A stretch of DNA of 64,000 nucleotides from Pantoea ananatis LMG 2665 (GTDB taxonomy: Bacteria; Pseudomonadota; Gammaproteobacteria; Enterobacterales; Enterobacteriaceae). The stretch covers positions 186,001 to 250,000 of the forward strand of contig NZ_JMJJ01000007.1 in NCBI RefSeq assembly GCF_000710035.2, read 5' to 3'. The notes under the pieces were generated by a model. The model was not told where the DNA came from and did no database searches. It worked only from the letters and a program-made list of their open reading frames with translations. The first letter of the stretch is position 1, and each line of letters begins with the position of its first letter. Of the stretch, positions 1-64,000 are shown piece by piece. A program made the translations under genes and the position numbers.

Positions 1-105
1 TGGTGTATCCAGCTGGTCGGTAAAAACCACATCCGCGAAGGTGACAACGTTAATTTCTCTATTGCGCCAGACAAGATCCGCTTTTTACGGGAAAGCTATT
101 CATGA
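1..105 (+). CDS. ABC transporter ATP-binding protein, C-terminal end (partial)
   Basis: Only the last 34 codons are inside the window; frame 1 is open from base 1 to the TGA at 103-105. The visible residues (a GDNVNFSIAPDKIRFL stretch) look like the final strands of a TOBE domain, which ends the ATPase subunit of many importers of the spermidine/putrescine, iron and phosphonate type. The stop overlaps the ATG of the next permease gene (ATGA at 102-105), so the two are translationally coupled. The ATPase identity is inferred mainly from that coupling and the following permease-permease-binding protein order, because the nucleotide-binding motifs lie upstream of the window. Confidence 0.7.
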   Translation, partial: WCIQLVGKNHIREGDNVNFSIAPDKIRFLRESYS

Positions 106-968
106 AAACGCGCAACCGGAACAGGCTCTGTTGGTTGCTGGTCCTGCCTGCGGTCGCGCCGGTCATCATCACTCTGGTGCTGATTGTGATCATGGCGTTG
201 GCGCAATCCGTTGGCCTGTTTAATTTTGGCGCACCGGCGCACTTCACGCTTCAGTACTGGCAAACCATTCTGAATGACAGCCAGCTGTGGCGCGCGACAG
301 GCTATTCGCTCAGAATCGGCGTGCTGAGTGCAGTGCTGTCCGTTGCCCTGGCGCTTCCGCTGGCACTGTGGCTGAGAAAGCCGTTTCCCGGCTCGATGCT
401 GATGGGCGGCTTACTCAAAGCCCCGCTGATGGTACACGGACTGGTGGCTGCGCTGCTGTTTATCAACCTGATTTCCTGGCAGGGCTTTATTAACCTGGGC
501 TTGCTCAAGCTGGGGATCATCTCGCACCCCATCAGAATGCAGAATGACCGCTGGGGAATTGGCGTGATTATTTTGCAGGTCTGGAAACAGCTTCCCTATG
601 CGCTGCTTATCATTACCGGCAGCCTGCGCGCGATTGGTGACGAAATTTTTAATGCCGCGCGGGATTTAGGCGCCGGCAAGACTGCCCGGTTGTTACAGAT
701 CATCCTGCCCTTATCTATCAAGTCCGTTCAGGTATCGCTGGTGCTGATCTTCATCGGCGCCTTGGGTGACTTTTCATTTCAGGTCGTTGCGGGGCCAACC
801 AGCGTGTTCTCTCTTTCGCAATACATGCTGCGCTTCCCTGAAATCAGCGCGCAGGGCTGGAATCTTGCGGCCGTTGTCGCGGTAATTTTGATGCTGGCGG
901 CTTTTATCGGTGCAGTGGTGCTTGCCACCCTGGCGAAGTGGCTACAACAAGCCGGAGAACAGAGATAA
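102..968 (+). CDS. ABC transporter inner-membrane permease 1
   Basis: A 288-residue binding-protein-dependent transport permease. It has an N-terminal membrane anchor (about residues 8-35) and further hydrophobic segments, with the EAA loop recognisable near residues 187-205 (FNAARDLGAGKTARLLQIILP), the site that docks on the ATPase. The family (CysTW/PotBC-like) moves small solutes handed over by a periplasmic binding protein. It overlaps the ATPase stop by 4 bases and the next permease start by one base (TAATG), so the four importer genes form an operon. The substrate is not readable from the permease; the phosphodiesterase and porin downstream suggest a phosphorus-containing or glycerol-linked solute (inference). 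Confidence 0.85.
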   Translation: MKTRNRNRLCWLLVLPAVAPVIITLVLIVIMALAQSVGLFNFGAPAHFTLQYWQTILNDSQLWRATGYSLRIGVLSAVLSVALALPLALWLRKPFPGSMLMGGLLKAPLMVHGLVAALLFINLISWQGFINLGLLKLGIISHPIRMQNDRWGIGVIILQVWKQLPYALLIITGSLRAIGDEIFNAARDLGAGKTARLLQIILPLSIKSVQVSLVLIFIGALGDFSFQVVAGPTSVFSLSQYMLRFPEISAQGWNLAAVVAVILMLAAFIGAVVLATLAKWLQQAGEQR

Positions 969-1804
969 TGAAAGCCAGAGAGACGTTATCCCCGCTGCGA
1001 ATCGTCATGATGATCCTTATCACCGCCCTGTTTATGCTGTGGCTGGTTATTCCCTTTATGTTGACCGTCCTGTGGTCACTGGTCGATAAAACCCATCCGT
1101 GGGCATGGCCAGATGCCCTGCCGCCGGTTCTCTCACTGGGACGCTGGGTAGAGGTATGGACCACGACCGCGTTACCCCAGGCGCTCAGAAACAGCTATTT
1201 ACTGGCGGCAACCGTCTCCGTCTGCACGCTGACGTTGTCTCTGCCTGCCGCGTGGGCGTTTGGCAGAATGTCGTTTACGGGCAAACACCTTTTACAGAAT
1301 GCGATCTTACTGCCGCTTATCGTTCCGGGCTTTGTCGTCGCGCTGTTTTTTTCCATGTTGCTCAACGTGGCGGGCATTCACAGCCGGTTTGGTGGCATTT
1401 TGCTGGGGCATATTATTATCTTGATGCCTTATGCCGTGCGCATTCTGACCCTGTCATTTTCGCAGATACGCCAGGACACGCTCGATGCAGCACGAGATAT
1501 GGGCGCTTCGGTGATCAACCGTTTTTTAGTGGCCTGCCTGCCCACCATCAGACCGGGAATATTTGCCGCATTAATTATTGTCTTTACATTATCAATAGAA
1601 GAGTTCGCCATAAGTTTCATTGTTGGCTCACCCGATTTTATTACCGTCCCTACCATTCTGTATTCTTATCTGGGTTATAACTTTATTCGACCCAACGCGG
1701 CGGTTATTTCTTTAATGCTGGTTGTGCCAAATGTCATGTTGATGTTGATTGCAGAAAAATTACTGACAAAAAATCCTGTCGCCTCCTTTGCAGGAAAAGG
1801 CTGA
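968..1804 (+). CDS. ABC transporter inner-membrane permease 2
   Basis: A 278-residue permease, partner of the preceding one. The frame is open from 938, but the ATG at 968 follows GGAG and overlaps the previous stop as TAATG, so it is the likely start. Membrane segments begin at about residues 12-35; the EAA-type loop is seen as LDAARDMGASVINRFL near residue 173. The two permeases probably form the heterodimeric channel. It ends 31 bases before the binding-protein gene. Confidence 0.85.
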   Translation: MKARETLSPLRIVMMILITALFMLWLVIPFMLTVLWSLVDKTHPWAWPDALPPVLSLGRWVEVWTTTALPQALRNSYLLAATVSVCTLTLSLPAAWAFGRMSFTGKHLLQNAILLPLIVPGFVVALFFSMLLNVAGIHSRFGGILLGHIIILMPYAVRILTLSFSQIRQDTLDAARDMGASVINRFLVACLPTIRPGIFAALIIVFTLSIEEFAISFIVGSPDFITVPTILYSYLGYNFIRPNAAVISLMLVVPNVMLMLIAEKLLTKNPVASFAGKG

Positions 1805-1835
1805 CAGTCTTTAACACGCGTTATTGGGGAAAAAT

Positions 1836-2939
1836 ATGTTCAGACTCGTTGCTGCAATATTATTGCTGGCCGGGGCTTTCTGTAGCCAGGCTCAGGATTT
1901 AACCTCGATGAACTGGGAACAGATTGTCGAACAGGCGAAAAAAGAAGGGAAATTAACCTGGTATCAATGGTATTACCAGGACCGTTTAAAAGAGCAGGTC
2001 AGCCTGTTTGAAAAACAGTACGGTATTAACGTTACCCTGTCTGAAGGCACATTACAGGGCAACATTAATAAACTCATGGCCGACCGGGGACGGGAAACGG
2101 GCGATATTGATGTGTTTTCGATTGGCGGGGGCGCATTCGGTACCGTATCGCCTCAGCAAACGTTTTTTGGCCCGCTTAATACACTGCTGCCGGAAGGCAA
2201 AACCCTGAACTACACCATTGAGGGAACGGACAGTAAAGGCTATGGCGTGGCATTTTGGGGCAACCAGACCGGTCTGGCCTACGATTCGCGCCGCCTGAAA
2301 GAAAGTGAGTTGCCACGAACCCTGCCGCAGATTACGTCCTTCCTGCAAAGTCATCCTCAGGAATTTGGCTTCAACGTTGAAAACGGCGGTTCCGGCCCGG
2401 CCTTTATTGAATCGGTGACGCGCACGCTGGTACCGGGTTTTGATTTCACCAAAGGCGACGCAGATGTAAAAAGCCTGACGGCTCTGCAGCCCGCCTGGAA
2501 CTGGTTCAAACAGCAGCGCCCCAACTACATCATTACGGCCTCCAACGCCGACAGCGTCACCCGACTGGTCAGCGGTGAGTTCCTGCTGGTCCCCGCCTGG
2601 GAAGATTACCTGGTGGGATTAGAAAACCACGGTGAAGTCCCGAAAACTATCCGGCTGTATATCCCCGATTTCGGCATGCCCGGCGGCGGAAATATGGTGG
2701 CGATACCTAAAAACGCGCCCCACAAAGCGGCAGCGTTGCTGTTTATCCACTGGTTGACGCTGCCTACCACCCAACGGCTGTTCCAGCAGGTTTATGGCAT
2801 TACGCCTCAAAACAAAGAAGTGAATCGTGATGCCGGGCTGATCAATAGCAAAGAGCGCGTTCATGGCACTCAGTTCATGCCTAAACCGCTGGGTGATGAA
2901 GTCAGGACCGAATTCTCTAACCAGGTTTTGCTTAAGTAG
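1836..2939 (+). CDS. ABC transporter periplasmic substrate-binding protein
   Basis: A 367-residue extracellular solute-binding protein of the family-1/AfuA-like type. The ATG at 1836 sits behind GGGGA and opens with a Sec signal peptide (MFRLVAAILLLAGAFCSQAQ, cleavage near residue 20); a TTG 12 bases upstream is possible but would spoil the signal. After the signal comes an EQAKKEGKLTWYQWY stretch typical of the first lobe, then an SIGGGAFG segment in the ligand-cleft region. There is no lipobox, so it is probably free in the periplasm. It delivers the ligand to the two upstream permeases. Ligand unknown; candidates are a glycerophosphodiester, a phosphonate or a related anion. Confidence 0.8.
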   Translation: MFRLVAAILLLAGAFCSQAQDLTSMNWEQIVEQAKKEGKLTWYQWYYQDRLKEQVSLFEKQYGINVTLSEGTLQGNINKLMADRGRETGDIDVFSIGGGAFGTVSPQQTFFGPLNTLLPEGKTLNYTIEGTDSKGYGVAFWGNQTGLAYDSRRLKESELPRTLPQITSFLQSHPQEFGFNVENGGSGPAFIESVTRTLVPGFDFTKGDADVKSLTALQPAWNWFKQQRPNYIITASNADSVTRLVSGEFLLVPAWEDYLVGLENHGEVPKTIRLYIPDFGMPGGGNMVAIPKNAPHKAAALLFIHWLTLPTTQRLFQQVYGITPQNKEVNRDAGLINSKERVHGTQFMPKPLGDEVRTEFSNQVLLK

Positions 2940-2976
2940 ACCTGCGATAAAACCCTAACAGAAGGTAAAGCCAAGA

Positions 2977-3723
2977 ATGTCGACCAAAAAACACCCTGCA
3001 CGCGTAGTGAACGCCCGCCTGATTGCCCATCGGGGAGCACCGCTGCTGGCACCGGAAAACACGCTGCCTTCGTTTCAGGCGGCGGTTGAACGCGGAGCGA
3101 CGTGGATAGAGGTGGATGTCAAACTCACCAAAGATATGCACCCGGTCATTATTCATGACGATTCCGTAGACCGGACAACGAATGGCAAAGGCTATGTGGC
3201 AAATTTAACCCTGGATGAGATCCGGTCGCTGGAGGCTGGCGTGTGTTACGGCCACCTCTTTAAAGGTGTGAAAGTGCCTACGCTGGCTGAAACTGTGGGC
3301 TTTGTACTGGATAAAGGCGTCGGGCTGCAACTGGAAATCAAACCCACCTCCGGGCAGGAAGTGGAAACGGCGGAGATTGCGATCGCTCAGTTGAAGTCGT
3401 TGTGGCCAGCGAGCGAGAAGAAGTTATTTATCAGCAGCTTCTCTGAGATTTCGCTGCAGGTTGCCGCCAGGCTGATGCCTGACGTACCGCGTGGGCTGGC
3501 AGTTTGCGTCCCGCCAAAAGACCCGGCGGCGCTCCTCGCCAGAACAGGTTGCCAGATCCTGCATTTCCTGGGTGACTTCGCAACGGACGAAGACCTGACG
3601 CGCCTGGCCCGTTCAGGTATTGAATTCGCGATTGCCACGATCAATGACCCGGTGCTTGCCCGAAAATATATTGATGCGGGCGCACAAACGGTATTAAGCG
3701 ATATACCCGACTTGGCATTTTGA
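2977..3723 (+). CDS. ugpQ: Glycerophosphodiester phosphodiesterase (UgpQ type)
   Basis: A 248-residue TIM-barrel phosphodiesterase without a signal peptide, so it acts in the cytoplasm on glycerophosphodiesters (for example glycerophosphocholine), giving sn-glycerol-3-phosphate and an alcohol. The GDPD signature is complete: AHRGAPLLAPENT near residue 17, EVDVKLTKD near 46, the catalytic HDDSVDRTT near 60, and EIKPT near 113. It follows the binding-protein gene by 37 bases on the same strand, so the importer probably brings in the diester that this enzyme splits. The symbol is by family resemblance; the canonical ugpBAEC importer is not the one found here. Confidence 0.85.
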   Translation: MSTKKHPARVVNARLIAHRGAPLLAPENTLPSFQAAVERGATWIEVDVKLTKDMHPVIIHDDSVDRTTNGKGYVANLTLDEIRSLEAGVCYGHLFKGVKVPTLAETVGFVLDKGVGLQLEIKPTSGQEVETAEIAIAQLKSLWPASEKKLFISSFSEISLQVAARLMPDVPRGLAVCVPPKDPAALLARTGCQILHFLGDFATDEDLTRLARSGIEFAIATINDPVLARKYIDAGAQTVLSDIPDLAF

Positions 3724-3790
3724 ATAAAAAGTTCATCAGGATGTTCTCTGCCTGAATGCAATAACACCAAGGAAAGCCATTATAAAAAAT

Positions 3791-3809
3791 GGCCATAAAC
3801 TTTATGGCC
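3791..3809. repeat. Perfect 9+1+9 inverted repeat after the phosphodiesterase gene
   Basis: GGCCATAAA and TTTATGGCC flank one central base. There is no uridine run, so a simple terminator is doubtful; it may be an operator, or a hairpin protecting the 3' end of the upstream transcript. It lies 68 bases after the phosphodiesterase stop and about 115 bases before the porin start. Confidence 0.5.
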
Positions 3810-3922
3810 GCTATACCCATTTTATTATTTAGTCATTAAACAAGACGAAAGTGATATTGAAATAAATACCGCCCTGAGCGGTAACATCCTCATGCTTTAG
3901 TTAACTGATAAGGGTAGATGAT

Positions 3923-5002
3923 ATGCACAATAAAATAAAAACAGTCGCGCCGTATGCAATGTGTTTTCTGGTCTCATTTTCTGCATGCTCCGCCGAGATT
4001 TATAATAAAAGTGGAAATAAGCTCGACCTGTACGGTAAAGTCGATGCGCGCCATGTTTTCTCAGATAATATTGCAGAAGATGGCGACAACTCTTATGCAC
4101 GCCTGGGTTTTAAAGGTGAGACGCAAATTAATGATAAGCTTACCGGTTATGGTCAATGGGAATATAATTTCCAGCTGAATCACAGTGAAGGCGGTAGCGA
4201 TGCGCAAACGGGTAATGCCACACGTTTAGGGTTTGCCGGTCTGAAACTCGCCGACTTCGGCTCGTTCGATTATGGCCGTAGCTTTGGGGTACTGTATGTT
4301 GCCTCTGCCTATACGGATATGGCACCGATCTACGGTTCCGGCACCATGACCACCAACGATAACTTCCTGTCAAAACGCTCAACCGGCCTCGCGACCTGGC
4401 ACTCTCCGGACTGGGGCGGGTTAAAGTTAACCCTGCAGTATCAAGGGAAAAATGACCGCTCAACCGCCAAACTGGCTAACGGAGATGGTTACGGTGCTGG
4501 CCTGACTTACAGCATTACCGATGGGCTGAGCATTGCGGCAGCAGGGATGAAAGCAAAACGGACACTGACTCAGCAAGCTGACGGTCAGGGAGACGATGCC
4601 ACCGCCTGGGTAACCTCTGCAAAATATGACGCCAACCAGATCTATCTGGCCGCCATGTATGGCGAAGCCAATGACGTTACGCCTTATGGACAGCTGGCAC
4701 AGGTCGCCGACAAAACCCATAACTTTGAGGCGATTGCACAGTACCAGTTCCTGAACGGTTTGCGCCCTTCTGTCGGTTTTGTCACGCAGCGTGGCGAAAA
4801 CCTGCAGGGCGCTGGGAATTTTGCCGGGGGCAGCCAGACGATGCAGAAATATATTGCGGTGGGCACCTATTACTATTTCAACAAGAACATGCTGACCTAC
4901 GTGGACTACCGCATTAACTTACTGAAGGAAAACGATTTTACGCGCGCCACCGGCATTACGACGAAAAACAGTATCGGTATGGGCCTGACCTATCAATTCT
5001 GA
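3923..5002 (+). CDS. Outer membrane general porin (OmpC/OmpF/PhoE family)
   Basis: A 359-residue trimeric porin. The N-terminus is a signal peptide (basic start, hydrophobic core, ends at CSA), followed by the family hallmark AEIYNKSGNKLDLYGKVDARH. The interior shows alternating beta-strand patterns, and the chain ends GMGLTYQF with the terminal Phe recognised by the Bam machinery. It is a little shorter than E. coli OmpC. A 6-bp hairpin (TACCGC/GCGGTA, 3867-3883) lies in the 5' untranslated region. Its place directly after an importer and a phosphodiesterase suggests it supplies the outer-membrane pore for that system, though it has its own 200-base upstream region and could be expressed separately. 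Confidence 0.9.
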   Translation: MHNKIKTVAPYAMCFLVSFSACSAEIYNKSGNKLDLYGKVDARHVFSDNIAEDGDNSYARLGFKGETQINDKLTGYGQWEYNFQLNHSEGGSDAQTGNATRLGFAGLKLADFGSFDYGRSFGVLYVASAYTDMAPIYGSGTMTTNDNFLSKRSTGLATWHSPDWGGLKLTLQYQGKNDRSTAKLANGDGYGAGLTYSITDGLSIAAAGMKAKRTLTQQADGQGDDATAWVTSAKYDANQIYLAAMYGEANDVTPYGQLAQVADKTHNFEAIAQYQFLNGLRPSVGFVTQRGENLQGAGNFAGGSQTMQKYIAVGTYYYFNKNMLTYVDYRINLLKENDFTRATGITTKNSIGMGLTYQF

Positions 5003-5061
5003 TCCGCCTGTTGCTGCTTCGTCCTGTGTTGCTTCAATCCTGATCATCGCTCATTTAGCGA

Positions 5062-5085
5062 GGCCGGCAAATGCCGGCTTTTTTT
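5062..5085 (+). terminator. Rho-independent terminator of the porin gene
   Basis: Stem GCCGGC / GCCGGC with an AAAT loop followed by seven T residues, 60 bases after the porin stop. It separates the porin from the converging esterase gene. Confidence 0.85.
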
Positions 5086-5108
5086 ACGCCTGCCGCAGGA
5101 AGCGTCAG

Positions 5109-6044
5109 TCAGGACAGAACGGAGGCGTGCCTGACCGCCAATGCGCCCTGACTGAGGTTTTCCAGCCATTTAACATAGGCCTGATCCCACAGCGCGGCAG
5201 GTGTACCCGCTTTGCCGAGTCCAAAACCATGCCCCCCGCTGGACAGCTGAATCAGCTGCACCGGTACGCGGTTGCGGCGACAGGTGTCACGCATGAGCTG
5301 GGTGTTAAAGGGTTTTGAGGTGTGATCGTCTCCGGCCTGAGCCAGGAACGTGGGCGGATAGAGATTCGTCACATAGTTTTGTACTGACCAGCTGGCTTCT
5401 TCTTGCGGACTGGCGTCATTGCCCACCATCATCAGGTGCGTGTTGGTATGCTGATAGGGCGCTTCAAGCGTAATCACCGGGTAAATCAGCCCAACACTGT
5501 CGGCTTTAGGGACTTCCTGATCCAGCCTGTCCACCGGCGGATATGACTGAAATTCCGGGCGCGCCGCCGCCATGCCCAGTAAATGCCCCCCAGCCGAAAA
5601 CCCCAGAACATGCACTTTTCGTTCAAACGAACGTATCAGGCGCAGCGCGCGCTGTGCATCCTGTAAAGGCGCGAGGTTGCCAGCCTGCCATTTCTCGCGC
5701 GGTAAGCGGTAGCTGAGCACATAGGCGGTATAACCGTTAGCATTTAACCAGTGCGCGACGGGCCAGGCTTCGCGTCCCATACCAATCCACCGGTAGCCTC
5801 CCCCGGCCGCAATCAGCACCGCTTCGCCATTGGGATTTTCTGGCCTGAAGCGTTGAATCGCCGGGCTGACAATATTCGACCATGAACCCCAGGCGTCCAC
5901 GCGCAATGTTCCAGACGGCCCACCGCCGCCGGGCGGTTCGTCCGGCCAGAGAGGAATAATATCATCGCGGGCAAACAGTTTGCTGGTAGCCAGTGAAAGC
6001 GCAAGCGCTCCTGTGCCGAAAATAAAGCGTCGACGCGTAATCAT
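5109..6044 (-). CDS. Exported alpha/beta-hydrolase (esterase/lipase)
   Basis: A 311-residue alpha/beta-hydrolase of the BD-FAE/acetyl-esterase type. The N-terminus MITRRRFIFGTGALALSLATSKLFA has the RRxF pattern and hydrophobic stretch of a Tat signal, so it is probably exported folded to the periplasm. The nucleophile elbow is GFSAGG (Ser150), with acid candidates in AGDD (239-240) and the catalytic His in GGHGFG (His272). Family members remove acetyl or feruloyl groups from plant polysaccharides; the true substrate here is unknown. It stands alone, on the strand opposite the porin. Confidence 0.8.
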   Translation of the reverse strand: MITRRRFIFGTGALALSLATSKLFARDDIIPLWPDEPPGGGGPSGTLRVDAWGSWSNIVSPAIQRFRPENPNGEAVLIAAGGGYRWIGMGREAWPVAHWLNANGYTAYVLSYRLPREKWQAGNLAPLQDAQRALRLIRSFERKVHVLGFSAGGHLLGMAAARPEFQSYPPVDRLDQEVPKADSVGLIYPVITLEAPYQHTNTHLMMVGNDASPQEEASWSVQNYVTNLYPPTFLAQAGDDHTSKPFNTQLMRDTCRRNRVPVQLIQLSSGGHGFGLGKAGTPAALWDQAYVKWLENLSQGALAVRHASVLS

Positions 6045-6169
6045 GATGCCTGTTAAATCAATGCCATAAAGGTCAGCCGACCCTTTCGGCCCGCTGCGTT
6101 TTTATTATGTATCGCACATTTGGTTAAGACGCTGGCGATTATGTACGCAATCGGTAGGGAAAATCCATT

Positions 6170-6194
6170 AAAAAACGCGCCATTTTAGCGCGTT
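6170..6194 (-). terminator. Terminator of the small secreted protein gene
   Basis: Read on the minus strand, AACGCGC / GCGCGTT around a 7-base loop is followed by a T run, 21 bases past the stop of the gene ending at 6215. Confidence 0.75.
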
Positions 6195-6214
6195 TATTGG
6201 CGAATTAACTGCGG

Positions 6215-6553
6215 TTAATCTTCCTGCTGAAACTGCGTCATCACCGTTTGTTCACACTGTTGGGTATTGGTGCGGAGTTTGGCGCGTTCTTCATCACCCA
6301 GCTGCAGCCAGGCGCTGGCCACTTCATTGGCCAGCTCTTCATCAAATTCAGGCTTGCTGACGGCAGAGGAGGACTGCGATCCTGCCACGCTGGCCTTCAT
6401 TTTTTCCACATACTGGTCGGCTGTCGAAACGCTTTTTTCACTGCTGACAATGTGACACAGCTGGCTTGCATACACGCTTTCTTCACTATTGTCTTCCGCC
6501 AGCGCGCTGCCCGACGCCAGCATGCTCAGCAACAGTATCTGAGATATCTTCAT
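6215..6553 (-). CDS. Small secreted protein of unknown function
   Basis: A 112-residue protein with a clear Sec signal (MKISQILLLSMLASGSALA, cleavage before EDN). The mature part is short, polar, acidic and probably helical, with two Cys residues that could form a disulfide in the periplasm. There are two adjacent ATG codons; the second (6553) is better spaced from GGGAG and is chosen. It has its own terminator and no clear operon partner: the antiporter gene ends its upstream side 30 bases away on the same strand. I do not recognise the family. Confidence 0.7.
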   Translation of the reverse strand: MKISQILLLSMLASGSALAEDNSEESVYASQLCHIVSSEKSVSTADQYVEKMKASVAGSQSSSAVSKPEFDEELANEVASAWLQLGDEERAKLRTNTQQCEQTVMTQFQQED

Positions 6554-6583
6554 CATCTACTCCCGTTATCAGTTAATTCACTC

Positions 6584-7927
6584 TCATGACAGGCGTTGTT
6601 TCGCCTCCAGTCGGGCCTGGCGCCAGTTGAGCAGCGGCGTCACTGAAATGCCGTGAACCACGATACTGCACACCACCAGCGTCAGCGCCATATCAGCCAT
6701 TATCGTTGCTTCTGCGCCCCCCATGCCATGGACCCAGGCGAACGCAATATAGTTAAGGCTCCCAATACCGCGGATACCCAGCCAGCCAATAAGCAACCGC
6801 TGAGGAAGCGGCATGCCCGTCCCGAGGGTAACCAACCACACCGCCAGGGGGCGCACCACGATAAACAGCAGCAGTCCAAGGAAGATGCCCTGAATGTTCC
6901 AGTGGTATGCCATGGTTACGCCCAGTACCACCATCATGATGGCAGCCAGCAAACGTTCAATAGTATCGCCAAAAGAAAGCGCGTCGCCTACTACTAAACC
7001 AACGGATTTCACCATGCCACTGCTGCGTTGCTGCAGGCGCTTGTTGGGATTGACCAATGCCTCTGCAGGCAGTAACCGATCGTCGTCCGACATATCGTCT
7101 GGCTGGTAACGTTTAAAGACGCCCAGCTCAGCACGGCGCAGCCCAAGACCGGCGGCAAAGGTGGCCAGAAAGCCTGAAGCACCCAGCCATTCCGCCAGGG
7201 CGTAGCTGAGCGCGATCAACGCCAGCGCCAGAAAGTCGTTGGGGGCGCAATCCCCATGCGCATTGCGAAGCCGGGTGGCCAGTAAGCCAACGAGTCGGCC
7301 CAGGCCAAATCCCAGCAGGATACCGCCGCCGATGGCCCACACGACGTCGACAGCAGCCCAGTGCGCCAGCATGCCTGCACTGAGGTTTTCGCCGTTGAAC
7401 AGCAGCAAAGCCAGCACCAGCAACGGCAGCGCTGAACCATCATTCATGCCCGCCTCGCTAGAAATGGCGACGCGCAAGGCGTCATCGTCCTGCGCGTCGC
7501 TCACCGAAATCAGGCTAGCCAGTACCGGGTCGGTGGGCGCAACAATTGCGCCAAACGCCAGTGCAACGGGCCAGGACAACCCGACCAGCCAATGAGACAG
7601 CAGCGTCATGGCCGCCACCGTCATCAACATCGCCGGAAAGGCCAGTAAGCCTCCGGCTCGCCAGCTTTTCGCTTTAAGCGGCAAGCGTAATTTGAGCCCC
7701 GTAATAAACAGTGACGCAGCCATCGTGATTTCGGTAATGTGCGTCACCAGTTCCGCATGGCGAATGATATCAATCTCGATAACATCAAACATCCACGGCC
7801 CACAGGCGATCCCGGCTAACAAGAAAAGACCAAAAGAGGTCACTGGGCCACGGTGGATCCACCCTGATGCCAGTGACATTAATAACAGAAGACAGCCCGT
7901 CGCGGCTGTCCAGGCAATAAAGTTCAT
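6584..7927 (-). CDS. CPA1-family cation/proton antiporter
   Basis: A 447-residue inner-membrane transporter with about 12 hydrophobic segments. It carries the hallmarks of the NhaP/CPA1 branch: APTDPVLAS near residue 130 and the buried acidic EAGMNDGSALP near residue 159, the region that binds the exchanged cation and proton. The family exports Na+ or K+ in exchange for H+ for pH and salt tolerance. The cytoplasmic tail after the last helix is short, so the large regulatory domains found in some homologues are absent. It may share a transcript with the downstream small secreted protein. Confidence 0.85.
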   Translation of the reverse strand: MNFIAWTAATGCLLLLMSLASGWIHRGPVTSFGLFLLAGIACGPWMFDVIEIDIIRHAELVTHITEITMAASLFITGLKLRLPLKAKSWRAGGLLAFPAMLMTVAAMTLLSHWLVGLSWPVALAFGAIVAPTDPVLASLISVSDAQDDDALRVAISSEAGMNDGSALPLLVLALLLFNGENLSAGMLAHWAAVDVVWAIGGGILLGFGLGRLVGLLATRLRNAHGDCAPNDFLALALIALSYALAEWLGASGFLATFAAGLGLRRAELGVFKRYQPDDMSDDDRLLPAEALVNPNKRLQQRSSGMVKSVGLVVGDALSFGDTIERLLAAIMMVVLGVTMAYHWNIQGIFLGLLLFIVVRPLAVWLVTLGTGMPLPQRLLIGWLGIRGIGSLNYIAFAWVHGMGGAEATIMADMALTLVVCSIVVHGISVTPLLNWRQARLEAKQRLS

Positions 7928-7988
7928 AACGCACCGTTTTAATTGAGTTTATGACTAAGCCTGGCACATTTGCTGACGGGCGGAAGGA

Positions 7989-9197
7989 TCAGTCCTTGAG
8001 GTGACGACTGGCGAGCCGCACCATCAGGCTGGCAGCGGCGGCGAGCGTGGACAACACCACAACGCCATTCCAGCCCCAGTGGGCAAGCGCCAGGCTGCCC
8101 AGCGCCGCACCGCTGGCCATGCCGATAAACACGATGGTAAACAGTAGGGCGTTAAGACGACTACGTGCATCGGGTACCAGACCATAAATCAGCGTTTGAT
8201 GGGCGACCAGCGTGGCCTGCACGCCTAAGTCGAAACCAAGCGTGCTGATAACGATGACGACCAGCTGACCGGGGAGCGACAGCAGCGGCAGCAAAAACAT
8301 CAGGGCGAAGGCCGCCGTGACCAGGCCGGCACCAAACTGGGTCACGCGTGCCGGGCCGAGTCGATCGGCCAGGTTACCCGCCAGCGGCGCGGCCAGTGCA
8401 CCCGCCGCCCCTGCCAGACCAAAGGCACCGGCGATGGCACTGTCAAAGTGAAAACGTTCGCTAAGCATGATCGCCAGCGTAGACCAGAAGGCGCTGAAGC
8501 TGACAGAAAGCAGCCCCTGAGCCAGGGCCGCGCGCCGCAGGGTCTGATGTTCGCGCCACAGGTGAACCAGCGATAAAAGCAGGCGGGGATAGCTTACCGA
8601 CGTGCCGGGCGTAAAGCGCGGCAGTACACGCCACAACGTCAGGCTAATCAGAAACACAGCCAGGGCCGCGATAATATACATGGTGCGCCAGCCAAAATAC
8701 TCTGCCACCACGCCGCTGACGACCCGGGAGAGTAAAATGCCTACCAGTAATCCCGTCATTACCGTACCCACGGTTTTACCCCGGCTGTGCGCTGGTGCCA
8801 GCGCCGCCGATGCCGGAACAATATCCTGCGCCACGGTCGCCGTCAGGCCGGTGACAAAGCTGGCGATGAGCAGCGCGCTGATACCGCCGGAAAACCCACA
8901 CAGCAGCAGCGCCATCACCAACAGCAGCCCTTTGATCAAAATTATCGTGCGGCGATCGTGGCGATCGCCAAGCGGGGCCAGCAGCAGAATACCTAAAGCA
9001 TACCCGGCCTGCGTTAGCATCGGCACCATGCCTACGGTGCTCACACTGACCTGAAACTGCTTACCGATGATATCCAGCATCGGCTGACTGTAGTAAATCG
9101 AGGCCACGCTCAGGCCCGCGCCGGCAGCAAGCGTAAAGACCAGGGGGGCGGGCAGGCGTTCAGTTGAGTGGGGAGTCATAGTTTTTACCGCTGACAT
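7989..9197 (-). CDS. MFS transporter, drug/sugar efflux type
   Basis: A 402-residue major facilitator with 12 predicted helices. The loop-2/3 motif (APLGDRHDRRTII, near residue 77) and the repeat at loop 8/9 (AGNLADRLGPARV) are typical of the YnfM/YgaY-like branch of exporters. It is divergent from a LysR regulator whose start lies 93 bases away, an arrangement usually meaning the regulator controls the exporter. Substrate unknown. Confidence 0.8.
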   Translation of the reverse strand: MSAVKTMTPHSTERLPAPLVFTLAAGAGLSVASIYYSQPMLDIIGKQFQVSVSTVGMVPMLTQAGYALGILLLAPLGDRHDRRTIILIKGLLLVMALLLCGFSGGISALLIASFVTGLTATVAQDIVPASAALAPAHSRGKTVGTVMTGLLVGILLSRVVSGVVAEYFGWRTMYIIAALAVFLISLTLWRVLPRFTPGTSVSYPRLLLSLVHLWREHQTLRRAALAQGLLSVSFSAFWSTLAIMLSERFHFDSAIAGAFGLAGAAGALAAPLAGNLADRLGPARVTQFGAGLVTAAFALMFLLPLLSLPGQLVVIVISTLGFDLGVQATLVAHQTLIYGLVPDARSRLNALLFTIVFIGMASGAALGSLALAHWGWNGVVVLSTLAAAASLMVRLASRHLKD

Positions 9198-9290
9198 GGT
9201 TACATCCTCAAAAAATAGTGTGGCAAGTAAAGCCTGTTTTTGACATACGCGGTAGACTAATAAAAAGCAAAACGGTTATACGTGGAACGC

Positions 9291-10223
9291 ATGAGCAATT
9301 TCAGTAACAGCGATCGCATCGAACTGATGCACACCTTTATTCGCATTGTCGAAAGCGGCAGTTTGTCTGCCGCAGCGTTGCAACTGGGTATTACGCAACC
9401 GACAATCAGTCGCCGGTTGCAGTCTCTTGAGCAGGGGCTGGGGCTGAAACTGATTCTGCGCACCACCCATGCGCTAAAGCTGACTGATGATGGTGAGCGT
9501 TGCTATGCACAGGCCCGGCAGCTCCTGGCAACCTGGCACGCGCTGGAAGATGAACTGACCGGCGCCGGCAGCGATCCGGTTGGCATCTTGCGGGTGCGCG
9601 CGCCCCACGCTTTTGGCCAGGATCAGCTGGTCACACCGCTGGTGAACTTTATGCGCCGCTATCCGCGTTTGCGCATTGAATGGATGCTGAACGACAGGAC
9701 GCCAGACTTCGTCGCCGAGAACGTGGACTGTGCGATTCAGGTGGGGGCACTGACCGACCCTTCTGTTGTAGCCGTGCTGCTGGCCGAAGTGCCGCGCATT
9801 GTTGTCGCTGCGCCCGCGCTGCTTCAGCAATATCCCCCGATTAACCAGGTGGCGCAACTGGGCGATTTGCCGTGGCTGGCGCTGACGAGTTTCTACCGTA
9901 ACGAGATCGCATTACAACATAAAGACAAGGGGGAACCGATGAATCTGCCTATCGTTCCCCTGCTCAGCAGCGACAGCCTCTTCGCCGTGCGCAAAGCTGC
10001 GCTGGCGGGGCTGGGAACCGCTATTCTGTCGACATGGGTCATTCAGGAGGATCTGGCACAGGGCAATCTGATTCAGCTTATGCCGGAATGGCAGGCTCCC
10101 CCGTTGCCAGTCTGGCTGACCTATCCGTGGGCGAGCTATTATCCCGCCAGGCTGACCGCCTTCTTTGCCATGATCAAAGCGGTATTTCCGCATCTGACGG
10201 GCGCGCGGCCCGCTTCAGCCTGA
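9291..10223 (+). CDS. LysR-type transcriptional regulator
   Basis: A 310-residue LysR protein: winged helix at residues 8-65 (SGSLSAAALQLGITQPTISRRLQSLE), then an effector domain. The ATG at 9291 is preferred to the in-frame GTG at 9282, since it puts the helix at the usual distance from the N-terminus. It is divergent from the MFS exporter and probably regulates it. A TTGACA hexamer at 9240-9245 could be part of a promoter in the shared region, but no well-spaced -10 box was found. Confidence 0.85.
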   Translation: MSNFSNSDRIELMHTFIRIVESGSLSAAALQLGITQPTISRRLQSLEQGLGLKLILRTTHALKLTDDGERCYAQARQLLATWHALEDELTGAGSDPVGILRVRAPHAFGQDQLVTPLVNFMRRYPRLRIEWMLNDRTPDFVAENVDCAIQVGALTDPSVVAVLLAEVPRIVVAAPALLQQYPPINQVAQLGDLPWLALTSFYRNEIALQHKDKGEPMNLPIVPLLSSDSLFAVRKAALAGLGTAILSTWVIQEDLAQGNLIQLMPEWQAPPLPVWLTYPWASYYPARLTAFFAMIKAVFPHLTGARPASA

Positions 10224-10284
10224 AACAGGCCTCCCCCACCGGGGAAGCCGTGTCACCGGACGGCGTCCGGGGGGTTGCCGTCGA

Positions 10285-10788
10285 TCAGACGTTTTTCTTT
10301 TCCGCTCGCGACATGTTGTCCAGCCAGCCCATCACGAAGGCAGACAGGACAAAGGTCAGGTGGATGATGACGTACCACATCAGCTTGTCGTTTTCGACAT
10401 TGCGCGCATCCATAAACACCCGCAGCAGGTGAATGGAGGAAATCGCCACAATCGAGGCCGCGACTTTATTTTTCAACGAGCCGGAATCCATCTTGCCCAG
10501 CCAACTCAGCTTCTCTTTGCCCTCGTCAATGTCGAGTTTGGACACAAAGTTTTCGTAGCCTGACAGCATAACCATGACCAGCAGCCCACCCACCAGCGTC
10601 ATATCCACCAGCGACAGCAGCAGCAAAATCAGATCGTTTTCTGCAATGCTAAAAATGTTGGGCAACAGGTGAAAAATTTCCTGGAAAAATTTGACGGTGA
10701 GCGCCAGCAGTCCCAGCGAAAGTCCAATGTAAACCGGAGCCAACAACCAGCGCGATGCATACATCAGGTTTTCGGTAAAACGTTCCAT
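10285..10788 (-). CDS. yqhA: UPF0114 inner-membrane protein YqhA
   Basis: A 167-residue membrane protein matching E. coli YqhA over nearly its whole length (MERF start, [34 protein letters not shown], ending in [16 protein letters not shown]). The open frame reaches back to 10821, but the ATG at 10788 follows GGGA and gives the family start. Three to four membrane segments. Function unknown. It sits 54 bases behind kdpD, in the place where kdpE is normally found. Confidence 0.9.
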
Positions 10789-10842
10789 AATTTCCCAATC
10801 ATAATCAGTAAGGTCGCGCATTATAACCGATCATCTGTGAAG

Positions 10843-13518
10843 TTATTTCAAGCCTTCAGGAGAAATTTCAGGAACGGGTGGAAGTGGTAAAGAGAGACGA
10901 AAGCAGGCACCGCCTTCAGCACGATTTTCCGCCCAGATCTGACCGCCGTGGCTTTCGATAATCGTTTTACAAATCGCCAGTCCCAGCCCAACGCCCGGTA
11001 CGGCCGATTCTTTATCACCGCGTGAAAATTTATCGAAAATCCGCGTCAGGTCGTTTTGGGCGATGCCCGGCCCGCCATCCCAGATGGCGATTTCCAGCCG
11101 GGTATTTTCACACCAGGCACGTATGCCGCGGGGCGCACAGTTGCCAGCGTACTTCAGGCTGTTTTCAATCAGGTTGGTAAATACCCGCTCCAGCAACGTA
11201 CTGTCGCCTTTGATCAGGACAATATCTTCAGGCAGGTCGAGTTCGACCTCTCTTCCCTTGAGCGACGGCGCCATGCTACTGAGCGCGCCGCCAATCACCT
11301 CTTCCAGCGCCAGCCACTCTTCGCGTAAATTCAGGCCGCCTGACTGAATACGCGCCATATCCAGCATGTTGCTGACCAGACGAATGGTACTCAGGGTTTG
11401 TTCACGAATCTGGCTGGCCTGGGGCACATACTTTGAGTTATCGCTGGCCAGGTCCAGCATCAGCATTTCTGCCTGACCAAACAGCACCGTCAGCGGGGTA
11501 CGTAAATCATGGGAGAGCGCCGACAGCAAAGCATTACGCAGCTGCTCACGTTCAGCTGACAGCCGGGAAGCCGCCTCACTCTGGGACAGCGCCATCCGCT
11601 CCAGGGCATTGGCAATCAGCACGGTGAAGGTTTCCAGCAGCCGTTGCTGTTCCGGCACCATCAGCTGACGCACATTCTGCGGTTCAACCACCAGCAATCC
11701 GCGACACAGATCGCCCACTTTCAGCGGCAGAATTTGGTAGGGCACCGCCGGTAAGGTGTCCGTGCCTGCGCCTGCTGGCTGGCCCTTGCTGAAGCTCCAT
11801 TTCGCGATAGCCCAATCCGGTTCGTTGCCCGGCAGCGCGTTGCCCAGCGTGTGCAGTTCGCCCTGCTCATCGGGTAGCAGCAGCAGGCATCGCGCCTGTA
11901 AGGTCGCCTCCAGCACCCGCTGGCTGGTTGCGGCGATATCTTCAGGCGTCAGGCCGCTTCCCAGCGACTTGGCCATTTCATAAAGCTGCCGCGTGCGCTG
12001 CTCCCGGTAACGGGCAACCCGCGCCTGGTAGCGAACGCCGGCCGTCAGGTTGCCAACAATAACCCCGACCGCCAGCATCACCCCAAAGGTCACCAGGTAT
12101 TGCAAATCCGAGACCGCGACTGTGCCGGTAGGTGCGACGAAAAACAGGTCAAAGGCAATGATGTTCATGACGGTGGCGATAACGGAGGGCCATCGTCCAT
12201 AGCGCAACGCGACGATCACCACCGCCAGCAAATAGATCATCACACAGTTGGCCGGATCGAAGCTGATCAGAACCGACTGCCCTGCGGCGGTGACCACAAT
12301 ACACAGCACCAGCGCCATCAGTACGCCGCGCAGCTGCAGCCGCCATTTGTCGCTGTTAACCCGATCCTCGGCTAACGGATGGGGCGCATCCTGGATAGGC
12401 TCATTGAGCGCCACGACCAACAGATCCAGATCGGGACCCAACTGCCCCAGCCGCTCGGCAAAGCTGTCACGCCGCCAGCGGCGCGCCGGGCGTCGGCCTG
12501 TCACAATCTTACCCAGATTGTGTTCCCGCGCGTAACGCAGGACCGCCTGCGCCTCATCAGGGTCGGACAGCGTCGCCGTCTCCGCCCCCATATCCTGCGC
12601 CAGCTTCAGCGTGCGTAAAATGGCCCGACGCCGCGCTTCCGGTAGCCGGTTAAGCCGGGGCGTTTCCACGTAAACGGCATGCCATTCGCTGCCCAGCCTG
12701 GCGGCCAGCCGCGCCGCCGTCCGCACCAGTTTTTCGCTGCCGGTATCGTCCCCAATACACAATAAAATGGCATCACGCGTGTGCCAGACTCGATCGCGGC
12801 CCTGACTGTCGCGCCAGGCGCGCATCTGGTCATCGACCCGGTCGGCAGTGCGGCGCAGCGCCAGCTCACGCAGGGCATACAGGTTGCCCTTACGAAAGAA
12901 ATTTTCGATGGCGCGTTCGGCACGATCGCCAATGTAGACCTTGCCCTCTTTCAGGCGCTGGCGGAGATCGTCAGGCGGGAGATCAACCAGTACCACTTCG
13001 TCGGCAGCGTCAAAAAAGGGATCGGGAACGGTTTCACGCACCTGAATGCCGGTGACGCCACCGACCACATCATTCAGACTTTCCAGATGCTGAACATTCA
13101 CTGTCGTCAGGACATCAATGCCCGCCTCCAGCAGTTCCTCAATATCCTGCCAGCGTTTGGGATGACGTGAGCCCTTCACGTTCGTGTGCGCCAGCTCATC
13201 CATCAAAATTACTGCCGGATGGCGCGCCAGCGCGGCATCAAGGTCGAACTCCGCATGCCGCGAACGGCCCGTCGCCCGGCGCGGCAACAGCACCAGTCCG
13301 TTAAGAAGCTGCGCTGTTTCCGGACGTTCGTGCGTTTCCACTACGCCCACCAGCACATCCAGCCCCTGGGCACGCAGCCGCTGCGCCTCCTGCAACATGG
13401 CATAGGTTTTTCCTACGCCCGCACAGGCGCCAAAATAGATTTTCAGTTTGCCGCGATGGCTGTCGCTGCTGGTCTGCAGCAGCGCATCCGGATCGGGGCG
13501 CAGCGGTTCGTGGTTCAT
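10843..13518 (-). CDS. kdpD: Potassium/turgor sensor histidine kinase KdpD
   Basis: An 891-residue sensor kinase (E. coli: 894). The N-terminal KdpD domain has Walker A GACAGVGKTYAM (residues 30-40) and a Walker B-like ILMDELAHTN near 105. A universal-stress-protein-like domain follows (around 250-370), then four membrane helices (about 400-500), a GAF-like region, the HisKA box with ALSHDLRTPL (phospho-His near 670) and a complete ATPase domain (ENSLKYA, DGGPGI, GVGLGLA). Nothing suggests loss of function. It is the fifth gene of kdpFABCD and starts 13 bases after kdpC. The usual next gene, kdpE, is missing; its partner must be encoded elsewhere or be another regulator. Confidence 0.95.
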   Translation of the reverse strand: MNHEPLRPDPDALLQTSSDSHRGKLKIYFGACAGVGKTYAMLQEAQRLRAQGLDVLVGVVETHERPETAQLLNGLVLLPRRATGRSRHAEFDLDAALARHPAVILMDELAHTNVKGSRHPKRWQDIEELLEAGIDVLTTVNVQHLESLNDVVGGVTGIQVRETVPDPFFDAADEVVLVDLPPDDLRQRLKEGKVYIGDRAERAIENFFRKGNLYALRELALRRTADRVDDQMRAWRDSQGRDRVWHTRDAILLCIGDDTGSEKLVRTAARLAARLGSEWHAVYVETPRLNRLPEARRRAILRTLKLAQDMGAETATLSDPDEAQAVLRYAREHNLGKIVTGRRPARRWRRDSFAERLGQLGPDLDLLVVALNEPIQDAPHPLAEDRVNSDKWRLQLRGVLMALVLCIVVTAAGQSVLISFDPANCVMIYLLAVVIVALRYGRWPSVIATVMNIIAFDLFFVAPTGTVAVSDLQYLVTFGVMLAVGVIVGNLTAGVRYQARVARYREQRTRQLYEMAKSLGSGLTPEDIAATSQRVLEATLQARCLLLLPDEQGELHTLGNALPGNEPDWAIAKWSFSKGQPAGAGTDTLPAVPYQILPLKVGDLCRGLLVVEPQNVRQLMVPEQQRLLETFTVLIANALERMALSQSEAASRLSAEREQLRNALLSALSHDLRTPLTVLFGQAEMLMLDLASDNSKYVPQASQIREQTLSTIRLVSNMLDMARIQSGGLNLREEWLALEEVIGGALSSMAPSLKGREVELDLPEDIVLIKGDSTLLERVFTNLIENSLKYAGNCAPRGIRAWCENTRLEIAIWDGGPGIAQNDLTRIFDKFSRGDKESAVPGVGLGLAICKTIIESHGGQIWAENRAEGGACFRLSLPLPPVPEISPEGLK

Positions 13519-13531
13519 AGCGTCCTTACAG

Positions 13532-14101
13532 TTATTTGAGGTCGTTCAGCGCCAGATTAAGCTGCAGCACATTGACAGTCGGTTCGCCGATAAAGGGCAG
13601 CAGCGGGCGCTGCGTCATGCTGTCTACCAGGGCATCCACTTTCGCCAGCGGCAGCTGACGTGCCGCCGCGATACGCGGTGCCTGCCACAGCGCAGCCTCA
13701 GGCGAAATCTCCGGGTCCAGTCCACTGGCCGAGGTGGTTACCAGCTCGACCGGTACCGCCCCGTTAGCCTGCGGATTCGCCGTGCGCAAAGCCGCCACGC
13801 GCTCGGCTACAGCCTTATCCAGCGCCGGGTTGCTGGCCGCCAGGTTGCTGCCGCTGGAGGCCAGAGGATTATAAGGCTTATCACCGGTTGCAGAAGGACG
13901 CCCCCAGAAATAACCGGGCTGGCTAAAATTCTGACCAATCAGCGCTGATCCCCGTTCTTCGCCATCGACATTCAATACTGACCCGTTAGCCTGCCAGGGA
14001 AACAGCAGTTGCGACAGTCCCGTGGTAAGCAAAGGATAAACGACGCCGCACACAACCGTTAGCAGCAAAAGCAGGAAAATCGCCGGACGTAACTGACTCA
14101 T
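13532..14101 (-). CDS. kdpC: K+-transporting ATPase subunit KdpC
   Basis: A 189-residue subunit with one N-terminal membrane helix ([20 protein letters not shown]) and a periplasmic domain containing the [16 protein letters not shown] segment. The ATG at 14101 follows GAGGAG and matches the family start; the open frame reaches further upstream into kdpB. KdpC stabilises the KdpA-KdpB complex and raises its affinity for ATP. It begins 10 bases after kdpB. Confidence 0.95.
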
Positions 14102-14111
14102 TTTAATCTCC

Positions 14112-16157
14112 TCAGGCCATACCAGACAGCACGAGCAACATATCAATCGCTTTGATGCCGACAAAGGGCACCAGCAGCCCACCTAACCCATAAATCAGTA
14201 AATTACGGCGCAACAGCGATGCGGCACTCAAGGGGCGATAGCTGACACCTTTAAGCGCCAGAGGGATCAGGAATACAATCACCAGGGCGTTAAAAATCAC
14301 GGCCGACAGGATGGCCGATGCGGGCGAGTGCAGCTGCATCACGTTGAGCATATTTAACTGTGGATAGGTTGCCGCAAAGGCGGCCGGGATGATGGCGAAA
14401 TACTTGGCAACGTCATTGGCGATACTGAAGGTGGTCAAGGAACCGCGCGTCATCAGCATCTGCTTACCAATGTGCACCACTTCCAGCAGTTTGGTGGGGT
14501 TCGAGTCCAGATCGACCATGTTGCCCGCTTCTTTCGCCGCCTGAGTACCCGAGTTCATGGCAACCGCCACGTCCGCCTGGGCCAACGCTGGCGCGTCATT
14601 GGTGCCGTCACCGGTCATCGCGACTAAGCGCCCCTCCGCCTGATACTGACGAATCAGTGCCAGCTTGGCTTCCGGCGTCGCTTCTGACAGAAAGTCATCC
14701 ACTCCCGCCTCTGCCGCGATGGCGGCGGCGGTGAGCGGGTTATCACCGGTGATCATCACGGTTTTAATGCCCATCTTGCGCAGTTCCGCAAAACGTTCTT
14801 TGATGCCACCTTTAACGATATCTTTTAGCGCCACCACGCCCAGCACCTTTGCGCCTTCCGCCACCACCAGCGGTGTGCCACCGGCCCGCGCCACCTCTTC
14901 AACCCGGGCGTTCACCTCAGCCGGAAAGGCACCGTGGCTGGCTTCAATATGACGGCGCACCGCATCGACCGCACCTTTACGGATCAGGCGGTCCTGTACG
15001 TTGACGCCGCTCATACGGGTTTGGGCCGAGAAGGGAATAAAGCTGGCGCCCATGCTGCTCAGGTCACGTTCACGCAGGTTAAACTTTTGCTTCGCCAGCA
15101 CCACGATGCTGCGCCCTTCCGGCGTTTCATCCGCCAGGGACGCCAGCTGCGCCGCATCGGCAAGCTGTTCTTCCGTGACGCCGGGAGCCGGTAAAAACTG
15201 CGTTGCCTGACGGTTACCCAGCGTGATGGTGCCGGTTTTATCCAGCATCAGCACATCCACGTCGCCAGCGGCTTCAACAGCGCGGCCACTGGTGGCAATG
15301 ACGTTAGCGCCCAGCATCCGGCTCATCCCGGCCACGCCGATAGCGGACAGCAGACCGCCAATGGTGGTCGGGATCAGGCATACCAGCAGCGCCACCAGTA
15401 CGGTGATGGTGACCGGCGTGCCGCCCCAGGCTGAAAAAGGCCACAGCGTGACGGTGGCTAACAGAAACACAATGGTGAGCGACACCAGCAGAATGGTCAG
15501 GGCAATCTCATTCGGGGTTTTACGACGCTGTGCGCCTTCGACCATGGCGATCATCCGGTCCAGGAAGGTTTCGCCTGGGTTGGCGCTGCAGGTAATGACC
15601 AGCCAGTCAGACAGAATGCGTGTCCCGCCGGTCACCGAGGCGAAATCCCCGCCCGATTCACGGATCACCGGTGCCGATTCACCGGTGATCGCGCTCTCGT
15701 CTACCGATGCGCCCCCTTCCACGACTTCACCGTCGCAGGGGATCACATCACCGGCCTCTACCAGCACGGCATCCCCTTTACGCAGCGCATCGGCCGCCAC
15801 CTGCTGCCACGCTGCACCGTAGTGCGCCGCCGACAGTTTTTTGGCGAAGCTGGTCTTTTTAACGCCTTTCAGGCTGTTTGCCTGGGCTTTACTGCGCCCT
15901 TCCGCCAGGGCTTCTGCCATGTTGGCAAACAGCACGGTGAACCATAGCCACAGGGCAATCGCGCCGGTAAAGCTGGCGCTGCCGCTCTGGTGTCCGGTAA
16001 ACATCATTATGGCCAGAATCGAGGTCAGGATACTGCCCAGGTAAACCACAAACATGACCGGATTGCGAAACTGCACGCGAGGATCGAGTTTTTTTACCGC
16101 ATCGATCGCTGAGGTACGTAACAGCGCTGCGTCAAACACCTGTTGTTGACGACTCAT
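14112..16157 (-). CDS. kdpB: K+-transporting P-type ATPase catalytic subunit KdpB
   Basis: A 681-residue P-type ATPase (E. coli: 682). The phosphorylation motif DKTGTIT lies near residue 305, the actuator loop TGES near 160, and the hinge [16 protein letters not shown] near 515. It hydrolyses ATP to drive K+ uptake through KdpA in the inner membrane. It is two bases downstream of kdpA and close to kdpC, so the structural subunits are tightly coupled. Confidence 0.97.
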
Positions 16158-16159
16158 GA

Positions 16160-17842
16160 TTATTGTCCCTGAATAAGTTGCAGATGCTCGGCGACCGGAC
16201 CCAGCGCCAGAGCAGGAATAAAGGTCAGCGCGCCGACCAACAAGACGGTACCGACCAGCAGTGCGATAAACAGCGGACCGTGCGTAGGGAGCGTGCCGTT
16301 ACCTACCGGCTGCACTTTTTTCACCGCCATTGCCCCCGCGATCGCCATGACCGGAATAATGATGCCGAAGCGACCCACGAACATGCACACCGCCAGCAGC
16401 AGGTTCCAGAACGGCGTATTGGCGCTCAGGCCCGCAAAGGCGCTGCCATTGTTATTGGCGGCCGACGAAACGGCATACAGGACTTCACTAAAGCCATGCG
16501 TTCCGGGGTTTGCCATACCTGCGCGTCCGGCGTCGGTCATCATCGCAATCGCCGTACCGATCAACACCAGCGCGGGCGTGACCAGAATCGCCAGGGCCGT
16601 CATTTTCATTTCCCATACGTCGATTTTCTTGCCGAGGAATTCCGGTGTGCGGCCAATCATCAACCCGGCAATAAACACCGCCAGTAAGACAAACAGCAGC
16701 ATCCCGTACAGACCGGCACCCACGCCGCCAAACACCACCTCGCCCAGTTGCATCAGCAGCATCGGCACCATACCGCCCAGCGCCGTAAACGAGTCATGCA
16801 TCGCGTTTACCGCACCGCAGGACGCCGCCGTCGTAATCACCGCAAACAGGCTGGAGTTGAGAATGCCGAAGCGCGTTTCTTTGCCTTCCATATTGATGGC
16901 GCTGTCAGCCCCTAGCGTCAGAAAGTGCGGGTTGCCACGTAGTTCAGCCCACATCACCAGCGCAGCAGCCACGACAAACATCAGCGTCATGGACCACAGC
17001 AACATTGAGCCCTGGCGCCGATCTTTTACGCTTTCGCCAAAGGCAAAGCAGAGAGCCGCCGGAATCAGGAAGATACTAAGCATCTGTACGAAATTGCTCA
17101 GCGCGGTAGGGTTCTCAAACGGATGCGCAGAGTTGACGTTGAAAAAGCCGCCGCCGTTGGTGCCCAGCATTTTGATGGCTTCCTGAGAGGCAACCGGCCC
17201 CATTGCCAGCGTTTGCTGCGCACCTTCGAGGCTGGTGACGTTGTGATACGGCAGGAAGTTCTGGATGCTGCCCTGGCTGACAAAAAACAGCGCCATCAGC
17301 AGGCTGATCGGCAACAGGACATAGAGTGTAATGCGCGTTAAATCGCGCCAGGCGTTCCCCAGGGTTGCCACCGAACGATTAGCAAAACCGCGAATCAGCG
17401 CAAACGCCACGGCGATGCCGGTGGCGGCGGAAACGAAGTTCTGCACCGTCAGCCCGACCATCTGGCTGAAGTAACTCAGGGTGCTTTCACCGGCATAAGA
17501 CTGCCAGTTGGTGTTGGTGACAAAACTGATAGCGGTATTCAGCGCCAAATCCCAGCTCAGTCCGGGAAGATGTTGCGGATTGAGCGGCAACGCTCCCTGA
17601 AACATCAGGATGGCGAGCAGCACCACGAAGCCAAGCAGGTTGAACACCAAAATTGCCAGCAGGTAGTGCTGCCAGCGCATACCGCCTTCTTGTACACCCG
17701 AAAAACGCCACAGCAGGGCTTCAGCACGTGCAAAGAGGGGTTTATCGGCAACCAGCGCGGCCAGCCCACGCCCCAGCGGTTGCGCCATCACCATCAGCAA
17801 CAGCAGATAAACCGCGATCAGTAAAAACGCATTGGCCGCCAT
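16160..17842 (-). CDS. kdpA: K+-transporting ATPase channel subunit KdpA
   Basis: A 560-residue K+-binding and -translocating subunit with ten or so membrane helices. Selectivity-filter-like loops are visible ([46 protein letters not shown]). The open frame extends to 18196, but the ATG at 17842 overlaps the kdpF stop (TGATG) and gives the family length and N-terminus ([16 protein letters not shown]). Highly similar to E. coli KdpA. Confidence 0.97.
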
Positions 17843-17931
17843 CAGAAAGCCTCCGCATTTAACAGGGCATAGATCAGATAGCCCAGCAACAACACTACCA
17901 GCACAATGCCGGTTATTACGCCTGCACTCAC
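17842..17931 (-). CDS. kdpF: Small membrane subunit KdpF
   Basis: A 29-residue single-helix peptide too short for ordinary gene calls. It starts at GTG (17931) behind GGAGG and reads [20 protein letters not shown] and onwards to AEAF, nearly identical to E. coli KdpF. Its stop overlaps the kdpA start by one base. It stabilises the KdpFABC complex in the membrane. Confidence 0.95.
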
Positions 17932-17998
17932 AGCAACCTCCAGAGGATTGGATTTGCTGAGTAGCTTGCGCTGGCGCACATAAAGAAAGGGTTAAAAT

Positions 17999-18031
17999 GC
18001 GGGTCGGGGATGTAAAAAATGTATAAAAACG
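17999..18031 (-). promoter_or_regulatory. KdpE-type operator of the kdp promoter
   Basis: On the minus strand, TTTTTATACATTTTTTACA followed by CCCCGACCCGC closely resembles, from memory, the KdpE-binding site of the E. coli kdp promoter (TTTATACTTTTTTTACA then CCCCGCCCG). It lies about 70 bases upstream of kdpF, the expected place. The same bases, with 18030-18037, form an 8-bp inverted repeat (GCGGGTCG/CGACCCGC) that might end transcription of the gene stopping at 18042. Confidence 0.7.
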
Positions 18032-18041
18032 ACCCGCAATA

Positions 18042-19208
18042 TCAGGCGGCGTCCAGCAACCAGATTCGGCGCAGATCGACGTTGTCCCAACGGCCGTTAT
18101 CTTCGGCACACACAATGCTGTCAGTACAAAAACTGTCGCCCAGATCCAGCACCTCAGGTTTGATTTCCCGCTGCGCATGCAGTGACCAGAAGACATGCAC
18201 CGTAGGTCGCTGTAATGACTTATCGCCGCCCTTCACCACCAGCGCAATGCGTCCAGACGCCAGGCGAACCAGGGAACCGACGGGATACATCCCTATCGTA
18301 CTGACGAAAGCGTGCAGTAAGGTACTGTCGAAATGCCCCGGCCAGCTCAACATCATTTGCAGGGTTTTGGCTGGGGTCCAGCCTTTACGGTAAGGCCGCG
18401 TTGAGGTCAGCGCATCGTAAACGTCACAAATCGTCGCCATGCGGGAATACACGCTGATCTCATGGCCTTTCAGGCCATAGGGATAGCCGCTACCGTCATA
18501 TTTTTCATGGTGATGCAGCGCGATATCCACAAGATCATCGCCTGCCTGTGCATCCATCAGCATTTGCGCACCTGCAATCGGATGTTCACACATGATCTTA
18601 AACTCTTCGTCGTTGAGCGTGTCCGGTTTGTTGAGGATAGCGAGTGGTACGGCTGCCTTACCCAGGTCGTGCAGTAATCCGCCCATCCCCACCCGCTGAA
18701 GCTGCTGAGCATCCAGCCCCAGTTTTTTTCCAAAGGCGATCATGAGCCCACAGACCGCCATGGAGTGCAGGTAGGTGTAATTGTCATGATCCTTTAGCTG
18801 CGCAACGCGTAACAGCGCGGAGGGCTCACGCTCAATAGAGCCCGCAATCTGATCGACAATGGCAATCATATCATTGAGATTCAGACCATGGCCCAGGCGT
18901 GCCTCGCTGAACATGGCCAGCACTTTTGGCTTTCCCTGTTCAAAGATATGCTGCGCCTGCTCCATTTCCTGAGAAAAAGGCGCACGCAGGCCTGAATCGA
19001 CCTTTTTCGGCACAGATGGCGTCACTGAAATCGATTTCTCCATATCGATCCATAAACGCTGTATGCCCTCATGACGAAACATCGAAACCTGACGTTGATC
19101 GGTGATCAACATCTGATTACGAATGCGTTTGTCTTTAAACCACCAGACTTCAAGCTTGTGGACGAACATACCCGGTTTTAGTTCGTCAATGGTGATGAGT
19201 TTAATCAC
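18042..19208 (-). CDS. HD-GYP domain protein, probable cyclic-di-GMP phosphodiesterase
   Basis: A 388-residue soluble protein. It starts with a DUF3391-like domain (residues 1-120), followed by an HD-GYP domain: a metal-binding HS at about 148, HDLGK near 180 and [11 protein letters not shown] near 233-243, all intact, so hydrolysis of cyclic di-GMP is expected. The GTG at 19208 is chosen because GGAGGGAGATT precedes it and the product then begins directly with the conserved [13 protein letters not shown]; the open frame runs back to 19295. It has no receiver domain. It probably promotes motility over biofilm formation (family knowledge). Confidence 0.85.
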
Positions 19209-19355
19209 AATCTCCCTCCAGAGTATCAGCGGGTGATATCGTGATATCGGCAGGCACTCGGTTTTGTGCAGGTCATTTTGTGCGAACTGTGGCACAGCAC
19301 AAATTTTAGCCGTCGAAGGGAGATTTTTCCTGTTAACCGGTAAAAAAGAGCGTGG

Positions 19356-19859
19356 TCAGGCTGTCTCAGTGAGCAATTTTGCCATCATCACCACATCGTG
19401 AAATTTGCCTTCACGCAGTGACGCCTGGCGGCGGATGCCTTCGCGTTCAAAACCCAGTCGCCCATACAGCGCCAGCGCCCGGTGATTATCGTGAAACACC
19501 TCCAGTTCCATACGGGTGATGCCCAGCCAGTTGCGCGCATAATCCATGGCGTTACGAATCAAATGCTCTCCGATTCCCCGACCAGAGAAGGCGGGATCGA
19601 CGCCAATACCGAAACTGATGCAGTGGCGGGTACGCGGATTATGATTGGTAAACAGCGTGAGTTCGCCCACCATTTCCCCCTCAACTTCGGCGATAAAATT
19701 GATAAAGCCTTCCGCATCCATCTTTGCAAACTTCTTTTCCCAGGTCGCGACGCTGGGGAAAGGCAACTGAAGCGTCCAGGGATAAACCGCCGGATGACCG
19801 TAAAGACGTTGGTATGCCGCAGCATCGCCAGGCTCGCGGCCGCGCAGAGTGATATCCAT
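19356..19859 (-). CDS. GNAT-family N-acetyltransferase (YhhY-like)
   Basis: A 167-residue acetyltransferase. The acetyl-CoA-binding motif A is GIGVDPAFSGRGIGEHLI (residues 95-112), and the conserved FHDNHRALALYGRLGFEREG follows. It resembles E. coli YhhY, which acetylates free amino acids and analogues, but the substrate cannot be read from sequence. It is divergent from the ABC exporter gene, with 71 bases between. Confidence 0.8.
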   Translation of the reverse strand: MDITLRGREPGDAAAYQRLYGHPAVYPWTLQLPFPSVATWEKKFAKMDAEGFINFIAEVEGEMVGELTLFTNHNPRTRHCISFGIGVDPAFSGRGIGEHLIRNAMDYARNWLGITRMELEVFHDNHRALALYGRLGFEREGIRRQASLREGKFHDVVMMAKLLTETA

Positions 19860-19930
19860 ATTTAATCCTTTTTAATCGGGCGTACACATGCACTAAGCTG
19901 TAACTCTTCCCGAACGGAAAGAGTGACTCT

Positions 19931-21763
19931 ATGTTGTATCGTCGTTTCGAACGTTTTATCAATATTTTTCAGGATGCGCCAACCGATATGCCGCCTTCAC
20001 GGGTCTGGCCATTTTACTTTTACTATCTGCGTCAGGTGTGGCCGAGCTTCGCCGCACTACTGGTGGTGGGATTAATTGGCGCACTGATTGAGGTTGCACT
20101 GTTCAGTTATCTGAGCCGCATTATCGATTTGGTGAATCACGCTACGCCAGCAACGTTGTTCAGGGATAACTGGCAAACGTTGTTATGGATGGGCTGTGTT
20201 GCGCTAATACTGCGCCCGGTATTTATTGCACTGCACGATATGCTGGTCCATCAGAGCATTAACCCCGGCATGACCAGTATGATCCGCTGGCAGCACCATA
20301 ATTATGTCCTGCGGCAGAGCATGAACTTTTTTCAGAACGACTTCGCCGGGCGGATTGCGCAACGTATTTTGCAAACCGGTAATTCGCTGCGCGACTCGGC
20401 AGTACAGTTGGTGGATGCGATCTGGCATGTGCTGATCTATGCCGCAACGGCGATGGTCCTGTTTGCAGAAGCCGACTGGCGTTTGATGATTCCGCTGATA
20501 ATCTGGATTGTGGCCTACGTTGCCGCGCTGCGCTTTTTCGTCCCCCGGGTAAAAGCCCGTTCGGTGGTGTCATCGGAGGCCCGTTCGAAGCTGATGGGCA
20601 CCATTGTTGACGGCTATACCAACATCGCCACCATCAAGCTTTTCGCGCACAGCGATCTTGAACGTCAGTATGCCCGCGAAGCGATTCAGGAGCAGACGGA
20701 TAAGACGCAGCATGCTAACCGGATGGTGACCAGCATGGACCTCACCTTATCAACGCTGAACGGAATCCTGATTGTCTCAACGTCAGGACTGGCGCTGTGG
20801 CTGTGGAGCGAGTCGCTGATCAGCGTTGGCGCCATTGCCCTGGCAACCGGCCTGGTGATCCGCCTGGTCAACATGTCCGGCTGGGTGATGTGGGTGGTAA
20901 ACGGGATTTTTGAAAACATCGGTATGGTGCAGGACGGACTGAATACCATTTCACAACCGCTTAGCGTGCAGGATTCCTCAAAGGCAACACAGCTAAAGGT
21001 GACGCAGGGCGAGATTCGTTTCGACGCTATCCGTTTTGACTATGGCGGCGGCCGTCAGGTCATTGATGGCCTGAACCTGACCATCAAACCCGGTGAAAAA
21101 ATTGGCCTGATTGGGCCTTCCGGTGCGGGTAAATCCACCCTGGTGAACCTGCTGCTGCGCCTGTACGACCTCAACGGCGGTCGTATCCTGATTGACGGTC
21201 AAAATATTGCTGAAGTGACGCAGGAGAGCCTGCGCAGCCAAATCGGGATGATCACCCAGGATACCTCGCTGCTGCATCGCTCTATTCGCGAAAACCTGTT
21301 GTACGGGCGGCCAGATGCCAGCGAAGAAGAACTCCAGTTAGCCATTCATCGCGCCCGCGCCGATGAGTTTATCCCGTTGCTGTCGGATTCTCAGGGCCGG
21401 TTTGGCCTGGATGCACATGTGGGTGAACGCGGCGTGAAACTGTCAGGCGGGCAGCGCCAGCGCGTAGCTATCGCCCGTGTCCTGTTGAAAGATGCGCCGA
21501 TCCTGATTATGGATGAAGCGACGTCCGCGCTCGATTCCGAAGTGGAAGCCGCGATTCAGGAAAGCCTGGAATCCCTGATGCAGGGCAAAACGGTGATTGC
21601 CATCGCCCACCGCCTGTCCACCATTGCCAAAATGGATCGTCTGGTGGTGCTGGAAAAAGGCCAGATTGTGGAAATCGGTAGTCACTCTGAGCTACTGGCT
21701 CAAAATGGCCTGTATGCCCGTCTGTGGCAGCATCAGACGGGAGGATTTGTTGGCGCAGATTAA
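19931..21763 (+). CDS. ABC exporter, fused membrane and ATPase domains
   Basis: A 610-residue half-transporter of the type IV exporter (MsbA-like) fold. A six-helix membrane domain covers residues 30-330, followed by the nucleotide-binding domain with Walker A GPSGAGKST (near 397), signature LSGGQRQR, Walker B ILIMDEATSALD and the switch His in IAHRLSTI. It works as a dimer. The family exports lipids, peptides or drugs; nothing here narrows the substrate. It meets the next gene tail to tail with a 4-base overlap. Confidence 0.85.
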   Translation: MLYRRFERFINIFQDAPTDMPPSRVWPFYFYYLRQVWPSFAALLVVGLIGALIEVALFSYLSRIIDLVNHATPATLFRDNWQTLLWMGCVALILRPVFIALHDMLVHQSINPGMTSMIRWQHHNYVLRQSMNFFQNDFAGRIAQRILQTGNSLRDSAVQLVDAIWHVLIYAATAMVLFAEADWRLMIPLIIWIVAYVAALRFFVPRVKARSVVSSEARSKLMGTIVDGYTNIATIKLFAHSDLERQYAREAIQEQTDKTQHANRMVTSMDLTLSTLNGILIVSTSGLALWLWSESLISVGAIALATGLVIRLVNMSGWVMWVVNGIFENIGMVQDGLNTISQPLSVQDSSKATQLKVTQGEIRFDAIRFDYGGGRQVIDGLNLTIKPGEKIGLIGPSGAGKSTLVNLLLRLYDLNGGRILIDGQNIAEVTQESLRSQIGMITQDTSLLHRSIRENLLYGRPDASEEELQLAIHRARADEFIPLLSDSQGRFGLDAHVGERGVKLSGGQRQRVAIARVLLKDAPILIMDEATSALDSEVEAAIQESLESLMQGKTVIAIAHRLSTIAKMDRLVVLEKGQIVEIGSHSELLAQNGLYARLWQHQTGGFVGAD

Positions 21764-22884
21764 TCGCCGCGTCGATATGGCAGGGCGTCACGGGCTTCTT
21801 CGGCCCAGAGATGGACGCCTTGCCGCTCCTGCTGCAGAAAGTCATCCACGGCCGCGCGCAGGCCGGGATGGCACAAATAGTGCCAGGAGTGGGTCATCTG
21901 GGGTTCAAAACCACGTACCAGTTTGTGCTCGCCCTGCGCGCCCGCATCAAAGCGTTGCAGCCTTTCCGCAATGGCGAAATCCATCCCCTGATAAAAACAG
22001 GTTTCGAAGTGAAGCCGGTCAAATTCCGCCAGGCAGCCCCAGTAGCGGCCATACAGGCTTTGGCCGTCCTTGAGGTAAAAGGCCATCGCCGCCGGTTGTT
22101 GCTGCAGACGGGCAATGACCACGCGAATATTGTCCGGCAGCCTCTCAGCCAGCAGGCTGAAGAAGGCGCGGGTCAGATAGGGCCGCTGGCCGCGCACTGC
22201 ATAAGTATTGGCGTAGCAGGTATAGACAAAGTCCCACTGATCCTCGCGCAGTTGATCGCCGCGATACCAGTCAAATTCAAAACCGCTCTGCACCACCTGC
22301 TCGCGCTCTTTTCGCAGCTGTTTACGTTTACGCGACATCAGCGTATCCAGGAAATCCTGAAAGTCGCGATAGCCTCGATTGTGCCAGTGATACTGGCAGC
22401 CCAGGCGTGACAGCCAGTCAGGTTGCGCCGCCAGCAAGGCGTTCGCTTGCGGGTCGGTGAAGTTGATATGCGCACCACTCAGCCCCTGTTCAGCCAGCGC
22501 GTCCGGGAGAGCAGCAAGCAGTCGGGCGGCGGCATCCGCTGCGCCGAGTACGCGTGCCCCTGTGACCGGGCTGAAAGGAATCGCGCCCAGCCATTTCGGA
22601 TAGTACGGAATCCCGGCGCGCTGACAGGCATCTGCCCAGGCGTGATCGAAAACGTATTCACCCTGAGAATGAAACTTTTGATAACCGGGAAGCGCGGCGC
22701 GAAGCACACCGGCCTCACGCCAGAGAAGGTGATCGGGCTGCCAGCCCCTTTCCGGCCGGACGCTGCCACTTTCTTCCAGGCTCAGCAAAAACGCGTGGCG
22801 TAAAAAAGGCTGTTGATCGGGTAACAGCGCATCCCATTCAGCGGCAGAGATATCTGAAAGCGAACTCAGGTGGAACAACGACAT
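21760..22884 (-). CDS. FemAB/GNAT-fold protein of the DUF482 family
   Basis: A 374-residue protein of the peptidoglycan biosynthesis/recognition (FemAB_like) family. Recognisable pieces are PFLRHAFLLSLEESGSV near the N-terminus, SRKRKQLRKEREQV in the middle and YGRYWGCLAEFDRLHFETCFYQGMDFAI towards the end, where the acyl-tRNA- or acyl-CoA-binding part of the fold lies. Its reaction is unknown. The stop overlaps that of the ABC exporter by four bases. Confidence 0.75.
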   Translation of the reverse strand: MSLFHLSSLSDISAAEWDALLPDQQPFLRHAFLLSLEESGSVRPERGWQPDHLLWREAGVLRAALPGYQKFHSQGEYVFDHAWADACQRAGIPYYPKWLGAIPFSPVTGARVLGAADAAARLLAALPDALAEQGLSGAHINFTDPQANALLAAQPDWLSRLGCQYHWHNRGYRDFQDFLDTLMSRKRKQLRKEREQVVQSGFEFDWYRGDQLREDQWDFVYTCYANTYAVRGQRPYLTRAFFSLLAERLPDNIRVVIARLQQQPAAMAFYLKDGQSLYGRYWGCLAEFDRLHFETCFYQGMDFAIAERLQRFDAGAQGEHKLVRGFEPQMTHSWHYLCHPGLRAAVDDFLQQERQGVHLWAEEARDALPYRRGD

Positions 22885-23065
22885 GCATAACTCCAGACAG
22901 CAACCGATGACACGTCAGTCAAGCAGGTTTTAGGGTTCAGGGAAAGCAGAACGGCACGGAATGCCTCATGCCAACGCGCGACCTGAAGCGTCGTTAGGTT
23001 TTGACGTTAATCCCGCCAGCTGTTCAAATGCCTGCAGAATCTGACAAAACAGCGAAGGAACGGAC

Positions 23066-23671
23066 ATGGCAAAAGCATTGGTGATCTTCCTACACGGCGT
23101 GGGCAGTAACGGCGACGATCTGGCCCCCATTGGCGACGACTGGGCAACCCTGCTCCCGGATGTGGCCTTTGCCTCACCGGATGCGCCTTACGTCTTTGAG
23201 CATGGCGCGGGCTATCAGTGGTTTAGCCTGGCCGGGATTACGCCGGAAAATCGCCCGGGTCGGGTGCGTGAAGCCCGCGAGGCCTTTGACCGCGTTATTC
23301 GTCATCTGATGGCGCAGCACGGAATGGCAGATCGCTGGGAAAACGTCATTCTGGTGGGCTTTTCGCAGGGCTCAATTATGGCGCTGGATCTGCTGGCTTC
23401 CGGGCGTTATCCGCTCGCGGGCGTGGTGGCGTTTTCCGGACGCCTGGCCTTTGACGGCCCGCTGACGCCAGCACCTCACACGCCAGCCCTGATAATTCAT
23501 GGCCGTGCTGATACGGTCATACCGGCCAGTGAAAGCGAGTCGGCGGCCACTCGCCTGAAGGCGGCTGGCGTCCTGGTCGAAGCGGTATTTGAGCCGCAGA
23601 CCGGTCACTCGATTTCGGGTCAGGGCGCGATGCACGCCGCCGGGTTTATTGCTCAGTGCTTGCAGGACTAA
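23066..23671 (+). CDS. Serine carboxylesterase/phospholipase-like hydrolase
   Basis: A 201-residue alpha/beta-hydrolase of the Abhydrolase_2 type (E. coli YpfH-like). The catalytic triad is visible: Ser100 in GFSQGS, Asp149 in HGRADTVIP and His181 in TGHSIS. The HGVGSNGDD loop at residue 10 forms the oxyanion side. No signal peptide, so cytoplasmic. A GAAGGAACGG purine stretch precedes the ATG. It stands alone. Confidence 0.85.
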   Translation: MAKALVIFLHGVGSNGDDLAPIGDDWATLLPDVAFASPDAPYVFEHGAGYQWFSLAGITPENRPGRVREAREAFDRVIRHLMAQHGMADRWENVILVGFSQGSIMALDLLASGRYPLAGVVAFSGRLAFDGPLTPAPHTPALIIHGRADTVIPASESESAATRLKAAGVLVEAVFEPQTGHSISGQGAMHAAGFIAQCLQD

Positions 23672-23700
23672 ACCGCAGACATGCCGGTTTGGCCCTCAGG

Positions 23701-24078
23701 CTAGCCCAACAGGTTAATGAGCGCGAAACCGGCAAAACTCATCAGTAACGAGCCAATGACATGCACCAGCGCACTGCTCATCGCCCACAGGTATTTGCCG
23801 GTCTGCAATAAGGTCATTAACTCTGCTGTAAACGTGGAAAACGTGGTAAGCCCGCCGCATAAGCCCGTAATGATGAGTAACCGCCAGGCGGGATCGAGTG
23901 AGGGATTTTTGATAAACCAGGCCATTGCACCGCCAATCACGAATCCGCCAATCAAATTCACCAGCAAAGTCCCCGGTGGCAGATTGGGGAAAAACGCATT
24001 AAAACGCATACCGAACCACCAACGCAGTACACAGCCCACACTGCCGCCCAAAATCACAGCCAATAGCGGTTTTAACAT
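23701..24078 (-). CDS. crcB: Fluoride ion channel CrcB/Fluc
   Basis: A 125-residue four-helix protein of the Fluc family, which exports fluoride as a dual-topology dimer. Diagnostic residues are GGSVGCVLRWW at the start, GTLLVNLIGGFVIG (the pore Asn) and GLCGGLTTFSTF with the Phe-box. The ATG at 24078 follows GGAG by six bases; longer frames upstream run into the leader. The 5' leader carries a fluoride riboswitch, so function and regulation agree. Confidence 0.95.
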   Translation of the reverse strand: MLKPLLAVILGGSVGCVLRWWFGMRFNAFFPNLPPGTLLVNLIGGFVIGGAMAWFIKNPSLDPAWRLLIITGLCGGLTTFSTFTAELMTLLQTGKYLWAMSSALVHVIGSLLMSFAGFALINLLG

Positions 24079-24124
24079 CACAGACTCCATTTCAGGATTT
24101 GCGCAGAAGAGGGTGGAGGGCCAG

Positions 24125-24183
24125 AAAAAATGCATGCACCTGACACTCCAGCTCCCGCGAAAGGATTAAGGATAATGTCAGGC
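24125..24183 (-). terminator. Conditional terminator of the crcB leader
   Basis: On the minus strand GCCTGACA (at the 3' edge of the riboswitch) pairs with TGTCAGGT about 30 bases on, followed by GCATGCATTTTTT. Because the first arm overlaps the riboswitch, folding of the fluoride-bound aptamer should block the terminator and switch crcB on. Confidence 0.65.
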
Positions 24184-24240
24184 GTCATCAGCCGCAGGTT
24201 ACGCCTGCAGGCGGTTGGGAAAGGTGGAACGCCATCACCT
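24177..24240 (-). promoter_or_regulatory. Fluoride riboswitch (crcB motif)
   Basis: Read on the minus strand: GGTGATGGCGTTCCACC, then AACCGCC, a variable hairpin (TGCAGGCGTAACCTGCGG), and CTGATGACGCCT. These are the conserved pieces of the crcB RNA in the right order and spacing, about 100 bases before crcB. Confidence 0.9.
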
Positions 24241-24425
24241 TATGCGCGCCATAATACGACGCCTTTTTCTGACTGGCAACCACAGTTGAGCGGGGAAATC
24301 AGCAATGCCAACCGACGCCGTCTGGACAGATGCCCCCGCTCAGGCTGCCGCAAAGCAGACGGTTTTGGGCCACACAATTCAGGTTTCCTCTTGAGCCGTT
24401 TTCCGCTTAAATGGTGACCTGCCAG

Positions 24426-24469
24426 CGGCCTTAAAGGGCCGTTTAATGCCCTTCACGCATAGCGAAGGG
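24426..24469 (+). other. Two hairpins in the leader of the nucleoside hydrolase gene
   Basis: CGGCC/GGCCG (24426-24441) and CCCTTC/GAAGGG (24449-24469) lie in tandem 24 bases before the GTG start of the downstream gene. They may act as an RNA leader structure; I recognise no known riboswitch. The rest of the interval from the fluoride riboswitch to here shows nothing else clear. Confidence 0.4.
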
Positions 24470-24492
24470 ATGAGCCTGTTCTGGAGCGGCCT

Positions 24493-25410
24493 GTGCGAAC
24501 TGTCATTTTAGATACTGATATCGGCGTAGACGATGCCTTTGCTCTGGCTTATGCCGCCCGCACCCAACATTTGCTGGGCATTACTACGGTGTTTGGCAAC
24601 GTTGCCGTGGGACAGGCCGTGAAAAATGCCCGGCTGTTTTGCCACAAAATGGCGATTGAGGTACCGGTATACCGGGGCTGTTCACGTCCATTGGCCCAGG
24701 CGCCGAGCGCGCCTGCCCGACTGCATGGCGAAGATGGTTTAGGGGACGCGTTTGATAATCCCTTCAGCGATGAGGCACCCGGTGCCGTTCAGTTTATTAT
24801 CGACAGCGTGCGGGCCAGTCCGGGTGAAATCACGCTTGTCGCGATAGGTCCGCTGACCAATATCGCCAGCGCAATCAATCAGGCGCCGGATATTATTCCG
24901 CTGGTGAAAGAGCTGGTCATGATGGGTGGCGCATTTGGCACGGATGGGCACAGCGGGAATGTCACGCCCTTCAGCGAATTTAATATCTGGAAAGATCCTC
25001 ACGCCGCCGATCAGGTTCTCTCTTCCACCTTGCCGATCGTGGTGATCCCGCTCGATGTCACGCATAACGTCTTGATCCACAGCGATGAGGTCGATCGACT
25101 TCATCAACCCGTCCTGCATGCGATCTGCCGCCCCTATCTGGCATACAGCCTTGAGAAGGAAGGCTTTTCTGGTATGGCGCTGCATGACACGCTGACGATA
25201 TCCTGGCTGTGTTTGCCTGACGCGTTCACGCTGGTGGAAAGCCCGCTTCGTGTCATTACGGAAGGCATTGCCTGCGGCCAGACGGTGCGTCAGTTGAGTG
25301 CCCTGGCGTCCCGGCATGATCCCTTCCGCAATCTGCCTCGACAGCGCATCGCACTGGGGGTTGATGCGGAGGCCGTGCGGAAACACTTTTTTCAGTTGCT
25401 CAGCCGATAA
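24493..25410 (+). CDS. Inosine-uridine preferring nucleoside hydrolase
   Basis: A 305-residue nucleoside hydrolase. The calcium- and ribose-binding DTDIGVDDAFAL lies at residues 7-18 (family consensus DTDPGxDDAxA), VMMGGAF near 140, and an Asp-containing HDTLTI near 232. It cleaves ribonucleosides to base and ribose for salvage in the cytoplasm. GTG start preceded by GGAG. RihA, RihB or RihC type cannot be told apart with certainty. The neighbouring sugar-acid locus is on both strands after it, so it is probably a separate unit. Confidence 0.85.
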   Translation: MRTVILDTDIGVDDAFALAYAARTQHLLGITTVFGNVAVGQAVKNARLFCHKMAIEVPVYRGCSRPLAQAPSAPARLHGEDGLGDAFDNPFSDEAPGAVQFIIDSVRASPGEITLVAIGPLTNIASAINQAPDIIPLVKELVMMGGAFGTDGHSGNVTPFSEFNIWKDPHAADQVLSSTLPIVVIPLDVTHNVLIHSDEVDRLHQPVLHAICRPYLAYSLEKEGFSGMALHDTLTISWLCLPDAFTLVESPLRVITEGIACGQTVRQLSALASRHDPFRNLPRQRIALGVDAEAVRKHFFQLLSR

Positions 25411-25443
25411 GCCTGGCGGCGAGACGGCTCCTGTCATCCACCG

Positions 25444-26472
25444 TTAGCGATCAAAATCGATAACGCCTTTAATCAACTCACGATTGTTGATAACCGCTTC
25501 CTCAAAGTGCTCTGCCAGCGTAGAGAAGGCGAAATGGCGGTTCAGCATCATTTCTGCTCGCAGTTTCCCGGCGGCCATGAGTTCACGCACCCGGTCAAAA
25601 TCTTCGCGCGTAGCGTTCCGGCTGCCCATCAACGTACTCTCTTTTTTGTGGAATTCACTGTCGGGGATGACCAGGTCGCCTTTGTGCAGGCCTACATAAA
25701 CCACCGTACCGCCATGCCGAATCAGGTTAACCGCCGCGTTCATGGCCGCCGGGTTGCCCGTGGCATCGATCAGGGTTAACGCCAGCTGACCGTTAAATCC
25801 AGCGCGCAGCTTGGTGATGAAATCGGCGTCAGCCGGGTTAAGCGCGGGAAGACCCAGCTGTTGACTGACGTGCTGGCGGCGGTATTCACTGGTGTCCGCC
25901 ACGATGACCTGCGCGCCATTGGCCGCCGCGATGGCCGCCGCCCCCAGCCCAATAGGGCCAGCGCCCACCACCAGCACGGCATCGCCCTGTGCCACTGCCG
26001 CACGCCTTACCGCATGGGCGCTAATCGCAAAGGGTTCAATCAGCGCCGCCGCCTCAGGTGCCAGCGCGTCCACGGCCAACAGGTTTGACGCAGGCACGCT
26101 CAGATAGTCACAAAAGCCGCCATCCTGATGTACGCCAATAACTGAGATATGTTCACAACAGTTGGTTTTACCGCTTTGGCAGGCATCGCAATGATAACAG
26201 GAGAGATAGGGGATCAGCGCCACGCGCTGGCCAACGGCAAACCCCTCCACGGCGCTGCCTGTTTCAACAATGTCTGCGCAGAGTTCATGCCCGAGTACCC
26301 GTGGATAGCTAAAAAAAGGTTGGTTTCCCGCCCAGGCATGGATATCCGTGCCGCAGATGCCCGCGCTGACAATTTTAATCAGCACCTCCCCTGGTGCGGG
26401 TTGAGGCGTTGCGCGCGTGGTCCAGACCATATTGCGTGGTTCGGCGATGACTAATGCTTTCATTGTTGTCAT
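25444..26472 (-). CDS. lgoD: L-galactonate/L-gulonate 5-dehydrogenase LgoD family
   Basis: A 342-residue zinc alcohol dehydrogenase. The catalytic-zinc side is visible (GICGTDIHAW, GHE), then the structural zinc Cys cluster (CYHCDACQSGKTNCCEH) and the NAD-binding GAGPIGLGAAA. It matches E. coli LgoD (YjjN) over long stretches (GNQPFFSYPRVLGHE, EFHKKES, GSRNAT, INNRELIKGVI), so oxidation of L-galactonate to D-tagaturonate is likely. The ATG at 26472 follows GGGAG; longer frames run to 26529. It is divergent from the regulator gene. Confidence 0.8.
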   Translation of the reverse strand: MTTMKALVIAEPRNMVWTTRATPQPAPGEVLIKIVSAGICGTDIHAWAGNQPFFSYPRVLGHELCADIVETGSAVEGFAVGQRVALIPYLSCYHCDACQSGKTNCCEHISVIGVHQDGGFCDYLSVPASNLLAVDALAPEAAALIEPFAISAHAVRRAAVAQGDAVLVVGAGPIGLGAAAIAAANGAQVIVADTSEYRRQHVSQQLGLPALNPADADFITKLRAGFNGQLALTLIDATGNPAAMNAAVNLIRHGGTVVYVGLHKGDLVIPDSEFHKKESTLMGSRNATREDFDRVRELMAAGKLRAEMMLNRHFAFSTLAEHFEEAVINNRELIKGVIDFDR

Positions 26473-26609
26473 GGTAAGACTCCCGTTATCGTTAGCGCAG
26501 TTATGGCTAATCTTGCCGTGACAAGGCATTTCCTTTGCGCGTTCTGTGAAGCGTGACGGTTTTTTTGGGCCTTCAATGGTTTTTAATGCATAAAAAACCG
26601 GAGCCGCTC

Positions 26610-27512
26610 ATGAGCCGTAGTCAGAATTTACGTCATAACGTGATCAACCATATGCTGGAAAGCATTGCCCAGGGTCATATTCAGTCGCCCCTGCCGCCGC
26701 AGGCCGCCCTGGCTGAAATGTTTAATATCAGCCGCACCACGGTGCGGCATGCTCTGCGCTATCTGCACCAACGCGGCGTGCTGGAGAACGTAAAAGAGAG
26801 CTGGGTCATCGTGCGCGAGCCTGAAGAGCAAGACAGCCTCAGCGCCGTCACGCCAGCCATTGAGCAGCAGGCCAGCCAGGTGGAAAAACGCTTTTTTGAT
26901 ATGATTAATCAGCGACTGCTGCAGCCCGGTGACACGTTCAGCGAACTGCAACTGGCAAAACAGGCCAACGTCAGCCCGGTAGCGGTACGGGAATTCCTGC
27001 TGCATTTTATGCGTTATAACCTGCTGGAACCGGTTAAACGCGGCCACTGGCAGATGAAAAAGTTTTCACAGGAGTACGCCGAAAAGTTATTTGAGCTGCG
27101 CGAGATGCTGGAAACTCATGCGCTTACCCGCTTTCTGAATTTGCCCAGAGAGGATGAACGCTGGATCCAGGCCAGAGATCTGCTGGATCGCCACCGATCG
27201 ATGCGCGAAACGATCGCCAGCAACTATCGCCATTTTGCTGCCCTCGATAAAGAGCTGCACTGGCTGATCCTGTCTGCCGCCAACAACCCCTTTTTTAATC
27301 AGTCGCTGGAGATTATTTCAGTGATTTTTCATTCGCATTATCAGTGGGATGAAAGCGATCTTAAGCAGCGCAACATCGTCGCGCTGGAAGAGCATATGGC
27401 GATTCTGTCCGCCCTGATTGGCCGCCGGGATGTGGATGCGCTGTGCGCATTGCATAACCACCTGGCTACCGCCAAGCGCTCTATGGTACGGAGCATTAAT
27501 CAGTACAATTAA
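26610..27512 (+). CDS. lgoR: GntR/FadR-family regulator LgoR-like
   Basis: A 300-residue regulator with an unusual build: a winged helix at about 5-60 (ALAEMFNISRTTVRHALRYL), a second one near 90-150 (ELQLAKQANVSPVAVREFLL), then a FadR-like helical C-terminal domain (ELREMLETHALTRF) with metal/ligand residues. E. coli LgoR (YjjM) has the same arrangement. The ATG at 26610 follows GGAG and is chosen over upstream ones. Divergent from lgoD and followed by a sugar-acid transporter, it probably controls both in response to L-galactonate. Confidence 0.75.
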   Translation: MSRSQNLRHNVINHMLESIAQGHIQSPLPPQAALAEMFNISRTTVRHALRYLHQRGVLENVKESWVIVREPEEQDSLSAVTPAIEQQASQVEKRFFDMINQRLLQPGDTFSELQLAKQANVSPVAVREFLLHFMRYNLLEPVKRGHWQMKKFSQEYAEKLFELREMLETHALTRFLNLPREDERWIQARDLLDRHRSMRETIASNYRHFAALDKELHWLILSAANNPFFNQSLEIISVIFHSHYQWDESDLKQRNIVALEEHMAILSALIGRRDVDALCALHNHLATAKRSMVRSINQYN

Positions 27513-27680
27513 AACCCGATTAAAAACCACAAAGCATTAGCTCCCGCACGATTTTGAAACAACTTTACAACATATCCTGTTCATTCCCCCTACTCTCAGC
27601 GCAACGCCCCGACGGCCTTGTACCGCCGGGCGACCGTAATACTCACAATAATGATGAATCGCCTGCCCGGGGAGATTGCC

Positions 27681-29030
27681 ATGGAACATAGATCGGTTGT
27701 TGATCACGCGAACCCGTCCGACACTTCGCCCGATGAGGCGTTTGTGCCGTGGCGCAGTGATATCGTGCGCTCGCCGCGCATTCGTAAAGTCCAGATTACT
27801 GCCATGCTGCTGCTGCTGTTTGCTGCCGTCATTAACTACCTGGATCGCAGTTCGCTGTCTGTGGCCAACATGACCATTCGTAATGAAATGGGGCTGAGCG
27901 CCACCGAGATCGGCGTGCTGTTGTCTGCGTTTTCGCTGGCCTATGGGCTGGCGCAGTTGCCCGCCGGTGCGCTGCTGGACCGTAAAGGACCGCGCATTAT
28001 GCTGGGCCTGGGAATGTTTATCTGGTCCCTGTTCCAGGCCGCGTCCGGACTGGTGCATAACTTTACGCAGTTTGTCCTGGTGCGTATTGGGCTCGGCATT
28101 GGTGAAGCCCCCATGAATCCGTGCGGGGTCAAGGTCATCAACGACTGGTTTAACATTAAAGATCGCGGTATGCCGATGGGGATGTTTAACGCCGCCTCGA
28201 TGATTGGCTTATCCATCGCGCCGCCGATCCTGGCGGCCATGATGCTGGTTCTGGGCTGGCGCGGCATGTTTGTCACCATCGGGATTCTGGGTGTGTTTCT
28301 TGCCATCGGCTGGTACCTGGTTTACCGCGATCGCGATAACAAACAGCTAAGCGCTGAAGAGATCCACTACCTGCAGGCAGGCAGCGTGGCATCGCGTAAA
28401 GAGCCGATCAGCTTTCAAGAATGGCGTGGGCTGTTTAAACAGCGCACCATGTGGGGCATGATGATTGGCTTCAGCGGCATCAACTATACCGCCTGGCTGT
28501 ATATCGCCTGGCTGCCGGGCTATCTGCAATCCACCTATCATCTCGACCTGAAAAGCACGGGATTACTGGCGGCCATTCCCTTCCTGTTCGGTGCCGCAGG
28601 CATGCTGTTAAATGGCTATGTGGTTGATGCGCTGGTCAGGCGCGGCTGGGATGCGGTAAAAACCCGTAAAGTCTGCATTGTCAGCGGTATGATTCTGTCT
28701 GCCGGGTTTACCGCTATCGTGACGCGCGCGACCGACACCACCAGCGCCGTGACGCTGATTGGAATGGCGCTGTTTTGCATCCACTTTGCCGGTACCTCCT
28801 GTTGGGGTTTGATTCATGCCAACGTCACCGCGCGTATGACGGCGTCCGTGGGCAGCATTCAAAACTTCGCCAGCTTTATCTTTGCCTCGTTTGCGCCGGT
28901 CGTGACCGGATGGGTGCTGGATACCACCAAATCATTCAGCCTGGCGCTGATGATTTGCGCCTGCGTCACCCTGGTTGGCGCCCTGGCGTACCTGCTGCTG
29001 GTGCGTAAACCCATCACGGACGGCGCCTGA
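27681..29030 (+). CDS. MFS anion:cation symporter (sugar-acid transporter)
   Basis: A 449-residue transporter of the ACS family (GudP/DgoT/ExuT-like). NYLDRSSLSVAN in helix 1, the GALLDRKGPR loop and GIGEAPMNPCGVKVINDWF in helix 4/5 are family features for hexonate and hexuronate uptake. The ATG at 27681 follows GGGGAG. With lgoD and lgoR it forms an L-galactonate-type catabolic locus, but it is not an orthologue of E. coli LgoT, so the exact substrate may differ. The 168-base gap before it holds no other recognisable feature. Confidence 0.8.
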   Translation: MEHRSVVDHANPSDTSPDEAFVPWRSDIVRSPRIRKVQITAMLLLLFAAVINYLDRSSLSVANMTIRNEMGLSATEIGVLLSAFSLAYGLAQLPAGALLDRKGPRIMLGLGMFIWSLFQAASGLVHNFTQFVLVRIGLGIGEAPMNPCGVKVINDWFNIKDRGMPMGMFNAASMIGLSIAPPILAAMMLVLGWRGMFVTIGILGVFLAIGWYLVYRDRDNKQLSAEEIHYLQAGSVASRKEPISFQEWRGLFKQRTMWGMMIGFSGINYTAWLYIAWLPGYLQSTYHLDLKSTGLLAAIPFLFGAAGMLLNGYVVDALVRRGWDAVKTRKVCIVSGMILSAGFTAIVTRATDTTSAVTLIGMALFCIHFAGTSCWGLIHANVTARMTASVGSIQNFASFIFASFAPVVTGWVLDTTKSFSLALMICACVTLVGALAYLLLVRKPITDGA

Positions 29031-29040
29031 TATCCCCAAT

Positions 29041-30432
29041 TCAGGTCAGCGGGTGGAGGGTCACGCCGTGGCGCGCACCATAACGCTGAATGCCTGCAAT
29101 CGCTTTATCAATACTGAGCGGCGGCGGCGCAGGCAGCAGCGGGGCGCGCTCCCGGAGCGCCGAATCGAACCGGGAAAAGGTGGCAAAATCGTGGGGGAAG
29201 CGCGTTTCATCTACCCCGACTAATGCGCCCTCTTCCCTGGCGAAGGCTAACAGCTGTTTCCAGCGATCGACGTCCGCCAGGCCAATGCTGTCGGTGCCGT
29301 GCGAATACAGCATCATATCGATATGGTTGAAAGGCGGCTGCTTTTCAAGAAAGCGCTGCAGCGCATCAGCCGACGGCACGGATGGAAACATCAGCCAGAA
29401 CGGAATCGCGTGCTGCTGCATGCTGCACCAGGGATCCATGAGTAAAAAGCTGTCTACCGTCAGCCGGGCAGGCAATATGCCCGCCGCCAGATACCAGTCG
29501 CGATAAATTTCAGCGACCACGAAACTCAGCGCTTCGGGATGGTCGTAGCGAATCTCCATCAGCCGCCAGCGCTGGGCTTCTGCCAGCTTTTTCAGTGGCG
29601 AAATCAGGTAGCCATCCAGCCCCCATTCGGCTTCAGGGACGTGGTCGGTGATAGCAGGCGGTTCCCAACGCGCCCGATCCACGCCTGCCCGCGCCAGATA
29701 TTCCGCCACTCTCGGCCCGCCCTGCAAATACTCCTTTTCGGTTGCGCCGCCGGGGGCGCCAAACTGAAAGAAAGAGCGGTCACTGGTGCGCGTTACCGGC
29801 CACTGTCGCGTACAGTGATTAATGAACAGTGTTGATCCCGCCGGTAATCCTCCCAGCAGAAACTCATTGAAGGCCAGCGGCATGTCGCGCAGCTTCAGGC
29901 GGAAATAGTGCATTTTTTCCAGCAGGAGGCGATCCTGACTCGGATCCTGCATGTGGTGCACGGCAAGCTTAGGCCAGGTCGCCAGCAACGCTGCTGCCAC
30001 GGCCTTGCCGTTTTCAAATTCGGACTGGGCGTCATCCGGATCGCTCTGCTGTACCCGCACCGGGCACAAAAACGTTTGCGGTAGCCACGGCGTTCCCATC
30101 GCCGCGGCCAGATGCACCATGGCACCGTTAGTGGCACCGACAAACGCAGCCGGATAATCGCGCTGCGGATAGGTACTGACCATCCATTCGGCGATGCCTT
30201 CGACGTCCAGTTCACTGGCCTGTTTGTGACTGATGCCCTCGGCCAGGCCACTGACCGCATAGCCCCACTCACGCAGCCGGGTCGGTAACCGATCAAGTGA
30301 AGGCAGTAAGCGGTCTAACATGGGCGACTGGCCTGGACTGGCAAAAGGCCGATCGTGCAGCGCATTCGCTAAGGCCAGCAGCATCGTGGCGGCTGAATCA
30401 AACCGGGCAATGCCCTTAGGAGGTTTACTCAT
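29041..30432 (-). CDS. Uncharacterised protein with a degenerate hydrolase-like motif
   Basis: A 463-residue soluble protein I cannot assign. It has a stretch like a nucleophile elbow but with Thr at the nucleophile place (VGATNGAMVHLA, T101), following a segment ending YPAAF as in alpha/beta-hydrolases, so it may be a remote or inactive member (inference). The ATG at 30432 lies inside the end of the upstream hydrolase gene (8-base overlap), so the two are translationally coupled and likely to work together. Confidence 0.65.
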   Translation of the reverse strand: MSKPPKGIARFDSAATMLLALANALHDRPFASPGQSPMLDRLLPSLDRLPTRLREWGYAVSGLAEGISHKQASELDVEGIAEWMVSTYPQRDYPAAFVGATNGAMVHLAAAMGTPWLPQTFLCPVRVQQSDPDDAQSEFENGKAVAAALLATWPKLAVHHMQDPSQDRLLLEKMHYFRLKLRDMPLAFNEFLLGGLPAGSTLFINHCTRQWPVTRTSDRSFFQFGAPGGATEKEYLQGGPRVAEYLARAGVDRARWEPPAITDHVPEAEWGLDGYLISPLKKLAEAQRWRLMEIRYDHPEALSFVVAEIYRDWYLAAGILPARLTVDSFLLMDPWCSMQQHAIPFWLMFPSVPSADALQRFLEKQPPFNHIDMMLYSHGTDSIGLADVDRWKQLLAFAREEGALVGVDETRFPHDFATFSRFDSALRERAPLLPAPPPLSIDKAIAGIQRYGARHGVTLHPLT

Positions 30433-31372
30433 GCTGGCTCTCCTGCTGAATACGCGCCAAAAAAGGTCGGATGGCGTGGCAGAAACTCCACGGATAGACA
30501 TAGTGCAGCCGGTGCGTGCCGCCGCGCAGGGTGATTTTTTCACTGTGCGGCAGCAGCCCCGCCAGCTCATCCAGCCAGCGCGCCGGGCAAACCGGATCGC
30601 GCGAGCCTCTCAGCAAGAGGGTTGGCGCGGTGAGATAGGTCAGGTGGTGTTCGATAGGATCGTTCAGCATGGCGCGCAGGGTGCCAAAGGCTCGCGGCAA
30701 ACCGGCTTTCGCCCAGTCAATTCGGGCCAGCGAGTCGGGCGATCGATGCGCTTCCATTCGGCTGTTACGCCAGCCTCGCCATATCTGACGAACCACGCTG
30801 CGCGCGTGGCGATCGGCGGTGGGCCCCTGTAATACAAGGCCTGCCACCGCTTCGGGGTATTTATCCGCCAGAGCCGCCAGCACCTGGCAGCCAAAAGCGC
30901 TCCCAACCCAGATCGCCCGCTGAAATCCGTTATGCTGTAACCATTGCCACAGGATATCGGCCAGCGCTTTCACCGAAAGAACCGGTGCGGATGCGGGCAA
31001 CGCACTACCGCCAAAGCCTGGCAGGTCGGGCACCAGAACGTGATAATCCCGTCCCAGCGCCAGTGCCAGTGATTCCATCGACCGCCCCGACATTACCAGG
31101 CCGTGAATCAGCACCACGGGCAACCCCTGAGGTTCCTCAGGCGTGACGCGGGTAAACATGCGCCAGTCACCGATCTGTTGATAATAACCCGCCAATCCCG
31201 CGTGATGACTGCGTGGTGAAACCGGCGGCGTTTGCTTCATTTGCTGCCAGCGTTTCGTGCCCCACATGACCGCCGCGACACCTAAGCCGATCCCGGCGGC
31301 AAGCGCCATGCCCTGCCGCTTTCTACACTGGATGGTACGCCTCATCAGCTGCTCCTGTTCCTGGGTATCCAT
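30425..31372 (-). CDS. Membrane-anchored alpha/beta-hydrolase fold protein, nucleophile missing
   Basis: A 315-residue protein with one membrane segment at about 20-38 and an alpha/beta-hydrolase domain after it: oxyanion region LIHGLVMSG at residue 88, DLPGFGGS at 116, an acid candidate in RGSRDPVCP and a His in GGTHRLHY. The nucleophile elbow reads GSAFG (157-161), so Ala159 sits where Ser belongs in related GHSFG sequences. Ordinary hydrolase activity is doubtful unless Ser158 substitutes. Coupled to the following gene by overlap. Confidence 0.75.
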   Translation of the reverse strand: MDTQEQEQLMRRTIQCRKRQGMALAAGIGLGVAAVMWGTKRWQQMKQTPPVSPRSHHAGLAGYYQQIGDWRMFTRVTPEEPQGLPVVLIHGLVMSGRSMESLALALGRDYHVLVPDLPGFGGSALPASAPVLSVKALADILWQWLQHNGFQRAIWVGSAFGCQVLAALADKYPEAVAGLVLQGPTADRHARSVVRQIWRGWRNSRMEAHRSPDSLARIDWAKAGLPRAFGTLRAMLNDPIEHHLTYLTAPTLLLRGSRDPVCPARWLDELAGLLPHSEKITLRGGTHRLHYVYPWSFCHAIRPFLARIQQESQHE

Positions 31373-31418
31373 TGAGTGTAGGACGGGAATGGCAGAGGCA
31401 GGCGGTTAATGCATTGGG

Positions 31419-32255
31419 TCAGGCAATGGTATGGCGCAGGCGGCCGATTTTTTCGATCTCAACCTCAACCACATCGCCACTGAACATGAACAGCGGCGGC
31501 GTGCGTTTTTTACCCACGCCGCCCGGTGAACCCGTGATAATCACATCGCCTGGCGACAGCGGGCTAAAGGCGGAAACGTATTCAATAATGTTGGCTACCG
31601 GATGCACCATGCTGCCGGTGGTATCGTTTTGTACTTCCTGACCGTTCAGCACCGTTTTAATGGTCAACTGCTGCGGATCAGGGATCTCGTCGGCGGTAGT
31701 CATCCAGGGCCCGAAGCCTCCGGTTTGCGGCCAGTTTTTCCCTGCGGTAAACCAGGTAAACTGCATGTCGCGCACCGTCGCATCCATAAAGCAGCTGTAT
31801 CCTGCCACCGCGCTCAGCGCCTCTTCCGCCTTAACCTGATGCGCAGGCTGGCCGATGATCACCGCCAGTTCCCCCTCGTAATCAAACTCCTGGGTGGTGG
31901 TGGGTTTTTGCAACGGTTGCTCATGGCCGACCAGGGAGTCAGCAAAGCGTACAAATAACGTGGGGGCATCCAGCGTGGCGGCGAATTCCTGGCGTTTATC
32001 GGCATAGTTCATGCCCACGCAAAACACTTTACCAGGCTGCTCGATGACGGGCAGAAACTGCACAGTTGACCAAACATGATCGGCGGGCATCGCCTCAAAA
32101 GCAGTCAGGTCGGCCAGTGACGAGCGCGTCAGGAAGGTTTTTAAATCCGGGCAGGCTTTTCCCAGGCGCATACCGACATCCACTACGCCCTGAGCCTTAA
32201 CGATACCAAAGCTTTTCTTCCCCTGTTCAGGAAGGTAAAAACTGCATAGCTGCAT
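31419..32255 (-). CDS. Fumarylacetoacetate hydrolase family protein
   Basis: A 278-residue FAH-fold enzyme. The N-terminal region is followed by GKVFCVGMNYADKRQEF and the metal-binding FDYEGELAVIIG, then a conserved GYSCFMDATVRDMQ and LSPGDVIITGSPGGVG. The family includes hydrolases, isomerases and decarboxylases of 2-keto or 1,3-diketo acids such as 2-hydroxyhepta-2,4-dienedioate isomerase; the substrate is not evident. The ATG at 32255 follows GAGGCGG. Upstream sequence in frame lacks family similarity. Confidence 0.8.
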   Translation of the reverse strand: MQLCSFYLPEQGKKSFGIVKAQGVVDVGMRLGKACPDLKTFLTRSSLADLTAFEAMPADHVWSTVQFLPVIEQPGKVFCVGMNYADKRQEFAATLDAPTLFVRFADSLVGHEQPLQKPTTTQEFDYEGELAVIIGQPAHQVKAEEALSAVAGYSCFMDATVRDMQFTWFTAGKNWPQTGGFGPWMTTADEIPDPQQLTIKTVLNGQEVQNDTTGSMVHPVANIIEYVSAFSPLSPGDVIITGSPGGVGKKRTPPLFMFSGDVVEVEIEKIGRLRHTIA

Positions 32256-32466
32256 GACCGCCTCATGATGATTACGGGTTATAACCGCATGTTTTACAAG
32301 AAATTGGCGCGCAGAGTAGCAAAAATAGCGATGAAAATCGTACCTCGTTTGGCACATCGGATGTCCAGATGTATCACGTTGTGTCAACAGGAGGATGTCA
32401 GGAAGGTCACGCAGATAAGGGTGTCGTTATGACAGGGGACAATCAAAAGGGGGGGCGAGATAACGA

Positions 32467-32634
32467 GGTGATAATCACCGGTCAATCCCTGACCGCGACT
32501 ATCGAGGGTATTCGGTGGGCGCTTAGTTCAGCGCGCCTGGCGGTACGTGTTTAAAGGTTTCGACATAAGCGTGGAACACGTACTTAAAAAAACGTTTCAT
32601 ACATCATCCGGTTAAAATTTTGTTGAATATCTAC
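32467..32634 (-). ncRNA. Probable AzuCR-like dual-function transcript
   Basis: E. coli azuC is part of an RNA that both encodes the AzuC peptide and pairs with other mRNAs. Here the span runs from the expected transcription start (about 32634) through the small reading frame to two consecutive 3' hairpins, CGGTCA/TGACCG (32479-32495) and the near-palindrome at 32467-32479. No uridine run follows, so the 3' end is uncertain. The base-pairing role is inference only. Confidence 0.35.
32523..32600 (-). CDS. azuC: AzuC-like small protein
   Basis: A 25-residue frame on the minus strand, basic and amphipathic at the front (MKRFFKYVF) and ending ETFKHVPPGALN. The ETFKHVPPG part closely resembles KTFKDVPPG of E. 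coli AzuC, which associates with the membrane and binds glycerol-3-phosphate dehydrogenase GlpD. GGATG lies seven bases before the ATG. It is preceded by a good promoter with a CRP-type site. Length and C-terminal motif support the call; the N-terminal halves share only charge pattern. Confidence 0.7.
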   Translation of the reverse strand: MKRFFKYVFHAYVETFKHVPPGALN

Positions 32635-32640
32635 AGCAAA

Positions 32641-32669
32641 AGTATAGCTCCTGCTGTTTAAAGCATCAA
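32641..32669 (-). promoter_or_regulatory. Sigma-70 promoter of the azuC-like gene
   Basis: Minus strand TTGATG (32669-32664), a 17-base spacer and TATACT (32646-32641), about 40 bases before the ATG at 32600. Confidence 0.65.
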
Positions 32670-32671
32670 TA

Positions 32672-32693
32672 AATTTTGAACCAGATCACAAAA
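32672..32693 (-). promoter_or_regulatory. CRP-type binding site before the azuC-like promoter
   Basis: TGTGA-N6-TCAAA on the minus strand (32690-32675) matches the CRP consensus TGTGA-N6-TCACA in nine of ten positions. It directly abuts the -35 box; its centre would be near -48, between the usual class I and class II positions. Confidence 0.6.
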
Positions 32694-32709
32694 TTCACTT
32701 TTAACTGCG

Positions 32710-33282
32710 TTACTGAAACAGGGCCAGGTGCTCTGCAAGAATGGTTGACCCAATAGCAATCAGGACCAGGCCGCCCAGCACTTCAGCCCATTTGCCCAAC
32801 ACCGGTCCGATAAAACGCCCAATCAGCACGCCGGTGGTGGCCATTACGGTGGTTGCCGCACCGATAGTCAGGGCCGTGGTCACGATATTTACCTGCAGGA
32901 ACGCCAGTCCAACCCCGACGGCCAGGGCATCAAGACTGGTTGCGACCGCCGTGGTGGCCAGTACCATGAAGCCGTGACTCTGCGGTGCTTCACAAGGCTC
33001 TGTGGCTGTTTTGCGGAAGCCTTCCATCATCATACGCGCGCCAAGAAAGGCCAGCAGGAAAAAGGCAATCCAGTGATCCCATGCCGCTACGTACTGGCTG
33101 GCTGCCAGGCCCAGCGCCCAACCGATAAGCGGCGTCAGGGCTTCGATACAACCGAAAATCAGACCGGTCCGCACGGCTTCCTTCAGGCCAGGACGATGCA
33201 AGGTTGCACCTTTGCCCAGTGCGGCGGCAAACGCGTCCATTGACATTCCAAAAGCAAGAATAAGCGTGGCAATAAAGGTCAT
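32710..33282 (-). CDS. mntP: Manganese efflux pump MntP
   Basis: A 190-residue six-helix membrane protein with two internal repeats, each carrying acidic metal ligands: [17 protein letters not shown] near residue 8 and [19 protein letters not shown] near 110. Strongly like E. coli MntP (YebN). It exports Mn2+ and so protects against manganese excess. The ATG at 33282 gives the family N-terminus ([17 protein letters not shown]). An MntR box lies about 130 bases upstream. Confidence 0.95.
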
Positions 33283-33412
33283 GATTCGTTCACTTGGGAT
33301 GAAAAAGCACGGCTTCATGCTAAATCCATCACACAATTTGCTCGGTTATTTAAAAAGTGCGCGCAGTCTATCACGCGATAATAGATATAAAAAGACAATA
33401 AAATCAGGGATT

Positions 33413-33435
33413 TAAGTATAGCAAAGGCTATAACT
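33413..33435 (-). promoter_or_regulatory. MntR box upstream of mntP
   Basis: TATAGCAAAGGCTATA (33417-33432) is nearly the core of the known enterobacterial MntR site (ATAGCAAAGGCTAT). Mn-loaded MntR is known to raise mntP expression in E. coli. The remaining 150 bases towards the divergent small gene hold nothing else I can name. Confidence 0.85.
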
Positions 33436-33587
33436 CATAACAGTCGCTATGAATGCCGCTAAGTTAATGTCATTTAAGCCTTTTCTCGACAGCTTTCCTC
33501 CGGGAATGACAGGTAGCGGCAGAGCATGATTGAACCTCTGCACGGAATACCGGAAAATGTCCGGCTGATAAACAGAGAACACTGCTC

Positions 33588-33830
33588 ATGAATAACCCTT
33601 TCGAGTCCTTAATCCTTCCCGGTGGCATTTTACTGCTGGGCTTTCTGTCTGCCCTGCTGCTACCCGCACCGGCTTTTAGCCTGACGGTGGCGCAGCATTT
33701 GCAGCAGCTGTTTCATTTACAGGATCTGAGCCAGCTGTACACCCTGGTGTTCTGCCTGTGGTTCCTGGTGCTGGGCGCGCTGGAGTTTTTTGTTATCCGC
33801 TTTGTCTGGCGTCGCTGGTTCAAGGTGTGA
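33588..33830 (+). CDS. Small inner-membrane protein of unknown function
   Basis: An 80-residue protein with two predicted membrane helices (about 8-30 and 48-70) and a basic C-terminal end (RFVWRRWFKV), which should face the cytoplasm. The start is preceded by an AGAGAACACTGCTC stretch with a weak ribosome site. It is divergent from mntP. I do not recognise the family; composition and codon use look native. Confidence 0.65.
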   Translation: MNNPFESLILPGGILLLGFLSALLLPAPAFSLTVAQHLQQLFHLQDLSQLYTLVFCLWFLVLGALEFFVIRFVWRRWFKV

Positions 33831-34452
33831 CAACGCTGTCCTGCAAAAGCGGCCTGGATACAGGGCTGCCGGGCGGTTGGCCCTGGCCGGTTTTCTGTTC
33901 TGAAGAAAATCTTAAAATTGCGCTGTCACGCGTATTTCCTGAGGCGTCGCAACCGTGCTGGCATCCTGCATGGGGCAACTCCTGAGGTCACAAAAATGTA
34001 ACATTTGTTTTACACAAATGGGCCAGATACACCAACGATTAAAAATTCACCTCAAAGAATAAAATTAAATAAACGCCATTTTTCATAAGTTTAAATTATT
34101 CCTTCCCTTGGGTGACATTTTCACCCTGCACCATAAAGAGGCAATCTCGCAACATCCATTTTAACTTAACTCACTGAGTTAAAAGAAAAATATCCCTTAT
34201 ACCCAGCCAGGCATTATGATTATTTCTTATGCTGAATCATTTCTGCATTTAAAAAATAAACAAATGTTTAAATCCGATACGAGAATGTTATATTTGGGCA
34301 ACAAAGCATAACGTTGAGTTAACTCGTTATCGTCGCTTTAACCCATACCTGAGTCTTAACCCGGAAATAGCGCAACGCGCTCATCAGAAGCGTGACTATT
34401 TCGCCTGCAACGCTGTTGAGCTTCAGGTCAACAGAAGAGGAGATGTCGCCTC
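33831..34452. other. 620-base region before mqo with several inverted repeats
   Basis: No gene is evident. The region becomes clearly A+T-rich from about 33990. It holds CATTTGT/ACAAATG (34002-34020), a 17-base palindrome TTAACTCA-C-TGAGTTAA (34166-34182), an ACAAATGT copy near 34259-34267 and GAGTTAACTC (34316-34325). The shared GAGTTAA/TTAACTC core suggests two sites for one regulator acting on mqo. A long 5' leader is possible. Confidence 0.5.
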
Positions 34453-36066
34453 ATGTGCAAATCAGCTGTAAATCTTGCGCTCATGATGAGTGTTAGCGGA
34501 AAGGACACCACCAGGGCGCAGGAGCGTAAAGACGTTGATGTACTGCTTATTGGCGCAGGCGTCATGAGTGCTACGTTAGGAACCTGGCTTCAGGATCTGG
34601 AACCTGACTGGTCCATCGAAATGGTGGAGCGGCTGGGACACGTAGCGGAAGAGTCTTCAAATGGCTGGAACAACGCGGGTACAGGCCATGCGGCGCTGGC
34701 CGAGTTGAACTATACGCCTCAGCGAGCCGATGGCAGTATCGATATCGCCAAAGCCGTTGCGATTAACGAGTCATTCCAAATTTCTCGCCAGTTCTGGGCT
34801 TATCACGTTCAGAAAGGCAACCTGCATACGCCGAAAAGCTTTATTCACAGTACTCCGCACATGAGCTTTGTCTGGGGCGATGATAATGTCTCGTTCCTGC
34901 GCAAGCGCTTTACTGCCTTACAGAAAAGCACGCTGTTCCGCGGCATGGCTTACTCTGAAGATCCGCAACAAATCGCACAGTGGATTCCGCTGGTCATGAA
35001 AGGCCGTGCGTCGAATCAGAAAGTGGCAGCAACCTGGACAGACATGGGCACCGACGTCGATTTCGGTGAAGTGACGCGCCAGCTGATTGCTTCCCTGGAG
35101 CAAAAAGCCAACTTCCGTTTACGGATGCATCAGGAAGTGCGCGAGATTACCCGCCTTAGTGATGGCCGCTGGCAGGTGACGCTCGTCTGCATGAAAGAGG
35201 GTACACGGCGCACGTTGACGGCTGGAAAGATCTTTATTGGCGCGGGCGGTGCGGCGCTGCCGCTGCTGCAGAAGGCCGGTATTCCAGAAGCCAACGGCTA
35301 TGCGGGCTTCCCGGTTGGCGGTTCCTTCCTGGTCACCGAGAATCCAGACGTCGTGAAACAGCACATGGCGAAAGTCTATGGCAAAGCCAGCGTGGGCGCG
35401 CCACCGATGTCCGTGCCCCATGTCGATACGCGTGTGCTGAACGGCAAGCAGGTGCTGCTGTTTGGTCCCTTTGCGACCTTCTCGACCAAATTCCTGAAGC
35501 AGGGCTCGCTGCTGGATATGTTTGCCTCACTCAACAGCACCAACGTAATGCCTATGATCAAGGTCGGACTGAAAAGCTTTGATCTGGTGAAATACCTGAT
35601 GGATCAGGTGCTGCAAAGTGACCGCGATCGTATGGATGCACTGCGTGCTTATGTGCCACAGGCGAAACAGGAAGACTGGCGCCTGGTGACGGCCGGGCAG
35701 CGCGTGCAAATCATCAAGAAAGATGAGAAAGAAGGCGCAGTGCTGCGTTTAGGCACGGAAGTGGTGTCGTCCGAAGACGGCTCTGTCTCAGCGCTGCTGG
35801 GTGCCTCGCCAGGTGCCTCGACCGCCGCGCCGATTATGCTGGAGCTGCTGCATAAGGTCTATCCGGAGCAGATGGCGTCGCCAGAGTGGCAAAATAAAAT
35901 CCGTGCCGTGGTGCCGTCCTGGGGTCGTAAGTTGAATGGCGATGTGGCGCTGACTGAAAAAGTACTGGCAGAAACCAGCCGTATCCTGCAGCTCAAATAC
36001 ACGCCGGTTACGCCAGTGGCTGCCAACGATGAAGGCCGTGAAACCGCCTATGTCATAGGCAAATAA
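34453..36066 (+). CDS. mqo: Malate:quinone oxidoreductase
   Basis: A 537-residue FAD-dependent, membrane-associated enzyme that oxidises malate to oxaloacetate and passes electrons to quinone, bypassing NAD-linked malate dehydrogenase. The FAD-binding [13 protein letters not shown] begins at residue 36; [22 protein letters not shown] and [13 protein letters not shown] are family signatures. E. coli Mqo is 548 long, with a different tail. A GAGGAG stretch lies upstream of the start. The unusually long preceding region suggests elaborate regulation. Confidence 0.95.
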
Positions 36067-36084
36067 CCCACGGCAGCTCGCAAA

Positions 36085-36120
36085 ACATCATCGCTACGTG
36101 CGCATTCGTGGCGATGATGT
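36085..36120 (+). terminator. Long hairpin after mqo
   Basis: ACATCATCGC pairs with GCGATGATGT and the helix continues inward by three or four pairs around an 8-base loop. No T run follows, so it may be a transcript-stabilising hairpin and not a simple terminator. Confidence 0.5.
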
Positions 36121-36174
36121 GCCGGAAATCCAGAACGAAACGTCGCCCTTGACGACCGCGTCAGGCCCACCGAA

Positions 36175-36762
36175 CTAGAGAAGCCTGAAGGCATCGACCA
36201 GCATCCAGATCGTGGTCGCCACCAGCGACAGCGCCATCAGGCTGTTAAACAGCTGGCGTTTCCAGTTGATTTGCAGGTGACCGCGCAGGCGGTCACCCAG
36301 CGCAGCCCACAATAAAATGCACGGCAGATTGAGCAACATAAAAGCCCCCATCACGGTCAGCACGCCACTGCTGGCGCTGTAGAGCAGTGCCACGTTGCTG
36401 GCCATTAACCAGGCTTTTGGATTGATAGCCTGAAAACAGGCCCCACCCACCAGGGTCATGGGCTGCGGCTTTGCACGCGCTTCGGGGGCATTCGCCCGAA
36501 ATATTTTCCATGACAGCCATAACAAATAACCACATCCCACCAGCGTCAGCGGCAGACGCACAGATGCCATCCAGTGCAGCAGGACTTCCAGCGCCAGCCC
36601 CGCAATGGCGGTTTGTAGCGCACAGCCAATCAAAATGCCAAACACCATCGGTAACGTGCGGCGCATACCAAAGTTAACACCGGAAGTGGCGAGCAACAGA
36701 TTATTTGGCCCCGGCGTAATCGACATCACGGTGACATAACTAAAGAAGGAAGGATCGAGCAT
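36175..36762 (-). CDS. LysE/RhtB-family amino acid exporter
   Basis: A 195-residue membrane protein with six hydrophobic segments. TPGPNNLLLATSGVNFG at residue 16 is the family signature, followed by a typical GGACFQAINPKAWLMA. It exports amino acids or related compounds. It is divergent from a MocR-type regulator, a common pairing in which the PLP-binding regulator controls the exporter. Confidence 0.85.
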   Translation of the reverse strand: MLDPSFFSYVTVMSITPGPNNLLLATSGVNFGMRRTLPMVFGILIGCALQTAIAGLALEVLLHWMASVRLPLTLVGCGYLLWLSWKIFRANAPEARAKPQPMTLVGGACFQAINPKAWLMASNVALLYSASSGVLTVMGAFMLLNLPCILLWAALGDRLRGHLQINWKRQLFNSLMALSLVATTIWMLVDAFRLL

Positions 36763-36846
36763 AGTGGCGTTCCTGATGAAAGAGAAAACACCATGCTACG
36801 ATCAGAAAAGCTATGGTAACAGAGACAAGAAATCGCTATTTTGATG

Positions 36847-36876
36847 GGTACAATCAGAACTGATTCCAACTGTACC
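36847..36876. promoter_or_regulatory. Nested inverted repeats between LysE exporter and MocR genes
   Basis: GGTACA (36847-36852) and TGTACC (36871-36876) enclose AATCAG-AA-CTGATT (36852-36865). This lies 21 bases before the regulator start and is a candidate operator for autoregulation and for control of the divergent exporter. Confidence 0.45.
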
Positions 36877-36896
36877 TGTTACCTGCGGAGGCAATT

Positions 36897-38387
36897 GTGT
36901 CCCCTGAAACTCAGTCCGAGCACAGGCTTTATCAGCAACTGGCCGACAGCTTTGCCGAGGCCATTCACAAGGGCACGCTAAAACCGGGCAAGCGCTTACC
37001 CGCCATCCGGCGCGTTGCTCAGTCACATCAGGTCAGCGTGAACACCGTGCTGAATGCCTGGCAGCTGCTGGAGAATCGCGGTCTGATTGAGGCGCGCCCG
37101 CAATCGGGCTACTACGTGCGCGGCGTGCTGCCGGTGGTGACGCGAGATGCCCAGCACTCTGCCCGGGTGGTTCGCGATCCAGGCAACGAGAAGCTGGACT
37201 TGATTGATAAGGTTTTCGCCGCACAAAATCATCCGGATTACACCAATATTTCGCTGGCCTGTCCGCAGGACAGTGACCTGTTTCCGTCAGCCAGACTGGC
37301 GCGCATTACGGCCTCTCTGCTTCGTCGCGATCCACAACTTATTGGTCGCTACGCGCTTCCGCCGGGTAGTGAGCGCTTACGGGAGGAGATTGCGCGACGT
37401 GCCTTGCATAGTGGCCAGTCGCTCGCCGCCGATGAGATCACCCTTACCCATGGCTGCATGGAGGCACTTCAGCTGGCACTCAGGGCGGTGACCCGGCCGG
37501 GTGATTGTGTCGGTCTGGAATCCCCCACCTATTTCTTCCTGTTTCCCCTGCTGGCATCGCTGGGCCTAAAGGCACTGGAGATTCCTACCGATCCTCAGCG
37601 CGGCCTGTCGCTGGATGCACTTGAGATGCTGCTCCAGGAAAAGCGTATTCAGGCGCTGGTTGCCATGCCCTCTGCGCAGAACCCGCTGGGCTTTGGAATG
37701 TCGTTGCCCGACAAGAAAAGGCTCGCAAAGTTAGTGAACACTTACAACGTTCCTTTGATTGAGGACGGGCTTTACGATGAGTTGCAGTTTGACTGGCCGC
37801 TGTCTCCTACGGTTAAGTCATTCGATCAGCATGGCTGGGTGCTCTACTGCACCAGTTTCACGAAAACCGTTGCGCCCGATTTTCGCATCGGCTGGATTGC
37901 AGCCGGCCGCTTTCATGATGCCATTGCACGCCTTAAAGCCGTGTCATCCATGGCGGAATCGGCCCTGCTGTCTGAAACGCTGGCAGAATTTCTTGCCAAC
38001 GGAGGCTACGACCACCATCTGCGCAGCCTGCGCCGTAGCTATGCCAGCAATCTGGATGAAGCGCGCGGTTTGATTGCGCAGCATTTTCCTCAGGGTACCC
38101 GGGCTACGTTACCGCGCGGCGGCTTCGTTTTTTGGGTCGAACTGCCCGGCAATGTGAATACCACAGAGATGTTTACCCGTCTGTTGAAAGAGCAGATTTG
38201 TGTCACGCCAGGTGCACTGTATTCGCTGAGCGAGCGCTATAACCATGCATTGCGCCTCTCATGCTGCTATCCATTTGATCAGCGCTATGTTCGCGCCATC
38301 ATCCGCGCGGGGGCGGTTGCCTGCGAACTCGCTGGCCTGCCGCCGGGCCGGGATCAGGGCGTGCCATTACGTCCCCAAATGGTATAG
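36897..38387 (+). CDS. MocR-type (GntR/aminotransferase) transcriptional regulator
   Basis: A 496-residue regulator. The GntR winged helix covers residues 8-75 (LPAIRRVAQSHQVSVNTVLNAWQLLENRGLI), then a class-I aminotransferase-like domain with the PLP lysine in TSFTKTVAP (about K322) and an Asp/Tyr pair in IEDGLYDELQF. MocR proteins sense an amino acid or vitamin B6 through bound PLP. The start is GTG behind GGAGG. It overlaps the converging GST gene by 34 bases. Confidence 0.85.
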   Translation: MSPETQSEHRLYQQLADSFAEAIHKGTLKPGKRLPAIRRVAQSHQVSVNTVLNAWQLLENRGLIEARPQSGYYVRGVLPVVTRDAQHSARVVRDPGNEKLDLIDKVFAAQNHPDYTNISLACPQDSDLFPSARLARITASLLRRDPQLIGRYALPPGSERLREEIARRALHSGQSLAADEITLTHGCMEALQLALRAVTRPGDCVGLESPTYFFLFPLLASLGLKALEIPTDPQRGLSLDALEMLLQEKRIQALVAMPSAQNPLGFGMSLPDKKRLAKLVNTYNVPLIEDGLYDELQFDWPLSPTVKSFDQHGWVLYCTSFTKTVAPDFRIGWIAAGRFHDAIARLKAVSSMAESALLSETLAEFLANGGYDHHLRSLRRSYASNLDEARGLIAQHFPQGTRATLPRGGFVFWVELPGNVNTTEMFTRLLKEQICVTPGALYSLSERYNHALRLSCCYPFDQRYVRAIIRAGAVACELAGLPPGRDQGVPLRPQMV

Positions 38388-38977
38388 CCATGCCGTTCAG
38401 TGAGGCGTTCGTAGTAGGTCCGCACGGCCGGTAAATCAGGATGGTCAAGCGGCGTTTCAAACCAGCGGTTAACGGCCAGCCCAATAGGGATGTCCGCCAG
38501 ACTGAAGTTGCGCCCGGCAACGTAGCGACCGGTATGTTCCAGCTGCTGATTGAGGATGCCCATGGTGTGGGACCAGCCTTTACAGGCGGCGGCCAACAGT
38601 CTTGGGTCCTGGTGGGCGGGCGAATTACGCACCAGTGACATAAACGCATAGCGCCATGAGGTGTTAAGTTCCGTCGACTGCCAGTCCATCCACTGATCCA
38701 CCGGCGCACGCGCACGCGGATTGTCGGGATAGAGCCAGTCGCCACCGTAGGCGGTGGCCAGATAGCGTAGAATGGCGTTGGACTCCCACATCGTCAGGTC
38801 TTCATCAATCAACACCGGGATCATGGCGTTAGGATTAAGCGCGATAAATTCAGGAGAGTGCGTGGATTTGTACCCTTCTCCCCACTCTTCACGTTCGTAG
38901 AGCAGGTCCAGTTCGTCACACAGCCAGAGTACTTTGCGCACGTTGATTGAGGAGGCGCGTCCAAGAATTTTTAACAT
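38354..38977 (-). CDS. Glutathione S-transferase family protein
   Basis: A 207-residue GST resembling E. coli GstB. The thioredoxin-like N-terminal domain carries GRASSINVRKVLWLCDEL and the glutathione-binding MIPVLIDEDLTMWESNAILRYLA; the helical C-terminal domain has NFSLADIPIGL. The ATG at 38977 follows GGAG; the frame extends further to 39046. It is presumed to be a cytoplasmic detoxification enzyme. Confidence 0.85.
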   Translation of the reverse strand: MLKILGRASSINVRKVLWLCDELDLLYEREEWGEGYKSTHSPEFIALNPNAMIPVLIDEDLTMWESNAILRYLATAYGGDWLYPDNPRARAPVDQWMDWQSTELNTSWRYAFMSLVRNSPAHQDPRLLAAACKGWSHTMGILNQQLEHTGRYVAGRNFSLADIPIGLAVNRWFETPLDHPDLPAVRTYYERLTERHGYTIWGRNGTP

Positions 38978-39082
38978 AGCAGGCTCCATCCAGTTGCTTA
39001 ACTTATTCATAGCCCTGTTAACTGACATAAGCAATTGCCGGAGCAAGAAAAAACATCTTTACCTCATTCACAAGGAGTCAAA

Positions 39083-39931
39083 ATGCACGTTGCGTTTAAA
39101 CAAGTAGATGTATTTACTTCGGCCGCGTTTAACGGCAATCCCCTGGCCGTCATCATGGATGCACAAGGTCTGGACGACAGCCAGATGGCGGCCATCGCAC
39201 GCTGGACTAACTTATCTGAAACGACCTTTGTCCTGCCGCCGCAGGATAATCAGGCCGACTACCGCGTGCGTATCTTCACCGTAGAGGGCGAACTGCCCTT
39301 TGCCGGCCATCCGACGCTCGGTACCGCTCATGCTTTACTGGAAGCGGGCTTCCAGACAAAAACGCCGGGGGTAATAATTCAGGAATGCGGCGTAGGCAAC
39401 GTGAAGATAAAAATTGCCGACGACAGCACGCTGGCCTTTGCCGCGCCAAAAGCCACCTTAACACCGTTTCATGATGCGCTTATCAGCGCGGCGCTCAACA
39501 GCCATGCGCTCGATACCGCGCAGGATGCCGTGGTGGTCGATATGGGCATCCGCTGGCTGCTGATCCCGATGATCAGTGCCGATGCGGTCCTGGCAATTAA
39601 GCCTGATATTGCGGATTTACAGCGGCTTGTCCATCACGCCAACGTCACTGGCATTATGCCATTCGGTCCACTGCCCGCAGGAGAAGCGGAACAGTACGAG
39701 GTTCGCGGCCTGATAATTGAGCATGGAAGCCTGACCGAAGATCCGATCACCGGCAGCGCCAATGCCTGTCTGGCACGTTACTTCGCCGCTCAGGGCAAGA
39801 CGCAAAATTATCGTGTCCGTCAGGGTACTCAGGTAAACCGACAGGGACGCGTGACGGTGGAATATCAGGGCGATACGATCTGGATCGGGGGGAAAACCGT
39901 GACGGTGATAGAGGGCACCATCAGGCGCTAA
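39083..39931 (+). CDS. PhzF-family isomerase/epimerase-like protein
   Basis: A 282-residue PhzF-fold protein. The N-terminal QVDVFTSAAFNGNPLAVI, with catalytic-site Glu in NLSETTFVLPP (the family's Glu45-like residue), is followed by GELPFAGHPTLGTAHAL and, in the second half, EDPITGSANACLARYF. Members isomerise or racemise carboxylates by proton shuttling. The ATG at 39083 follows AAGGAG. Divergent from the GST gene; substrate unknown. Confidence 0.85.
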   Translation: MHVAFKQVDVFTSAAFNGNPLAVIMDAQGLDDSQMAAIARWTNLSETTFVLPPQDNQADYRVRIFTVEGELPFAGHPTLGTAHALLEAGFQTKTPGVIIQECGVGNVKIKIADDSTLAFAAPKATLTPFHDALISAALNSHALDTAQDAVVVDMGIRWLLIPMISADAVLAIKPDIADLQRLVHHANVTGIMPFGPLPAGEAEQYEVRGLIIEHGSLTEDPITGSANACLARYFAAQGKTQNYRVRQGTQVNRQGRVTVEYQGDTIWIGGKTVTVIEGTIRR

Positions 39932-39970
39932 CCCGGAAGCTGGCACAAGGGCGGCAAAGCCGCCCTAAAA

Positions 39971-40729
39971 TTACAGCGCCTGACCACCCGATGCTTCGAT
40001 ACGCTGCGCAGTGATCCAGCTGGTTTCCTCACTGAGGATAGCGCAAACGGCATCGCCGATATCGTCTGGCAGGCCCACCCGGCCCAGGGCGGTTAATGCG
40101 GCGATAGTGTCATTGACCGTTTTATCATCGCGCACGCGCCCGCCGCCAAAGTCGGTCTCAATGGCACCCGGCGCCAGGATGTTAACGCGAATGCGCCGCT
40201 CGCCCAGTTCTTTAGCCTGATAGCGCGTCAGCACTTCCATCGCGCCCTTCATTGAGGCATAGGTTCCGGAACCGGGGTACGTCAGGCGGGTTAATCCGCT
40301 GGAGATATTCAGAATGCGCCCGCCGTCTGCTATCGCAGGCAATAGCGTCTGAGTCAGGAAGTAAGGCCCCTTAAAATGCACATTCATCAGCGCATCAAAT
40401 TCAGCCTCGGTGGTCTCAATAAAAGGTTTATAGTGCCCATGGCCGGCATTGTTCACTAAATAATCAAATGTCTCACGCTGCCAGTGCTGTTGCAGTGCAT
40501 TTTTCACTTCAGACATGAAACGATCAAACTGGCTCAGGTCGCCGACATCCAGCTGGAGCGCCACTGCGCGGCCGCCTACGCTTTCAATTTCCCTTACCAC
40601 GCCCTGCGCTTCATGTTGATGACTGCGGTAGGTCAGAATGATATCCCTGCCCTTAGTCGCCAGTTTTACCGCTGCATTCCGGCCTAAACCGCGATTAGCG
40701 CCCGTGATCAAGACGATTTTACGATTCAT
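39971..40729 (-). CDS. Short-chain dehydrogenase/reductase
   Basis: A 252-residue SDR: NAD(P)-binding TGANRGLG at residue 8, NNAG near 95, catalytic Ser in NISSGL and Tyr-Lys in YASMK near 160, and the tail motif APGAIETDF. The ATG at 40729 follows AGGA. It is divergent from a YhjC-like LysR regulator with 115 bases between, so it is probably that regulator's target. Confidence 0.85.
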   Translation of the reverse strand: MNRKIVLITGANRGLGRNAAVKLATKGRDIILTYRSHQHEAQGVVREIESVGGRAVALQLDVGDLSQFDRFMSEVKNALQQHWQRETFDYLVNNAGHGHYKPFIETTEAEFDALMNVHFKGPYFLTQTLLPAIADGGRILNISSGLTRLTYPGSGTYASMKGAMEVLTRYQAKELGERRIRVNILAPGAIETDFGGGRVRDDKTVNDTIAALTALGRVGLPDDIGDAVCAILSEETSWITAQRIEASGGQAL

Positions 40730-40844
40730 GTTGATTTCCTGTTGCAAAATTGAACACAGGTTGAGGATATTCTTTAATAATTGTTCTATAAACGCTTAAG
40801 AACGAGCAGCACTGTTCCACTTACAACAACAATCGGCAGGCCAT

Positions 40845-41744
40845 ATGGATAAAATTCATGCAATGCAGGTTTTCGTCAGAGTTGCAGAGATGGGCAGTTT
40901 TACGGCAGCAGCAGAAAGTCTTGGGCTGCCAAAAGGAAGCGTCTCGCGACAAATTCAGGCGCTGGAAAATCAGATGGGAACGCGTCTTTTGCACCGCACC
41001 ACTCGTCGGGTGCAACTTACCCAGGATGGCTTAGTTTATTACGACCGCTGTCTGGATTTGCTGTCGATGATTAGTGATATGGATAGCCTGTTCCAGCACG
41101 ATCCCGCCACTTTAAGCGGTAAGCTACGGGTGGATATGTCCGCCGCGATGGCGACCGATCTGATCCTGCCCCGCCTGCCAGAATTTTTGCAGCATTATCC
41201 CGGCGTTGAAATCGAGCTCAGCAGCAACGATCGCCAGGTTGACGTTATCCGCGAAGGGTTTGACTGCGTGATCCGCGTTGGCGAGCTGAAGGATTCGGGC
41301 CTCATCGCCCGCCGTATCGGCACCCACACCTTAATTAACTGCGCCAGCCCTGGCTATCTTTCACGTTTTGGCCGGCCGATTCGGCTTGAAGAGCTGTCGC
41401 AGCATGCCATGGTGCATTACAGTCAGCAGCTCGGCCAGCCTGCCCAGGGCTTTGAGTTTTTCGATGGCAAGCAGTGCCACTATGTGCACACCGGCGGGGT
41501 TGTCACCGTCAACAGCACCGAAACCTATCGCGCGGCCTGCCTCGCGGGGCTGGGCATTATCCAGGTGCCGACCGTGGGGATTCACAAATATCTGGAAAGC
41601 GGTGAGTTGGTGGAGGTGCTGCATGCCTTCCCGGCAAAACCGATGCCGATTCATTTACTTTATCCCCATCGCCGTAACGTCGCCCGTCGCGTTCGGGTAT
41701 TTATGGAGTGGTTAAGTCAGGTGCTTCAGGAGTATGTCACCTGA
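40845..41744 (+). CDS. yhjC: LysR-type regulator YhjC
   Basis: A 299-residue regulator close to E. coli YhjC (MDKIHAMQ start, GLPKGSVSRQIQALENQ, LHRTTRRVQLT, INCASPGYL). The winged helix occupies residues 1-60. It precedes yhjD and yhjE on the same strand as in E. coli, while a short-chain dehydrogenase gene is divergent. Confidence 0.85.
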   Translation: MDKIHAMQVFVRVAEMGSFTAAAESLGLPKGSVSRQIQALENQMGTRLLHRTTRRVQLTQDGLVYYDRCLDLLSMISDMDSLFQHDPATLSGKLRVDMSAAMATDLILPRLPEFLQHYPGVEIELSSNDRQVDVIREGFDCVIRVGELKDSGLIARRIGTHTLINCASPGYLSRFGRPIRLEELSQHAMVHYSQQLGQPAQGFEFFDGKQCHYVHTGGVVTVNSTETYRAACLAGLGIIQVPTVGIHKYLESGELVEVLHAFPAKPMPIHLLYPHRRNVARRVRVFMEWLSQVLQEYVT

Positions 41745-41782
41745 GAGGCTATAATGTGTTTTTTACGTTTAACAGGAAGTGA

Positions 41783-42802
41783 ATGTCTATGACAGACGAA
41801 CAGGACAACGCAAAAGACGCACAGTCACCCAAACCACTGATTGATATCAAAACAGGCAACAAGTCTGTCGATCGTTCGATCGTGCGGGTTTCACGTTTTG
41901 CCACCTGGTTTCAGGCCATACCCGCCGTTGCCCATTTTATTCGTGCGCTTGACCGGTTTAACGATCGTCTCGGTAGCCAGTTTGGCGCAGCCATTACCTA
42001 TTTTTCATTTTTATCATTAATCCCGATTTTAATGGTGTCCTTTGCCGCCGTGGGTTTTGTGCTGGCATCGAATCAGGATCTGCTGACCGATATCATCAAC
42101 AAAATCGTCAGCAGCATCAGCGATCCCTCACTGGCAACGACCTTGAAAAATACCGTCAACACGGCCATTCAACAGCGCGCGACCGTGGGGATTACGGGTC
42201 TGCTGTTGGCGCTATATTCGGGCCTGAACTGGATGGGCAACCTGCGGGAAGCGATTCGCGCTCAGTCGCGTGACGTCTGGGAACGCCAGCCTGACGATAA
42301 AGAGAAAATCTGGAAACGCTATATTCGCGACTTCTTATCGCTGACAGGATTGATGCTGGCTCTGGTCATTACCCTGTCGTTAACCTCTGTCGCAGGCTCT
42401 GCCCAGGCGATGATCGTGAGCGCGTTAGGTCTGGATGGCATCGAATGGTTACGTCCTGCGCTGACAATTATCGCGACCTCGATTTCCGTAATGGCAAACT
42501 ATTTGTTGTTCCTGTGGATTTTCTGGATTTTGCCTCGCCATAAGCCCCGTAAGAAGGCGCTGCTGCGCGGTACGCTGCTGGCGGCAGTGGGTTTCGAAAT
42601 CATCAAGTTTGTCATGACGCTGACCTTACCAAAACTGGCCACCTCGCCCTCAGGTGCCGCATTTGGGTCGGTATTGGGATTAATGGCCTTCTTTTATTTC
42701 TTTGCTCGTCTGACGCTGTTTTGCGCCGCATGGATTGCCACCGCGAAATACAAAGACGATCCGCGTATGCCGGAAAAAGGCGCGCTAACCACTCACAAAT
42801 GA
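41783..42802 (+). CDS. yhjD: YhjD inner-membrane protein (YihY/BrkB fold)
   Basis: A 339-residue membrane protein matching E. coli YhjD (DIKTGNKSVDRSI, DRFNDRLGSQFGAAITYFSFLSLIPILMVSFAA, NWMGNLREAIRAQSRDVWE, GLMAFFYFFARLTLFCAAWIATA). Six hydrophobic segments and a polar N-terminal tail. In E. coli, variants of YhjD allow growth without Kdo, suggesting a role in lipid A precursor export. It starts 38 bases after yhjC. Confidence 0.9.
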   Translation: MSMTDEQDNAKDAQSPKPLIDIKTGNKSVDRSIVRVSRFATWFQAIPAVAHFIRALDRFNDRLGSQFGAAITYFSFLSLIPILMVSFAAVGFVLASNQDLLTDIINKIVSSISDPSLATTLKNTVNTAIQQRATVGITGLLLALYSGLNWMGNLREAIRAQSRDVWERQPDDKEKIWKRYIRDFLSLTGLMLALVITLSLTSVAGSAQAMIVSALGLDGIEWLRPALTIIATSISVMANYLLFLWIFWILPRHKPRKKALLRGTLLAAVGFEIIKFVMTLTLPKLATSPSGAAFGSVLGLMAFFYFFARLTLFCAAWIATAKYKDDPRMPEKGALTTHK

Positions 42803-42831
42803 CAATACTGCGTTAAACCAGCGTAAAATAT

Positions 42832-42880
42832 CCCCCTCCGGTTATTTATTCATCAACTTACAGGATGAATAACTGAGGGG
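42832..42880 (+). terminator. Terminator after yhjD
   Basis: CCCTC/GAGGG at the base and TTATTCATC/GATGAATAA above it form an extended hairpin followed by TCACTTTTCTTC. The 200 bases on to yhjE show no other feature. Confidence 0.6.
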
Positions 42881-43079
42881 TCACTTTTCTTCAGCGCTTT
42901 CTTAGAGTATCTCGCCATATTTGCGTCACTTAACGCTGCCATTCTCCGGCATTTAACACATCACAAAAATTTTCCACTTTTGCCGGCGCAACGTCGCTAA
43001 CCACGCGGCTTTCCGCCATTGAATGCCGTTATACAGGTGCGTAAGATTCCCTATCTGTCATTAAAAATAAGAAACATTT

Positions 43080-44411
43080 ATGCAAGCCTCCATCTCAGAA
43101 CCGCTCGATCAGCAAAACGATCCCACGCCAGTAAACTCACGAAGTAAAGTGGTTATCGCCTCGCTGGTTGGCACCGCTATCGAATTCTTCGATTTCTATA
43201 TTTATGCCACCGCAGCCGTCATCGTTTTCCCTCATATCTTCTTTCCTCAGGGTGATGCGACCGTCGCGACGTTGCAGTCGCTGGCCACCTTTGCGATTGC
43301 GTTCATCGCCCGTCCCATCGGCTCTGCCCTGTTTGGTCACTTTGGCGATCGCGTAGGCCGTAAAGCCACCTTGGTTGCCTCACTGCTGACGATGGGGATC
43401 TCGACCGTGGTTATCGGTTTATTACCCAGCTACCAGAGCATTGGCGTTCTGGCTCCGCTGCTGTTGGCGCTGGCGCGTTTTGGTCAGGGGTTGGGCCTGG
43501 GCGGTGAGTGGGGCGGCGCAGCCCTGCTGGCGACGGAAAATGCACCTGCCAAAAAGCGGGCGCTGTACGGCTCCTTCCCGCAGTTGGGCGCACCGATTGG
43601 CTTTTTCTTTGCCAACGGCACCTTTCTACTGCTCTCCTGGCTGCTGACCGATGAGCAATTTATGCAATGGGGCTGGCGCGTCCCTTTTGTTCTGTCTGCC
43701 GTACTGGTCTTGATTGGTCTGTACGTACGCGTATCGCTGCATGAAAGCCCGGTATTCGCCAAAGTACAGAAAGAGAAGAAACAGGTACGTGTGCCGATTG
43801 CCTCGCTCCTGAGCAAACATCTGACGGCAACGATACTTGGCACCTTTATCATGCTTGCCACCTATACGCTGTTTTACATCATGACCGTTTACTCAATGAG
43901 TTACGGCACCGCCGCCGCACCAGCCGGACTGGGTATATCCCGTAACAGTATGCTGTGGATGCTGATGATGGCGGTGATTGGATTTGGCGTGATGGTGCCG
44001 ATTGCGGGCCTGCTTGCTGACCGCTTTGGTCGCCGTAAAACCATGATCGTCATTACGCTGATGATTATTGGCTTTTCATTCCTGTTTCCGGCCATGCTGG
44101 GATCCGGCTCTCAGGCGCTGGTGATGGCGTTCCTGCTGCTGGGCTTGAGCATTATGGGGCTGACGTTTGGCCCGATGGGTGCGCTGCTGCCTGAGCTGTT
44201 CCCGACTGAAGTGCGTTATACCGGCGCATCCTTCTCCTATAATCTGTCGTCGATTTTAGGTGCGTCGGTTGCGCCCTATATTGCGACCTGGCTGAACGCG
44301 CACTATGGCCTATATGCTGTCGGATTGTACCTGGCTTCCATGGCTTTTCTGACGCTGATTGCACTGATTGCCTGCAAAGAAACCCGGCATCAAACGCTGT
44401 ATGAAGTGTGA
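43080..44411 (+). CDS. yhjE: MFS transporter YhjE (metabolite:H+ symporter family)
   Basis: A 443-residue transporter nearly colinear with E. coli YhjE (GTAIEFFDFYIYATAAVIVFPHIFFPQGD, RFGQGLGLGGEWGGAALLATENAP, LFPTEVRYTGASFSYN). Twelve helices; family members carry shikimate, proline/betaine or alpha-ketoglutarate. Substrate not known. It has its own terminator. In E. coli yhjE also follows yhjD, so this is conserved backbone and the cluster after it is the accessory part. Confidence 0.9.
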   Translation: MQASISEPLDQQNDPTPVNSRSKVVIASLVGTAIEFFDFYIYATAAVIVFPHIFFPQGDATVATLQSLATFAIAFIARPIGSALFGHFGDRVGRKATLVASLLTMGISTVVIGLLPSYQSIGVLAPLLLALARFGQGLGLGGEWGGAALLATENAPAKKRALYGSFPQLGAPIGFFFANGTFLLLSWLLTDEQFMQWGWRVPFVLSAVLVLIGLYVRVSLHESPVFAKVQKEKKQVRVPIASLLSKHLTATILGTFIMLATYTLFYIMTVYSMSYGTAAAPAGLGISRNSMLWMLMMAVIGFGVMVPIAGLLADRFGRRKTMIVITLMIIGFSFLFPAMLGSGSQALVMAFLLLGLSIMGLTFGPMGALLPELFPTEVRYTGASFSYNLSSILGASVAPYIATWLNAHYGLYAVGLYLASMAFLTLIALIACKETRHQTLYEV

Positions 44412-44435
44412 TACCCGATAACGTTAAAGACACTC

Positions 44436-44460
44436 AACCCGGCTCAGGCCGGGTTTTTTA
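44436..44460 (+). terminator. Rho-independent terminator of yhjE
   Basis: AACCCGGC / GCCGGGTT around TCAG followed by a run of T. It marks the left limit of the hil cluster. Confidence 0.9.
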
Positions 44461-44475
44461 TCGTTTCCGATCACG

Positions 44476-45387
44476 CTATTTCGCTTTAAGCCAGGCCATA
44501 AAATCGTCGATAAAGACACGGGTTTTTAGTGGTAACAGACGGTTGGGTAAGGTAATGGCGTAAGTGGTCATTGAGAGCGTATTTTCAATCCGCCAGTCTG
44601 GTAACACGCGGCGTAACTGCCCGTTGAGCAAATAACCATTTGCAATAAAGGTGGGGATTAACGCAATACCCACACCCTGCAATATCGCATCGATCATGGC
44701 ATCACTGTTATTTATCATCAGCCGGGGCGTAAGTGTAACGCTCTCCATCGTGTCGTTTAACCAGAAACGCCATTCACCGCGAAACTGTGCGTCGTCAGGG
44801 AAGAAAATATTATGCTGTTTGAGGTCGCCCGGCATATCAGGCAGCCTTTGATCGTAGTGCTCTGCACATACTAAAACATAGTCAACAGGCATTAATGCCC
44901 GCGCTACCATATTGATGGGTGGCGTATCCGTGACGCGTAATGCCAGGTCGTACGACTCATGCGTGAGATTAATCAGATGGTCAGTGAGATTGAGCTCAAT
45001 ATTGATTTCAGCATAGCGTCGCAGAAAACCAGGCAGGAACGGCGTCAGTAAAATCTTCCCAAGCGTTGTCGGCGCAGTAATACGCAGTAACCCCTTAGGG
45101 ACATCGCTGTAACTGTCTGCCTGAGAAAACAGGGATTTAGTTGCGGCGATAACTGATAAAGCCTGGTGATATATTTCCTGCCCGGCCTCGGTCACAGCGA
45201 GCGCGCGCGTCGAGCGGGTAAAGAGTAAAACATTTAGCCTTTTTTCCAACCTGTCTATCATACGACTCACTGAAGACGGCGTCATGGATAGCGCTCTGGC
45301 AGCTGAGGAAAAGCTACCACTTTCAACCACCTGAACAAACAAAACCAATCCAGGCAAGACTTCCGTTAATTCATTTATGTTCTTCAC
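44476..45387 (-). CDS. LysR-type regulator divergent from the hil cluster
   Basis: A 303-residue regulator: winged helix at 14-70 (GSFSSAARALSMTPSSVSRMIDRLEKRL), then a two-lobed effector domain beginning GLLRITAPTTLGKILLTPFL. It starts 118 bases from the first cluster gene on the opposite strand. LysR proteins usually activate the divergent unit in response to a pathway compound; an inverted repeat between them fits the T-N11-A rule. The effector could be isoleucine, a hydroxyisoleucine or the final product (inference). Confidence 0.8.
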   Translation of the reverse strand: MKNINELTEVLPGLVLFVQVVESGSFSSAARALSMTPSSVSRMIDRLEKRLNVLLFTRSTRALAVTEAGQEIYHQALSVIAATKSLFSQADSYSDVPKGLLRITAPTTLGKILLTPFLPGFLRRYAEINIELNLTDHLINLTHESYDLALRVTDTPPINMVARALMPVDYVLVCAEHYDQRLPDMPGDLKQHNIFFPDDAQFRGEWRFWLNDTMESVTLTPRLMINNSDAMIDAILQGVGIALIPTFIANGYLLNGQLRRVLPDWRIENTLSMTTYAITLPNRLLPLKTRVFIDDFMAWLKAK

Positions 45388-45429
45388 GCACAGCTCTTTT
45401 GCATCTCAACTATCTAGCCAAGCTAGCAC

Positions 45430-45447
45430 TGAACAGTATGATGTTCA
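45430..45447. promoter_or_regulatory. Candidate LysR operator of the hil cluster
   Basis: TGAACA-N6-TGTTCA, a perfect 6-base inverted repeat containing a T-N11-A element, lies midway between the divergent starts at 45387 and 45506. A TTTACA hexamer at 45455-45460 may be the -35 of the cluster promoter; the matching -10 is unclear. Confidence 0.55.
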
Positions 45448-45505
45448 ACAGAGGTTTACATCCGTGAAACCTTATTATTCTTAATACTTTAATTACAGGC
45501 TAGCT

Positions 45506-46477
45506 ATGTTTGAACATGCAGTAATCAAACGCATTGAACAACATGACGTATTAAATGTTGGTGTGAGTTTAGGTTTTAAAGGCCTTTCGCAGCGCGACCC
45601 CCTCAACAACAGCTGGAATGGATTTGATATTGATTTGGCACGCGCTGTGGCTATCAGCGTACTGGGAGACGGCGGCAAAATCCATTTTATACCTTTGCAA
45701 TCGGCTGATCGCTTCCAGGCCCTACGTGATGGCGTCATCGATCTTGGCACCTTTAACGCTAGCGTGACCTTTCAGCGCGAAGCGGAGTACGGCATTAATT
45801 TCCTACATCCGATGTTGTTTGATGGGGAAGTGCTGATGACTCCGCGCAGTAACCTCACTGAAGAAACGCCACAAGCCAGGTTCACTCGTCAGCGTCGTAT
45901 TGCTGCGATGCGTGGCTCAACAACTGAAGAGAACCTCACTCGCTATTTTGATGAACTTAACCTGCCCTGTGAGATTCTGCTATTTGACTCTCCGCAGCAA
46001 GCGAGGCAAGCCTACGAATCAGGAGAATGTGATATCTACTGTCTGGATGGTTATCTGCTAGCGGGTGAACATCACCAGTTAACAGACAGCAGCCAACATC
46101 TTATCCTGGACGATCGCATTTCACTTGAGGCAATGGCACCCGCCGTTAGCGCCAGTGATTCACAGTGGTATATTGCGACAAAATGGGTTATGCGCGCACT
46201 GATTGAAGCTGAGAATCTGGGTATTACCCAAAAAAACATTTTAGAAAAAAGTGATAATCCTGAGGGTTATTTAAAAACGTTTCTCTATCCCGATGTGAAT
46301 TTGTGTTCGCAACTCGGTCTACAACCTGACTTTATTAGAGAGATAATACGTAAAATTGGCAACTATGGTGAGATTTTTGAGCGTAACCTGGGTAAAAACT
46401 CAGAATTAAAACAACAGCGCCGCGACAATAAACCTTGGGCGGAAGGCGGAATGCTCTGGTCACCTCTTTTTATTTGA
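45506..46477 (+). CDS. AapJ-type amino-acid-binding protein without signal peptide
   Basis: A 323-residue protein resembling the general L-amino-acid binding proteins (AapJ family) from end to end: LNVGVSLGFKGLS near the start, WNGFDIDLARAVA, ADRFQALRDGVIDLGTFN, CDIYCLDGYLLA and the C-terminal GNYGEIFERNLGKNSELK. Those proteins are periplasmic, but here the chain starts directly at the mature domain: an in-frame TAA lies only eight codons before the ATG and no signal peptide is encoded. It should therefore stay in the cytoplasm as a carrier, sensor or enzyme. First gene of the cluster, 29 bases before hilA. Confidence 0.8.
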   Translation: MFEHAVIKRIEQHDVLNVGVSLGFKGLSQRDPLNNSWNGFDIDLARAVAISVLGDGGKIHFIPLQSADRFQALRDGVIDLGTFNASVTFQREAEYGINFLHPMLFDGEVLMTPRSNLTEETPQARFTRQRRIAAMRGSTTEENLTRYFDELNLPCEILLFDSPQQARQAYESGECDIYCLDGYLLAGEHHQLTDSSQHLILDDRISLEAMAPAVSASDSQWYIATKWVMRALIEAENLGITQKNILEKSDNPEGYLKTFLYPDVNLCSQLGLQPDFIREIIRKIGNYGEIFERNLGKNSELKQQRRDNKPWAEGGMLWSPLFI

Positions 46478-46506
46478 TTTCTTAAATTCAATGGCATGGA
46501 AACATT

Positions 46507-47397
46507 ATGACTGATTTACTGACCTTAGAACCTACGCAAACAATATTAACGGGTTCAAAAAAAACAAACTTTGGCTATCTGGAATCAACAGATGGCGTTA
46601 TTAACTTCTCCATTGTTAAAAACATTATTCTTAACGGCCATCATCATGGCAATGTTTTATATGTTATTCGTAATTACGCATCAAAAGCCGTGTGCGAAAA
46701 ACTTGCAAAAAACTTTGATTACAGGGTCACCCAAAGTGGAGGGAATCGCGCTGACGATGGCTTTGTTTTAACCAATCAGATCGGTGCAACGCAGTTTTCG
46801 CGTAATGGTGAACAATATATTCATGAGGTCAATCGTGTGAATCAAAGCGTCGCCGACCTGATGAAAGCAACCAGCGCAGAAGATAGTGAATCACTTTTCC
46901 TCAACCTGACGCTGGAAAAAGAATTTTTAGAACGAGGTATTCATTTTGGTCCGGCACGATTCAAAAACGGCTATGCCTGTTTTGCAACCTTTCGTCGCTG
47001 GCTTGATAACGGTGTGATGTCACTTATGCCACATGAAGATATGGCACAGGTTGACTTTGCAAAAGAAGACGGCTTTGAGATTGCGAATACTCAAACTGTA
47101 ACAGCCTATAATGTTTGTCTGGAAGCTGCGCAGGGTGGTGGCCAACTTAAAATCTGGAATCTCATTCCTGACCAGGTGTGCCGTGAAACACTTGGCGTAA
47201 CACGAACAGGTTATCCTTATCCACCCCATCTGTTAAATGAAACCGAATCCCTTTCTGTTCAGCTCAATGCTGGCGATCTTTACTTTATGAATGCTTGTCA
47301 CTTACACGGCGTAAGCAGTGTAAGTGAAGGAAGCCGACTCACTGCTGGACGATTTATTGGAAAACTGAATGACCGTAAGGTGGTTTACTGGACATAG
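46507..47397 (+). CDS. hilA: L-isoleucine 4'-dioxygenase HilA
   Basis: A 296-residue Fe(II)/2-oxoglutarate-dependent dioxygenase of the 2OG-FeII_Oxy_3 type. The iron triad is visible as His176-Glu-Asp178 (MPHEDMAQVDF) and distal His267, with the 2-oxoglutarate-binding Arg277 (HGVSSVSEGSR). In Pantoea ananatis a tandem hilA-hilB pair of exactly these two families was shown to convert L-isoleucine to 4'-hydroxyisoleucine and then 4,4'-dihydroxyisoleucine; the assignment here rests on family and order. GGAAA precedes the ATG. The gene is A+T-rich (the row at 46561-46620 has 20 G+C of 60), unlike the flanks. Confidence 0.8.
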   Translation: MTDLLTLEPTQTILTGSKKTNFGYLESTDGVINFSIVKNIILNGHHHGNVLYVIRNYASKAVCEKLAKNFDYRVTQSGGNRADDGFVLTNQIGATQFSRNGEQYIHEVNRVNQSVADLMKATSAEDSESLFLNLTLEKEFLERGIHFGPARFKNGYACFATFRRWLDNGVMSLMPHEDMAQVDFAKEDGFEIANTQTVTAYNVCLEAAQGGGQLKIWNLIPDQVCRETLGVTRTGYPYPPHLLNETESLSVQLNAGDLYFMNACHLHGVSSVSEGSRLTAGRFIGKLNDRKVVYWT

Positions 47398-47444
47398 CTT
47401 ATGGAATGTATTTGAAACTATCCTTTTAATGCAGAGATAAATAA

Positions 47445-48188
47445 ATGATGGAATATGCAACGCATCTCTCCAGGCAAGGCTATGCCTTTATTCCCGGTGA
47501 TTATTATCGTTCAATTGAAGCCATGCAGTTTTCGAATAAAGAAGATTTCTTAGATGAGCTGGAAGAATTAAAAAAAGGCTATGAGAATTTACTTCTTGAT
47601 CCTTATTCGCCAGGAAACCGCTGGCGCGGTTATGCTCAATGCAAAAAAAATGAAAAGGGCGAATTAACCTTTGGAAAATTCAACCCTTATAAACAAACAA
47701 AAGCTTTTAATCCTGATACTGGTGATATTGTTCGCGATTATCCGCTATTGCCTGAAGCGATCACCCGCAATCGTCTGTTTCAAACGCTGTTGCACGATGA
47801 TTTATCGTTAGTAGACGCTTATGAAAGCATTGGCCCTGTCGACAGCCTGACCATTGGCATTCATTTTTTTCGTTATCAGGCCACGGAAAATGAGCCTGCT
47901 TATAGCTCGCCCGTCTGGCTGCATAAAGACGATGAAGACGTGGTGTTTGTGCATATGATTAATGCCTCACCGAATATGCTGGGCGGAGACAGTCTGATTG
48001 CCAGCCATCCTCGCAGCATTGATCGCGTGCTGCGTCTGGAACAGCTTTTTGACACCTTAGTGGTTAATCACGACAAACTTCATGCCGTCACTCCCGTTGG
48101 CGCACGTGAAAACAGTGGCCCTGCTCAACGCGACATCATTCTGATCACGTTTCAGAAAAACGAGGAGAAGACAGCATGTCCGGTCTGA
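47445..48188 (+). CDS. hilB: L-4'-hydroxyisoleucine 4-dioxygenase HilB
   Basis: A 247-residue 2OG-Fe(II) dioxygenase of the 2OG-Fe_Oxy_2 (BsmA/IDO) family. Its second half lines up with the Bacillus thuringiensis isoleucine 4-hydroxylase IDO: SSPVWLHKDDEDVVF with His160 and Asp162, GGDSLIA, LHAVTP with His213, and RDIILITF with Arg229. It should hydroxylate C-4 of the HilA product. Two adjacent ATG codons (47445, 47448) are both possible starts. It overlaps the next gene by 13 bases, so translation is coupled. A+T-rich like hilA. Confidence 0.85.
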   Translation: MMEYATHLSRQGYAFIPGDYYRSIEAMQFSNKEDFLDELEELKKGYENLLLDPYSPGNRWRGYAQCKKNEKGELTFGKFNPYKQTKAFNPDTGDIVRDYPLLPEAITRNRLFQTLLHDDLSLVDAYESIGPVDSLTIGIHFFRYQATENEPAYSSPVWLHKDDEDVVFVHMINASPNMLGGDSLIASHPRSIDRVLRLEQLFDTLVVNHDKLHAVTPVGARENSGPAQRDIILITFQKNEEKTACPV

Positions 48189-48910
48189 AGCTTAAAGCCA
48201 TTATCACGGGGGCATCCAGCGGAATTGGCCGCGCGCTGGTCAAGGCTTTCCTGGACAAAGGTTATCAGGTTGAGGGTATCGATCGTTCATCATCGGAATT
48301 TAACGATACGTCAGCCTATCGCCATCATCAGCTGGACGTGACTGACTCAGTCAGCCTGGCTGCACTTTTCGAAACTCTGGAGTACGGCGAGGCTAATAAC
48401 GTTCTGATTAACTGTGCCGGTACGCGTGAAATTTGCAGTATCGCGGATTTAACGCTGGCGCAGTGGGAATCCGTTTTTGCCCTTAACGTGACAGCCAGTT
48501 TTATAGCAGGTCGTGCTTTTTGCCAACAGTTGGTAAACCAGAACCGCCCCGGAAATATGGTTAATTTGGCCTCCGTTTCAGGATTGATGGGCGAGCCTGA
48601 TCGAACGGCTTATGTCTCATCGAAACATGCCGTCATTGGACTGACGAAACAACTGGCACTCGAATACGGCAAACACGGTATTCGTGTCAATGCGATTGCG
48701 CCCGGCGTTATTCGTACGCCACTGACGGAGTCTTATTACCACGATGACTCGCAGCTTGAAAAAATTAAGCGTGGCCAGTTTTTACCGGTACTGGGTGAGA
48801 CAGGTGACGTTGCCGAAGCGGCACTTTATCTGACCGCCCCGGAGAATCGTTTTGTCACAGGTTCAACACTGGTCATCGATGGTGGCTGGACGCTGGGAAA
48901 AGATCTTTAA
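48176..48910 (+). CDS. Short-chain dehydrogenase/reductase of the hil cluster
   Basis: A 244-residue SDR with GASSGIG at 12-18, NCAG near 79, catalytic Ser in LASVSG and Tyr146/Lys150 (YVSSK), and APGVIRTPL. The Asp-ending second strand (GIDRS) suggests NAD preference. In the cluster context it probably oxidises one of the hydroxyl groups put on by HilA/HilB, or reduces an intermediate, as BacC does in bacilysin synthesis (inference). Coupled to hilB by overlap. Confidence 0.85.
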   Translation: MSGLKLKAIITGASSGIGRALVKAFLDKGYQVEGIDRSSSEFNDTSAYRHHQLDVTDSVSLAALFETLEYGEANNVLINCAGTREICSIADLTLAQWESVFALNVTASFIAGRAFCQQLVNQNRPGNMVNLASVSGLMGEPDRTAYVSSKHAVIGLTKQLALEYGKHGIRVNAIAPGVIRTPLTESYYHDDSQLEKIKRGQFLPVLGETGDVAEAALYLTAPENRFVTGSTLVIDGGWTLGKDL

Positions 48911-48958
48911 CTTTCTTGGGTCAGATAAACGGCCCAACCTCTTTGCAGGAGAAGCAAC

Positions 48959-50215
48959 ATGGATAAGCGTTATATATTAATTTTAGGCGGTGAGTTTTCC
49001 CTTCGTGAACGTGTATTAGCAGGTGCACTGCGCGCAGCAGGCGGAATGCAGGTGCTCACCATGGCAAAAAATCGTACCAATGCCGCAATCAAATTTTTTG
49101 ACGGCTATTTGTCAGGTGATGTCGCCGATGAAAACGCCGTATTGGATGCAGTAAAAGCCCATGAAGCCTCAACCGGATGCAAACCCGCCGCGGCTATCCC
49201 CATGAATGATTTCACTGTCCGCGCCGCCAGTCTGGTGGCTGAACATTATCAGCTTCACGGTAATAGTCGTCAGACTATTCATAATTGCCGTGACAAGTTT
49301 GTCATGAAGCAACTGCTGGAGAAGGCCGGATTACCGGTGCCACGTTTTGCCGCATTCAGTACGCTGGAAGAACTCAGACACCATATTCGTGATATTGGGC
49401 TGCCTGTCGTTATTAAGCCCCGTGAAATGGCAGGTAGTCTTGGTGTTCTGAAGATTACCCGTGAAGAGGAGATTGAACCGAGCTTTGCCAGAAGTGTGGC
49501 TGACGTCATCTCACTTAACGGTGAATCCTATGCTCCCGAAGACCTGTTCCAGGTGGAAGAGTACATTCCCTCCCTTCAGGAAGTCAGCGTCGAGGTAATA
49601 AATCAAGGTGACTACCACAAAGCTATTGCGGTAACGGATAAATACCTGGGCGAGGAACCTCATTTTGTTGAAGTGGGGCACAGTGTCCCTTCCGTTCATG
49701 CCAGTAACGCACAGTTGCGGGATATCGCGGAGCGCGCCTGTCATGCCCTGGGCATTCATTATGGCGTGGCGCATTTTGAAGCGCGAATTACCCCCGCCGG
49801 AGAGATCAAAATCATTGAAGTGGGTGCCCGCACCGGCGGCGACACGATTATGGATCTGGTTGAACGGAGCTATGGCATTAATCCTTATGAGCTGCATGTA
49901 GCAAGCCATTTAAACGCGCTTAAACCCCTTGCAGAACCTTTAGTGCCGAAAGGCCTGAGTGCAGTGGCCTTTATAAAAGCGCCTGTCGGCACAATTGAGA
50001 AAGTGACACTTCCTGCCAGCCTTCCTGATCACATTGTGAATATGCAGATCACCGCAAAACCGCTGGATACATCGAAGAAGCTCGAGTCCTGGAAAACACG
50101 TGAGGGATCGGTAGAGTTTTTTTGGCCCAGCCGGAAACCGGAAACCGGTTTTAATGAGCATCTACGCACAGCGGATGACCTGGCGACTACGCTCTTTACC
50201 TTACGCCAGGCGTAA
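48959..50215 (+). CDS. ATP-grasp ligase (probable L-amino acid ligase)
   Basis: A 418-residue ATP-grasp enzyme. The N-terminal pre-grasp domain (ILILGGEFSLRERVL) is followed by the ATP-binding part (PVVIKPREMAGSLGVLKI, QVEEYIPSLQEVSVEV) and the metal-binding IIEVGARTGGDTIMDLV near residue 290. The layout is that of BacD/DdaF-like ligases, which join two amino acids through an acyl-phosphate. It is the likely assembly enzyme, coupling the modified isoleucine to a second amino acid or acid. It starts 48 bases after the SDR. Confidence 0.85.
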   Translation: MDKRYILILGGEFSLRERVLAGALRAAGGMQVLTMAKNRTNAAIKFFDGYLSGDVADENAVLDAVKAHEASTGCKPAAAIPMNDFTVRAASLVAEHYQLHGNSRQTIHNCRDKFVMKQLLEKAGLPVPRFAAFSTLEELRHHIRDIGLPVVIKPREMAGSLGVLKITREEEIEPSFARSVADVISLNGESYAPEDLFQVEEYIPSLQEVSVEVINQGDYHKAIAVTDKYLGEEPHFVEVGHSVPSVHASNAQLRDIAERACHALGIHYGVAHFEARITPAGEIKIIEVGARTGGDTIMDLVERSYGINPYELHVASHLNALKPLAEPLVPKGLSAVAFIKAPVGTIEKVTLPASLPDHIVNMQITAKPLDTSKKLESWKTREGSVEFFWPSRKPETGFNEHLRTADDLATTLFTLRQA

Positions 50216-50261
50216 TTATTTTTGAGCCGCTGCAAAGCGGCTTTCAAGCAGGAGTACCCTT

Positions 50262-51503
50262 ATGTCTGCTGAAAACTTCGGTTTAAAGCGCTTCGTTTTT
50301 TCCCGTTTTGTCGGCGCGTTGTGCGATCAGTTCTTACTGTTTGCTGTTCCTCTGGCTATTCTCAAGGCGACAGGGTCGCTTACGCTTTCATCCCTGGCCT
50401 TTGTCATTGAATGGCTGCCACGCATTATTTTCTTCCCGTTATCAGGATTTATGGCTGACCGCATCAAGCCCCGTTTCATCTTTTTCAATGTCGATGCTCT
50501 TCGTGCCTTACTGATGGGGGCCGTCTTCGCCCTTCTTTACTGGTATCCGGGGTCAACTTTTCCGGCCCTGGCCGCGATGATGGCTTTGTTGTCTGTAGCC
50601 TATGTACTCAACTTTGTGGCCACGGATGCCCTCTTGCCTCGTCATTTGTCCAGTGAAGCCTTGCCGAAAGCCCACTCCATGCTCCAGGGCGTCGATCAAA
50701 TCACTATGGTATTGGGGCCTGCTATCGCGGTTGCGATTTCTTCGTGGGGCGGCATCGACAGCATTTTGATCGTCGCAGCTGTTCTGTTTGCCATTTCGGC
50801 TATTAATTATCTTTTTTTGGAAACACACGATCTAGATGTGACGGAAAAGCTAGGGTTTCATACCTTACTGGCATCTAACCGAACGGCATTGCACGTGCTC
50901 AAGAAAAACAAAATACTGCTGCATCTTTGCGCCCTGACCTGGGTCGTGAATCTGGTTTACGGCGCGGCGCTGGTCGTGAGCGCAGCGGTCATTTTAAAAG
51001 AGTTCAACCTGTCCGATCGCTACTTTGGCGCCTTGCAGACAACAGCAGCTCTCGTCACTATCGTGGCATTCTTCTTTGTTCCCAGGTTTGCCAGCCGCTT
51101 TGGTTTGTCCACGTTGGGAACATTTTCGTTTTGCGCCATGATTCTTGCGGGTGCCATAATGTCGCTGTCCGTTGATTACGCAATGTATCTGGCAGGCTAT
51201 GCTGTGCTGATGGCTTTTGACGGTGCATTCAGTGTTTATTTGCGCACGTTGAGAAGCCAGGTCATTCCTAAAGAACATTTAGGGAAAACCATGGGAATTA
51301 TTGGCTTGATGAACATGTGTTCAGTACCGGCGAGTGGGGCTGTGGTATCGCTGCTGTCCGGGCATTTTATGCCGCTGCAAATCATTAGCATTATTCTGGT
51401 TGCCGCATTAGTGTTTGGCTTGCTTTTGATTTTCTTCGGGCGCCGTGTCTTTGGCTATAAAAGTTTATTACCCCCAGTGATCGTGTCAGAGCCATCCTGT
51501 TAA
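50262..51503 (+). CDS. MFS exporter of the hil cluster
   Basis: A 413-residue twelve-helix transporter of the DHA/MFS_3 type (RFVGALCDQFLLFAVPLAI in helix 1, the GFMADRIKPRF loop, YLRTLRSQVIPKEHLGKTMG in loop 10). It has the size and place of the exporter and self-resistance gene in dipeptide antibiotic clusters (compare BacE). It lies 46 bases after the ligase and ends the unit before a strong terminator. Confidence 0.85.
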   Translation: MSAENFGLKRFVFSRFVGALCDQFLLFAVPLAILKATGSLTLSSLAFVIEWLPRIIFFPLSGFMADRIKPRFIFFNVDALRALLMGAVFALLYWYPGSTFPALAAMMALLSVAYVLNFVATDALLPRHLSSEALPKAHSMLQGVDQITMVLGPAIAVAISSWGGIDSILIVAAVLFAISAINYLFLETHDLDVTEKLGFHTLLASNRTALHVLKKNKILLHLCALTWVVNLVYGAALVVSAAVILKEFNLSDRYFGALQTTAALVTIVAFFFVPRFASRFGLSTLGTFSFCAMILAGAIMSLSVDYAMYLAGYAVLMAFDGAFSVYLRTLRSQVIPKEHLGKTMGIIGLMNMCSVPASGAVVSLLSGHFMPLQIISIILVAALVFGLLLIFFGRRVFGYKSLLPPVIVSEPSC

Positions 51504-51550
51504 CTTTTTTCATACCTGAATTTTCATAACAAGCCGCAGGCTTAATACAT

Positions 51551-51584
51551 AAAAAGGGCGCAGCCAGATGGCTGCGCCCTTTTT
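51551..51584. terminator. Bidirectional terminator between the hil cluster and ilvC
   Basis: A 15-bp perfect stem (AAAAAGGGCGCAGCC with its complement) around AGAT, with A and T runs at the two ends, so it works for both converging units. It marks the right limit of the hil cluster. Confidence 0.95.
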
Positions 51585-51621
51585 GCATGTGCTGTTTTGC
51601 TGAAAACAGTGGCGGTGCGGC

Positions 51622-53097
51622 TTAGCCCGCAACCGCGATGCGTTTCATATCCGTCATGTAGCCACGCAGTTTGCGACCTACCTGCTCGATAGGATGCTGA
51701 CGAACGGCTTCGTTAACGTCGCGCAGCTGTGCGTTATCCACCTGAGTGCCTTCAATGGCTTTGCCCAGATCGCCCGGCTGCAGCGTGGTCATGAACTCTT
51801 TCAGCAGTGGAACGGCCGCGAAGGAGAACAGGTAGTTACCGTACTCAGCGGTATCAGAAATCACCACGTTCATTTCGTACAGGCGCTTACGGGCAATGGT
51901 GTTGGCAATCAGCGGCAGCTCATGCAGCGATTCGTAGTAAGCCGACTCTTCGATGATGCCTGCATCAACCATTGTTTCAAATGCCAGCTCAACGCCCGCT
52001 TTGACCATCGCAACCATGACAACGCCTTTATCGTAATACTCCTGCTCTTCGATTTTGCCATCGAACTGAGGTGCGGTTTCGAACGCGGTTTTACCGGTCT
52101 CTTCGCGCCAGGTCAGCAGTTTCTTATCGTCGTTAGCCCAGTCGGCCATCATGCCCGCAGAGAAATCGCCGGAAATGATGTCATCCATGTGCTTCTGGAA
52201 CAGAGGGGCCATGATGCCTTTCAGCTGCTCAGACAGCGCGTAAGCACGCAGTTTGGCCGGATTCGACAGGCGATCCATCATCAGCGTAATGCCACCAAAC
52301 TTCAGGGATTCGGTGATGGTTTCCCAGCCAAACTGAATCAGTTTTTCGGTGTATGCCGCATCGTGACCTTCTGCCACCAGCTTGTCGAAGCACAGCAGAG
52401 AACCGGCCTGCAGCATGCCGCATAGAATGGTCTGCTCACCCATCAGGTCAGATTTCACTTCCGCAACGAAAGAGGATTCCAGCACGCCAGCACGGTCGCC
52501 ACCGGTAGCAGAAGCCCAGGCTTTGGCGATAGCCATGCCTTCACCTTTTGGATCGTTTTCCGGGTGAACCGCGATCAGCGTCGGAACACCGAAACCACGC
52601 TTGTATTCTTCACGCACTTCGGTACCGGGGCACTTCGGCGCAACCATGACAACAGTGATGTCTTTACGAATGGTTTCGCCCACTTCAACAATGTTGAAAC
52701 CGTGTGAATAGCCCAGCGCGGCACCGTCTTTCATCAGTGGCTGTACAGCCTGAACAACGGCGGAGTGCTGTTTGTCCGGCGTCAGGTTGACCACCAGGTC
52801 CGCCTGTGGAATCAGTTCTTCGTAAGTGCCAACTTTAAAACCATTTTCTGTCGCTTTACGGAATGAGGCACGTTTTTCAGCAATCGCTTCTGCACGCAGC
52901 GTATAGGACACATCCAGACCCGAATCACGCATGTTCAGGCCCTGATTCAGACCCTGAGCACCACAGCCCACAATCACAATCTTTTTGCCTTTCAGGAAGC
53001 TGGCGCCATCCGCGAATTCGTCACGCCCCATAAAACGACATTTGCCCAGTTGCGCTAACTGGTTGCGCAGATTCAGTGTATTGAAGTAATTAGCCAT
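51622..53097 (-). CDS. ilvC: Ketol-acid reductoisomerase IlvC
   Basis: A 491-residue class II enzyme (same length as in E. coli), the second common step of isoleucine and valine synthesis. The NADPH-binding [17 protein letters not shown] lies near residue 45; Lys, Glu and Asp residues of the two knotted domains are in the [13 protein letters not shown] and [14 protein letters not shown] segments. Transcription is expected to be activated by IlvY from the divergent gene. Confidence 0.98.
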
Positions 53098-53218
53098 GGG
53101 TACTCCGGTTAAATGTTGTGTTTGCTTTTGTCTGATGACGGCATAAGGTTCAGCGCCGCGAATGACCCCATCATATGACAGGATTTCTGTTGCTTAAATT
53201 GATATATTAACAACGTTA

Positions 53219-53237
53219 CATTGCAATAATTGCAATG
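53219..53237. promoter_or_regulatory. IlvY operator in the ilvY-ilvC gap
   Basis: CATTGCAAT-A-ATTGCAATG is a perfect 9+1+9 palindrome, 21 bases before ilvY. Its TTGCAA core matches the known IlvY sites of E. coli. IlvY with acetolactate or acetohydroxybutyrate activates ilvC and represses itself. Confidence 0.85.
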
Positions 53238-53258
53238 CCGTCCTGAGGTGGACCCCCT

Positions 53259-54140
53259 ATGGATTTACGCGATCTCAAATTGTTTTTGCATCTGGCAGAA
53301 AGCTGCCATTTTGGCCGCACCGCACGCGCCATGCACGTCAGCCCTTCCACGCTGTCGCGCCAGATCCAACGCCTGGAAGAGGATGTGGGCCACGCCTTAT
53401 TTCTGCGCGATAACCGCACCGTGGCGCTCACCGAAGCGGGCGAAAGACTTAAGCTGTTTGCCCAACAAACCTTACTGCAGTATCAACAATTGCGCCATGC
53501 TATGGATCTCAATGGTCCTTCACTTAGTGGTGAACTGCGCCTGTTTTGCTCGGTGACCGCCGCGTACAGCCATCTGCCCCCTATTCTGGATCGCTTTCGC
53601 GCCGAGCATCCTCAGGTCGAAATCAAACTCACCACCGGCGATGCGGCGGATGCGATTGAAACGGTGCAGTCGGGCAATGCAGACCTGGCTATCGCGGGCC
53701 GGCCTGAGTCGCTACCGGCCAGCATCGACTTCACCACGCTGGGGCTGCTGCCGCTGGGGCTGATTGCGCCTGCGCTGCCCTGCCCGGTACGCAGTCAGGC
53801 AACGGAAGAGGCACCTGACTGGACGCAGATTCCGTTTATTTTGCCCGAGCAGGGGCCGGTTCGTCGGGCCATTGAGCTGTGGTTTCGTCGTCACCGCATT
53901 GTTAACCCGTTGATTTACGCCACGGTTGCGGGCCATGAAGCGATCGTTTCCATGGTGGCGCTTGGCTGTGGCATTGCCTTGTTGCCGGATGTGGTGCTGG
54001 AAAACAGCCCTGAGCCGGTACGTAACCGGGTGTTACCGCTGGAGAACGTGGAGTCCGTTGCACCGCTAGAGCTGGGGGTTTGCGTACAAAAAAAGCGGCT
54101 CGGGGAGCCGCTTATCAGTGCGTTCTGGCATCAGTTGTAG
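53259..54140 (+). CDS. ilvY: LysR-type activator IlvY
   Basis: A 293-residue LysR regulator (E. coli: 297): MDLRDLKLFLHLAESCHFGRTARAMHVSPSTLSRQIQRLEEDVG. It activates the divergent ilvC. The stop codon is immediately adjacent to that of converging ilvA (no base between), so no terminator separates them. Confidence 0.97.
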   Translation: MDLRDLKLFLHLAESCHFGRTARAMHVSPSTLSRQIQRLEEDVGHALFLRDNRTVALTEAGERLKLFAQQTLLQYQQLRHAMDLNGPSLSGELRLFCSVTAAYSHLPPILDRFRAEHPQVEIKLTTGDAADAIETVQSGNADLAIAGRPESLPASIDFTTLGLLPLGLIAPALPCPVRSQATEEAPDWTQIPFILPEQGPVRRAIELWFRRHRIVNPLIYATVAGHEAIVSMVALGCGIALLPDVVLENSPEPVRNRVLPLENVESVAPLELGVCVQKKRLGEPLISAFWHQL

Positions 54141-55688
54141 TTACTGACCGGCCAGGAAAAAGCGGAACGCCGGGTTATGGGTTTCGTCGTGGAAATCATA
54201 GCCCAGGTCAGTAAGGTGCTCTTCAAAACGTGGCTCATCGCTGCCGAGCTCAAACGCCGTGAGCACCCGACCATAATCCGTGCCGTGGCTGCGGTAATGG
54301 AACAACGAGATATTCCAGTGCGTGCCCAGCGTTTGCAGAAACTTGAGCAACGCACCCGGCGCTTCCGGGAATTCAAAGCTAAACAAACGCTCACGCAGCG
54401 GCTTGGAAGGCCGTCCGCCCACCATGTAACGCACATGCAGTTTCGCCATCTCATCGTCAGACAGATCCACCACCTGATAGCCGTTTTCCGTTAACTGACT
54501 AATGATCTCTGCTCGCTCTTCCATCCCGCGCGTCAGGCGCACCCCCACAAAGATGCAGGCTTTGTCGGTGTCGGCATAGCGATAGTTGAATTCGGTAATC
54601 GAGCGACCACCCAGCGTCTGGCAGAACTTCAGGAAACTGCCCTGCTGTTCCGGTATGGTGACGGCCAGAAGCGCTTCACGTTGTTCACCCAGCTCGCAGC
54701 GTTCAGAAACATAGCGCAAGCCATGGAAGTTAACGTTAGCACCCGACAACACGTGCGCCAGGCGCTCGCCTTTGATGTCATGCTGCTGAACGTATTTCTT
54801 CATGCCTGCCAGCGCCAGCGCCCCTGAAGGCTCCGCCACGGCGCGCACATCTTCGAACAGATCTTTCATGGCCGCGCAGATCGCATCGCTGTCCACGGTG
54901 ACGATATCGTCGAGAAATTCCTGACACAGGCGGAAGGTTTCATTACCGATGCGTTTCACCGCCACACCTTCGGCAAATAATCCCACGCGCGGTAAATCTA
55001 CCGGCTCACCGGCGTCCAGCGCTGCCTTCAGGCAGGCTGAATCCTCTGACTCTACGGCAATCACTTTGATTTGCGGCATCAGCTGTTTGATCAGGACGGC
55101 CACACCGGCAGCCAGACCACCACCGCCCACCGGGACAAAGACCCGATCGAGATGGGCGTCCTGCTGCAGCAGTTCCATCGCCAGCGTACCCTGTCCGGCA
55201 ATAACCGCCGGATGGTCAAACGGTGGGACAAAGGTGTAACCCTGCTGCGTCGCTAACTCAATAGCTTTAGCTTTTGCCTCATCAAAGTTGGCACCAAACA
55301 GGAAGGCTTCTCCGCCAAATGCACGCACGGCATCCACCTTAATGTCGGCAGTGGCAAGCGGCATCACGATCAGCGACTTGATGCCCAGCTTCGTGGCGGA
55401 TAAGGCAACGCCCTGAGCATGGTTGCCCGCAGACGCGGTGACGACGCCGCGTGCTTTCTGCTCTTCGTTAAGTCCGGCAATCATCGCGTAAGCACCGCGC
55501 AGTTTAAAACTGTGCACCGGCTGGCGATCTTCTCGCTTGACCAGAATGGTATTGCCCAGTCGCGCAGAGATTTTTTCCATCTTCTGCAGCGGGGTAACCT
55601 GTGCCACTTCGTATACTGGTGAACGCAATACAGCGCGCAAATACTCGGCGCCGCAGGGCGCCTCGGGTAGCGGTTGAGCCTCAGCCAT
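54141..55688 (-). CDS. ilvA: Threonine deaminase (biosynthetic) IlvA
   Basis: A 515-residue PLP enzyme (E. coli: 514). The catalytic domain has the PLP Lys in VHSFKLRGAY (near residue 61) and the phosphate-binding GGGGLAAG; two ACT-like domains (QGSFLKFCQTLGGR and APGALLKFLQTLG) give isoleucine feedback inhibition. It deaminates threonine to 2-ketobutyrate, the first step to isoleucine. Start ATG at 55688, one base after the ilvD stop; the open frame extends upstream into ilvD. Confidence 0.97.
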   Translation of the reverse strand: MAEAQPLPEAPCGAEYLRAVLRSPVYEVAQVTPLQKMEKISARLGNTILVKREDRQPVHSFKLRGAYAMIAGLNEEQKARGVVTASAGNHAQGVALSATKLGIKSLIVMPLATADIKVDAVRAFGGEAFLFGANFDEAKAKAIELATQQGYTFVPPFDHPAVIAGQGTLAMELLQQDAHLDRVFVPVGGGGLAAGVAVLIKQLMPQIKVIAVESEDSACLKAALDAGEPVDLPRVGLFAEGVAVKRIGNETFRLCQEFLDDIVTVDSDAICAAMKDLFEDVRAVAEPSGALALAGMKKYVQQHDIKGERLAHVLSGANVNFHGLRYVSERCELGEQREALLAVTIPEQQGSFLKFCQTLGGRSITEFNYRYADTDKACIFVGVRLTRGMEERAEIISQLTENGYQVVDLSDDEMAKLHVRYMVGGRPSKPLRERLFSFEFPEAPGALLKFLQTLGTHWNISLFHYRSHGTDYGRVLTAFELGSDEPRFEEHLTDLGYDFHDETHNPAFRFFLAGQ

Positions 55689-55689
55689 T

Positions 55690-57540
55690 TTAGCCTCCCA
55701 GCTTACTCTTATCGCGCACGGCACCTTTGTCGGCACTGGTGGCAAGCGATGCATAGGCGCGCAGGGCAAACGACACTTCGCGCTGACGGTTCATCGGCGT
55801 GTAAGCGGCATCGCCACGTGCTTCCTGCTCTTCACGGCGCGCGTGCAGTTCATTATCCGGCACGGCCAGCTTGATGCCGCGGTTAGGAATATCAATTTCA
55901 ATGGTATCGCCATCTTTAACCAGCGCGATGGTGCCGCCATTAGCTGCCTCGGGTGAGGCATGACCAATGGAGAGGCCAGAGGTACCGCCAGAGAAGCGAC
56001 CGTCGGTGATCAGGGCACAGCTCTTACCCAGCCCCATCGATTTCAGGTAGGTGGTGGGATACAGCATTTCCTGCATGCCCGGTCCGCCTTTTGGCCCTTC
56101 GTAGCGAATCACAACCACGTCACCTGCCACCACTTTGCCACCGAGGATGGCTTCTACTGCGTCATCCTGGCTTTCATACACTTTGGCCGGGCCGCTGAAG
56201 GTCAGAATCTCTTTATCGACGCCGGCCGTTTTCACGATACAGCCATCTTCGGCGATGTTGCCGTACAGCACGGCCAGACCGCCATCCTGAGAATAGGCGT
56301 TTTCGCGCGTACGGATACAGCCTTCAGTACGGTCATCATCCAGCGTATCCCAACGGCAATTCTGTGAGAACGCCTGGGTGGTGCGGATACCGGCCGGGCC
56401 CGCGCGGAACATGTCCTTCACGGCCTGATCCTGGGTCAGCATGATGTCGTACTGATCGATCGTTTCACGCATGCTTTGCTGCAGGATGTTGCGTGCGCTG
56501 GTGTCAATCAGTCCGGCACGATCCAACTCGCCGAGAATACCGATCACGCCACCGGCGCGGTGCACATCTTCCATATGGTATTTGGGAGTACTGGGTGCGA
56601 CTTTGCACAGCTGAGGCACTTTGCGCGACAGGCGATCGATATCAGAGATATTGAAGTCGATCTCGCCTTCCTGCGCGGCAGCCAGCAAGTGCAGCACGGT
56701 ATTCGTTGAGCCGCCCATGGCGATATCCAGCGTCATGGCATTTTCAAACGCAGCCTTAGTGGCGATGTTACGCGGCAGCATGTTGGCATCGTCCTGCTCG
56801 TAATAGCGTTTGGTCAGGCTCACGATGCGCTTACCGGCGTTGATAAACAGTTCTTTACGGTCGGCGTGGGTGGCCAGCAGAGAACCGTTACCCGGTTGCG
56901 ACAGGCCCAGCGCTTCAGTCAGGCAGTTCATGGAGTTTGCAGTGAACATGCCTGAACAGGAGCCGCAGGTCGGACAGGCGGAGCGTTCAATCTGCTCGCT
57001 GTCGGCATCGCTGACGTTCGGGTTAGCGCCCTGGATCATGGCATCCACCAGATCCAGCTTGATGATCTGATCGGAGAGCTTGGTTTTACCGGCTTCCATC
57101 GGGCCGCCAGACACAAAGATAACCGGAATGTTAAGGCGCAGTGACGCCATCAACATGCCGGGGGTGATTTTGTCGCAGTTTGAGATGCAGACCATGGCAT
57201 CGGCACAGTGCGCATTCACCATGTACTCGACGGAGTCAGCAATCAGTTCCCGGGAAGGCAGAGAATACAGCATGCCGCCATGGCCCATGGCAATACCGTC
57301 ATCCACCGCTATCGTGTTGAACTCTTTGGCCACGCCACCAGCCGCTTCGATTTGCTCGGCAACCAGCTTACCCAGATCACGCAGGTGAACGTGGCCCGGC
57401 ACAAACTGGGTGAAGGAGTTCACGACGGCGATAATCGGTTTGCCGAAATCATCGTCGGTCATTCCTGTTGCGCGCCAGAGGGCACGGGCACCGGCCATGT
57501 TGCGGCCGTGGGTGGTGGTAGCGGAACGGTACTTAGGCAT
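55690..57540 (-). CDS. ilvD: Dihydroxy-acid dehydratase IlvD
   Basis: A 616-residue iron-sulfur enzyme, same length as E. coli. Cluster-binding cysteines are in SNCDKITPG and [19 protein letters not shown]; the C-terminal region has [15 protein letters not shown]. It makes the 2-keto acids of the isoleucine and valine paths. The ATG at 57540 gives the family start ([22 protein letters not shown]); the frame runs further upstream to 57585. Confidence 0.98.
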
Positions 57541-57599
57541 GCTCTTTACTCCAGTGAAAATAAGTTCGCGGACATCCAGCGACATCCGCGCAGGTCTGG

Positions 57600-58529
57600 T
57601 TATGCGTTAACCGGGTCCAGCCAGCCCCATTTGTCTTCAGTCTCGCCGGTGAACAGGCCGAAGAAGGCCTGCTGAACGCGTTTGGTGACGGGGCCGCATT
57701 TGCCTGCGCCAACCTGAATGCGGTCAACGCTACGCACTGGGGTAATTTCAGCTGCGGTGCCAGACATAAAGACTTCATCAGCCAGATAGAGCGACTCACG
57801 GGACAGCGTCTGTTCACGTACTTCGATGCCCATATCACGCGCCAGCGTAATAATGGCATCGCGGGTGATGCCCGGCAGTGCAGATGAGGTAAACGGCGGG
57901 GTGAACAGCACACCGTCTTTCACTTCAAACAGGTTTTCGCCTGCGCCTTCTGAGATCAGGCCATTGGTGTCCAGTGCAATGCCTTCCTGATAACCATGGC
58001 GGCGCGCTTCGCTGCCCACTAACAGTGAGGAAAGGTAGTTGCCGCCTGCTTTCGCCGCGGTTGGCAGCGTATTGGGCGCAACACGGTTCCATGAAGAAAC
58101 CATCGCATCAATACCGTTTTCCAGCGCTTCAGCACCCAGATAAGCGCCCCACGGGAAGGCCGCAATGATCACGTCGGTCGTAAAGCCATCCGGCGGGTTC
58201 ACGCCCAGTCCCACATCACCGACGAAAGCCAGCGGGCGGATATAGGCGCTTTTCAGGTTGTTGACGCGAATGACTTCACGGCAGGCTTCCATTAGTTCAT
58301 CAACGCTGTGTTTGATTGGGAAACGGTAGATTTTGGCGGAATCGTGCAGGCGCTGCATGTGCTCACGGTGACGGAATACAACCGGCCCTTTATGGGAGTC
58401 ATAGCAGCGAACGCCTTCAAATACCGATGTGCCGTAGTGCAAAGCGTGAGACATCACGCTGACTTTTGCCTCTTCCCACTTAACCATTTCGCCGTTGAAC
58501 CAAATAAAGTCTGCTTTCTTCGTGCTCAT
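57600..58529 (-). CDS. ilvE: Branched-chain amino acid aminotransferase IlvE
   Basis: A 309-residue class IV aminotransferase, same length as E. coli. The PLP Lys is in [13 protein letters not shown] (about K160); [14 protein letters not shown] and [10 protein letters not shown] are family segments. Last step of isoleucine, valine and leucine synthesis. Begins 18 bases after ilvM. Confidence 0.98.
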
Positions 58530-58547
58530 TATTATTTCCTATAGCGA

Positions 58548-58805
58548 CTACGCGCGTATTTGTTGTGATGTCTGTTGTTGAGTCTGGACGCAGGCGACAT
58601 CCATCAGTTTTCTTAGCTGGGAAGACAGTAAATCGACAGAGCGCTGGCTGGCAACGGTCATTTCGATATTAATGTTTTCAGTGTTAGCCACGGTGGCCAT
58701 GTTCATGGAACACACCTGAAAACCACGATGGCGTACCACACGTAAAATACGTTCCAATATTTCAGGTCGAAAGCGCGCTTCGATAGACAATTGATGCTGG
58801 TTCAT
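58548..58805 (-). CDS. ilvM: Acetolactate synthase II small subunit IlvM
   Basis: An 85-residue ACT-domain subunit ([24 protein letters not shown]). It activates and stabilises IlvG. The ATG overlaps the ilvG stop by four bases. Confidence 0.95.
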
Positions 58806-60448
58806 ACGGTTTTCTCCATCATGTTGGCGTTGCTGGCACCAGGCGGTACCAATGGCCAGACGTTTTCATGCTCATCGATTGAAACATGCAGGAAGTAAGG
58901 TCCTTCACTGCTCAGCAGAGCATCGAGTGCGGCGTCGACCTGATCTTTACGGGTGATGCGCTGGCCTGGGATATCAAACGCGCTGGCCAGCGTAAGGAAG
59001 TCGGGATTATCGGTCAGGATGGTTTCACTGTAGCGACCATCAAAAAACAGTTGCTGCCACTGGCGCACCATGCCTAAACGCTGGTTGTCCAGCAGCAGAA
59101 TTTTTACAGGCAGCTTGCCACGCTTGATGGTGCCCAGCTCCTGAATGTTCATCATGATCGAGCCATCGCCCGAGACGCAGATAACCGTATCGTTGGGACG
59201 CGCAACCTGCGCACCGATTGCCGCGGGCAGCCCAAAGCCCATGGTGCCTAATCCGCTGGAGGTGATGAAATCTTCAGGCGCGTCACAGGAGATATGCTGG
59301 GCCGCCCACATCTGGTGCTGGCCGACGTCGGTCGTGATCACGGTGTTAGCAGGCTTGCGGTCGGACAGTTGTTTCAATAATAACGGCGCATAGATCGCTT
59401 CGCCGGGATGATCGTAGCGCCATGCATGCTGGGCTTTCAGGGCGGCGACTTCGTCACGCCATGTCTGAATCTGTAAAGGCTGGCTCAAGGCTGGCAGAAC
59501 ATGGTTAAGATCGCCCTGCAGTGAAACATGCGCACGGCGCAACTTGTTCAGTTCTGCGGGATCAACATCCAGATGAATCACGCTGGCCAGCGGGGCAAAC
59601 GTATCCAGTTTACCGGTGACGCGGTCGTCAAAACGCGCGCCAACGGCAATCAACAGGTCACAGGACTGCACGGCAAGGTTTGCGGCCTTAGTACCGTGCA
59701 TGCCCAGCATGCCCAGATAGCCTTCGCTGTGGGCGTCAACACTTCCCAGGCCTTTCAGCGTGGCGACAGCAGGGATGCCGGTCTCCTGCATCAGCGCGCG
59801 CAGCGCCGGCACGGCCTGCGCCATCCCTACACCGCCGCCCACATAGAATATCGGCTTTTTAGCCTGAGCCATCATGGCGCGCGCTTCAACAATGGCCTGG
59901 TGCGGCATCGACATCACTTCTTCGACCGGCATCAACTGCGGCGAAGGCTCGCCTTTTGCCATCTGGATATCTTTCGGGATATCCACTAATACAGGACCGG
60001 GGCGGCCTGACTGGGCAATAGCGAAGGCTTCGGCCATGACGGAAGGCAACTCGTCCAGAGACTCAACCATAAAGCTGTGTTTCGTGCAGGCTAATGACAG
60101 GCCAAGAACATCGATTTCCTGGAATGCATCCGTGCCGATGAACGCAGAGGCGACCTGCCCGGTTAAGGCGACGACCGGAACAGAGTCCATCATGGCGTCG
60201 GCAAGACCGGTGATCAGATTCGTCGCGCCGGGGCCAGAGGTTGCGATGCAAACGCCGGTTTTGCCGGTTGAACGGGCATAGCCGATTGCGGCCATTACCG
60301 CGCCCTGCTCATGACGGCACAACAGGTGTTCTACGCCGCCGTCGTATAGCGCATCGTATACTGGCATGATCGCGCCACCAGGATAGCCAAATACGATATC
60401 AACGCCCTGTGCGCGTAAAGCCTGAACTACCCATTGTGCACCTGTCAT
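58802..60448 (-). CDS. ilvG: Acetolactate synthase II large subunit IlvG (intact)
   Basis: A 548-residue thiamine-diphosphate enzyme. The activating Glu is in [13 protein letters not shown] (about E47), the FAD region is in the middle and the cofactor-binding [17 protein letters not shown] is near residue 430. The frame is unbroken, unlike the frameshifted E. coli K-12 allele. The ATG at 60448 follows AGGAG and gives the normal N-terminus. First common step of isoleucine/valine synthesis. Confidence 0.97.
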
Positions 60449-60540
60449 CGCTATTCTCCTGTATTCCGAGGGGAACAACAGAATTTTATGCTACTGTTCA
60501 TTGTTTGTTCCTTGCAGATTTACTAAGTTTTTGCCAGGTC

Positions 60541-60580
60541 AAAAAAAACCCCCCGGACCTTTCGGTGCGGGGGGTTTTTT
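60541..60580 (-). terminator. Attenuator terminator of the ilvGMEDA leader
   Basis: C6/G6 stem with an inner ACC/GGT pairing around GAAA, followed on the minus strand by eight T residues. It lies 18 bases after the leader peptide gene and 90 bases before ilvG: the classic attenuation arrangement. Confidence 0.95.
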
Positions 60581-60598
60581 AGAGTTCTGGCTTGATTT

Positions 60599-60697
60599 TT
60601 AAGCCTTTCTTGCTCCAAGCGTTGCCCCGCACAGTGGGTTAATAATCACCACCACGCTAATCACGACAAGGCTAATCACTAGTAGAAGGGCTTTCAT
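60599..60697 (-). CDS. ilvL: ilvGMEDA leader peptide IlvL
   Basis: A 32-residue leader peptide (same length as E. coli IlvL). It is packed with regulatory codons: 13 of the first 19 residues are Leu, Val or Ile (LLLVISLVVISVVVII), with one Pro-Leu pair after. Ribosome stalling when charged Leu, Val or Ile tRNA is scarce prevents the attenuator from forming. Ends 18 bases before the terminator. Confidence 0.95.
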   Translation of the reverse strand: MKALLLVISLVVISVVVIINPLCGATLGARKA

Positions 60698-61026
60698 AAC
60701 GTATTCGATTCTTTAACTCGTTCGAAGTAATGCCTACAGAGTTATCATAGTTACCTCTCTAATTACAATAGTTTTTATCAGGTTTTTTAATCACGCAGGT
60801 TTACCGTATTCATTATCGAATTGTTATTAAAAGATTATTTTATCATCCGGGGTTCCGGACAAAAAAAGGCCGCTCATTGCATTTTGACGATTTCACACTC
60901 TGCTTCTGCAAATGTGAAACCCGATGTATGGCAGATAAAAAGTTTGCGGGGCGACATACATTTCCTTGTTCTGGGCTTCGCTACACCTGAATTCCGCGTA
61001 CAGAATGACCGCATTTGGGGGCCGCT
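60698..61026. promoter_or_regulatory. Divergent region between ilvL and yifB
   Basis: An A+T-rich, 329-base gap. A TATGAT hexamer on the minus strand (60749-60744) is a plausible -10 for ilvL, about 47 bases from its start, but no good -35 was found. On the yifB side there is an inverted repeat TTTCACA-N15-TGTGAAA (60891-60919). No other gene is seen. Confidence 0.5.
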
Positions 61027-62547
61027 ATGTCATTGTCAAAGGTGCTGACACGGGCAGCCATCGGTGTTGAAGCGCCGCTGGTGACGATTGAAGTGCATAT
61101 CAGTAACGGATTGCCCGCCCTCACGTTGGTAGGGTTGCCTGAAACGACCGTGAAAGAGGCGCGTGAACGCGTACGCAGTGCCATTATCAACAGCGGTTTT
61201 GACTTCCCTGCCCGACGTATCACCATCAACTTAGGCCCGGCAGATTTACCCAAAGAAGGCGGCCGCTATGATTTGCCTATGGCTATCGCCATTCTGGTGG
61301 CCTCTGAGCAGCTTCCTGCGGACAGGCTCAACCACTACGAGTTTCTGGGTGAGCTGGCGCTTAACGGTGGCCTGTGTGGCGTTAAAGGCGCCATTCCGGC
61401 GGCACTGGCTGCGACAGGAGCCGGCCGGCAGCTGGTGCTCTCTGCTGAAAACCAGCCTGATGTGGGATTGATACGTCAGGGCGCGACTTTAGTCGCCGCA
61501 CATTTGATCGAGATTTGTGCCTTTTTGCACGGTAAGTGTGAGTTAGCGACCGCAACCGCTCATGTTGAAGATGATGACAGCATTACCGAAGATCTTCGCG
61601 ATATTGTGGGTCAGGAGCAGGGACGGCGTGCCCTGGAGATTACCGCTGCAGGTGGACATAATCTGTTGCTGATCGGTCCGCCAGGAACCGGTAAGACCAT
61701 GCTCGCCACACGCTTACCCGGTATCATGCCGCCGTTAAGCGATCAGGAAGCCCTGGAGTGCGCCGCCATCGCCAGCCTGAGCCAGACATCTCCGTTGCAT
61801 CTGCGATGGCGTAAGCGGCCTTTTAGGGCCCCTCATCACAGCGCTTCGCTGTATGCCCTTATCGGGGGCGGTGCGTTACCACGACCCGGAGAAATCTCGC
61901 TGGCACATAACGGCGTGCTGTTTCTGGACGAACTGCCCGAGTTTCAGCGCAGCGTGCTGGACGCGTTACGTGAACCCATTGAGTCCGGCGAAGTGGCCAT
62001 TTCGCGGGCCAGGGCCAACGTCGTTTATCCCGCACGCTTTCAGTTAATCGCAGCAATGAATCCCAGCCCAACCGGACACTATCAGGGACAACATAACCGT
62101 ACGTCGCCACAGCAGGTTTTACGCTATCTCAGTAAACTTTCTGGTCCTTTCCTGGATCGCTTTGATCTGTCACTGGAAGTTCCGCTGCTTCCTGCGGGAA
62201 TGCTGAGTCAGCAACGGCAGGCAGGGGAAAGCTCTGCAGAAGTGCGTGAGCGCGTTTTTGCCGCGCGTCAGGTACAGATGGCGCGCTCAGGGAAGATTAA
62301 TGCGCAGTTGGCTAATTCAGATGTACTACAGTGGTGTCAGATTTCGCCGTCGGATGCACGGTGGCTTGAGTCTGTTTTAAATCAGCTGGGCTTATCGGTG
62401 AGGGCGTGGCAACGTATCCTGAAAGTGGCGCGCACGGTGGCCGATTTAGCGGGGGAAGAGGTGATTGGACGTCATCATCTTCAGGAGGCCGTAAGCTATC
62501 GAAGCATTGACCGACTGATGATCTATTTGCACAAAAGCTTGCAGTAA
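61027..62547 (+). CDS. yifB: Mg-chelatase-like AAA+ ATPase YifB/ComM
   Basis: A 506-residue protein (E. coli YifB: 506). The N-terminal ChlI-like domain (VEVHISNGLPALTLVGLPETTVKEARERV) is followed by Walker A GPPGTGKT (near 216), Walker B VLFLDELPEF and the C-terminal Mg-chelatase domain (LSVRAWQRILKVARTVADL). Its orthologue ComM is a helicase promoting branch migration during natural transformation. The ATG at 61027 matches the family start. Confidence 0.95.
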   Translation: MSLSKVLTRAAIGVEAPLVTIEVHISNGLPALTLVGLPETTVKEARERVRSAIINSGFDFPARRITINLGPADLPKEGGRYDLPMAIAILVASEQLPADRLNHYEFLGELALNGGLCGVKGAIPAALAATGAGRQLVLSAENQPDVGLIRQGATLVAAHLIEICAFLHGKCELATATAHVEDDDSITEDLRDIVGQEQGRRALEITAAGGHNLLLIGPPGTGKTMLATRLPGIMPPLSDQEALECAAIASLSQTSPLHLRWRKRPFRAPHHSASLYALIGGGALPRPGEISLAHNGVLFLDELPEFQRSVLDALREPIESGEVAISRARANVVYPARFQLIAAMNPSPTGHYQGQHNRTSPQQVLRYLSKLSGPFLDRFDLSLEVPLLPAGMLSQQRQAGESSAEVRERVFAARQVQMARSGKINAQLANSDVLQWCQISPSDARWLESVLNQLGLSVRAWQRILKVARTVADLAGEEVIGRHHLQEAVSYRSIDRLMIYLHKSLQ

Positions 62548-62548
62548 A

Positions 62549-62566
62549 AAGGGGCTTTCACCCCTT
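62549..62566. terminator. Shared terminator of yifB and maoP
   Basis: AAGGGG-N6-CCCCTT, followed by T residues on the minus strand (maoP side) and TCTCGTT on the plus side. Lies between the converging stops at 62547 and 62571. Confidence 0.7.
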
Positions 62567-62570
62567 CTCG

Positions 62571-62909
62571 TTAATCGTCGCTTTCGGTGTAGTCTTCAAC
62601 GGTATCCATCTGTGGTTTACCGCCTGACAGCGTGTGAAAACGCTTAGGACGCTTAATACGTGTCATGTATTTGGACCATACACGTTCTGCTTCCGTTTGT
62701 GGCTCACGCACGCCACGACAAACCTCAATGAACAGACGCTCTTCTTCTGTCGCTGGCTCACGCTTGGCGAGGTCCAGCTCATTAAACGCTACGCCGTGAC
62801 GTTCAAGTAGCTGTGCTTCTTTAATCGTAAAGTCACCATGTCGCGAAAAACCGCGTGGGTAATGTTTGTTGTCAAAGAAACGATTTTCCGTTGAGAAGCT
62901 TTCCGCCAT
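62571..62909 (-). CDS. maoP: Macrodomain Ori organisation protein MaoP
   Basis: A 112-residue protein, near-identical to E. coli MaoP (YifE): [24 protein letters not shown] and [26 protein letters not shown]. It acts with the nearby DNA site maoS to organise the Ori macrodomain. The ATG at 62909 fits the family length; the longer frame reaches 62993. maoS should lie in the gap before hdfR, but I cannot point to it with confidence. Confidence 0.95.
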
Positions 62910-63030
62910 GTTACACGCTCCTGTTTCTCTTATGGCCGTGCTATTTATGGCGCGGAGTATTAGATAGGCTTGACAGAGTGTAAAACAAAACATTTAAATC
63001 TATACGACAAACAAATTTTGGGAGAACGCT

Positions 63031-63855
63031 GTGGATACGGAATTACTGAAAACTTTCCTGGAAGTGAGCAGAACTCGCCATTTCGGGCGCGCTGCAGAAG
63101 CACTTTACTTAACGCAGTCTGCTGTCAGTTTTCGCATCCGCCAGTTAGAAAATCAGCTTGGTGTTAATCTTTTTACCCGACATCGTAACAATATCCGTCT
63201 GACCTCCGCAGGTGAGCGGCTGCTGCCCTATGCGGAAAGCCTGATGAATACGTGGCTGATGGCCAAGAAAGAAGTGTCGCATACGCAGCAGCACCACGAG
63301 CTCTCCATTGGTGCCAGTGCCTCGTTATGGGAGGCGTATTTAACACCCTGGCTTCAGACGCTCTATGAGAACCGTGAGAGCCTCCATCTGGAAGCGCGTG
63401 TGGCACAACGCCATTTACTGGTTAAGCAGCTTCACGAACGTCAGCTGGATTTATTAATCACCACTGAAGCGCCGAAGATGGATGAGTTAACCAGTCAGCA
63501 GATCGGTCATATTTCACTGGCGCTGTTTCGCTCACGACAGACAGACAAGCGTGAAAAATATGATTATATAAAACTGGAATGGGGAGCCGACTTTCATCAG
63601 CATCAAAGCTATCTCTCTGGCGGTGACGATGTGCCCGTGTTAACAACCACATCCGCCCAGGTGACGCGTGAGTTGCTTCACACGACAGGTGCATGTGCGT
63701 TTCTACCTGATTTCTGGCAAAGCCTTTACAGCGATCTGATGGTAATGCCTGATACTTCTGTAGCCGTTCGCCCTCTTTATGCTGTGTGGTTACAAAACAG
63801 CGATCAGCAAACGTACATCCGTCAGCTGTTAAAGTTTCCTGTGGTACCTAATTAA
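63031..63855 (+). CDS. hdfR: LysR-type regulator HdfR
   Basis: A 274-residue LysR regulator close to E. coli HdfR ([43 protein letters not shown]). In E. coli it represses flhDC. GTG start behind GGGAGAACG. The neighbouring maoP is divergent, as in E. coli. The C-terminal third is less conserved. Confidence 0.95.
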
Positions 63856-63882
63856 AAACAGGAGGAAGTCAAAGAGGATTGG

Positions 63883-63912
63883 GCCAGTATCTGCTGGCTG
63901 GTTTTCTTTTTC
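63883..63912 (+). terminator. Terminator of hdfR
   Basis: GCCAG/CTGGC stem with a 6-base loop followed by TGGTTTTCTTTTTC, 27 bases after the hdfR stop. Confidence 0.6.
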
Positions 63913-63930
63913 ACTTTTCTCCAGGCAAAA

Positions 63931-63960
63931 AAAAATCCTTCGCCGAAGCAAAGGATTTTT
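63931..63960. terminator. Terminator of the tRNA-Trp transcript
   Basis: AAAAATCCTT / AAGGATTTTT around a 10-base loop. On the minus strand a T run follows, fitting the end of the tRNA gene; it can also stop residual hdfR transcription. Confidence 0.85.
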
Positions 63961-63967
63961 CTCTTTC

Positions 63968-64000
<33 letters not shown>

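Follow-up and report, generated by a model that had tools for sequence, protein, structure and literature searches.

Seven genes, hilR to hilE, in the window (the whole 64,000-nucleotide stretch of Pantoea ananatis LMG 2665 DNA that was analysed) appear to form a complete small pathway: HilA, HilB and HilC would make a gamma-oxo amino acid, HilP would bind or transform an intermediate inside the cell, HilD would ligate, HilE export and HilR control the operon. We put the probability of this reading at roughly 0.55. The cluster hilRPABCDE was described, and a dipeptide antibiotic proposed, by Smirnov et al. 2013 (PMC3684760), whose account of the operon leaves the product open; we found no later report of the product in the open-access literature. 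A preliminary description of this DNA rightly saw a biosynthetic unit here, but the layout, HilD and HilE, and the dipeptide idea were already in that paper. New here are the island boundaries, the Kineosporia copy, the mutase-type clusters, the HilC step and the view of HilP as an intracellular part.

Layout and boundaries of the island

All genes of the Pantoea/Rahnella type, that is the core hilR, hilP, hilA, hilB and hilC together with hilD and hilE, are present in the window (Table 1), with gaps, in order from hilR to hilE, of 118, 29, 47, -13, 48 and 46 nt. The preliminary description had noted this tight spacing, the single overlap (hilB/hilC) and terminators on both flanks, all of which hold; its count of six genes becomes seven once the LysR gene is included. 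That this gene diverges from a binding-protein homologue is borne out by coordinates and family matches, and Pfam families confirm the two 2OG-Fe(II) dioxygenases, the SDR, the ATP-grasp ligase and the MFS protein; the TIGR00900 match of HilE lies under the family cut-off. Two blocks of the putative control region, ATGTTCAAC and TCTA-CCAA, are conserved in six of six aligned sequences. Folding of the 118-nt gap between hilE and ilvC gave z values of -5.5 and -4.9, one per strand, and the right terminator was read from the sequence there, its stem not being among those listed by the consensus terminator scan.

Table 1. Features of the hil island and its edges, in window positions
Feature	Position	Strand	Description
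hilR	44476-45387	-	LysR-type regulator (LysR family match), divergent
hilP	45506-46477	+	SBP_bac_3; leaderless derivative of AapJ-type amino-acid-binding proteins
hilA	46507-47397	+	WelO5-like 2OG oxygenase; L-isoleucine 4'-(3(1)-)dioxygenase
hilB	47445-48188	+	2OG-Fe_Oxy_2; 4'-hydroxyisoleucine 4-dioxygenase
hilC	48176-48910	+	SDR, 4-hydroxyisoleucine dehydrogenase type; predicted C4-OH to C4=O
hilD	48959-50215	+	ATP-grasp (PF13535), L-amino-acid-ligase type
hilE	50262-51503	+	MFS_1; presumed exporter
hilR-hilP divergent control region	45388..45505		putative, sequence blocks conserved
Bidirectional terminator 3' of upstream MFS gene	44436-44455		terminator scan and folding
Bidirectional terminator, hilE/ilvC gap	51551-51584		perfect stem, A5/T5 ends
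Horizontally acquired island, exactly hilR-hilE	44462..51592		alignment to 7 Pantoea relatives

The island spans about 7.1 kb between the MFS gene and ilvC, with a GC content of 0.473 against about 0.546 in the flanks. Alignments to seven Pantoea relatives end at 44412-44461 and restart at 51592-51619, and five of the seven have a short empty site at this position; by this comparison, the hilR-hilE unit is a horizontally acquired island. The search for conserved gene order that the preliminary description had suggested recovered P-A-B-C-D-E in four Rahnella, in Enterobacillus and in the actinobacterium Kineosporia, and the ligase gene does accompany hilAB in other genomes, as the pathway proposed there had implied. 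HilR is 73-76% identical in the five Rahnella and Enterobacillus loci that hold it. Upstream of hilP in Kineosporia, on the opposite strand, lie sugar-type ABC genes (SBP_bac_1, BPD_transp_1) and a LacI gene, which counts against the present reading.

Proposed route from isoleucine to a gamma-oxo amino acid

Both oxygenases pass NCBIfam equivalog cut-offs (HilA, NF041274, 578.4 bits against 500; HilB, NF042428, 457.3 bits against 350), in agreement with their earlier assignment as the isoleucine hydroxylases, and HilB matches the PDB entries 8w8h and 6lnh (L-isoleucine-4-hydroxylase). WelO5-type halogenases have an Fe site without a carboxylate ligand (HxG). The presumed Fe ligands of HilA, which we assign from its HxD...H motif as H176, D178 and H267, are kept in 73 of 73 homologues, so that HilA is read as a hydroxylase and a WelO5-type halogenase is ruled out. 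HilA and HilB of strain AJ13355 hydroxylate L-isoleucine at C4' and C4 (PMC3684760), and here HilA would act on the branch methyl (C4') and HilB on C4.

The best PDB match of HilC is 5gwr, a 4-hydroxyisoleucine dehydrogenase (192.6 bits, 44% identity), with the dihydroanticapsin dehydrogenase BacC behind it (128.1 bits). Nine key residues given for the former in published work (R88, S137, E144, R147, Y150, L187, T188, Y191 and W242; PMC5651801), covering catalysis, substrate contact and selectivity, are all identical in HilC and are kept in six of six orthologues checked, save L187M in both Erwinia. Because HilC has the substrate residues of the NAD+-dependent 4-hydroxyisoleucine dehydrogenase, it is expected to oxidise the C4 hydroxyl to a ketone, C4 being favoured over C4' by homology. 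The product would be 2-amino-3-(hydroxymethyl)-4-oxopentanoate, which is related to the antimetabolite AMKP but carries an additional hydroxyl group. SDR oxidation, as in the preliminary description, is thereby retained and made specific, whereas two cyclic forms that it had considered fall on chemical reasoning: a pyrroline from the 4-oxo or 4'-oxo group would be a four-membered ring, and ring size likewise excludes an internal hemiacetal linking C4 to C4'.

HilP, probably an intracellular component

HilP, previously taken as an external sensor, is probably an intracellular part of the pathway, since it has no leader, an in-frame stop lies upstream and the family cysteines are lost. The preliminary description had called it a binding-protein homologue and given it no role; the family (SBP_bac_3) stands, and a place inside the cell can now be added. 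An in-frame TAA precedes the ATG by 24 nt, with no start codon between, and a signal peptide was found in none of 42 informative close homologues as against 72 of 74 more distant, AapJ-type relatives, where P0053 and P0093 score under the leader threshold. Four family cysteine positions are occupied in 74, 73, 73 and 74 of the 74 AapJ-type proteins versus 1, 0, 0 and 34 of the 46 leaderless ones; the HilP of the window has lost those at 18, 45 and 133 and keeps that at 175. In an unrooted tree of 58 rows (32 leaderless, 26 with a leader) the leaderless set splits off with 100/100 support, a single origin being conditional on a root among the leadered proteins. The leaderless set excludes the incomplete sequences P0019, P0043 and P0045, and the comparison set of 74 excludes P0058, an incomplete sequence that looks HilP-like; sequence subsets A1 and A4 comprise 43 rows, A3 30 rows and A2 34 of the 120 listed HilD homologues. 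The length of the longest contig coincides with that of a HilA or HilD hit for 20 of 44 leaderless proteins and for one of 24 AapJ-type rows compared (a short contig, perhaps by chance).

These features bear directly on the published model, in which HilP is a periplasmic or extracellular signal sensor and the product of HilABCDE is a dipeptide that contains oxidised dihydroxyisoleucine (Smirnov et al. 2013). The enzymatic part of that model is in line with our reading, and HilP does contain an SBP_bac_3 domain, but with no signal peptide, no upstream start, the cysteine set lost and no ABC genes by Pfam among the seven of the island, we regard it as highly improbable. An AapJ-level homologue of HilP (256 bits) is encoded elsewhere in the same genome. 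Quite unlikely, too, is a HilP that stands outside the chemistry as a cytosolic ligand-sensing partner of HilR: the divergent arrangement and the conserved control region speak for such a pair, but HilP occurs without HilR, the Kineosporia and Rubrivivax loci having no HilR match at 1e-4 and Ramlibacter just a partial LysR match (32%) some 6 kb away from HilP.

Lacking an export signal, HilP would handle the reactive gamma-oxo amino acid in the cell, either holding or converting it. We place at a little short of even odds the possibility that it is a non-catalytic intracellular binder, which sequesters the toxic amino acid for self-protection or passes it to HilD or the exporter. R91, T139 and D181, which we take to be the amino-acid anchor residues (Arg, Thr, Asp) of family-3 binding proteins, are kept in 46 of 46 leaderless proteins, and the structure model (pLDDT 95.0) predicts the binding-protein fold over the whole length, with a TM score of 0.94 to 4z9n. 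A binder would also accord with the account of Smirnov et al. (PMC3684760), where HilP belongs to a five-gene core and HilD and HilE are bacterium-specific. Against it stands position 108, which aligns with the active-site Lys100 of the cyclohexadienyl dehydratase PheC (PaCDT) and is E in 46 of 46 leaderless proteins versus Q in 74 of 74 others; moreover, three of ten leaderless-specific positions fall on the nine PaCDT active-site positions (p 0.005). Both observations are also compatible with a changed HilP ligand.

HilP is not a PheC (PaCDT) orthologue, the active site not being kept. If it does convert its ligand, the simplest reaction would be a dehydration yielding the 3-methylidene-4-oxo (enone) form, which is only a guess because L184 takes the place of Glu173, the general acid of PaCDT, the one SBP-derived dehydratase compared. 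Taken further, HilP could represent a new class of enzyme with a single origin in an amino-acid-binding protein that lost its export signal, a dehydratase or isomerase turning 2-amino-3-(hydroxymethyl)-4-oxo acids into a 3-methylidene-4-oxo (enone) warhead. It would have been recruited to two unrelated pathways, one starting from isoleucine (HilABC) and the other from glutamate (by mutase, kinase, semialdehyde dehydrogenase and dioxygenase), both of which lead to a ligase-exporter pair of the same kind; we offer this as a tentative and somewhat doubtful proposal.

Proposed ligation, export and end product

The best PDB matches of HilD are the L-amino acid ligases BL00235 (3vot; 76.7 bits, 1.7e-20) and BacD (66.7 bits, 1.8e-17), and this relationship in the ATP-grasp region suggests an ATP-grasp ligase of L-amino-acid-ligase type and predicts a dipeptide former. 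The second substrate is not deducible from the HilD sequence. As Smirnov et al. proposed, HilD would join the gamma-oxo amino acid to another amino acid, masking the warhead, and HilE would export the dipeptide. The preliminary description's analogy with BacC/BacD/BacE is apt, HilC, HilD and HilE paralleling the bacilysin roles; bacA and bacB, the genes for prephenate-derived anticapsin, have no counterpart by Pfam among the seven island genes.

The same paper (PMC3684760) put forward a signal as end product, of 2(5H)-furanone or acyl-lactone type, with HilD acylating a lactone in place of making an antimetabolite dipeptide. On chemical grounds, the 4-OH and 4'-OH can each form a gamma-lactone, but the C4-OH is the group that HilC is predicted to remove, and both the best PDB matches of HilD and the bacilysin-like division of labour point to a dipeptide, so that we think a signal unlikely.

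A possible second route and the distribution of the cluster

HilP is also found in two glutamate-mutase clusters, the number seen, in Rubrivivax and Ramlibacter (MutS, semialdehyde dehydrogenase, kinase, MutE and dioxygenase), and HilD-HilE accompany it in one of the two. In Ramlibacter, where MutE is two overlapping ORFs, no ligase was found within the 14 kb read, the contig beginning 2.9 kb before HilP; a HilD-type ligase lies on another contig of that genome (L024). The HilD of the window is 74-80% identical to those of Rahnella and Enterobacillus, 61% to that of the Rubrivivax mutase cluster, and 50% and 49% to those of the Erwinia and Kineosporia hil clusters. The closeness of the Rubrivivax HilD is compatible with a ligase acting on a similar amino acid, and beta-branched gamma-oxo amino acids seem to be the point at which the isoleucine and glutamate-mutase routes meet.

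HilP is absent from two Erwinia hil clusters (L026, L027), which have in its place a TauD/VioC-type oxygenase, a 115-aa protein and a fold-type-I PLP enzyme, and a Chryseobacterium locus (L032) holds A-, D- and E-like pieces, its HilA and HilD matches looking broken. Searches of these Erwinia and Chryseobacterium genomes gave no HilP match above AapJ level; HilP is therefore dispensable in some such pathways. Other clear hil genes accompany 11 of 35 HilD-type loci (L018-L023, L026-L028, L032, L035), three have weak extra matches alone (L036, L044, L048) and 21 carry the HilD-type gene alone at 1e-4. Other oxygenases are present in the contexts of L077, L078 and L079; of the remaining hil genes sought, L077 showed none and the other two only distant ATP-grasp matches.

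Close copies are rare in the genomes scanned. HilA exceeded its cut-off in one of 394 genomes of the order and one of 369 of the class, and HilB in one of 61 of the genus, each time the window's own; weaker HilA/HilB matches at E 0.001 occur in 5 (order), 4 (class) and 4 (genus) genomes, own included. None of 29 pattern matches in a first, HilA-only scan of genome contigs was confirmed. The HilD model at 1e-60 in the Rubrivivax order (one of 399 genomes) and the HilP model at 1e-70 in the Kineosporia class (one of 374) returned only the query centre itself. Across the phylum, 134 of 378 genomes pass the HilP model at 1e-70, the own gene scoring 533 bits and the best other among the matches listed 319 bits, and by score we read these as probably AapJ-type. 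In 72,556 plasmid records searched by tblastn, HilB had no match at 1e-15, which rejects a plasmid-borne hil; eight records hold distant HilA relatives (27-30% identity), three HilD relatives at 1e-30 (31-39%) and 27 HilP relatives at 1e-50, of which the 15 matches listed are at AapJ level (35-37%). E. coli genomes, searched at near identity, gave no match.

Implications

Assigning the SDR step and giving the expected intermediates by mass should make the hil product easier to find. The calculated [M+H]+ values are 148.097 and 164.092 for the two successive hydroxylation products of L-isoleucine and 162.076 for the predicted HilC product (neutral mass 161.069), with 144.066 (143.058) if HilP dehydrates the latter. 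HilP, overlooked as a "sensor", becomes an intracellular part whose role can be tested. Were it catalytic, it would be another transition from binding protein to enzyme, in a compartment and on a branch unlike those of PheC. Furthermore, the convergence of two routes suggests that beta-branched gamma-oxo amino acids may be a wider class of bacterial antimetabolite.

Comparison with known systems

The closest system is the hil operon of P. ananatis AJ13355 (PMC3684760), with the same seven genes and roles and with hilA/hilB chemistry shown in that strain. Its published account takes HilP as extracellular and HilC as an AMKP reductase homologue with the oxidised product unspecified, whereas here HilP is read as probably intracellular and HilC as a predicted C4-ketone former. 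The IDO/AMKP pathway of Bacillus thuringiensis (5gwr) likewise uses a PF10014 hydroxylase and an SDR to reach a gamma-oxo, beta-methyl amino acid; as outlined in PMC3684760 it consists only of hydroxylase, reductase and RhtA-type exporter, that outline naming neither a methyl hydroxylase nor a ligase. Bacilysin (bac) shares with hil the SDR oxidation of the warhead, the ATP-grasp ligase and the MFS exporter, but draws its warhead from prephenate rather than isoleucine. To our knowledge, its pathway has no binding-protein relative. PheC (PaCDT), thought to derive from a solute-binding protein, is linked to HilP by the alignment at residue 108, but it has a signal sequence, and HilP retains only Thr132 of its nine active-site residues. 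The nearest solved relative of HilP is instead 4z9n, which we take to be an AapJ/BztA-type general L-amino-acid binding protein: the two have the whole-length fold and the anchors in common at 33% identity, and HilP differs in having no leader, three of the four conserved cysteines replaced and no ABC partner genes in the island.

The hil island and its insertion site

The seven ORFs of the hil cluster, with their order, single overlap and spacing, are as the preliminary description had stated, and its gene families also hold, HilA and HilB exceeding curated equivalog cut-offs. The terminators it placed on both sides are present; the left one was found by a consensus scan, which missed the right one. 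The cluster is already known: in the available text of Smirnov et al. 2013 (PMC3684760), hilR, hilP, hilA, hilB, hilC, hilD and hilE are named, their layout is given for P. ananatis and Rahnella, the activity of HilA and HilB is demonstrated, and a dipeptide antibiotic built by HilD and exported by HilE, or furanone/lactone signals, are proposed. The dipeptide idea of the preliminary description is the published one. Our search of the open-access literature found no later publication on the hil product, and we somewhat favour a dipeptide as the end product. The present analysis adds an intracellular assignment for HilP, whose pocket has changed, a C4 ketone as the HilC product, the precise limits of the island and a second HilP pathway.

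Features of the window
Feature	Position	Strand	Remarks
ORF, 144 aa	23701-24135	-	presumably CrcB-like; directly downstream of the riboswitch
Fluoride riboswitch RF01734	24172-24248	-	45.4 bits
MFS gene	43080-44411
Insert	44462-51592		hilR-hilE exactly; GC 0.473 (about 0.546 on either flank)
Right terminator	51551-51584		perfect GC-rich stem, A5/T5 ends
ORF	58802-60478	leftward	Rev39 element at its start
Rev39 5'UTR RF02744	60464-60773	-	147.5 bits

A homologue of the flanking MFS gene lies within about 2.1 kb of ilvC in all seven Pantoea relatives examined; the gap between the aligned flanks is just 208-511 nt in five, and in two (loci L119 and L124) the space up to ilvC is taken by different inserts, about 2.1 and 1.9 kb long. 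As these inserts occupy the same site as the hil island, the 3' side of ilvC may be an insertion hotspot. At those loci of Rahnella, Enterobacillus and Kineosporia that were checked, the flanking genes differ from the window's, which, together with the exact island, suggests that the seven hil genes move as a single cassette.

An identical P-A-B-C-D-E order recurs at four Rahnella loci, in Enterobacillus tribolii and in the actinobacterium Kineosporia mesophila (proteins 43-51% identical to the window's); a fifth Rahnella locus shows B-C-D-E, the remainder being lost at a contig end. A sugar-type ABC gene set found upstream in Kineosporia, past a LacI gene and on the opposite strand, is taken as a neighbour rather than a partner. 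Judged from genome sampling, the cassette is rare. Other clear hil genes accompany 11 of 35 HilD-type loci, weak extra matches alone 3, and HilD-type stands by itself in 21. Close homologues (73-81%) of HilP (P0005), HilA (P0125) and HilD (P0198) are labelled Salmonella enterica, the last two subsp. salamae. A locus from the window's own genus (L079; G228:C3:197000-215000) carries at 6298-9076 a distinct ATP-grasp ligase with 28% identity to HilD, not far from an oxygenase that matches HilA weakly (29%); this could be another dipeptide cluster, for instance of dapdiamide type.

HilC and a predicted C4 ketone

The top solved relative of HilC is 4-hydroxyisoleucine dehydrogenase (5gwr, 192.6 bits; variant 5gwt, 184.5), followed by bacilysin dihydroanticapsin dehydrogenase (128.1 bits). 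HilC is identical at all nine residues that PMC5651801, in its available part, lists as catalytic, substrate-contacting or selectivity-controlling in the former enzyme, and these are retained in 6/6 orthologues save L187M in both Erwinia. Given this identity, 4,4'-dihydroxyisoleucine should yield 2-amino-3-(hydroxymethyl)-4-oxopentanoate, and on sequence grounds HilC quite likely forms the 4-ketone. On chemical grounds, a beta-hydroxymethyl ketone would readily lose water to give an enone. The deoxy relative of the predicted product is AMKP, a vitamin B12 antimetabolite according to the available text of PMC5651801, its inhibition being limited to minimal medium in that of PMC3684760. One Xenorhabdus nematophila protein (P0282) joins HilC residues 7-217 in frame to HilD residues 170-418 and looks like a deletion harming both genes.

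Location and role of HilP

The available text of PMC3684760 places HilP outside the cell, as a solute-binding protein with a possible role in sensing a signal. An in-frame stop lies 24 nt 5' of the window hilP ATG, and no start codon intervenes. Among the best 120 homologues, none of the 42 informative sequences in the closest 45 has a hydrophobic N-terminal stretch, whereas 72 of the 74 informative ones in the remainder do, and the leaderless proteins fall on one side of a 100/100-supported branch of an unrooted tree. Cysteines occupy four positions in 74/74, 73/74, 73/74 and 74/74 AapJ-type relatives (general L-amino-acid binding proteins, nearly all with a leader) against 1/46, 0/46, 0/46 and 34/46 leaderless proteins; the missing likely disulfides, whose pairing we infer, fit a reducing cytosol. 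HilP is thus very likely intracellular.

Its predicted structure (pLDDT 95.0, pTM 0.92) matches 4z9n with a TM of 0.94, and R91, T139 and D181, presumably the amino-acid anchors of its binding-protein family, are retained in 46/46 leaderless proteins. Residue 108 is E in all 46 versus Q in 74/74 others, and aligns with position 100 of 5tuj, an ancestral CDT protein, which is Lys100 of the PheC (cyclohexadienyl dehydratase) active site in the list available from PMC10520331. Three of ten leaderless-specific positions coincide with the nine active-site positions of that list (p = 0.005). The pocket was thus remodelled.

Leaderless HilP also heads a different, mutase-type cluster, in a small sample of two. 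The Rubrivivax order (L028) is HilP, MutS (identified through 69% identity to the Ramlibacter protein), aspartate-semialdehyde dehydrogenase, aspartokinase-type kinase, MutE, clavaminate-synthase/VioC-type dioxygenase, HilD and HilE; that of Ramlibacter (L074) is HilP, EamA-family transporter, MutS, semialdehyde dehydrogenase, kinase, MutE (two overlapping ORFs) and a dioxygenase of the same type, 60% identical. No HilD occurs in the 14 kb read at L074; the genome has a HilD-type ligase on a separate contig (L024). Window HilD is 61% identical to that of Rubrivivax, 50% and 49% to those of the Erwinia and Kineosporia hil loci and 74-80% to those of Rahnella/Enterobacillus. Such clusters would form 3-methylaspartate semialdehyde and oxidise it to a beta-branched gamma-oxo amino acid, as in the hil route. 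HilP therefore seems tied to a gamma-oxo amino acid, not to the HilA/HilB dioxygenases; we put the probability that it binds or acts upon one at roughly 0.6, and a catalytic role is unlikely. In two Ramlibacter MAGs (L024 and L025, about 7000-10260) a HilD-type ligase (57-59%) adjoins a luciferase-like monooxygenase, with a flavin reductase added in L025, a third setting for this ligase.

Evidence against a HilP requirement comes from Erwinia sp. 198 and E. phyllosphaerae, where three genes (a TauD/VioC-type oxygenase, a 115-aa protein and a PLP enzyme) separate A-B-C from D-E, and from Chryseobacterium (L032), with A-, D- and E-like pieces. No HilP match in these three genomes exceeds the score typical of AapJ-type proteins, so HilP can be missing or substituted. 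Relatives of the Erwinia PLP enzyme are MocR-type aminotransferases as well as MppQ, GntC and VioD; they include cyclodehydratases, a suggestive analogy by which it could stand in for a dehydration step.

Comparison with PheC

HilP as a PheC was rejected: among the nine active-site residues given in the available part of PMC10520331, Thr132 alone is kept, and Glu173 is replaced by L184 in HilP.
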